From positions 1-39,300 of the forward strand of contig CALMJA010000071.1 of the NCBI GenBank assembly GCA_937864295.1: a stretch of DNA of 39,300 bases, written 5' to 3'. This DNA comes from an uncultured Candidatus Altimarinota bacterium. GTDB taxonomy: Bacteria > Patescibacteriota > Gracilibacteria > BD1-5 > UBA6164. A program made the translations under genes and the position numbers. The notes under the pieces were generated by a model. The model did no database searches. It worked only from the letters and a program-made list of their open reading frames with translations, and was not told where the DNA came from. This document shows positions 1 through 39,300 of this stretch, one piece after another. Within the stretch, counting starts at the first letter, position 1; every line of letters begins with the position of its first letter.

Positions 1-22
1 TTTGCATTTTATAATTAGACAT
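1..22 (-). CDS. 5' end of an unidentified gene downstream of riboflavin synthase
   Basis: Only the first seven codons lie in the window (MSNYKMQ). The ATG is 4 nt beyond the riboflavin synthase stop codon on the same strand, so it is probably co-transcribed. Given the neighbour, another riboflavin gene such as ribBA or ribH is an obvious guess, but seven residues cannot identify it. Confidence 0.55.
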
Positions 23-26
23 ATTT

Positions 27-605
27 TTATTTATTAGATTGTAATTTATTTATATATTTTCATAGAATATCAAATTCTAAATTCACTGTATCTCAAACTT
101 TTAAAAGTCATATATTAGTTATTACTTGAGTATGTGGAATAATCGAAACGCTTAAATAATTTTTTGCGTCATCTACAACTGTTAAACTAACTCAATTTAT
201 AGTAATACTTCATTTTTCAATTACTAAATTATTATATTTAGAATCATATTTTATAAAATAATATTTAGATTTATCAGAATTTTCTATTATTTTTTCAACA
301 ATTCAAGTAGTATCTACATGACCAGAAACAAAGTGTCAGTCCATAGTATCACTAAGTTTTAGACTTCATTCTACATTGAAAAAATCTCAAATTTGTTTTG
401 TTTTAAAATTAGTTTTTTTAATAGATTCTTGCATTACAAAAAAACTATATTTTTTTTCATCACTATCTATGATAGTCATACAAGCTCAATCATGAGCTAC
501 ACTTATACCTTGTTTTAAAGGTGTTTTAAATATATTTTCAACAGTATATGTTCAATTATTTATATCTAAAATACTAGCCTTATTTTCTATTATTCAAGAA
601 AACAT
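27..605 (-). CDS. ribE: riboflavin synthase, alpha subunit
   Basis: This 192-aa protein has the normal length of riboflavin synthase, which dismutates two 6,7-dimethyl-8-ribityllumazine molecules to riboflavin in the cytosol. The N-terminus MFSGIIENKA matches the family's MFTGIIEE start. The lumazine-binding signature DGHFVSGHVDTTG lies mid-protein, and the second barrel carries INGVSLTV. Several conserved glycines are TGA codons, which supports UGA as Gly. The start follows an A/T-rich leader without a Shine-Dalgarno sequence. Another gene begins 4 nt downstream, so this is probably the first gene of a riboflavin operon. The tgt gene upstream is separated from it by a hairpin terminator. The family call is firm; the rest of the pathway lies outside the window. 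Confidence 0.95.
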
Positions 606-644
606 ATTATATTTTTATTACTATATAAACTATAGCTATTATAG

Positions 645-673
645 AAAAAAATAAATAAAAGCAAAGCTTTTAT

Positions 674-682
<9 letters not shown>
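645..682. terminator. bidirectional hairpin terminator after tgt
   Basis: A long A/T stem with a GC/GC top closes over an AAA loop; the arms are A-rich on the left and T-rich on the right. On the minus strand it ends tgt, and its stem contains the tgt stop codon (674-676). The riboflavin synthase start is 40 nt further on. Confidence 0.8.
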
Positions 683-1870
<1,188 letters not shown>

Positions 1871-1936
1871 TATTTTTTTATTATTTTTGTAAAAATCAGG
1901 CAAAATATTAGGTTTTTTTTGCAAAAAAGCAAATAA

Positions 1937-1962
1937 AAAAGATTGATTAAAATAATCAATCT
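1937..1962 (-). terminator. terminator of the HD-domain gene
   Basis: The inverted repeat AAGATTGATTA / TAATCAATCTT encloses a 3-4-nt A/T loop and, on the minus strand, is followed by TTTTTTATTTGC. The stop codon of the HD-domain gene (1947-1949) lies in the loop. Confidence 0.85.
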
Positions 1963-2549
1963 TCTTCTAATTCATGTATCATTTTTTTTAAATTTTCAAC
2001 TTTTTTCTTATCTCTTTCTAATTTTTGAGATAGTGTTTTATACTTATATTCTTTTAATAATTCAACAGATGCATGTTTCCATTCAGGGTCTTTAATTTTT
2101 ATATTTTTAACTATTTCAATTTCTTTTTTTATATCATTATTTTTTTTCAAAAAATCATCTCTTCATAGATTATCCATATCAGCATCTTTAATTATTTCTT
2201 CATAATAATTTTTAGGATCTTTGTATGCTGGATCAGTAGCTAAAATTATATTTTGAATAAGCTCTATTTTATCGTCTGGATAAAGTATACTTTTTAAATA
2301 ATTTTTTGCTATTTTTGCTCAAACTGGTTCATTTTTATCATATTGGATAACAAATCAAGTATCATGAAATAAAGCAGATAGTGCTAATATTTCTATATCT
2401 GATTCAGATAATCATTCTTTTTCAGCTAAATAAACTGCCCTAGTCATAACATCAATTGAATGTTCATAACTATGGTAATAGTGATTTTCAAGCGGTAAAA
2501 GAAGCTTATTTACATATTTTTTAGCATTTTCTATAAGTTTTAAATTCAT
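1947..2549 (-). CDS. HD-domain metal-dependent phosphohydrolase
   Basis: This 200-aa soluble protein has the HD-superfamily metal-ligand pattern: H30 (in HSYEHS), the HD doublet H62-D63 (FHDTG) and an aspartate at about 122-124 (KDADMDNLG). HD proteins of this size hydrolyse phosphomonoester or phosphodiester bonds in nucleotides; the substrate cannot be inferred. The C-terminal 60 residues are helical and highly charged. Under the standard code the frame would end at TGA (1956-1958), but with UGA as Gly it continues three residues to the TAA inside the terminator loop. The site-2 protease gene ends 8 nt upstream, so the two are probably one transcript. Confidence 0.85.
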
Positions 2550-2557
2550 AACTTATT

Positions 2558-3979
2558 TTAATTAGCAAATATTTTATTTAAATCATTATACGCTATTATT
2601 AAACTTAATGCAATTAATAGAACAAAAAATCAAAAATGCAGAATTGCTTCGGTTTTCTCACTAATTATTTTTTTACCAAAAATTCTTTTCATAATAGAAT
2701 TTATAGTAATAAATAAAAATCTTCATCAGTCTAGTGCTGGTATAGGCAATAAATTAAATACTCATAAATTTATAGAAATTATAGCTCATATTATTACCAT
2801 AAATATAAATCAAGCACTAAGTGAATCATTTATAAAGTCAACTATTCATATAGGTCAACTTAGTGATTCTATTGCTTCTTTTCTTTCTACAGGAGTTTCA
2901 GGATTAAATATTTTTTTAACTAAAATTCAGATTCATTTAAATGTTAACAATATTTGATTTTTTGTTTCAATAAATGCATATTTTGCAGAATCGCTTAGAT
3001 TATATTTAATTAAATAGTCGTTGTTTATTTCTATATTTTCTCATAAATAACTTCATATTTTCCCTTCAATTGGAACACTAACTTTTACAAAACTTCATCA
3101 AACCATTCCATCATCTCAAAATACTTTCTTTTCTTCATCACTTAAAAATCAAGCATTTATATAAAATGCTATATCTTTTCAAGCATTTTTAGTAATTATT
3201 TTTATTACATCATCAGGTTTATTTATTTCTTCTACTTCCGCTAATTCTCATCATTCACAATTTACATAATCAAGCATTTTACTTTTACAAGTATAGACTT
3301 GATATAATTTATCTCATTCTTTTAAACTTGATTTTTCAGCTATACTTCACTTCATAGGATATAGTATAACTCATGGATTTTTTATGATTAATCCTGATTC
3401 TATAGCTTGTTCTCTAGTAGGAATTATTTTTAATTTAAGATTTGTTTCTATTTTTTCATTTATTCAAATTGGTTTTATTCAAATTAAAAATAGTACAAAA
3501 AATATAAAAAATGCTAAAACAAAGTTCATAAATATTCAAGCTAAAATAATTATAGCTTGTTCTATGCTAGATTTGTTTGCTAAATTATATTTTGCATCGT
3601 TTTCTTCAAGTAATTTAAGAATTTCTTCTTTTTCTTGTTTTCATATTTTTTCTCACGATTTATAAAAGATATCTTTTTTTGCTTTTATATCTTTTTCTAA
3701 TTTTTCATTGTTATATAGTTTTTTATTTTCATCATATACTAAAAAAGTATGTGGATTTTCTCAAGTTAATTTTACAAATCAACCTAGAGGAAGCCAATTT
3801 AAACTGTAAAGCGTTCATCTTTTGTCTGTAAAAAGTTTTTTAGCACGAGGTGGTATTCCAAGTCAAAATTCTTCAACTCTTACTCAAAATCTTCTAGCAG
3901 CAGCAAAATGCCCCCATTCATGTACTAAAACAACTATGGAAAATATAATAATGGCAACTAATATTCATAAAAAAATCAT
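2558..3979 (-). CDS. site-2 protease family zinc metalloprotease (M50, RseP-like)
   Basis: This 473-aa integral membrane peptidase cuts within transmembrane segments of its substrates, typically anti-sigma factors or signal-peptide remnants. The first helix carries the zinc site HEWGH (H20, E21, H24). The third metal ligand is in the C-terminal motif PALDGGR (D417), inside another membrane helix. A TM segment at about 145-165, a PDZ-like region and a final TM segment with a short tail complete the M50B layout. A charged insert of about 70 residues lies before the second TM segment. The start MIFLGILVAIII places the first TM segment at the N-terminus, as usual for RseP/MmpA. It is the first gene of a pair with the HD protein. 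Its substrate is unknown, and no sigma or anti-sigma gene is visible. Confidence 0.93.
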
Positions 3980-4058
3980 TTTTTAAAATTTATATTTATA
4001 ATATTAAAATATTAGTAAATTAACTTCAAAAGTAAAATTTTTTATTTCCTTATATTTT

Positions 4059-4086
4059 TTGCAAAAGTAAGCTTTTATGCTATAAT
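4059..4086 (+). promoter_or_regulatory. sigma-70-type promoter of the giant gene
   Basis: TTGCAA (4059-4064) and TATAAT (4081-4086) are separated by 16 nt, with an extended TGC just before the -10 box. The ATG follows about 28 nt after the -10 box. Confidence 0.65.
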
Positions 4087-4114
4087 AAATAAAATATTTT
4101 TTAAATAATTATTT

Positions 4115-7100
4115 ATGTCTGATTTAAATAATAAACAAAGTGCTGAAAAATGAGTAGAAATATCAACTCAAAATAAAGATTCACTATTTAATAAATTTAT
4201 TACAGATTTTTCAAGTTCATATTTTTCGTGAGAAGAAAAAAATAATAGATTAAACTCTGTTTTTAAATCAGAACAATTAACTCCAGATATAAAAAAGCAT
4301 TTAGAGTTATTTTTGGCTGCTAAAAGTGAAGAATTTTCTTCTTGAATTAGTCGTTTAGATTTAAAGAAAATAAATGTTTATGATTTTAGAAAAAAAACAA
4401 TATCAAAATTTTTAGAATTAGAAAATTCTAGAAAAAATTTAAAAGATAAAATTTTAAATGACTATGATATACCTGCAAATTGATTAAAATCACTTGATGA
4501 TAAAATATTGCTTTTAACAGATTCTGAAATAACTAAATATTTAAAAAAAGATTCTTATAGAGTAAGTTTTATAACTAAATTGTTTCCAAACTTAGTAAAA
4601 AAGCAAGATGCAATCAAAGATTTTTTCTTAAAATTTGATATTTTATCTGGTTATACAGATTTTTCTCAAGAGAAAAAAGATGCTATAATGAAAATATTTA
4701 ACAATGATTGAACTCTAAGAAAAATTGATATATTAATTTTAGAGGAATTATTTGAAGTAGGTATTTTTAATGATGAGCAAAAAAAAGAAATATTAGCTTA
4801 TTTTATACCTAGTATTTCATTATCTGAAGTAAGAGAATTAAAATTATATTGAGATTTAACAGATAAAAAAATATCTGAATATAAAGAATCAATTATAAAA
4901 ACATTTTTAGAAGAAAATAAAATAAATAATCTAGAACTTGAAAATAATACTGAATTTAAAGAATGATTATTATATTTATTGAATGAAGATAATATAAAAA
5001 TATTTAGTCATGATATTATTAATTCATCTAATTTTCTTACGTCAAAATTAGATGAATTAATAAATACTTATGATCTTAGCGATTTTGTAAATTCATATAA
5101 CACTAAATTAGAAGAAGCAACTATTCATGAGTCAAAAACTGAGTTTAAAGATTGATTTGATAGTTTTAAAAATAAACTATCTGAATTAAATAATGTAGCT
5201 TGATTAGAGAACTTAAAAGAATGAAATTATATAGTTTTGGACTTGTATCTTGAAGCCGATGAAAAAATGGATAAAGATATAACAAAACAATTTTTTAAAG
5301 TAAAAAAATTGGATAATTGAGAATATTGATTATCGCTAATTGATTCATGATTAGGTTCTATTAATTTATTATCAGATGAAACTAATGAAATTAGTTATAC
5401 TAATTTTATATCAATTGTTTCAAAATGATTAAAAGTAAATTCTGATAAGTTTTTGGTTTCAAAATGTAATTTTTTAACAAAAAATGCATTGGATGAATCA
5501 ATAAAAAAATGATTAATTGAAATATATTCAAATGATGATAAAACTAAAACTGAAATACAAGATGAATTAAAAATATTAAAACTTAAAGAAGATGAAAAAA
5601 ATATTAATTCGGAACTTATATTAGAAATTTCAAATCTTGATAAAGTAAAAAAAATAGATGATGAAATAAATGAATTAAAACTGGAATTAAGTAATCCAAA
5701 AATAGATATAGATAGAAAAAATCAATTAATTATTCTTTTGGAAAATAAAATTTTAGAAAAAGAAGAATTAATTAAAGAATTAAAAAATAATAATGATGAA
5801 AATTTACCTGAAAATATTAAAGAATTAAAATCAAAACTTTTTGAAATTGAAAATGAAATACAAGTTTCAGAAAATATATATTGATATGATAAATTATTAG
5901 AAAATTTAGATGAATATGATTCAGAATGAAAGAAATATTGACTTTCAGAATGAGTTTCTTTTACTTCTAATAAATGAATTTATACTATTAATAAAATAGA
6001 TAGAAATAATAATCAAATTGATGTTGAATGACTTTCGGGTTTGACCCAAAATATAAGTTTTAAAGATTTTTTTGAACAATTTAAAAAAATAAAATCAAAA
6101 AGATTATCATCTACTAAAAAATCTAGTGATTTTATTAATAATATATGTACAGATACATCTTTGGATTCTTCTATTGTTGATTCTTGGTCAAAATTTGAAT
6201 TTAAAGATAATTGAATTTATAAAAAATGATCAACTCATAACATAGAATATGAATATATAAAATCTAGTGAATCTAATGAATTAATAAAAATAGAAAATAT
6301 TTCTTGAGAAGATGCAGTTATAAGTTTTTGAGAATATGATGAATATGAAAAATGAGAAAATTGAGAAATAAAGAAAGATAAAGAATGAAAGAAAATAAAA
6401 AAATCTAGTATTACAATGTATACTTGATCAAGAAAAAAAGTAAGTATTTCATGGCTTGAATCTTGGATAAAATTAGAAAAAGCCAATGCTTCTTCAAGTG
6501 ATGAAGAAAAAGATGTAGAAAAAACTAATATAAACTGAGAAAAAATAAAATGAAATTTTTGGTCTAGATATTTGAGTAGACTTTCTGTTTTTGATATAAT
6601 GAGTTGAATGAAGTTAGGACTTAATTCAATAGAATCATATTTAAAAGAAGGTACAGAAGAAAAATGAGCAAAAGCTGCACAATGAATATTTGGTAAATTT
6701 TTGCCTGAAGCTCTTAGAGATGATTTAATGAGTAGGGTTGAAGAAAGCCAAAAAAAGAGATCAGAAGATTATGTAAATAAACTTTCAAATGTAGACTCAT
6801 GGAAGGCAACTAGAATGATTATTGAATGGTTAAAAAATAAAGATGCACCACAATATTTAAAAGAAGCTGGAGCTTTGTTTATGCTTCAAAAATATTGAGT
6901 ATTATATGCAAAAGATTTATATGCATATAAATGAAAATTTTTATTTTATGAATCTTTTGGTTGAAAAATATGAGATAAATTATTTGAAGAAGTAAAAGCA
7001 GAAGCAAAAGCAACTAATCAAAATTTTACAGAAGAACAATTATTATTTATTCTTGTTAAAAGACAATGTTGAGAAAAATGATATAATTGAGTAAGGAGAA

Positions 7101-8320
7101 GATCTAGATATCATAAAGAATTCAAGAAAATGAGAGCTAATTGAAAATCTGGTGAATATGAAACATGACAATGAGATGCGAAAGATGAAAGAACTGTTTG
7201 AGCAAGAATTGGTTGAGCAATGTGAGAGCTTTATGGTTGAACATATGCAAATGCTAGATGATGGCTTGAAGAGGCAGTTAATAAATGATGAAGTATGGAA
7301 GATATGAATAAAGTCCCATTTGTAATGGCATTTTCAGGTATTTCATATAACTTTGAACAAAGTGAACTTGATCAATTAAAAAATTTCCCTGCAAAAAGTA
7401 TGATGTTACCAGTTCTTAGATTTTTATCTTTAAGTAAAGATATTGATTTAATGAATCAAACTATATTGGAAGTGTGTAAAAGATATAGTGAAGTAAAATC
7501 AGATTGAAGTATATATAGTGAAGCATTAGAAATATTTTCAAATCAAAAAAATAATTCTTTATCTGAAGCTAAAAAAATAAAGAAGACAGAAGATTTTTAT
7601 AAAAAACATTGAAAGGTTTTAACAGATATACTTTATATGTTAAATACTTGAAATAGTTGAGATAAAAATAAAGACTCATATATAAGTAAAATGATACTTA
7701 TAGAAAAAGATGATAGAATTGATGATAATTGAAAAACTATTGCTTGAAATGTCACATTTAAAAGATATTACAACTTACTTCAAGCTTATACTTGAGAATT
7801 TAACTTTTGAAATGACGATTTATATTGAGATGCATTTTCATGAAAATGAACTAGTTGAATAAATATACATAAAGCTACAAAAGAACTTTTACAACAAGTT
7901 CAATGATGAACATATAGGCTTGCAAATGCTTGACCTGCTATGTGGGATGAACTTAGAAATGAAATTGATGCAATATTAAAAAGAGATTACTGAATTTATT
8001 GAGAATCTTGAAGGCAAATAGATTTAAAAAATATGATTAGATGATTTATAGGATGATTACTTGAAGCGCATGGTACAAACTCTATGGCACTTAGATCACT
8101 TGTATCATCTAATTCATCTACTATTTATTCTAAATCTAAAGATTGGTGAATAGATTTAACTAAAATAATGAAATATTCTTATTCTGATATTATGAATTGA
8201 AAAGCAGAATTATTAGTTAATGAGTATGTAGATATTTTATTAAATTGAAAACCACAATTAGAAACTAGTAAGTTTGATAAAACTATTTTTTGAGTTAAAG
8301 ATGCTGTTAGTAATATATAA
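4115..8320 (+). CDS. giant (1401 aa) protein of unknown function, helical with beta-modules
   Basis: I do not recognise a family. The protein has no signal peptide or obvious membrane segment. Residues 1-365 are mainly helical and charged. Around 368-450, 605-660 and 692-786 there are three similar beta-rich modules, each ending in an aromatic helix such as ISYTNFISIVSK, ISFKDFFEQFKKIK or VSISWLESWIKLEK. A highly charged coiled coil lies between the first two (about 475-585). The C-terminal 600 residues are better mixed, helical and rich in Gly, Trp and Arg, with a basic stretch (RRRSRYHKEFKKMR) near 995. It is a monocistronic gene with its own extended -10 promoter and a strong terminator. 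In the standard code it would break into dozens of fragments. The pilin-like gene faces it. A large lineage-specific structural or surface-associated role is possible but unproven. Confidence 0.85.
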
Positions 8321-8322
8321 AT

Positions 8323-8354
8323 AAAAAAACAAACCAGGAAGGTTTGTTTTTTTA
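8323..8354. terminator. bidirectional terminator between giant gene and pilin-like gene
   Basis: AAAACAAACC and GGTTTGTTTT arms enclose an AGGAA loop, with A and T tracts continuing the stem. The pilin-like stop codon (8352-8354) lies in the right arm and the giant gene's stop is 3 nt to the left. Confidence 0.9.
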
Positions 8355-8978
8355 TTTATAATTTGTTAATATTGTAGATAATTCTATTTTATGAACATTA
8401 GTACTTACTCAATCTGTCCGTTGAACAATACTTTTTATTTCTAGTCAATCATTAATTGTAGAATTATCTCATTCTTTAGCATTTATATTTGTTGTTTTTA
8501 TTTGTCTTGTATAAAATTGTTTCAAAGTTGAACCAGCATTATGAGTATATAATTTATTTCAATCTAAATATATTCTGTAAAATGTTCTATAAGGAGCACT
8601 TGAAAAACTATCTCATAAAGATAATGTATCTTCAGTTAGAATCCATCTATTATTAACATCTCTAAGAACTTTATAATTTCAATTATTTTTAATATTATTA
8701 GTAAAACTGCTATCTCATATGCAAGCTGAGTCATAATTAAGAGTTTTCCAACAATTTAATTTATCAGAAGAATAAATTGACCAATTAGTATCTCTTATAT
8801 TTGTTACTGCCTCTATTCATTCTCTAGCTATTTGAATAGCTTGAATTTTATTTTCTATACTATATGTTAAATTTAAAGACTCAGAATATATTTTATAAAC
8901 TCAAGTTAATCATAGTACAATAACTAAAGTTACAATCATCGCTTCTGCAATTGTTGTTGCTGTTTTTGATTTTTTCAT
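8352..8978 (-). CDS. type IV pilin / pseudopilin-like protein (PilV/GspI type)
   Basis: This 208-aa protein has a short basic leader followed by a hydrophobic helix (TTIAEAMIVTLVIVLGLTGVY) and an amphipathic helix containing IQIAREGIEAVTNIRDTNW. That run resembles the AREGIEAVRNLRD element common in PilV-like minor pilins of CPR bacteria. The glutamate in TIAEAM is the likely E5. The usual Gly at the prepilin cleavage site is not clear. Two cysteines (about residues 76 and 86) could form a disulfide. The rest is a beta-rich soluble domain. It would be anchored in the cytoplasmic membrane and built into a type IV pilus or competence pseudopilus. No pilus ATPase or prepilin peptidase is in the window. 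Confidence 0.75.
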
Positions 8979-9026
8979 TTTACAAAAAAGAAAAATAAAG
9001 TAAATTATAAATAAACTTAACTTAAA

Positions 9027-9032
9027 TATAAT
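9027..9032 (+). promoter_or_regulatory. -10 box of rlmN
   Basis: A perfect TATAAT lies 14 nt before the rlmN ATG, so the transcript would have a leader of only about 5-10 nt. No convincing -35 box is present. Confidence 0.45.
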
Positions 9033-9046
9033 AATTAAAACAATAA

Positions 9047-10099
9047 ATGCAAAAATTTTCTATACATGATGAAAAAAAAGTAAAAGAATTACTTGAAGCT
9101 AATTGAGAAAAAGCTTTTAGATATAGTCAAATTGAGAATGCTATATATAAAAACTTTATTACTGATTTTGATGAAATGAATACACTTTCAAAAAAAATCA
9201 GAGATTTATTAAAAGAGAATTGTTTTTTTAATTCTCTTGTTGTTGATGATCAAAAAACAAGTTCTAATTTGCAAACTACAAAAATACTTTTCAAAACAGA
9301 GACTTGAGAATTTATTGAAGCTGTAATAATGAGACATCTTACTTGAAGAGTTACTCTTTGTATTTCTTGCCAAGCAGGTTGTCCTATGGCTTGTAGTTTT
9401 TGTGCTACTTGAAAATTATGACTTTTAAAAAATTTAACTAATTATGAAATAATTGAGCAAATATATTATGCTGCAAAATTATTAAATGATGAATGAGAAA
9501 AACTTAGAAATATAGTTTATATGGGGATGGGGGAACCAATGCTTAATTATGAAGTAGTTAAAGAAACAATAAATATAGCAAATAATCAAAAGAAATTTGA
9601 TTTAGCAAATAGAAGAGTTACAGTTTCAACTTGTTGAATAGTTCCATGAATTAAAAAATTTACTTCTGATTTTCCACAAACTAGTTTAGCTATAAGTCTA
9701 CATGCTCCAAATGATGAAATAAGAAAACAAATAATGCCAGTTGATCATACTTATCCATTAAAAGATTTAATGGCAAGTTTAGATGAATATACTGCTAAAA
9801 CAAATAAAAGAATATTTTATGAATATATAATGATTAATTGAGTTAATGACCATATTAAATTAGCTCATGAATTATGAAAACTTTTAGAGGGAAAATTAGC
9901 TCATGTAAATTTTATACCTTATAATGCTTGAGAAGGTACTTGATGAACTTATTTGCCAACACCTAGATTTATAATAGAAAAATTTCAAACAATATTACAA
10001 CATTATTGAGTAGTTTCTACAATTAGAGCTACAATGTGAGATGATATAGATGCTGCTTGCTGACAATTAGCAAATAAAAAAGAAACTAATAAAGATTAG
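9047..10099 (+). CDS. rlmN: dual-specificity 23S rRNA/tRNA adenine-C2 methyltransferase RlmN
   Basis: This 350-aa radical-SAM enzyme methylates C2 of A2503 in 23S rRNA and A37 in some tRNAs. The [4Fe-4S] cluster motif CPMACSFC gives C112, C116 and C119. It is followed by ATGKLGLLKN, where both glycines are TGA and match the family's ATGxMGxxRN. The SAM motif MGMGEP and the second catalytic cysteine C338 in DDIDAACGQL are present. The first catalytic Cys region and the N-terminal helical domain look complete. The stop is TAG, one of the few non-TAA stops here, and lies inside the terminator hairpin. The gene appears monocistronic. This is the cleanest demonstration in the window that UGA is Gly rather than Trp. 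Confidence 0.97.
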
Positions 10100-10109
10100 T
10101 TTCTTTTTT
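10077..10109 (+). terminator. rlmN terminator
   Basis: The arms AAAGAAACTAAT and ATTAGTTTCTTT enclose AAAG and are followed by TTT. The TAG stop (10097-10099) is in the right arm. Confidence 0.9.
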
Positions 10110-10228
10110 ATTTGGTATAAAAATAAAAAATGTCAAATCAAAAGAAAAATCTTTTAAGATTATTTTTTTACTTTTGCTTAAAAAATATATAATTAATAAA
10201 ATTTTTTTATTGTATAGCTAAATTATTT

Positions 10229-11839
10229 ATGAGACATCTTATTTTTAGAATATTTTTAATTTTTGTTTTTTGAGTATTTTTATTTTCATATATTTTCCCA
10301 CGGAAAAATTATAATATTGAAGTACCTTTTTCTGGTTGAGATTATAGATTAGGTTTAGATTTACAATGATGAATAGAATTAGACTATAAAATAGATTTAA
10401 CTGAACTTGAAAATGAAGATTGATTTAATAAAACAAGAGAAAAAGAAGTTATTGAATGATTAAAATCTATTATTGATAAAAGAGTTGAAGCTTTGAAAAT
10501 AAATGATTCTGAAATAAATGATGCATCATATGCTTGAGAAAATCATATAATTGTTCAAATTCCTTTAAAGTGAAATGATAGTATAGAAAACTCTGCAAAT
10601 ATTGCTAAAGCAAAAGAAGCAATTTGAAAAGTAGTAAAAATCCAATTTAAAGAAAGAAAAGCATCTTTTACGCAAGAAGATTTTGATAAAAGATATAAAA
10701 TTGCAACAGATGCTTTAGATGAAATTGCTACTTGAGAAAAATTTTCAGTTATTTCTTCTAAGTTTGCTTTATCTTATGAAAATATTCTTTCTTGAGAAAT
10801 TTCTAAATATGAAGATTTATTAAAAAATACTTCTGATATAAAAATAAGACAAGTAAATGAAGTAGAGTTGTTATCTTGAGAAACATGATATTTGTTAGTT
10901 GATAATATAATAACTTGAGATACAATAAAATATATTTTTATTTCAAAAAGTCCATCTGAATGGACTCCTGCTATTGATTCAAAATGAAGAATATTAGATG
11001 ATAAATATTTTTCTAAATCATCAGTTCAATATAATGAAGCATTTCAACCAATGATTGAATTAGTATTTAATTCTGAATGAGCTGAAATATTCTGAGAATT
11101 ATCAAAAAGATTGGTAGGTCAACAAATGGCAATTTTTGTATGATGAGAGATGTTAACTGCTCCAGTTATAAATGAACCAATATATGGTTGAAAAGCAGTC
11201 ATAACTTGAGATTATACACCTGAAGAAGCAAAGAAACTATCTATGGATATAAATACATGAGTAGTTCCTGCACCTATTTATTTAACTAGTGAAAAAACTA
11301 TAGATTCAAAAATATGAGCAAGTTCTTTGGAAAAATTAGTTTTCGCATGATTTACATGATTTTTTCTAATATTTCTATTTTTAATTTTTGCTTATAGAGT
11401 ATCATGAATTATGGCAACTATTTCTTTGATTTTATATACTATATTAGTTTTATCTATAATAAAAATGTTTTGAATAGTACTTACTCTTGCTTCTATAGCA
11501 TGATTAATTCTATCAATTTGAATAGCAATAGATTCTAATATACTTATTTTTGAGAGAATAAAAGAAGAATTGGAAAAAGGTAATACAATACTTGATTCAA
11601 CAGATATTGGTTTTAGTAAATCATGGTCTGCTATATGGGATTCAAATTTTACATGATTAATAGTATCAGTTATATTATTTGTATTTTGAACAAATATGAT
11701 TAAATGATTTTGATTAATGCTTTGAATCTGAATAATAGTATCACTTTTTACTGCTATATATATATCTAAAATATTTTTATTATTAAATTCATTTTTAATT
11801 AAAAATCCAAATACATTTATATGATATTCAAAAAAATAA
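10229..11839 (+). CDS. secD: protein translocase subunit SecD
   Basis: SecD is the proton-driven Sec accessory subunit that helps pull preproteins out of the SecYEG channel. This 536-aa protein has an N-terminal TM segment, YRLGLDLQGGIEL (the family's GLDLxGG box) near residue 45, a long periplasmic P1 domain, and the loop LVGQQMAIFVGGEMLTAPVI. The C-terminal bundle of about five TM segments contains the diagnostic IAIDSNILIFERIKEEL. Normally secF follows or is fused; here the gene ends and faces murC, so secF must lie elsewhere if present. A TATAAT-like box near 10187 may drive it. Its stop codon lies in the left arm of the shared terminator. Confidence 0.95.
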
Positions 11840-11866
11840 AAACCACTTTTAAGTGGTTTTTATTTT
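11833..11866. terminator. perfect palindromic bidirectional terminator, secD/murC
   Basis: Two perfect 16-nt arms (left ending CCACTT, right starting AAGTGG) surround a TT loop. The secD stop (11837-11839) is in the left arm and the murC stop (11849-11851) spans the loop edge. Both strands end in TTTTTATTTT. Confidence 0.93.
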
Positions 11867-13183
11867 GTATCTAAGATTATCTACATCTCATGCTCACATA
11901 AGAATTATTATTGCATTTTTATTTTCTTTATCAAATTCTTCAATTAATTTTAATGTATTATCTAATCATTTTCAATCAACTTTATTTTTATGATTTATTT
12001 TAGATACTAGAATTTCAGAATTTATTTTTTTCTTATCTTCTTCTGTATCTCTAGATTCATAAATATTTGGTATTATTAATTTGTCAGTATTTGAAAAACT
12101 GTCTATAAAACCATCTAGTAATTCTAACGTTCTATTATATTGATGAGGTTGGAATATTGTCAATATTTGACTATTTTTATTACTTGTCTTTATTGCCTCA
12201 AGTGTCAATCTTATCTCAGTTGGATGATGTCAATAATCACTAATTAGTCTATTTCAATTATCTGTCAATCATAAATTTTCCATCCTCCTCCAAACTCAAT
12301 TATAATTTTTATATGTGTCTAGTATAACTTTTTCATCTACTCTAAGCAAATATCATAATATATAGACAAGTTTAGCATCATAGACTATATGTTGTCATGG
12401 TATTTTTAATTCAATAATTGGAAAAAATATTTTTTGTCATTTATATTTAAAAAATTTATTATGGACAGTTATATATTCTATGTCTTGTCTAATTCAAATT
12501 AATGTCGAACTATTTTTTTCTTCTCAATTTATAATTACATATCAGCCTCTTTTTACATTGTCAATTAATTGTCTATATGCTAATATATAATCATCTAAAT
12601 TTTTATAATAATCCAAATGATCTATTTCTATATTTGTAATTATTGCAATATCAGGATGGTATTTTAAAAAACTTCTTTTATATTCACATGCTTCTATAAT
12701 AAAAAAATCAGTTTTATTTTTATTATCATTTCTATGAAAAAAATTTTTTTGATCAAATTCTTTTAATATAGTTCATACAACACTGGTCATATTTTTTCCA
12801 CTATTTTTTAACATTATTGATCATAGGGAAGTTGTGGTTGATTTTCAATGAGTTCATGAAATAGTTATTAATTTTTTACTATTTGCAATTTCTGCAAGTG
12901 ATTCTGGATATGTTAAAGTTTCTAATTCTAACTCTTTTGATTTTTTAAATTCACTTTGATCTTTAGGGATTGCTTCTGTATATATAATTTTTTCAAAACT
13001 ATTATCTATAAAATCAGGTCTTTCTCATATAATTATATCAATTCATTCTTTTTTTAAGCTTCAAATTAACTCACTATCAAATTTATCACTACCATATACA
13101 TTAAATCAGTTTTCTTTGTAATATCTAGCAATTGCAGATATTCAAATTCATCCAATTCATATAAAATAAACTTTTTTTAACAT
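11849..13183 (-). CDS. murC: UDP-N-acetylmuramate--L-alanine ligase MurC
   Basis: MurC adds the first amino acid of the peptidoglycan stem to UDP-MurNAc in an ATP-dependent cytosolic step. It is 444 aa, the normal Mur ligase length. The N-terminal nucleotide fold shows IGIGGIGISAIA, residues 110-115 form the ATP loop [16 protein letters not shown] is the metal/ATP motif of the central domain, and DYGHHPTE and FQPHQYNRT mark the C-terminal domain as MurC rather than MurD/E/F. It starts 1 nt after the pth stop, so the two genes form one transcript. With PBP1A and the LCP protein elsewhere in the window, it indicates a peptidoglycan-making cell. Confidence 0.96.
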
Positions 13184-13184
13184 A

Positions 13185-13709
13185 TTAAAAACTTTGTGTT
13201 AGTAAAATATTTGTATTTTTAAATACATCATTATTTAAATCTATTATTTCTTCTTCACTAAATTTAGATAAAACCCAATCACTTACTTCAAATTTATCAT
13301 TAAATCAAATACCAATCTTTATTCTTTTAAAATTTTCTCAAAAATGTTTTATTATGCTTTTAATTCAATTATGTCATCATGCACTTCATTTATCTCTAAA
13401 TCTCAGTTTTCAAAAATCCATACTTAAATCATCATATATTACAATAACATCATTTATATCAATTTTATAAAAATTTGTTATTGAAATAATACTATCTCAA
13501 CTTAAATTCATAAAAGTTTGAGGTTTTATAAGTAGAGTTTTCTCTCATTTATATATTCATGAACTTAATTCTGCTTTAAATTTTGATTCAAATTTAAAAT
13601 CATCGAATTTATTTATATTTTTAAAATAATCTAAAAACATAAATCAAACATTATGTTTTGTATCTTCATAATTATTTCAAGGATTTCCTAGTCAAACTAT
13701 TAGTTTCAT
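13185..13709 (-). CDS. pth: peptidyl-tRNA hydrolase
   Basis: Pth releases peptides from prematurely dissociated peptidyl-tRNAs. The 174-aa protein begins MKLIVGLGNPG, followed by the catalytic H19-N20 (TKHNVGF), the PQTFMNLSG strand, the catalytic Asp in VIYDDLSM, and SAGGHNGIKSI near residue 110. All are hallmark Pth motifs, with most glycines encoded by TGA. It is the first gene of a pair with murC. Divergent transcription of the HAD phosphatase leaves about 114 nt of A/T-rich promoter region between them. Confidence 0.96.
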
Positions 13710-13811
13710 AATAAAAGTTATTTTTAAATTTAGTTAATTATAATTAAAAAAAAATAAAAATAAACTTTTAAATTAGCTTTTATTTTTTATAATTTAAATT
13801 GTTATTATTAA

Positions 13812-13817
13812 TATAAT
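13812..13817 (+). promoter_or_regulatory. -10 box close to the HAD phosphatase start
   Basis: TATAAT ends 6 nt before the ATG at 13824, so transcription from it would be leaderless or nearly so. A second TATAAT at 13788-13793 would give a leader of about 25 nt. Confidence 0.4.
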
Positions 13818-13823
13818 ACTATT

Positions 13824-14753
13824 ATGAAACTAGAAGAAGTTTTGGAGGTTTTAAAGCAAAAAACAAATGATAAGGATATACTTGAACATTTATGAATTAA
13901 GTTTAGAACTGATTATTTGGAACAAGAATATTATAGTCAAAAAATATTATCTATGCATAGAGGTGATTATTTTGTTTCTGATTTAGATTGAACATTTTTT
14001 AGAGGAGTATTACAAAAAGAAGCTTTTACTATATTTGTTAAATTTGTTAAAAAACATAATTATTTAGATCTAAATATAGATGATTATTATCTATTTTTAA
14101 AGGATTTAGAATTTTTTAATAAATTAGAAAAGAAAGCATATAATAAAGAAATAGAATTTTTTGAATATTTAAATGCTTGAATTTATTTACTTTTAAAACA
14201 CAAAAATTTAGTTGATTGGCAATGATACTTAAATTTTATGAAATATAGTTTTAGATTAAAAGAAAAAATAAATCCATTTAGATTTAGTTTTGCTAAAATG
14301 AAAGAAGTTTTATTATCAGGTGGTAATTTTGTTTTTGTTTCAGGTGCACCAAATTTTGTTTTTGATATATATTTAGAATTATTAAAAGAATATATTTGAA
14401 AAAATATAGGAGAATCATACGCTAATAATGTTTTTTGATTTTGAAGTAATGTTTTTTTGGAGCTAGATTGATATACTCCTTTATGGGGAAGAGATCATAA
14501 AAAAGATTTTATAAATATACTTCGTGAAAGAAAAATAATAAATAAAACAATTTGAGGTATGTGAGATACAGCCAGTGATTTCGGTATAAGTTATGCACTT
14601 GATTTATGAAATAAGTTCTATTTTGTTAATCCAGAAAAAAAAGTAGTTGATAATATAGAAAAATTTAAAATTGAAAATATAGATTATGAATTGATAATTG
14701 AAAGAAAAGATTTGATATTTAAAATAAAAAAAGAAGATATTAATTTAGTTTAA
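13824..14753 (+). CDS. HAD-superfamily phosphatase, phosphoserine-phosphatase-like
   Basis: This 309-aa soluble protein has the HAD motifs in order. Motif I is FVSDLDGTFF with D53 as nucleophile and D55 as acid/base. Motif II is FVFVSGAP near residue 172. Motif IV is GGMGDTASDFGISYAL, close to the GDSxxD pattern of subclass I phosphatases, followed by FVNPEK as in SerB-like enzymes. The roughly 90-residue helical stretch between motifs I and II would be the C1 cap. Cleavage of a phosphomonoester is likely; the substrate is unknown. The N-terminal 45 residues form an extra helical region. It is monocistronic and ends in a hairpin shared with the convergent Xer gene. Confidence 0.85.
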
Positions 14754-14764
14754 TATCTTTTTTA
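14734..14764. terminator. bidirectional terminator, HAD gene/xer
   Basis: AAGATATTAA and TTAATATCTT enclose TTTAGT, followed by TTTTATTT. It includes the HAD stop codon (14751-14753) and reaches the recombinase stop (14762-14764). Confidence 0.88.
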
Positions 14765-15682
14765 TTTAAAAAATTTTGAATGTACATCTTTTAATTTTTT
14801 ATTTGTCACATGAGTATACACTTGAGTTGTTGTTATACTAGCATGTCCAAGCATTTCTTGAATTGCTCTTAAATCTGCTCAGTTACTAAGAAGGGTAGTA
14901 GCAAAACTATGTCTTAGAGTATGTGCTGAAATATCTTTTAAAATATAAGCTTTTAAAGCATATTTTTTAACCATATTAGTGATAAAAAATCTAGTTAATC
15001 TAACTTTTTCATCACTAAGTTCAGATATATTATCTTTTTTTGTATTATGTCTTATGAAAAGAGGTGAAAATCAATCAGTTCTTTTTTCTAAATATTTTTC
15101 TATTAAAGTTGCTGCATTTTTTGTCAGATATACAACTCTAACTTTTCTTCATTTTCATCTTACAGCAAATTCTCTTCTTTTTAAATTTATATCACTTTTA
15201 TTTAGTGCTGTTAACTCTGAAATTCTCAGACCAGTTGAATATATACATTCCATTATTGCAAGGTCTCTAGATCAAATAATAGTGTTTATATTTGGAGCTG
15301 TGAATAATCTATCTAATTCATCTTGATTTAAAAATTCCACATGTCTATCCTCAGCTTTTATTAAATCAATAGCTGTGGCACTTAAACTTTTTTGTCATTT
15401 TTTTTCCAGAAATTTTAAAAAACTCCTAATAGTTATCATATATGCATTAGCTGTTTTTATAGATATTGTTCTTCTTTTTTCATAAAGATAACTTCTAAAT
15501 CATTCAGCTATATCTAAAGATAAGTCTGACATATCAAAAATGTCTAAATTTTTATATTTTTCGTCTATATATTCATTAAACTTTCTCAAATGTCTATCGT
15601 ATTGTTCTACTGTTTTAGGTGATTTATTTTTGATAACTTCTAAATAATTTAAAAATTTTGAATGAGCTTCTTTTAATAACAT
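14762..15682 (-). CDS. tyrosine recombinase of the XerC/XerD family
   Basis: This 306-aa site-specific recombinase has the normal Xer length. The N-terminal SAM-like domain (about 1-95) is followed by the catalytic domain with R153 (STGLRISEL), Lys in the GKGRK turn (about 178-180), H254 and R257 (HTLRHSFAT), H280 (LGHAS) and the nucleophile Y289 (TTTQVYTHV). Xer proteins resolve chromosome dimers at dif with FtsK; CPR genomes often carry a single Xer. No integration module, phage gene or att repeat is visible, so housekeeping XerC/XerD is more likely than an integrase. It faces the HAD phosphatase and is divergent from the 63-aa gene. Confidence 0.93.
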
Positions 15683-15810
15683 TTTTCATACTTAAAATAA
15701 TAAATATTATGTTATCCATTATACTTATTTAAAACTTTTTTCAAATATGATTTTGCATTTTTTAAAAAATACTTATTATTCCAAGATATTAATTAAATAA
15801 TTTATTTTGT

Positions 15811-16002
15811 ATGGTAGAAAAACCCGGGTGATGGACTTGATGATGGTGAGGATTTCCAAAAGAAGAACCAAAAAAAGTTGAAAAATGAGATAATAACACT
15901 ACTTGAATAAAAAGTAAGCAAGTTTGATGGCGTTTATGACATACTTTAGATGAAGTTGAAGAACTTTTAAAATTAGAAAGAGACAAAAAAAGAACTAGAT
16001 AA
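15811..16002 (+). CDS. 63-aa Gly/Trp-rich small protein of unknown function
   Basis: I do not recognise a family. The frame contains eight TGA codons in 63 and is invisible under the standard code. The N-terminus MVEKPGGWTGGWGGFPKEEP is rich in Gly, Trp and Pro; the C-terminus is a charged amphipathic helix (HTLDEVEELLKLERDKK). It has no signal peptide. Support for a real gene: an ATG in an A/T-rich leader, a TAA stop in the loop of a strong terminator, and a divergent gene on the left. The first 50 bases are much GC-richer than the surroundings and include CCCGGG, implying selection on the amino-acid sequence. Confidence 0.75.
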
Positions 16003-16017
16003 TCTAGTTCTTTTTAT
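15987..16017. terminator. bidirectional terminator, 63-aa gene/map
   Basis: AAAAAAGAACTAGA and TCTAGTTCTTTTT enclose the TAA stop of the 63-aa gene (16000-16002) as the loop. The map stop (16014-16016) is in the right flank. Confidence 0.92.
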
Positions 16018-16757
16018 ATTATAATTTCAGGTTCTCATTCTGTAATTAATATAGTGTGTTCATATTGGCATCATAAACTTCAATCTTTTATAAATATTTC
16101 CCAATCTCAATCATCATCTATTTCTCAACTAGTTTGTCATAAAATAGGTTCTATTGCAAGAGTCATACCAGCTTTTAACTTAGGTCAAGTTCAAGGAGTT
16201 CAAAAATTATATATGTATGGTTTTTCATGTAATTTTAATCAAATAGCATGACCAGTTAAATCTTTTACTACTTTAAATCAAGCAGATTCAATTTCTCTTT
16301 GTATAGCATAACCAATATCTCAAACAGTATTTCAATCTCTTGCAGCATTTATTCAAGCATATAGAGCCTTTTTATTTGCTTCAATTAATCTAGCTCATTC
16401 AGGATTTTTATCATCACCTCATATTATTACCGAGAAAGCTGCATCTGTATTAACACCATATTTTTTATCTTTTATTCAAAAATCAAAAGTAACTAGATCT
16501 CAGTTTTTAAAAACAATTCATTTTCTAGCTCTTCCATGAACAACAACTTCATTTACACTTATACATATATTATCTGGAAAATCATATACTCATTTAAATC
16601 AGCAAAGAACTCAGTGTTCTTTTGCTATTTTTCCACACAAATCATTTATTTGTATTGCAGTAGTTCATTCTTTTACAGTTTCTCTTATTGCATCAAATAC
16701 TTTTTTATGCACTTTTGCATTTTCTCTCATTATTTCTAATTCTTCTTTATTTAACAT
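16014..16757 (-). CDS. map: methionine aminopeptidase type I
   Basis: The enzyme removes the initiator methionine from nascent proteins. Its 247 aa fit type I MAP without an N-terminal extension. Metal ligands are visible in order: Asp in VTFDFGIK, Asp in NTDAAF, His in LTGHAIG, Glu in LAIEPIL and Glu in CQYEHTILITEG. The usual GHGIG is GHAIG here, and the residue after the first metal Asp is Phe rather than Ile; both are conservative. NEVVVHGRA carries the substrate-side His. It is the last gene of an operon behind two secreted proteins (13-nt gap). In many bacteria map follows adk or secY, so this context is atypical. Confidence 0.95.
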
Positions 16758-16770
16758 TTTTATATTTTTA

Positions 16771-18069
16771 TTAATTACATTCACCACAATTTCACTTTCA
16801 ATTATCTTGTTGATTACATATTTTTACAGCTTTAGGACAAGTTTTATTTAATGTTTTTATTGAATTTGATAAATCAATATGAACATTTATTAATTTTGTT
16901 CTCAAATTAGTTGTATTTAATTCTGAATTTCATTCAAAATTCATCATTTCTAAATACATACTATCAATTTTTTCTTTTATTAAATTTGTATTGGTAGAAT
17001 TTTCTTGTGCTCTAATTGTACTGTTGATATCTATGTTTTCTTGTTGTTTTTTTTCAAAAAAATCTCAAATAACATCATTTTTAAAATCTTTTAATTTACT
17101 TTCTAATTTTAATCTTGTATTATTAAAAGTATTTTTTATAAAATTATTATTTTTACTAAATCATTCACTATTATATTTATCTAAAGCATCAAGAGTATTT
17201 GATTGTGAATCTCAAGATATTCATTGTTTTGATAATTCATTTTTTAATAATCTTTTTTCAGCTTCGTTATATTTTTCGTTTTTTGTATCATTTCAAAGCA
17301 TTAAATCTATAGCATCCTTCCATTTTTGAACTCAATCTTTACCTTCTTTATTTAGAACTCAAATTTCTTTTATTGCTTTTGATATTTTTTCAAAAAATCA
17401 ACCATCTTCACTACATTTACTATATGATTCTATATTATAGTTTGTTTGTATATCCATTTCAAAATTAGGATCAACTAACTGTATTTCTGTTTTATTTTTA
17501 TTTATTTCACCAATTACTGTATTTCTAAATAAATCTAATACTGCTTCATTATTAGAAGTTAATTTTCAAATAAGCTCTCAAGCTGTAATTTCATCTGAAA
17601 AATTACATTTTCCAGTTATATCTTTACATATTCATTTAATAATAATATCAGTTTTTCAATTTTTAATTATAGAATCAAGGTAAAATTTTATACCTTTTCA
17701 TTCTCATTCTAATAATCTATAATCTCTTTTTACTTCATGAGGAACTTCATTTGATATAGGGAAGACTGCAAAATATTTGAAATAAGAGTAGTAAGAATCG
17801 AAATTAAAAATTTGATTATATACTTTTAATGCACTACTCTTTACATTTTTATATTCATTTTCAACTTCATTTGATAAACTTTTATCATCTGTTTCTTTTT
17901 TATCATTTGATTCAGATAATTGAGTAGATATTTTATTTATAATACTTCTATTATTTTCAATATACTTCAATAAAGCAGGAGATGATTTACTTTTTATAGC
18001 ACAATCTCCAGCATAAGTATAGTTTATACTTATAACAAAAACAAAAAATGTAAAAATAATTTTTTTCAT
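16771..18069 (-). CDS. secreted protein of unknown function (432 aa)
   Basis: I do not recognise a family. The start MKKIIFTFFVFVISINYTYAGD is a typical Sec signal peptide with likely cleavage after TYA. The mature part is hydrophilic and helical, with long stretches rich in Asn, Lys and Glu, and no later membrane segment. Cysteines occur near the mature N-terminus (GDCAIKS), in a central cluster (KGICKDITGKC), at about 235 (SKCSEDG), and in the C-terminal TCPKAVKICNQQD...NCGECN. Their even number and export suggest disulfides. It lies 11 nt after another secreted protein gene and 13 nt before map, so the three are probably co-transcribed. A role at the cell surface in host contact is possible for this lineage but is inference. 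Confidence 0.85.
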
Positions 18070-18080
18070 TATATTTTTTA

Positions 18081-19682
18081 TTAACTTCCTTCAGGAATTT
18101 TTAACATATTTGAATAAATTTTATTTAAATTCTCTATATAATTTTTTATTCATGCATTAAATACTTCTAATTCTTTGAATTGAGTTTCAAAATCACTCAT
18201 TATTCAAGTTTTTACCTCGTTTTCTATTAATTTACTCATAAGTTCTTTTTGCTTTTGCTTATCTTTTTGATAGTTATTAAAAGCAGGGATATTATCTAAA
18301 TATTGAGATGTATTCAATAAAGAAGAATTTAGTGCTATTTGTTTATCTGTATCTACATTTTTAAAAATTGATAAATCATTTCTTCTTTTATATTCTAATC
18401 AATTAGATTCATAATAAAATTTTAATTGATTTTCTGTAGAATAAAGATCATCTCATTCTTTTTTATCTTCTTTAACTATGTTTAACATAGGTATCGGCTT
18501 TTGAGATATTTGAACTCAAATATGAAAAATATCAGGTAAATTCAAATCTTTTAATCAAAGCTCAAAATTATTTATTGTCATTTTTGAACCTACTAATGAA
18601 GTATTTGTAAATTTTTTCAAATGGTCATTAGATCTATTTATTAGATATTCTATACTTATATCTTGAAATCAACCTCATAGTAATAGATGATTATAAGTTA
18701 TAAATTTAATATCTATACAAAAAAATGTATTACAAGGAAATTGACTATTGTCTGTTACTTTACTATATTCACTAAAAGGCATTTGTAGAGCTTTTTTTTC
18801 TAATTCTTTTTTAGTTTTAATTTCGTTTTCATTTTTAGGTGAAGTTTGACCAGTTCAAGTATCTATATTTTTTTCATCAATTTTTGAATCTGAATTTAAA
18901 AAATTTAAACTATTTTCATTTAATCATGAATTAGAATTAGCTATGCTACATAAATAACTACTATAAACACTTTGTGAGTTTATTTCATCAAAAGTTTTTA
19001 AGTTATCAAACTCTTTGTTAGAATTTGAATTATTTTCATTTATAACATTTAAATTTAGTATATCTAATGGAGTTCTATTTAATTCATTTGCATTATCTAT
19101 TAAATTTGATATTTCTCATGCTAAATCTAAATCAGTATTTCATTCGTAAACTGTAGAATCTTCCATAAAAATTATAGAATCTATATTTTGTAAATCAACT
19201 ATTAAGTCAAAAGGACTATTTCACTCAAATCAATCCGCATATATTCAAGTACTTCCTAAATTAAAAATTTGATTTGTTTTTTCTTTTGCTTGATTAGAAT
19301 ATTCATTTGCAACTAATCAAATTGATTCTATTAATGAAATTAAAGTATTTTGATTTATAGATCAATCCTCATTTATACAACTTTTATCAATTTTATTTTT
19401 AATAACATCTATTTTTCATTCTGTTGCTATAAATTTTATTTCTTCAACAGATAAGTTTTCTTTAATACAATTATTTTCACTTTGTTTATTTATTTTTTCT
19501 TTTGTTCATTCTTCTCATACTATATCTATTTTAAACAAGTCTTCTTCCATTTTACCTACATTATCAGCAATACTACTATAGAATCATTTTTCAGAATCAG
19601 AACTAACTCAAAAAGCAAAAATTGTCTTTGAGTTGAAAAATGATAATATCATTAAAAAAAATATAAAAATTATTTTTTTCAT
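18081..19682 (-). CDS. secreted protein of unknown function (533 aa)
   Basis: I do not recognise a family. The N-terminus MKKIIFIFFLMILSFFNSKTIFAF is a signal peptide with likely cleavage at FAF/GVS. The mature protein is acidic, Asn/Ser-rich and mostly helical. Cysteines are paired along the chain (NNCIKEN, KSCINED, YLCSIAN, PCNTFFCIDIK), suggesting disulfides. A low-complexity segment (about 300-330; TGQTSPKNENEIK) may be a linker between two domains. It is the first gene of the operon with the 432-aa secreted protein and map, about 97 nt from clpC with a terminator between. Its general design resembles the downstream secreted protein, so they may form a pair. Confidence 0.85.
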
Positions 19683-19743
19683 TTAAAAAAATGGCTAATA
19701 ATTTAATTTAAAAAATTATATTTAAAAAAATATATTTATCAAT

Positions 19744-19772
19744 AAAAAAGCTTGTTTTTAACAAGCTTTTTC
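19744..19772 (-). terminator. clpC terminator
   Basis: AAAAAGCTTGTT and AACAAGCTTTTT arms enclose TTT. It lies just downstream of the clpC stop and upstream of the secreted-protein operon. Confidence 0.9.
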
Positions 19773-19778
19773 TATTTT

Positions 19779-22355
19779 TTATTTTATATTTAATTTATCT
19801 TTTTCTATAAATAATTCAAAAGCAGAAATATCATTAGAATTTATAATTCTTTCTGCAATTAAGTCTTCTATATTATCAACTATATATCTTCTTACTTCTC
19901 TTGCTCAGAAGTCAGGATTATAAACAACTTTAGTTATATAATTTACTACTTTTAAATCATATTTTAGAGTATAATTTCTTTTTTGTAATCTATTTTCTAA
20001 ATCTTTTAATCCAAGTGTAACTATTTTTTTAATTTGATTTTTATCAAGAGGATTAAAAACAATTATTTTATCAATTCTATTTATAAATTCAGGAGAAAAA
20101 TAATCAGTTAAATTAGCTTTTATATTTTCTGCTGCTTTTTTATAGTCTTCAATTGCTTTTGTTTCTTCACTTTCTTTTATATCAAATCAAATTGTAGCTG
20201 CTTTTTTAGTAAATTCTTCTTGTCATATGTTACTAGTCATAACTATAACAGTATTTTTGAAATTTATTTTTTTACCTTTATTATCAGTTAGAACTCATTC
20301 TTCAAGAATTTGTAAAAGTAGATTATATACTTCAAAATCTCATTTTTCAATTTCATCGAAAAGTATAACACTATATGGTTTTTTTCTTACTTTTTCAGTT
20401 AACATTCAACCTTCTTCATATCATACATATCAAGCATTTGAACCAATAAGTTTATTTACAGAAGTTTTATCTGAAAACTCACTCATATCTATTTTTATAA
20501 GTGCATCTTTATCATCATAAAAATATTTTGCTAATACTTTTACAAGTTCTGTTTTACCAACTCAAGTTGGACCTAAAAATAAGAAACTTCAAAGAGGTCT
20601 ATTTGGATTTCAAATTCATGCTTTACTTCTCATTATTGATTTAATAATTCAAGTTACTGCGTCATCTTGCCCAATTATTTCATTTTTAATATTTTTACTC
20701 AAATCTTTTAATTTTTGAGTTTCATTTTTACTTAAGTTTGAAACAGGGATTCAAGTAGCAATACTTAATATTTTTTGTACATCATTTCAATCAATAGTCA
20801 TTCTTTTTTCTTTTGGAACTTGGAATTTTTGTTTTAATTCAACTATTTTTTTCTCAAGTTCTACTTGTAATTCTTTTAATTTATATGCTTTTTTATATTG
20901 TTGTGAAACAACAGCATCTTCAATCATTTTATTATTTTTTGCTATTCTTTCTTTTAGTTTTTTAGTTTCGCTTTCATCAAAATTATATTTCATTGATTTG
21001 ATACTACATGCCTCATCAATTAAATCTATAGCTTTATCTGGTAAATATCTATCAGTTATATATCTAATAGATAATTCTACAGCTTCTTCAATAGCATCTT
21101 CACTTATGTTTAAGTTATGATAATTTTCAAAAGATTCTTTTAATCCACTAAGTATTTGAGTTGCTGTTTTTTTATCAGGTTCATTAACTATTATTGGTTG
21201 GAATCTTCTCTCTAAAGCAGAATCTTTTTCTATATATTTTTTATATTCGTTATGAGTAGTTGCTCAAATAACTCTTATTTTTCATCTACCCATTGCTGGT
21301 TTTAATATATTTGATGCATCAAGAGAGCCTTCTCATGATCATGCTCAAATAATAGTATGGATTTCATCTATAAATAATATTATTTCATTTTCAACTTTAG
21401 AAGCTTCATCAATTACTTGTTTTATTCTAGATTCAAATTCTCATCTATATTTAGTACCTGCAACTAGGGAAGACATATCAAGAGATAAAACTCTTTTATC
21501 TTTCATAGAAAATGGTACATTTCAAGATGATATTCTAAGTGCTAATCATTCTGCAATTGCAGTTTTACCAACTCAAGGTTCTCAAATTAAAACAGGATTA
21601 TTTTTTGTTTTTCTGTTTAAGATAGATATTAGTCTTTCAACTTCTATATCTCTACCTATAATTTTATCTATTTTTCAATCAATTGCTTCTTTTGTTAAAT
21701 CAGTTGAGAAAAAATCAAGAGCAGGAGTAGTTGATTCAATAGTTTTGTTACTTTTTTGTTCTTTATTTTGATCAAAAGGAGTTGATTCATCCTTTTGTCA
21801 CATAAGATTTTGAGTTATAGCTCATAAAATTTTATTTATAGATTCTTCATCTTTGATTTCAAATTCTCATATATTTGATTCTATATCAAATGAACTTTTA
21901 ATTCAATCAACAGTTCATAATTGATTTAAATCAATTATGTTTTTTTCTATATCTTTTGGAGTTATTCCTATATAGTCTAAAAAACTATTTAACCAAGAGT
22001 CATTTCTAAGAATAGATAATAAAAAATCCTCAGTAGAAGCTTTTTGTTTAGAAAAAGATGCAGCAATTTTAACACTTCATAAAATTACATTTTTAAGTCT
22101 ATGACTCATTCCAGCATAAACTCATCTTCTTTTTTCTAATTTTTCATTAAAAATACCTTTATTTATAATTTCTATTGTTAATTTCTCATTAATTCAATAC
22201 AAATTAAATATTTCTTTAATTCATCCAGTAGATGTTTTAACTATTTCAATAAATATATCTTCAATAGCTAATTCTTTAATTCAAATTTCTTTTGCATTGT
22301 TTTCGGCATTTATTAATGCTTTTTTATATCAATCAGAAAAATTGTTATAAGACAT
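19779..22355 (-). CDS. clpC: ClpC-type AAA+ unfoldase (Hsp100), ClpP partner
   Basis: This 858-aa two-ring unfoldase has an N-terminal Clp domain (about 1-150), AAA-1 with Walker A GEPGVGKT (K264) and Walker [10 protein letters not shown], a short middle coiled coil (about 455-520), and AAA-2 with GPTGVGKT (K601) and VILFDEIEK. The loop IGF at 722-724, just before [10 protein letters not shown], corresponds to the ClpP-docking [LI]GF loop; ClpB lacks it, so a protease partner is expected rather than pure disaggregation. A basic-acidic linker precedes AAA-1. It unfolds damaged or tagged cytosolic proteins with ATP. A promoter with an extended -10 lies about 60-80 nt upstream. No CIRCE or CtsR-like repeat is evident, and clpP is not in the window. 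Confidence 0.95.
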
Positions 22356-22410
22356 TTTTATTTTTTGTTAGTAATTAATTTTTGCAAATATAATAATATT
22401 TTATATAATT

Positions 22411-22438
22411 ATTATATCATAAAAAGATTTTAAACAAA
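22411..22438 (-). promoter_or_regulatory. promoter of clpC
   Basis: On the minus strand TTTGTT/TTGTTT and TATAAT are spaced by about 15-16 nt, with TGA just before the -10 box (extended -10). The leader to the ATG is about 50 nt, longer than usual here. Confidence 0.55.
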
Positions 22439-22518
22439 GTTACTTGCTTGTTTTCCTGTTAAAAACTCTTAGACTTTTGCAAATAATCTTTTTTAGTTAA
22501 TTTTTAATATAAAAAAAT

Positions 22519-23013
22519 ATGTCTAAAAAAAATTTATTTTTATTAGCTGCATGATATGTTGCAGGTTGAATAATAGCTTCAATTTATAATAAAAAGAAAC
22601 CAGAACAATTAAAAAAAGAATTAACAAAAGCAAAAGAAACTTGAGAAGGAAGTTTTAAAGTTTTGGTTGATACTTTTATTGAAACTCATTCTAATTTATT
22701 AGATGATTTAAAAAAGGAAGTATTAAGTGAACAAAATATAGCTAAGTTTGAATCTCATAAAGAAGAAGTTTTAAAAATAATTGATTCATACAAAGAAAAA
22801 TGAAATTCATTAATAAATGAATTAAAAGAAAATGGTAAATGATATATTTTGGTTATATCTAAAAAATTAGAAGATTTATACAATGAAAAATTACTTGAAA
22901 TAGAATCAATAAAAGGTATGACACCTGAAAAAATTGAAGAATTAAAAAATAAATTACTTTTAAGTTTTGAAGAACTTAAAAAAGAAATTAAAAAAATAAA
23001 AAACAAAGAATAA
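22519..23013 (+). CDS. YtxH-like membrane-anchored helical protein (164 aa)
   Basis: The N-terminus MSKKNLFLLAAGYVAGGIIASIYNKKK is a single glycine-rich hydrophobic segment followed by basic residues, as in YtxH-type and related small stress proteins. The remaining 135 residues are a long, highly charged helix or coiled coil without cysteines. Its function is unknown. It is divergent from clpC across about 160 nt, so shared stress regulation is conceivable but not shown. The stop codon forms the exact 3-nt loop of a 19-bp terminator hairpin. Confidence 0.75.
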
Positions 23014-23032
23014 TTCTTTGTTTTTTATTTTT
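22992..23032. terminator. 19-bp bidirectional terminator, YtxH-like gene/prx
   Basis: Perfect arms of 19 nt (top CAAAGAA / TTCTTTG) enclose a 3-nt loop that is the TAA stop codon of the plus-strand gene. The peroxiredoxin stop (23031-23033) overlaps the other edge. Confidence 0.93.
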
Positions 23033-23642
23033 AATTTTCTAAAGCTTGTTCAACTTCTCATGCTATTTTAATAGAAGGAGTAAGAGTTTTTGATCAAACT
23101 GCCCATTTAGCAGGACAAGCAGTACCTGGATGACTTCTCATAAATTGTAATGCTTCAATTTTTCTAATTAATTCAGCACTATTTCTTCCTAGAGGACCAC
23201 TAGTTACTTCAATACCTCTAACCATTCCATCTGGATCAATTATAAAAGTACCTCTTCAAGCTATTCCTGTTTCTTCATCTAATATATTATAAATATCAGC
23301 AACTTCAGTAGTGTGATCAGCTAACATTTTGTATGGGAAATTTTTCATTAATCATTCATGTTTTACCCAAGCTCTATGAGAAAAAACTGTATCAGTAGAA
23401 GCAGCAAGTACTTCAACTCATAATTCTTTAAATTTAGCTTCTTGTTCAGCCATATCTTTTAATTCAGTTGGACAAACAAATGTAAAATCTGCAGGATAAT
23501 AAAATAAAACTACCCATTTATCTTTTAAATTAGATAATGAAATTCTTTCTTCATCATCAGTTTTTGGATTGTAAGCTGGTAAGTCAAAACTTGGAGCTTC
23601 ATTGTCTATTTTTACAATAGAAGGGAATTCAAAATTTTCCAT
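23031..23642 (-). CDS. typical 2-Cys peroxiredoxin (AhpC/Prx1 class)
   Basis: The protein reduces H2O2 and organic peroxides through a thiol cycle. It is 203 aa. The peroxidatic C57 is in DFTFVCPTE, with the preceding P50 and a later conserved Arg (GRGTFIIDPDG region). The resolving C176 is in GTACPAKW, where the family more often has GEVCPANW. It lies between a convergent YtxH-like gene and the PBP1A gene upstream on the same strand. A palindrome resembling a Fur/PerR operator lies about 90-110 nt upstream, but it coincides with the PBP1A terminator. The reductant (thioredoxin or AhpF) is not in the window. Confidence 0.95.
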
Positions 23643-23710
23643 TTTTATTAATTGTTAAGTGTTAATTATTTGAGATTTATTTATCTCATATCCTTAGAAT
23701 ATTTAAGTTA

Positions 23711-23764
23711 AAACAAAAGTCAAATAAAAATGAGAATTATTCTCATTTTTATTTGACTTTGTTT
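23711..23764. terminator. very long inverted repeat (terminator, possible operator) between PBP1A and prx
   Basis: Arms of about 26 nt, with one bulged A, run from AAAACAAAAGTC to GACTTTGTTTT around a TTA centre. The position directly after the PBP1A stop fits a terminator. The centre TGAGAATTATTCTCA (23731-23745) has the 7-1-7 symmetry of Fur-family operators and lies upstream of the peroxiredoxin gene. Confidence 0.8.
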
Positions 23765-26700
23765 TATTTTTCTAGTATTTCTACTTTCGTATCGCTATTT
23801 GATTTATTTCAAGAAGCGTCAGTAGCCTCTATTTTAATAGTATGAATTCATATACTTAAATCTCTATTTTCATTTATTGGTAAATTTATTTTTCTAGTGT
23901 CTCATAAATTTTTATATTCAATTCAATCTAAATAAATTTTTACATCGATTTTTGAATTATCTTCTATAGATGCTTTGAAATTAAATAAATCAGTATTATA
24001 CAATTTTATACTATTATCAATTGGATTTTCTATTGTTATTATTGGACCAATAGAATCTTTTCATCATATTTTTATATTGTTTATTTCAGAATTAGAAAAA
24101 TAATTTTCATCTACTGCTCTTACTTCTAAAACAACATTTTTATTTTTATACATTCAAGGTAGAAAAATATTTCATACAAAAGTTCATTCTTTTTTACCTT
24201 CAGTATCTATTGTTTGAACAACAACTCAATCAATTAATATTTCAACTGATTTTATAATAGAATCACTTCTATATGCTAATTCAATATAATTTTCACCTAT
24301 AACATATTCTCAATTATTTTCAATATTTGATTTAATTACTATTTTTCAATTTGAACTAGTTCTTTCACAAACTTTATCATTTAATGTAGTTATTAAATTG
24401 GCAATATTTCAGTATTTAGCTTTTGCTTCATCTGATTTAGCCCATTCTTGTACTGGAATTTCCCATGCTGGATTATTTGGTTGCAGTGAGTGAAATTCAA
24501 TTAAAGTAGCATTTCTTACTGCTGCTGCAGGTGTTTCTGGTGTAACTTTACCATTACATAAAATATCTACTTCTACACTTTGGTAGCTGTTATCGTATTT
24601 TTCAGGTTTATTAACAAATACTGATTTTACAAGTAAATTAGCTCAGTAATTTTCAGGATTTGGTAATAATCAAGTTATTTCTGATATATTTATTTCACTC
24701 ACTCACCTGGGTCTAGTCCAAGTTTTTACAGGTTTATTTTTATGTGCATATTCCATAAAATCTCTCCATATAGGTCAAGCTGCATTTAATCAATCTCAAC
24801 TCATATTTGTTGCTGATCAATCTGTATTTCAAGCCCAAACTACAGTAGTTATTTGAGGTGTATATCAAATAGTTAATAGATTTCTAGGATATATATATTT
24901 TTTACCATCTTTTTCGTATTGTTTTGTAGAAGTTCAAGTTTTTGCAGCAACTGGTCTAGATTTCAAACTTACAAACCCATTCCAAGATGAAGGACGAGCC
25001 GTTGTATCGCTTAATATAGTATTTATAACATAACTTTGTTCTGCACTTATTACTTTTTCTTTTTTAACTTCTTTTTTTTCTTCTATTATATTTCATTTAG
25101 AATCCACTATTTTTAATATTGGATTAATCTCTACTTTTTCTCATAAATTAGCAAATACAGTATATGCAGAAGCTAATTCTAGAGGAGTCATTTCTCATGT
25201 TCAAAGAGCAAGAGAAGCTCAATAAGTTCAATTAGTTTTAAGTGATTCTACTCATAGTTTTTTCATAAATGCAACAACACTTGCTTCTCATCAAGCCATA
25301 TATAGCATTTTTATTGCTGGTATATTTCTAGAATGATTTAAAGCTGTTGATATATTCATCTTTCACATAAATCATCAATCGAAATTTTTTGGAGTATAAT
25401 TTCATGGAAATGTAGTAGGGACATCATAGATAGGTGTTTTTGAACCTATTTGATTATTAAAAATTCATAATGCATAAACAAAAGGTTTAAATGATGATCC
25501 AGGTTGTAATTTAGATGTTATAACGTTTACATTTCATTTATTTTCTGTATCAAAATAATCAACTCATCAAACCATTGCTAATATATCTCAATTTTCATTA
25601 TCTATACTTATTAAAGCTGCATTATCTGCATCGTATTTAGCTTTATTTGTAGCTACTTGTTTTTCTACTAAACTTTCTGCTTTTTCTTGTAAATCTCAAT
25701 CAAGAGTAGTGTATATATGTAGTCATCAAACAGATATTATTTCTTTACCATATTTTTCTTCTAAATATTCTTTTACAAAAAATACAAAATGCGCTGCTTT
25801 AATATTTTCTTTTTCTTGACTAAATAAATATCAAACTCAATTTATAATAGAATTTTTATAATCATCAAAAGTTATATATCAATCTTCAAGCATTCTTCAT
25901 AATATGAAATCTTTTCTTCAAGTTTGATATTCTATATATGAATCATTATTTTTAATTCTAATATTATTTAATAGATTTAATAATTCACTATATTTTATAA
26001 CAAGACATCACTCATTATCTATACTATAATTTATTTTGAAATTATCTTTTTCTACATTACAAATAACTATTTTATCTGTATTTTCTATTCAATTTCATTT
26101 TAAATTATTAAAAAAGTTTTTTAATAAATCAACATTTTCTTTATTTGCTTCTAATTCTTTTGGATTTATTACTTCAGTTATATTTTCTTCATCTCATTTA
26201 GTATAAATATATGGATATCATACGAGTCTATCAGGATGATTATAAGGTGAATAATAAGTAGGTCATTTTGGAATTGATGCCAATATAGAAGATTCAAGCA
26301 CATTTAAATCAACTGCTTCTTTATTAAAATAAGTTTTAGCAGCTTCTTCTATACCAAATGCATTGTGTCAAAATGATATTTTATTTAGATATAATTCTAG
26401 TATTTTTTCTTTTGAAACTCATGCTGTAAGTTTGTATGCTAAATAAATTTCTTTAACTTTTCTTTCAACACTTCTTTCATTTGTAATAATAGTATTTCTA
26501 ATTAATTGTTGAGTTAAAGTTGATGTTCATTTTACTCAACCATCACTTTTCCCAAGTAAAAAATTAACTCATGCTCTAGCTAATCAGATAATATCTACTC
26601 AAGGGTTTTCCCAGTATCTTTTATCCTCTCATGCAACTATTGCATTTACCATATTTTTTCAAATTTTATCAAACTCTACATAAGTTCTTTTTTCTTTGAA

Positions 26701-26988
26701 TATTTTGTATAAAACTTCTCAATCTTTGTCGTAAATAACTGATGATTCAGCAATTTCCAGATTTTCTAATTCAGAAACTTTAGGTAAATCTTTTATATAT
26801 TTAGTGTAAAGTACTAGAGTTAATAAAAATCATAGTACAACAAAAAAAGCAATTATATAAAGAACTATTTTCATTATATTTTTACTATTTTTTTCCTTAG
26901 AAAAAGAAACTTTTTTTGTATATGTAGTTTTTAATCTTCTTCTTTTTATTGGTGAAGTTGAATTGATATTTGGTTTATTTAAATCCAT
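23764..26988 (-). CDS. bifunctional penicillin-binding protein 1A (GT51 + transpeptidase)
   Basis: This 1074-aa class A PBP polymerises glycan strands and cross-links stem peptides outside the membrane. It has a basic cytoplasmic tail, one TM segment (about 38-60), and a GT51 domain with catalytic E121 in [15 protein letters not shown] (the usual His of EDxxFxxHxG is Asn) and [14 protein letters not shown] linker of about 250 residues precedes the transpeptidase with S498-x-x-K501 (PGSSFKP), SRN and KTGTS (683-685). After it come about 300 residues with beta-sandwich, Ig/FN3-like sequences ([21 protein letters not shown]) ending at LEK. The LCP gene ends 10 nt upstream, giving a two-gene wall-assembly operon. 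The C-terminal Ig-like part may bind the wall or a partner. Confidence 0.95.
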
Positions 26989-26998
26989 TTTTTAATTT

Positions 26999-28441
26999 TT
27001 AAAATTTTAAAATTTCTTCTGTTCATACATAGTCTTTTCATATAACTATTTCTATATTTGCGGCGTCTTTTGAATATTTAGGTAATTCTGTTTCTATAAA
27101 TTCTCAATTGAAAAATGTTTTTAAAGCTTTTATAGTATCAGAGTTTTTAGATATACCATTATAATATATTGTAGTTTTTTCAAGTTCTTCTGGAGTATTT
27201 CAAATAGAATTTTGTTCAGGAATTTTAAATCAATATTTTAACATATTATTTCATAATTCTCATGCTAAATTTTTAACTTTTAAAGAATTAAAAATATTAA
27301 TTTTTGCATTTTCTGTTTCTATACCAGGATAATTTAGAATTATATTAGAATATTTTACTGATTCTTCATAACTTGATAATTTAGATATATGAGTTCAATT
27401 TATAAGTAATATAGCCATTCATCAGAATAAATCTCTGTTTGGAACATATAAAATTCATCATTTTTGACAATTAGTACTTCCATAATAACATGAATCATTC
27501 ATGTTTGAAGAAGTTATTTTATATTCGTCTTTTCAACTTACTGTATAAGCTAATTTTAGTATTTTTGTTAAATTAATATCTGTTGTTACATTTTCACTAA
27601 AAACTCAATATAGTTCTTTTATTTTTCAAGGAGAAGTGAAAAAATAACTTCAAGTTAGTTTTTCTTTTATAGCATTAATAACTTGTTGTTGTCTTAATGA
27701 TCTATCAAAGTCACTTGTAGAATGTCTACTTCTTGAATATTTTAAAGCACTTTCTCAATCAAATAACCATATACCTTTTTTAAATACTAATGTACTATAT
27801 CATCATCTTCAATCTGGATATTGATAATCTACAAAATTTTCAGCTACTTCTATATTTATTCATCAAATAGTATCAATAATTTGTTTAAATCAATTGAAAT
27901 CAACATTTATATAATAATCTATTTCTTCTCAAGTAATCTCAGTTATCTTTTTTTCTAGCATTTCCATTCAGTATTGTTTATCGTCTTTTTGCCACATATA
28001 TCTAGAATAAATTCAGTTTATTCTTCAATAATAATTATCAGTTCAAGGATATTTTACATATATATCTCTTGGAATAGAAAGCATACTTATTATCTTATTT
28101 TTAGAATTTATTTTAGTTACTATCATCGTATCTGTTAAATCTGGTGCGTCATGATTTCAACCTCATCTTCAAACAAGTAATATTGTTAAATCATTTTCAT
28201 TTTCGTCTTGTGTAGTTGAAGTTTTTTTGATTCACAATACTTTTTCAAGCATAGTTCTTTCTTTTTCTTCTTTTTCTTCACTTGCTCTTAAAATTTGTTG
28301 TTCATCAATTTTTATTTGTATAAAATTTACATTTTTTATAAAAACTAATGCTATAATAAAAATAACTCAGATTGAAACAATTCAAATTATATTTAGTACA
28401 TTTGTATCTTTTTTAATTATGCTTTTTTTCTTAAAATTCAT
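26999..28441 (-). CDS. LytR-CpsA-Psr (LCP) family protein with C-terminal LytR_C domain
   Basis: LCP enzymes transfer lipid-linked glycopolymers to peptidoglycan outside the membrane. This 480-aa protein has a short basic tail, a TM segment (about 19-36), and the LCP domain with NDLTILLVGRGG, the diagnostic DLTDTMIV, ISMLSIPRDIYV with catalytic Arg, INGIYSR, and the basic GESALKYSRSRHSTSDFDR motif. Two cysteines (SCYYGSTNC) near 330 could form a disulfide. The last 100 residues (INIFNSLKVKNLAGEL..TTIYYNG) fit the LytR C-terminal domain. It is the first gene of the operon with PBP1A. The glycopolymer transferred is unknown. Confidence 0.93.
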
Positions 28442-28509
28442 TACGTTTTTTTTAATTTAAATATCTGCTACATTTTAATAAAAAAAACTATAATTTCAAT
28501 TATATTTTT

Positions 28510-28549
28510 AAAATAAAAAAATGGCTAATTTTAGCCATTTTTTTATTTT
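28510..28549. terminator. perfect 19-bp terminator after the ybaB gene
   Basis: Arms ending ATGGCTAA / TTAGCCAT enclose TT, with A-rich and T-rich flanks mirrored exactly. It contains the YbaB stop codon (28543-28545) and lies upstream of the LCP gene on the same strand. Confidence 0.92.
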
Positions 28550-28875
28550 AAACCTGGTAATCATCCAAGCATATCTCACATACCCATTTTACTCATTACT
28601 CATTGCATTTTTTCAGCAGCAACTTCTTGAGATTTTTTTACTCATTTATTTACAGCATCTACTATAGCTTTTTCTAAAGCTTTTTTTTGTTCATCATTTA
28701 ATCCAGGGATTAATACATTAGTTTCAAATTCTGCTTTTTCAATTTTCATTTCTCAGTTAACAGTTATAACTAAACCACTAACTTCAGATTCAATATATGT
28801 ATTTTCTAATTCTTTTTTCACTTTCATTGCTTCTTGTTGAAGTTTCATTAATTCTTGAGCTTTACTAAAATCCAT
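28543..28875 (-). CDS. YbaB/EbfC-family nucleoid-associated protein
   Basis: The 110-aa protein matches the small YbaB/EbfC DNA-binding family: an N-terminal helix (SKAQELMKLQQEAMKVKKELE), a beta hairpin with VSGLVITVNGEMKIEKAEF, and a C-terminal helix ending in a Met/Gly-rich tail (GMGDMLGGLPGLK). It forms dimers that coat DNA and is often next to dnaX or recR, which are not seen here. I chose the ATG at 28875 because it aligns with the family start. An upstream in-frame ATG at 28947 would add 24 residues (beginning MQKFDNLK) of unlikely sequence. It is monocistronic, with its own terminator. Confidence 0.9.
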
Positions 28876-28999
28876 TTTTATTAATTTAAGTGTTAAATTT
28901 TGTTTAAGGATTATATTAAATAATTTTAAATTATCAAATTTTTGCATTTATTTTTCATTTATGATATTATTTTTATATATTAAAATTAACAATATAAAA

Positions 29000-29773
29000 A
29001 TGGCTTGAACAACTAATGATGAAGAATTATTAATATTATCTGATGACTCAGATAATTGATCAGATTTTGTTTTAGATGAACAAATTATTGATGATAATAA
29101 AAATAATTCATTAAATGAAAGTATTATTTCATTTGATACAGAAACGCCAAGTTTTGATTCTACATCTTCAACTGATTCTGAACTTAAAATCGAAAGTACT
29201 GATTTAGGAACAGATTTTTCTGTATCACTAGATTCAGAAACTCCAGCTTCAAATGACTTTGCATTTTCAATTGATCAAAATATGGATATTTTATGAGGTG
29301 AAACTCAAGTAGAGGAAACTCCAGTAGTTATAGCAGAAGAATCATCAGATTTTTCATTTTGATTAGACTCACAAGAAGAAACTTCAGCTTTAAGTTTTGA
29401 AGAACCAGCTAAAGTGGAAGAAGCTCCATTAGTTTCTAATGTGCAAGCAACATCAGATTTTTCATTTTGAGAAGAAATTACAGAAACTTCATCACCAGTT
29501 GTAGAAGAAGTAAAAGATTCATCAGTATGAACAATGACAGATATACTTGATGAAGCAATTGCAAAATTTGTTAAAAGAGAAGAATTAATTGTTTCAGATA
29601 TTACTTCAAAAGAAGAACATATAAAATCGTTAAAAGAACAAATTGCATCTTTAGAATCAGACGTTAACACTGATAATGAAGAAGTCACTAGATTAAATAC
29701 AGAAAAACAATCTATTGTAAAAAATAGAAAAGCACTTGAAAAAATGAAAGAAGTGCCAACTACTACAAAATAA
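29000..29773 (+). CDS. acidic, disordered repeat protein with C-terminal coiled coil (257 aa)
   Basis: I do not recognise a family. Residues 1-170 are very acidic and Ser/Thr/Asp/Glu-rich, probably disordered, with no signal peptide. Four related short motifs are spaced along them: TDFSVSLD, NDFAFSID, SDFSFGLD and SDFSFGEE. Residues 175-250 form a regular coiled coil (ILDEAIAKFVKREELIV to NRKALEKMKE). This layout, short linear motifs on a flexible tether plus a coiled coil, suggests a scaffold or docking protein; that is inference. The gene is followed by a 19-bp tandem repeat and a terminator, and has a short A/T-rich leader. Confidence 0.8.
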
Positions 29774-29808
29774 AAAGCCAAAACCCAATAAAAAAGCCAA
29801 AACCCAAA
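29770..29808. repeat. tandem 19-bp direct repeat after the acidic protein gene
   Basis: The 16-base core AAAAAGCCAAAACCCA occurs at 29772-29787 and 29791-29806 (period 19), with a degenerate third start (AATAAAAAG) running into the terminator. The first copy overlaps the stop codon region. Confidence 0.9.
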
Positions 29809-29810
29809 AT

Positions 29811-29838
29811 AAAAAGATAACTTATAAGTTATCTTTTT
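29811..29838 (+). terminator. terminator of the acidic protein gene
   Basis: A perfect 28-nt palindrome (AAAAAGATAACT / AGTTATCTTTTT around TATA) is followed by ATTTTTTT. Confidence 0.9.
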
Positions 29839-29867
29839 ATTTTTTTAATATAAATTTAATATTTATA

Positions 29868-29895
29868 TTGACAATAATATAAAATATTTTACAAT
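29868..29895 (+). promoter_or_regulatory. consensus promoter of the beta-CASP gene
   Basis: TTGACA (29868-29873) and TACAAT (29890-29895) are separated by 16 nt. The -35 box is a perfect sigma-70 match. The ATG follows 33 nt after the -10 box. Confidence 0.75.
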
Positions 29896-29928
29896 TTACT
29901 CATATTTTTATTATTATCTATAAAAAAT

Positions 29929-32166
29929 ATGGTAAATGCATCTATTAAATATTTATGAGGTATTGAATCTGGAGAATATACTAGTCCAGAATATGTAACT
30001 TTAACTGGAAGTTCTACACTTGTTAAATTTGAATCTGATTTAAAAAATATCTCAGTTTTGATAGATTATTGAATTTTTCAATGATGAAGAGCAGATGATG
30101 AATACAATAAAAAAGTAGATGATGAAGCTATGAAATCTGATTTTATAGTTCTTACTCATGCGCATTTAGATCATTCTTGAAGAGTACCTTTACTTGTAAA
30201 AAATGGATATGATAATCCAATTTACATGACTAAGTTAACTGCATTACAATCAGAACAAATGCTTCTTGATTTTGTAAAAGTTGCTAGAGCTAAAATGGAA
30301 GAAGCAAAAGAACAAAATGAAAAAATAGAAAAAGAATTAAAATTACATATTTTTATAGTTGAGGCATATGAAAAATTAAAATCAAAAATTTCAAAACAAG
30401 ATAGAGAAAAAATAAAATGAGCACTTTATAAAAAGTTCGGTGAAAATTATAATTTAGATGCATTATTTACTGAATCAAAAGCTATTTTAGAAGAAGAAAA
30501 AGTTTTTAGTATAGAAGATATAAAAACTAAATTAGAAACAGTTACAGAACTACTTTATGATGAAACAGATATTGCTAATATGATGTCTCTTGTTCATATA
30601 CTTGAAGTTTGAGATGAAGAAGTTTTAAATGATTTTTTCTATATAGATAAATATAATAAAAAAACGCTAGAATACATTTTAGATAAAATTTTAAAATGAT
30701 ATGAAAAAGAAATATTTATAGATAATTCAGTTTTTAATAAAATTAAAGATGAATTATCTGAAAGAATAGCAAAAACAAAGAAAGTATTAGAAGAAAATAC
30801 AAGAATAAAAAAAGATAATGAAAAGTTATCTGAAGAATTGGATGAAGCTTTAAATTTTGTTTTGTATGTTGATAGAGAACAATCAAAAGATTTATTTGAT
30901 GAATATTCTAAAAAATTAAAAAAATATGGAGTTAAAGATTATAGTGATATAGAAGATGCTCTTGAAAAACCATATAAAGTAAAATATAGTTTAGAAACTT
31001 TAGAAAAAGTATCTAAACTATTAAAAGTAAAAGTAAAGACTTGAGATGAAAAAAATAAAAGAATTATAGATAGTATAAAATTAAATTTTTTAGATGCTGG
31101 TCATATAGAGTGAAGTGTACAAGCTCTTATTACTGTTGTAACTGAAAGTGTGAATACTGCACTTAAAAATAAAAAAAATAAAGATTGATTTGGTAAGAAA
31201 ACTGCAAAACATACAAATTTACTTTTTTCATGAGATTTGTGAAGAATTAAAAATCCAAATTTATCTTGAAGACCTGAAGTTTCAAGTTTAAAATTAGATT
31301 ATGCTCAATACGAAACAACTTATGCTTGAAGAAATCATCCAAATAGAGAACAAACTGAAAAAGAATTTTTAGATGAATTATCTATTTCTAATTGAAAAGT
31401 TATCGTGCCTACATTTTCTATGCAAAGAACTCAAGAAATTCTTATGCTTTTAATTGAAGATATGTATAAACATAGATGAGATAAGGATGAATTAGATAAA
31501 TTAAAACTTGAACTTAAAGAAGTTGAATCTGATTATAATTCTATTGAAAATAAAAATAGTGTAAAAGCTAAACAATTATTTAGAACTATAGAAATATTAA
31601 AAGATGATATCAAAAAAATCAAAAAATCTAGTTATTTTTTCAATATAGTTTTAGATTCACCACTTAGTGAAAAAATAACAAATATTTATATAAGTGAACT
31701 TTGAGAAAAGTATGATTTACTTGATCCAGCTACTCAAATTGAATTATTTGGAAGAGAAGTAATAACGTATATAAAAAATAAAAAAGAACAAAAAGAATTA
31801 TATTCTGGTAAAAGAGCATATAGAAAAGAAATAATTATTTCATCATCTGGTATGTGTGAATGATGAGCAGTAGTTAGCCATTTACAAGCTAATTTAGAAA
31901 ATCCTAAATCAACAGTAGTTTTTGTTTGATATACTCCACCAAATTGTAGAGGATGATTAATTAAAGAAAAAAAAGACGTATCTATAGAGTGAGAAGTATA
32001 TAAAGTTTCTTGTAATATAGTTGATATAAAATGATTTTCATGACATATTGATGAAGAAGAATTACTTCAATTATTATCTGAAACAAGTATAAATAGATGA
32101 GCAAAAGTTTCACTTACACATTGAACAGATTCTCGTTTAGAACTTAGAGAAAAAATCAGTACTTAG
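29929..32166 (+). CDS. beta-CASP metallo-beta-lactamase RNase with a large helical insertion; 3' frameshift
   Basis: The protein belongs to the beta-CASP (RNase J/CPSF73-like) nucleases, which use two zinc ions to cut RNA. Motif 2 is H77-x-H79-x-D81-H82 (THAHLDHSGRVP), motif 3 is H392 (LDAGHIEGS) and motif 4 is LLFSGDLGR. The beta-CASP motifs are ETTYAGRNH, VIVPTFSMQRTQEIL, SSSGMCEGG and SGHIDEEE. About 310 residues separate motifs 2 and 3, far more than the usual 80-100. The extra part is a charged helical or coiled-coil insertion (about 105-375). The open frame stops at TAG (32164), but an A6 run at 32150-32155 precedes a shifted frame that continues with a plausible family C-terminus to TAA at 32230. 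A consensus promoter drives it. Confidence 0.93.
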
Positions 32167-32230
32167 AACAAGAAAAAGTATAGACATATTGGTTCCAGAA
32201 TTATGAGATACAGTAAAAATCAAAATATAA
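32150..32230 (+). other. frameshifted 3' tail of the beta-CASP gene
   Basis: After six As at 32150-32155, the +1 frame reads SVLRTRKSIDILVPELGDTV followed by KIKI and TAA, ending in the terminator as other genes here do. VPELGDTV resembles the usual beta-CASP C-terminus. Five As instead of six would join it in frame (REK-SVL). Confidence 0.8.
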
Positions 32231-32263
32231 AAAAAATCGCCTTAGGCGATTTTTTTTATATTT
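32223..32263. terminator. perfect 19-bp bidirectional terminator, beta-CASP/HAD gene
   Basis: Arms ending AAATCGCC / GGCGATTT enclose TTA, which is the stop codon (minus strand) of the HAD gene. The frameshifted beta-CASP stop (32228-32230) is in the left arm. It is the most GC-rich stem top in the window. Confidence 0.94.
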
Positions 32264-32811
32264 GGTTCATTTTGATTATCTATCATTTCTACAAACATAA
32301 TTTCAAGATTTGTTCATAAAAAATCTTCTATCAAATTTTTATTTTCTACAAAGTATTCAGGTCTATCCTCATAAATAACTATTTTACTAGGAATATAAGC
32401 TAAATTTTCTATCACATATTTGATAGTTTCATAAATTTTTTCAGGTGCTTTTTCTACTACTATATGATTGTAAATATCTAGCTTTGTTGCTTTTATTTTT
32501 TCTAATTGAAGCTCTTTAAATCAAGCTGTTAATATCAAATCTTTTCAAATTTTCATTTGTTTTATTATATCTTGTGGAAAATCTTTTCAAATATAATGTT
32601 CATTTATAAAGTTTTCTAATCAAATGATATTCATAATAGCTTTATTTCCCAAGTCTCATCTATTTTCTCTTAATATTTGAGATTTTTCAAGTTGTTCTTT
32701 TCTAGAAAAAATAGTATCGTCGAAATCACAAATTATAAGAGTTTCATCTTTTTTTTCTAAATTATTTTTTAATTTTTCTAATTCCTTTAATTGTTGAGTT
32801 AAATCAAGCAT
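32242..32811 (-). CDS. HAD-like hydrolase (189 aa)
   Basis: This soluble protein has HAD motif I at TLIICDFDDTIFSRKE (catalytic Asp pair at about residues 29 and 31), a motif II-like strand KDLILTAG with Thr, and an acidic motif in KIVIYEDRPEYF that resembles the ED.R loop of bacterial and phage HAD phosphatases acting on nucleic-acid ends or small substrates. A short helical insert forms the cap. The substrate is unknown. It is transcribed alone, with the ileS terminator upstream and the shared hairpin downstream. Confidence 0.8.
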
Positions 32812-32869
32812 TTTTATCTAATTTAAAACTTAAATATATTTTTAATATACTTTTAAAATCATATTTTTC

Positions 32870-32906
32870 AAATAAAAAAACACCAATTTTTGGTGTTTTT
32901 TTATTT
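32870..32906. terminator. ileS terminator
   Basis: Perfect 17-nt arms (top CACCAA / TTGGTG) enclose TTT, with mirrored A and T tracts. It lies immediately after the ileS stop codon. Confidence 0.92.
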
Positions 32907-32908
32907 TA

Positions 32909-35900
32909 TTATCTTTTTAATCTTAGATTTATTTTTAAATCTTCTATTTCTAAATCTTTATTTATTTCAAAAGTATCTAGACTATCTACAATTGTAGATA
33001 GAGTTTCATTTTGAATATATTCTTTGAAATTTGATATAACTTCATCACAACCTGATATAGAAACTTGTATTCTATCATCTACTTTATAATCTGCTTCTTT
33101 TCTAGATTCTTGAATATGTCTTACAATATCTCTTATATAACCTTCATTTTTTAATTCAGGAGTTATTTCAGAGTCCATTGATATAACCATACCAAATCAA
33201 GCTTCTATTGCATTTGCAGTATTTCCTGATTCATAAACAAGTTCAAAATCTCAAGTTTCAAGAGTAAATTCTCAAACTAAAACACTTCCGTTTTCCAATT
33301 CTGTGAAATTACCAGATTTAGCCATTTCCATAATTGCTTTTACATTGCTACCAAATTTTGGACCAATAGTTCTACCATTTGGTTTACATATTTTTTTAGC
33401 TAAAGTAGTTCATTCTACAACTAAAACATCTTTTACATTTAATTCTTCTTTTATTATTTCTTTATAATAATCACTTATTTCAAATGTAATTGTTATAGAT
33501 TTAAGAGGTTGTCTTACTCTTATTTTTTGATTTGCTCTCCAAGCAAGACCTAGAGAAATTACTTTTTGAACTAAATCCGTGTCTTTATTTAACTCTAAAT
33601 TGATTAATTTTTCATTGTATTTTGGGAAATCTGTTAGATGAACTGATTTATCACTCGTTAAGTTTTTGTAAATATGTTCACTTACAAAAGGCATAAATGG
33701 AGCAATTATTTTACAAGTTTCAACAAGAGTATAATAAAGAGTTTCATAAGCTTCTAGTTTATCTGTATCATTTTCAGTTTTCCAGAATCTTTTTCTACTT
33801 CTTCTTATATACCAATTTGTTAAATTATCCATAAATTTAACTATTGGTTTTGCAGCTTCGTTAAGCTTGTATTCATCAAATCATGTTCAAACTTCTTTTG
33901 CTAATTCATTTAATTCTGAAATTAACCATTTATCAAGATTATTTTTTAGTTTTATATTTTCTATACCTTTTGGTGAGAAATTATCTATATTTGCATAAGT
34001 TGTAAAAAATGAATAAGTATTCCAGAAAGGTAATATTACTTTTTTAACTACTTCTTCAACTCATGATTCCATAAATCTTAAATCTTGCGCTTCAACTACA
34101 GGAGAATTCATAAGATAAAATCTCATTGCATCTGCTCAATATTTATCAAAAATGATTTGTGGATCTGGATAATTTTTCTTTGATTTAGACATTTTTTGCC
34201 CATCTTCAGCCAATACTATACCATTAACTATTACATTTTTCATAGGAGCTACATCATATAGAGCAACTCATAAAACTATAAGAGTATAGAACCAACCTCT
34301 TGTTTGATCAAGACCTTCTGCTATAAAATCTCAAGGAAATTTGAAACTAGAATCTTTTTCAAAAGGGTAGTGTTTGCTAGCATAAGGCATAGCACCACTT
34401 TCAAACCAACAATCAAGAACTTCAGGAATTCTTTTTAAAATTGTTCAAGTTTTAGGATGTTTTATTTTGATATTATCAACAAAATGTTTATGAATATCTA
34501 CTTCTTTGTCTGTGTCAGTATAAAAATATTTACCATTTTTTTCTTGTATTTGTCAGAAATCTTTGTTTAGTTCATACATTTCTGCAATAGAACCAATACA
34601 AACTTCTTCACTTTTATCTTCACTTTGCCAAACAGGAATTGCACTTCACCAATATCTATTTCTAGAAATATTCCAATCTCTTGCTCATTCAAGCCATTTT
34701 CACATTCTTCAAGTTTTTATTTCTCCTGGAACCCAAGATATATTTTTGTTTGCTTCAACCATTTTGTCTCTTATTTTTTCTACTGCTACATACCAAGCTG
34801 AAATTGCTCTATATATAAGCGGAGTATCACATCTCCAGCAATGTGGATATGAGTGGTCATAAGTATTTATCAAAATAGTAGCATTTTTTTCTTTTAATTT
34901 TGTTAATGCTAATTCGTTGTATTCAAATACTGGGATTCAGTTGTCTGTAAGTAGATTTTCAGTATTTCAATTATCTGCTATATGAGCAACAAAACCTAGC
35001 TTTTGTTCTTTACCTATTACATTATCATCTTCTCAATATGCAGGTGCTATATGAACTATACCAGTACCTGATTCAGTTGTTACATGATGACCAGCAACAA
35101 CACTAAAAGAATTTTTATCAAGTGATAAACCAAGAGGCATAGAATTTGCTTCATTTAAAGTCCAAAAATCATCAAAAAGAGGTTCATATTTTATCCCAAC
35201 AAGACAAGCTCATTTATATGTTCTAACTATAGTATAATCTTCTTCGTTCTTGTAATAACTTGAAATTCTATCACTAGCCAATACATAAGTATCTCAAGTT
35301 TTTTTATCTAAAAGTTCTACATAATCTATATCTACTCAAACAGCAAGTCATAAATTAGCTGCTAGAGTCCAAGGAGTAGTTGTCCAAGCTAATATATATT
35401 TATTTGAACTTCAAACTACCTTAAATTTAACAGTTGCAGTTTTATCTTGCTTATCTTTGTATCATTGATTTACTTCAAAATTTGAAAGAGGAGTACTACA
35501 TCTTGGACAATAAGGAACTACTCTATGACCTTCATAAATTAATCCTTTATCATAAAGACTTTTGTAAACCCACCATACAGATTCCATGAAATCACTATCC
35601 ATAGTTTTGTATGAGTTTTCCATATCTACCCATCTTCACATTCTATCTACTGTTTTTTTCCAATCTTCTACAAATCAAAAAACATTGCTTCTACAAGCTT
35701 CGTTAAATTCATAAACTCAGATTCTTTTTTCTATATCGTCTTTTCCAGATATTTCCATCTTTTTTTCTACGATATTTTCAATAGGTAATCCGTGACAATC
35801 CCAACCAAATTTTCTATCAACTCTAAAACCATTCATAGTTTGGTATCTAGGAATCACATCTTTTATTGTACCAGCCAAGATATGACCATAATGTGGAGTT

Positions 35901-36058
35901 CAAGTTGCAAATGGAGGACCATCATAAAAATTAAATTCTGGAGCATCAATTCTATTTTCTATAGATGCTTCAAATATTTTATTTTCTTTCCAAAAAGATA
36001 GGATTTCTTCTTCTAGTTTTGGGAAAGATTGGCGAGGGTTTACTTCTTTAAAGTTCAT
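32909..36058 (-). CDS. ileS: isoleucyl-tRNA synthetase (type 2, eukaryote-like)
   Basis: IleRS charges tRNA-Ile and edits valine. It is 1049 aa, the length of type 2 enzymes. The class I signatures are H56-Y-G-H59 (FATGTPHYGH) and K622-M-S-K-S626. The CP1 editing domain shows [15 protein letters not shown] and [15 protein letters not shown], and [10 protein letters not shown] and [12 protein letters not shown] are typical IleRS motifs. Candidate zinc cysteine pairs occur in YCPRCSTPL and HCWRCDTPL. The PHYGH form and the C-terminal extension ([19 protein letters not shown]) match type 2 rather than the usual bacterial type 1; type 2 enzymes are often less sensitive to mupirocin. The membrane protein gene ends 22 nt upstream. 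No T-box is visible before either gene. Confidence 0.97.
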
Positions 36059-36080
36059 AGGTTTATTTTTAGTAATAATT

Positions 36081-36905
36081 TTAATAAGTTACTTCATTAT
36101 AATAATTATTATTATAATTTTCTAATTTAATATTTGATAAGTTATTTTTATAATAATAAGATAATATAGATATTATTATTAATATTATATAAAATAATAT
36201 TTTTAATAATCTATGCCACCATTTATTTTCTAAAATAATATTCTGAATTTTTTCTCAATATATTATGTATAATATTCATTTATGATAAAAGTAGTATAAA
36301 ATGATCCCAAATATTATAGTTATAAGTAAATAATAATTTATTATAAAGAAAACTATTATTAATATAATAAAGATTATTTTTACTATATTGTTCTGATTAT
36401 TATAATAATTTATAATTTTATTATTTATAGGTAAATTTAAATTTATATTAATTTTTTTAGATTCATTCTTTAGTATTTTTCTATTTTTAAAGTTATCAAT
36501 TATTTTTTTTATTAAAAAATAATGAATTAATATTAATCATATTAATAATGTTGAAAAAACTACTATTTTAATAGTATCATTATTAATTATTATATATTTT
36601 TCAATTATTAAAAAAATTGCTGAATATAATATAAATCAAAATATAGGTATATAATATATTGTTCAAATGAAAAATAATATATAAATTATTTTAGATATTT
36701 TTTTTAATATATATGAAATTCATATATAAATCAAAGCAATTAAATATAATATAAATATGAAAGTTAATTCTGAGTAATCATTTTTATTAATTATTTTCGA
36801 TTGTTCTATTTGATTTGATATCTTATATTCTGAAAAACTTGAAAGAGTTCAACTGCTTAAATTATTATTTATTCAAGTTTCATTTGATAATGAAAAATTT
36901 GCCAT
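36081..36905 (-). CDS. polytopic membrane protein of unknown function (274 aa)
   Basis: I do not recognise a family. After about 45 polar residues there are some six predicted hydrophobic segments (for example [47 protein letters not shown] and [16 protein letters not shown]), separated by basic Asn/Lys loops. Composition is extreme: Ile, Asn, Tyr and Lys dominate, and the DNA is among the most AT-rich in the window. A WWHR motif lies before the last segment. It lies 22 nt upstream of ileS on the same strand and is probably co-transcribed. Its upstream flank is the palindrome island. Confidence 0.8.
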
Positions 36906-36925
36906 ATTTAGTTTTATTATTTTAT

Positions 36926-36943
36926 AAAAGCAGGAGAGCTTTT
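36926..36943. terminator. small hairpin upstream of the membrane protein gene
   Basis: AAAAGC and GCTTTT enclose AGGAGA and are followed by TT (plus) or ATAAAA (minus). It could be a weak terminator or a leader hairpin about 20 nt upstream of the membrane protein start. Confidence 0.45.
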
Positions 36944-36952
36944 TTCTTTGTC

Positions 36953-36970
36953 CTTTTGTCACCAAAAGTA
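36953..36970. repeat. palindromic repeat copy 1 (CTTTTGTCACCAAAAGTA)
   Basis: This copy matches the consensus CTTTTGGTCACAAAAGTA, with the G and C around the centre in opposite orientation (GTCACC rather than GGTCAC). A further half copy (CCAAAAGTGC) follows. Confidence 0.8.
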
Positions 36971-37208
36971 CCAAAAGTGCTTAAGAGTTCGAACTTTCGC
37001 ACACAGTCTACTAGGTTTTTTCTCTCGTTTCACGGCGAAATCTCACCCTTAAGAATCCCATTGATACATATCGAAAGATTTTTTGTTTTTTACTATTTTT
37101 AAAAACTTCTAGAAACATCCAGGGGTCTTAGGGGTTGAGATAGTGATTACAAGCCGTAAGTAACATAACTATACTAGCTAGTTCGAAAACCCCTAAAACT
37201 TTTGCTAC

Positions 37209-37226
37209 CTTTTGGTTACAAAAGTA
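37209..37226. repeat. palindromic repeat copy 2 (CTTTTGGTTACAAAAGTA)
   Basis: One mismatch to copies 3 and 4 (T for C in the centre). Confidence 0.85.
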
Positions 37227-37237
37227 GGAAGTGGTTT

Positions 37238-37255
37238 CTTTTGGTCACAAAAGTA
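37238..37255. repeat. palindromic repeat copy 3 (CTTTTGGTCACAAAAGTA)
   Basis: Identical to copy 4 and 29 nt from copy 2. Confidence 0.88.
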
Positions 37256-37295
37256 AGATAAAATGTAAAATCTTTTCAGCTAATTATTTTGTTCT

Positions 37296-37313
37296 CTTTT
37301 GGTCACAAAAGTA
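37296..37313. repeat. palindromic repeat copy 4 (CTTTTGGTCACAAAAGTA)
   Basis: Identical to copy 3 and 58 nt from it, exactly twice the spacing of copies 2 and 3. It lies just downstream of the small-protein gene ending at 37342. Confidence 0.88.
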
Positions 37314-37341
37314 CATATAGTTTTATAAAAATATATATTTT

Positions 37342-37608
37342 CTACTTTGTATTTTCCAATGCTTTACTTATTTTTTCAACAACTTCTCTACATTCAGAAA
37401 TTAATAGTTCTTCATCTGCTATTTGTCTATATATTTTTTTTACTTGTTCAGTTTGAGTAATACTTCAAGTTATTTCATTTAGAGTTATTTGGCTAAGTAA
37501 ATAATGATAATTTACAACTATATCAGCTGCTCTTCACATTTCCATCATAACTCTATTTAAATTTTCTTTACTAGGTTCTTCTCATAAACTTTGTACATAA
37601 TCAATCAT
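37342..37608 (-). CDS. small helical protein of unknown function (88 aa)
   Basis: I do not recognise a family. The protein is all-helical and acidic (MIDYVQSLGEEPSKENLNRV ... ISKALENTK), with no signal peptide or membrane segment and one cysteine near 74 (ISECREVV). It ends in TAG, a minority stop here. It starts 6 nt after the CYTH gene stop, so it is the last gene of a three-gene operon. Confidence 0.72.
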
Positions 37609-37614
37609 ATTTTT

Positions 37615-38184
37615 TTAGTTATTTTTTAAGATTTCATATATTTCTAAATTTTGGTTTCTAGCACAAACAGTTGCTTTTCAAGAAGTTTCAAAATCAAAAG
37701 TTGATTCAAGACCTATTTTTTTTCTAAAATCTTCTATTAAATCATTTACTTCGTTTTCATTTTTATCTTCTGAAATAACTTCTATTTCATATCTTTTTCA
37801 GTATTGGAAACTATCTATATCTATATTTATAGTTTCTCATCACATTTTGTATTCAAATTTTTCTCTACTAGTGTCTATAAATAATACTCATGTAGTATCG
37901 TCTATAGTTATGTTAAATTCTTTTTTCAATATAGTATCTATTTCATCATCTCAAACTATCTCTTCTGATACTACTAAATTTGTTTCATGATTTATAGTTG
38001 TTATTTTTAGCTCATATATACCATTCCTCATTCTTAGGTAATACATAGCCTTAAATAATCTATAATCACTAGTATCTAAATAATAGTCTTTTAAATTTTC
38101 TATTCATATTCTTTTACAATTTTCTACTATTTTTTCATAGTCATCAAGTCTAAAAGTATATTTTTTTTCTATTTCAGTATGCAT
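37615..38184 (-). CDS. CYTH-domain protein (triphosphate tunnel metalloenzyme)
   Basis: This 189-aa protein starts MHTEIEKKYTF, the ExExK signature of the CYTH superfamily. The tunnel strands DYYLDTSDYRLF, YYLRMRNGIYELKI and YGKRYEIEVIS supply the alternating Arg/Lys and Glu residues that bind a triphosphate and a divalent metal. Members are thiamine or inorganic triphosphatases and, more rarely, class IV adenylate cyclases. Length and sequence fit a small triphosphatase, but the substrate cannot be read from the sequence. It is the central gene of an operon with two small helical proteins (gaps of 11 and 6 nt), downstream of the structured-RNA candidate. Confidence 0.87.
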
Positions 38185-38195
38185 TTATATTTTTT

Positions 38196-38429
38196 TTAAT
38201 TTTTAAAATCTGTAATTAATTCTAATGCTGTTTCTTTGTATTCATCATCACCAAATTCTAAAAATAAAGTTGCTTCGTGAAGGATATCATCTATCTTATC
38301 CATATCACTTTCATTTAAACCACATGTATAAAGTGTTTCAACTATGTAATCTATATTATCCATATTTTCTTGAACTAATGCTTCTTCAAGTTTAGATAAA
38401 TAATTTGTGTATAATTCTGCTTCTTTCAT
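38196..38429 (-). CDS. small acidic helical protein of unknown function (77 aa)
   Basis: I do not recognise a family. MKEAELYTNYLSKLEEALVQ is followed by helices rich in Asp and Glu (NESDMDKIDDILHEATLFLEFGDDEYKE). An in-frame ATG further upstream would add a hydrophobic 22-residue stretch, but that part is only the translated T-tract of the terminator, so the ATG at 38429 is preferred. It is the first gene of the CYTH operon and lies directly after the long hairpin ending the structured region. Confidence 0.75.
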   Translation of the reverse strand: MKEAELYTNYLSKLEEALVQENMDNIDYIVETLYTCGLNESDMDKIDDILHEATLFLEFGDDEYKETALELITDFKN

Positions 38430-38470
38430 AATGTAATAGTAAATTATAAAATAAAACTTTAATAAATAAA

Positions 38471-38525
38471 AAAGTATAAAAAATGTGTATTTCAATTTTA
38501 TTGAAATGCATATTTTTTATACTTT
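38471..38525 (-). terminator. 25-bp hairpin ending the structured leader (terminator/attenuator)
   Basis: Arms of 25 nt enclose TTTTA. They match except at two positions, which are G-U wobbles on the plus-strand RNA and A-C mismatches on the minus-strand RNA. On the minus strand the stem is followed by TTTTTTATTTATT. Its 5' arm overlaps the GAAAGT of an alternative helix upstream. Confidence 0.75.
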
Positions 38526-38663
38526 CGGTCCTTCGTTATTGAAGAAAGTTACCACCTAAAGCAATACTTAATTTTATTTTTTTTACGAGAGATTTCACTA
38601 CTCGGGAGATTCTACTAAGTTTTATACTTTTCTTTCTCCAGCATTGTCTGTTGATAGCAGACT
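38521..38663 (-). ncRNA. candidate structured RNA / riboregulator upstream of the CYTH operon
   Basis: Read on the minus strand, this gene-free region folds into a consistent set of helices. They are: a GTCTG/CAGAC hairpin (38646-38662); a closing helix AGCATTG/CAATACT (38640-38646 with 38562-38568, one G-U); inner hairpins GGAGA/TCTCC (38605-38609 with 38635-38639), AAGT/ACTT and CGAG/CTCG; then GGTGGTAAC (38548-38556) and ACTTTC/GAAAGT (38544-38549 with 38521-38526). The last helix shares five bases with the following terminator stem, so the two are mutually exclusive, as in a transcription attenuator. GGTGGTAAC recalls the T-box TGGNACC bulge, but no synthetase gene follows. No known riboswitch class is recognised. 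Confidence 0.5.
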
Positions 38664-38715
38664 CAAACGCTTTTATTTACAAGATAAATTTAATTATTTT
38701 TTTGTTTTTGTAAAG

Positions 38716-39300
38716 TTAATTTGAAAACTCAGTGCAATAATGAGTAGTTATGTATATTTTATAATAATCACTATCTTTAAAACTATTATTATTTTCTTTT
38801 TTTATAGCCATTCAAACTCAAATATATTTTAAATTTTTATGAATTATAGTTCTATAATGTGCATCAAGAGGGTATTTTAGTCATTTTTCAGACATAAACA
38901 TATCAAAAATTTCTTTGCTAGCTTTTAAAGCTTCATCACTACAATCGCTATCAGTTTTTTTGCAATAAAATGAATGATATCATAGATTCTCTGAACTAGT
39001 TACACCATTGCTAACTCTACATTTTACTCATCTTTCTTGAAACCATTTTTCTATTTCAGAGTAATCATAAAAACTACTATTAGAGCTTCTTTTATGATCC
39101 ATAACTCATTTTTCCATATTATTAAATGACCATTCGAAAGCAGTATTATCTAATCTTTCATCATAAGTATAATATGTTTTTAATTTAGCGTTATATCTAG
39201 CATCATTATGCCATGTTAACCAATTATCTTTTATAATAGAAAAGTCTATTTTATTTTCTTTGTAATGATTTTTAGAAAAAGTGGAAAATTTAATTTGTTT
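38716..39300 (-). CDS. CAP/SCP-domain protein, 3' part
   Basis: The window contains the last 194 codons; the N-terminus lies beyond 39300. The CAP (CRISP/antigen 5/PR-1) pattern is visible: WLTWHNDARYNAKLKTYYTY (helix 1 with the HN..R motif), TAFEWSFN, ENLGYHSFYC, a helix, then YRTIIHKNLKYIGVGMAIKK (the H..N....GVG signature) and YYKIYITTHYC. Four or more cysteines (KCRVSN, FYCKK, SDCSDE, HYCTEF) suggest disulfides, so the protein is probably exported. Bacterial CAP proteins are secreted or wall-associated and of varied function. The structured-RNA candidate begins about 50 nt after its stop. Confidence 0.85.

Follow-up and report, generated by a model that had tools for sequence, protein, structure and literature searches.

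A putative tRNA-Ile-sensing T-box riboswitch with an ultrashort Stem I and a transcription terminator upstream of ileS in Gracilibacteria

The window, that is, the whole stretch of 39,300 nucleotides analyzed here, contains a gene-free structured region just upstream of the genes for a 77-aa protein, a CYTH-domain protein and an 88-aa protein, and raises the question of which signal this leader reads and which gene it serves. A first-pass annotation had noted in this region the element GGTGGTAAC and a 25-bp terminator, and these were confirmed by folding and by homologues. The fold of the leader including the terminator gave z = -4.75, with 0 shuffles as good, and z of only -1.8 without the terminator. 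By blastn, the element was detected at 73-100% identity in most family genomes, with no match among phages. ARAGORN detected neither tRNA nor tmRNA in the window.

The structure itself was real, while its transcription was reassigned to the minus strand. A U-tract follows the terminator (on its 3' side) on this strand only. The interval 38471-38663 given originally covered most of the leader, the real extent of which was about 38675 to 38460; because the leader begins at about 38675, the end at 38663 truncated the base of the first stem. The parts of the leader are as follows.

38687..38714, minus strand: possible promoter TTTACA-16-TAAATT, a consensus match only and not above chance
~38460..38675, minus strand: whole putative T-box leader, from the Stem I base to the terminator U-tract (match of the covariance model R1 and homologues)
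38640..38671, minus strand: ultrashort Stem I, with base AGC/GCU, k-turn-like UUUGA/AAU and a 5-bp stem GUCUG/CAGAC (helices 1 and 2)
38653..38655, minus strand: predicted specifier codon AUC (Ile) within the apical loop CUAUCAA (38657-38651); AUC in 59 of 59 Ile-type copies
38605..38639, minus strand: Stem II (GGAGA/UCUCC) with S-turn, AAGAA at 38634-38630 and AGUAGA at 38616-38611 (helices 3 and 4)
38586..38604, minus strand: Stem IIA/B hairpin CGAG...CUCG (helix 5, 97% paired)
38567..38585, minus strand: A-rich linker ending in the conserved AAAAUUAAG, at the position of the Stem III purine string, without Stem III (alignment)
38555..38562, minus strand: 5' strand of antiterminator helix A1, GCUUUAGG, pairing with 38528-38521 (helices 6 and 7)
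38547..38554, minus strand: T-box bulge UGGUAACU, its UGGU complementary to the ACCA end of tRNA-Ile (sequence; the N of UGGN covaries with the specifier)
38529..38546, minus strand: antiterminator helix A2 (UUCUUC/GAAGGA) and loop (helix 8)
38521..38528, minus strand: 3' strand of antiterminator helix A1, CCGAAAGU, common to the terminator (covariation)
38470..38526, minus strand: intrinsic terminator of 25 bp, followed by the U-rich tract 38469-38460 (fold energy)

The model R1 was constructed from 17 copies, using the consistently aligning subset A3; the MAFFT alignments (alignments A1 and A2) misplaced Stem I and helix A2. R1 matched the window copy at 38673-38521 with 152 bits (E 2e-33), a match by construction because this copy is one of the training sequences. 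Matches were detected in 67 of the 77 genomes of the order, with two copies per genome at most, and, under strict filters, in 100/353 genomes of the class and 61/380 sampled Patescibacteria genomes. Among 31 named ileS loci, R1 was found in 17 and matched none of the Treponema, Spirochaetaceae or Bdellovibrio records.

The first-pass annotation had made the structure depend on covariation in relatives, and the structure survived this check. The alignment of 100 copies (A4) had 96.0% of its pair cells paired, and 30 of the 35 pairs exhibited compensatory double changes. The number of double-change cells was 727, compared with 197 ± 15 in shuffles and no more than 132 with the partners slid by one to three columns; A4 was fitted to the model and is hence biased towards it, but the contrast with the controls was large all the same. 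The two helices of Stem I were 98.7% and 98.9% paired, with stem pairs variable on both sides. The k-turn-like internal loop, UUUGA opposite AAU in the window copy, contained GA in many relatives, and the apical loop has seven nucleotides as drawn, although a non-standard pair of its closing bases might form. The Stem II strands AAGAA and AGUAGA/AUUAGA were conserved and correspond to the loop-E or S-turn strand pair of T-box Stem II. The hairpin at the IIA/B position also covaried. A search of the alignment detected no covarying pseudoknot partner for its loop, as the region is too A-rich and too conserved for such a search. One natural copy (L028:1434-1556) lacked the IIA/B hairpin and kept all other parts, offering a useful natural deletion. 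Stem III was absent from most copies, including that in the window, and the spacing between the purine string and the T box was 9-13 nt in 72 of the 79 copies measured.

In the antiterminator, A1 is formed by GCUUU-A-GG with CC-G-AAAGU, and a U makes the bulge eight bases long. Helices 6-8 were 93-99.5% paired, with double changes in both A1 and A2; all six A2 pairs had changes on both sides. The outermost A2 pair was U-A in 83 copies, C-G in 14, U-G in one and G-U in none. The terminator starts inside the 3' strand of A1. An alternative helix sharing bases with the 5' arm of the terminator had been proposed before; the sharing proved right, with six common bases (GAAAGU, 38526-38521) rather than five. 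The partner named for it was wrong; ACTTTC opens the next helix. On the covariation, the pairing ACTTTC/GAAAGT was rejected for GCTTTAGG/CCGAAAGT, in which GAAAGT pairs with GCTTTAGG upstream of GGTGGTAAC with compensatory changes (helix 6). Folding alone paired Stem I differently, with the T box, and this was likewise rejected, being overruled by the alignment.

The terminator was calculated at -18.8 kcal/mol, whereas the antiterminator alone gave -7.1 to -7.5 kcal/mol; with the terminator so much the stronger, the default state would be off, as expected for a T-box. Among 98 homologous copies, a terminator sharing the A1 strand reached at least 8 bp in 95 and at least 11 bp in 85. The corresponding numbers were 68/294 and 7/294 at other downstream positions, and 34/98 and 6/98 in shuffled sequence.

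These elements point to a T-box, a class that the first-pass annotation had named as an analogy without recognizing the identity: the specifier codon, the UGGN bulge and the antiterminator were all present. Every defining feature of the T-box family that is open to testing was found in the leader, and we regard it as almost certain, judging from the sequences, that the leader controls transcription as a tRNA-Ile-sensing T-box riboswitch whose Stem I is ultrashort. The conserved and covarying secondary structure, the agreement of specifier, bulge and gene, the terminator and the complementary tRNA can all be read directly from the sequences compared.

The agreement between specifier and bulge extended over the copies. 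Those with AUC carried UGGU in 58 of the 58 with a readable bulge (59 Ile-type copies), fitting A73 of tRNA-Ile, and those with AAC, or once GAC, carried UGGC in 40 of 41, fitting G73 of tRNA-Asn/Asp. In total, 98 of 99 copies were concordant (Fisher p 5e-27, not corrected for relatedness), and these counts are not independent, as a single ancestor may underlie each kind; this evidence draws its strength from the agreement with the gene and the tRNA. The window genome has a tRNA-Ile(GAU) ending in ACCA and a tRNA-Asp ending in GCCA, and the tRNA-Asn of a relative ends in GCCA. There were two exceptions with UGGU against G73, L062 with AAC and G307 with GAC, each of which would leave a U-G wobble; tRNAs with A73 were ruled out as the explanation, since G73 was found in both genomes.

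The downstream genes followed the same division. The AUC copies preceded ileS (directly or after small genes) or ilvA where the fetched flank was long enough; ileS was not seen for several AUC copies with a flank of only 1.5 kb, and a few longer flanks had neither gene. The Ile-type leaders located upstream of ilvA (threonine ammonia-lyase) instead of ileS were L054, L075, L088 and L023. The AAC/GAC copies preceded aspS, except for two at contig ends and one without aspS among the first genes listed. A second leader, located in the same genome but outside the window (L090:121-271; G000:C70:13732-13882, plus strand), had AAC and UGGC and was located 60 nt before aspS. An Asn codon before aspS can be understood because asnS exceeded the curated cut-off in none of the 48 genomes of the family while gatB was present, over the cut-off in 46 and matched in 47 of the 48; stronger AsnRS-like matches, still below the cut-off, occurred in three genomes. 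A non-discriminating AspRS together with GatCAB presumably supplies Asn-tRNA, and a leader reading tRNA-Asn would be a sensible control of such an AspRS.

The gene series downstream of the leader in the window is as follows.

38196..38429, minus strand: 77-aa acidic protein, first gene after the leader (ORF; no Pfam family)
37615..38184, minus strand: CYTH-domain protein (Pfam PF01928, E 6e-11)
37342..37608, minus strand: 88-aa protein (ORF)
36081..36905, minus strand: 274-aa protein (ORF; no family)
32909..36058, minus strand: ileS, isoleucyl-tRNA synthetase, presumed main target (NCBIfam TIGR00392, 961 bits)

The first-pass annotation had placed an attenuator, with antiterminator against terminator, upstream of the CYTH operon. 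The attenuator logic was correct and the leader does lie upstream of this operon, but the gene it regulates is most probably not the CYTH gene itself but ileS, at the end of the series, because of the specifier and of relatives having ileS directly after the 77-aa gene. In all five genus members compared, ileS was found 2-4 kb downstream of the leader on the same strand, in the order leader, 77-aa gene, CYTH gene, in most cases an 88-aa-like gene, variable genes and ileS, with all of these genes on one strand. In the window ileS lies 2.4 kb downstream, with a 436-nt gap (36906-37341) in between. The gap contained short repeated frames (GPKE..., FCNQKVAK), and a similar stretch, FCKTICTFVTKSYQK, was seen in L198; it is possibly an intergenic repeat family. 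No terminator-like site was detected between the leader and ileS, a result of little weight, as the A+T-rich terminator of the leader itself escaped the same scan. Directly upstream of the leader, on the same strand, lies a CAP-domain (PF00188) gene (38719-39300). The window IleRS was 86-90% identical to the IleRS of named Gracilibacteria MAGs, and the window genome uses code 25, in which TGA encodes Gly. Two tRNAs with anticodon UCA (L150:1319-1393 and L162:1498-1576), assigned to SeC by ARAGORN, end in TCCA like tRNA-Gly, and are probably tRNA-Gly reading TGA as glycine.

From the sequences we infer tRNA binding, sensing of aminoacylation, termination and a single operon down to ileS. In the nascent leader, the AUC specifier would pair with the GAU anticodon of tRNA-Ile, with the Stem II S-turn holding the tRNA. 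The ACCA end of uncharged tRNA-Ile would then pair with the UGGU bulge and stabilize the antiterminator A1/A2, allowing the polymerase to read through into the series of 77-aa, CYTH, 88-aa and 274-aa genes and ileS. With the tRNA charged or absent, GAAAGU would enter the 25-bp terminator and transcription would end. It is very likely that the leader acts like a T-box.

A T-box acting on translation by sequestering the ribosome-binding site, as the short-Stem-I T-boxes of Actinobacteria do, would fit the architecture of a short Stem I and a Stem II known from class III ileS T-boxes (PMC10482949). We consider this highly unlikely for the present leader, in view of the terminator with U-tract that overlaps the antiterminator in 95 of 98 copies and of the first long reading frames, which mostly begin past the terminator, some of them far past. 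The strong terminator directly after a compact fold would also suit a small RNA that is stable, acts in trans, ends at its own terminator and has no role in cis, although a short terminated RNA is expected anyway. The specifier and the bulge match the tRNA and co-vary with the identity of the downstream gene, and competition of the terminator with a conserved helix would be pointless for a plain small RNA, leaving that explanation with a very slight probability.

The Rfam scans bear on a different attenuator, such as a leader peptide or a small-molecule riboswitch, resembling a T-box only in the GGUGGUAAC element. No Rfam family was detected in the window at the gathering cut-off or at E up to 10, including RF00230, and the best weak matches (mir-4703, PyrG leader and sroB) were located only around the terminator hairpin. 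The earlier verdict of no known class is thus explained, because the Rfam T-box model is blind to this leader even at E = 10. The gathering cut-off of RF00230 (93 bits), a model threshold and no biological feature, was reached in none of the 353 genomes of the class, and two of 14 control genomes passed it. Against a different attenuator, the complete T-box order of elements was present in the leader, homologues with more canonical discriminators matched RF00230 with E down to 4e-7 (10-locus scan), and other class members reached 83 bits; its probability appears vanishingly small. The T-box reading agrees with the deeper relatives, which gave weak but significant Rfam T-box matches and contained the canonical AGGUGGUACCGCGG. 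Homologues outside the order had ileS downstream almost throughout and more canonical discriminators, with AGGUGGUACCGCGG...CGUCCUUG in several.

Class- and phylum-level homologues of the same architecture preceded ileS, valS, aspS and serS in Patescibacteria, with GUC before valS, GAC before an aspS/asnS-like gene, and UCC with UGGC before serS. Adjoining the valS locus of another Patescibacteria genome, a c-di-GMP-II riboswitch above the Rfam cut-off was also observed (L349:2432-2515). Further T-boxes of the same class of bacteria (L212-L231) were found before glyS, thrS, trpS and argG/argF, all below the RF00230 cut-off. On sequence grounds, the leader is a member of a short, unannotated T-box branch across Candidate Phyla Radiation (CPR) bacteria. 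We consider it fairly probable that these bacteria have a widespread unannotated T-box system, that its short-Stem-I branch works by termination, that at least in this order the discriminator is reduced (8-nt bulge, neither Stem III nor the A2 G-U sensor pair), and that an Asn-reading T-box governs a presumably non-discriminating AspRS where no recognizable AsnRS is found. Within a partial coverage of the literature, no publication was found that connects T-box riboswitches to these phyla, which is weak evidence of novelty.

Such a system would give host-dependent, amino-acid-poor bacteria an explicit response to amino-acid starvation, and an Rfam family could be started from the alignment of 100 copies. 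According to a 2020 review (PMC7583486), T-boxes that act on transcription generally depend on a long Stem I carrying the tRNA-elbow module, so that the tRNA is bound before the polymerase reaches the terminator. With so many natural leaders that combine a short Stem I with a terminator, this rule would become directly testable. The G-U pair at the A2 base has been described as the primary sensor of the 3'-amino acid (PMC7583486), and a discriminator without it raises the question of how charging is sensed.

Among the four T-box classes, I and II are generally transcriptional and III and IV mostly translational (PMC10482949). The leader resembles RF00230/class I of Bacillota, of the Bacillus subtilis tyrS type, in transcription attenuation, in A1/A2 with a UGGN bulge, in the Stem II S-turn and in the aminoacyl-tRNA synthetase genes downstream. 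Unlike class I, it lacks the entire distal part of Stem I with the IDTM, since Stem I ends at the specifier loop, as well as the G-U pair at the A2 base, and in no genome of the class did the present set reach the Rfam cut-off. The glyS, thrS, trpS and argG/argF T-boxes come from the same bacterial class, many with terminator-like tails, and their UGGA or UGGC bulges fit the tRNA ends (UGGA before glyS, fitting UCCA, and UGGC before trpS). These T-boxes, unlike the present set, were found by sub-cut-off RF00230 matches and not by R1, and several have a long or otherwise different Stem I. The T-boxes already known to have a short Stem I mostly regulate translation in Actinobacteria, and class III, represented by Nocardia farcinica ileS, has a short Stem I with an apical specifier and a Stem II (PMC10482949). 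The leader is like class III (N. farcinica and Mycobacterium tuberculosis ileS; PMC10482949, PMC7583486) in its short Stem I without the tRNA-elbow module, the specifier in the apical loop, the k-turn-like base, the accompanying Stem II with S-turn, the UGGN bulge and the ileS target. It differs in having a transcription terminator, whereas class III sequesters the ribosome site, and in an apical loop of 7 nt as drawn here compared with 5-6 nt. The present set, moreover, is mostly without Stem III, also includes Asn, Asp, Val and Ser versions, and occurs in Patescibacteria instead of Actinobacteria. By form the leader would thus belong to class III, but not by the usual mode of control, and because nearly all copies have a terminator, we file it as a class III variant and not as a class III member.
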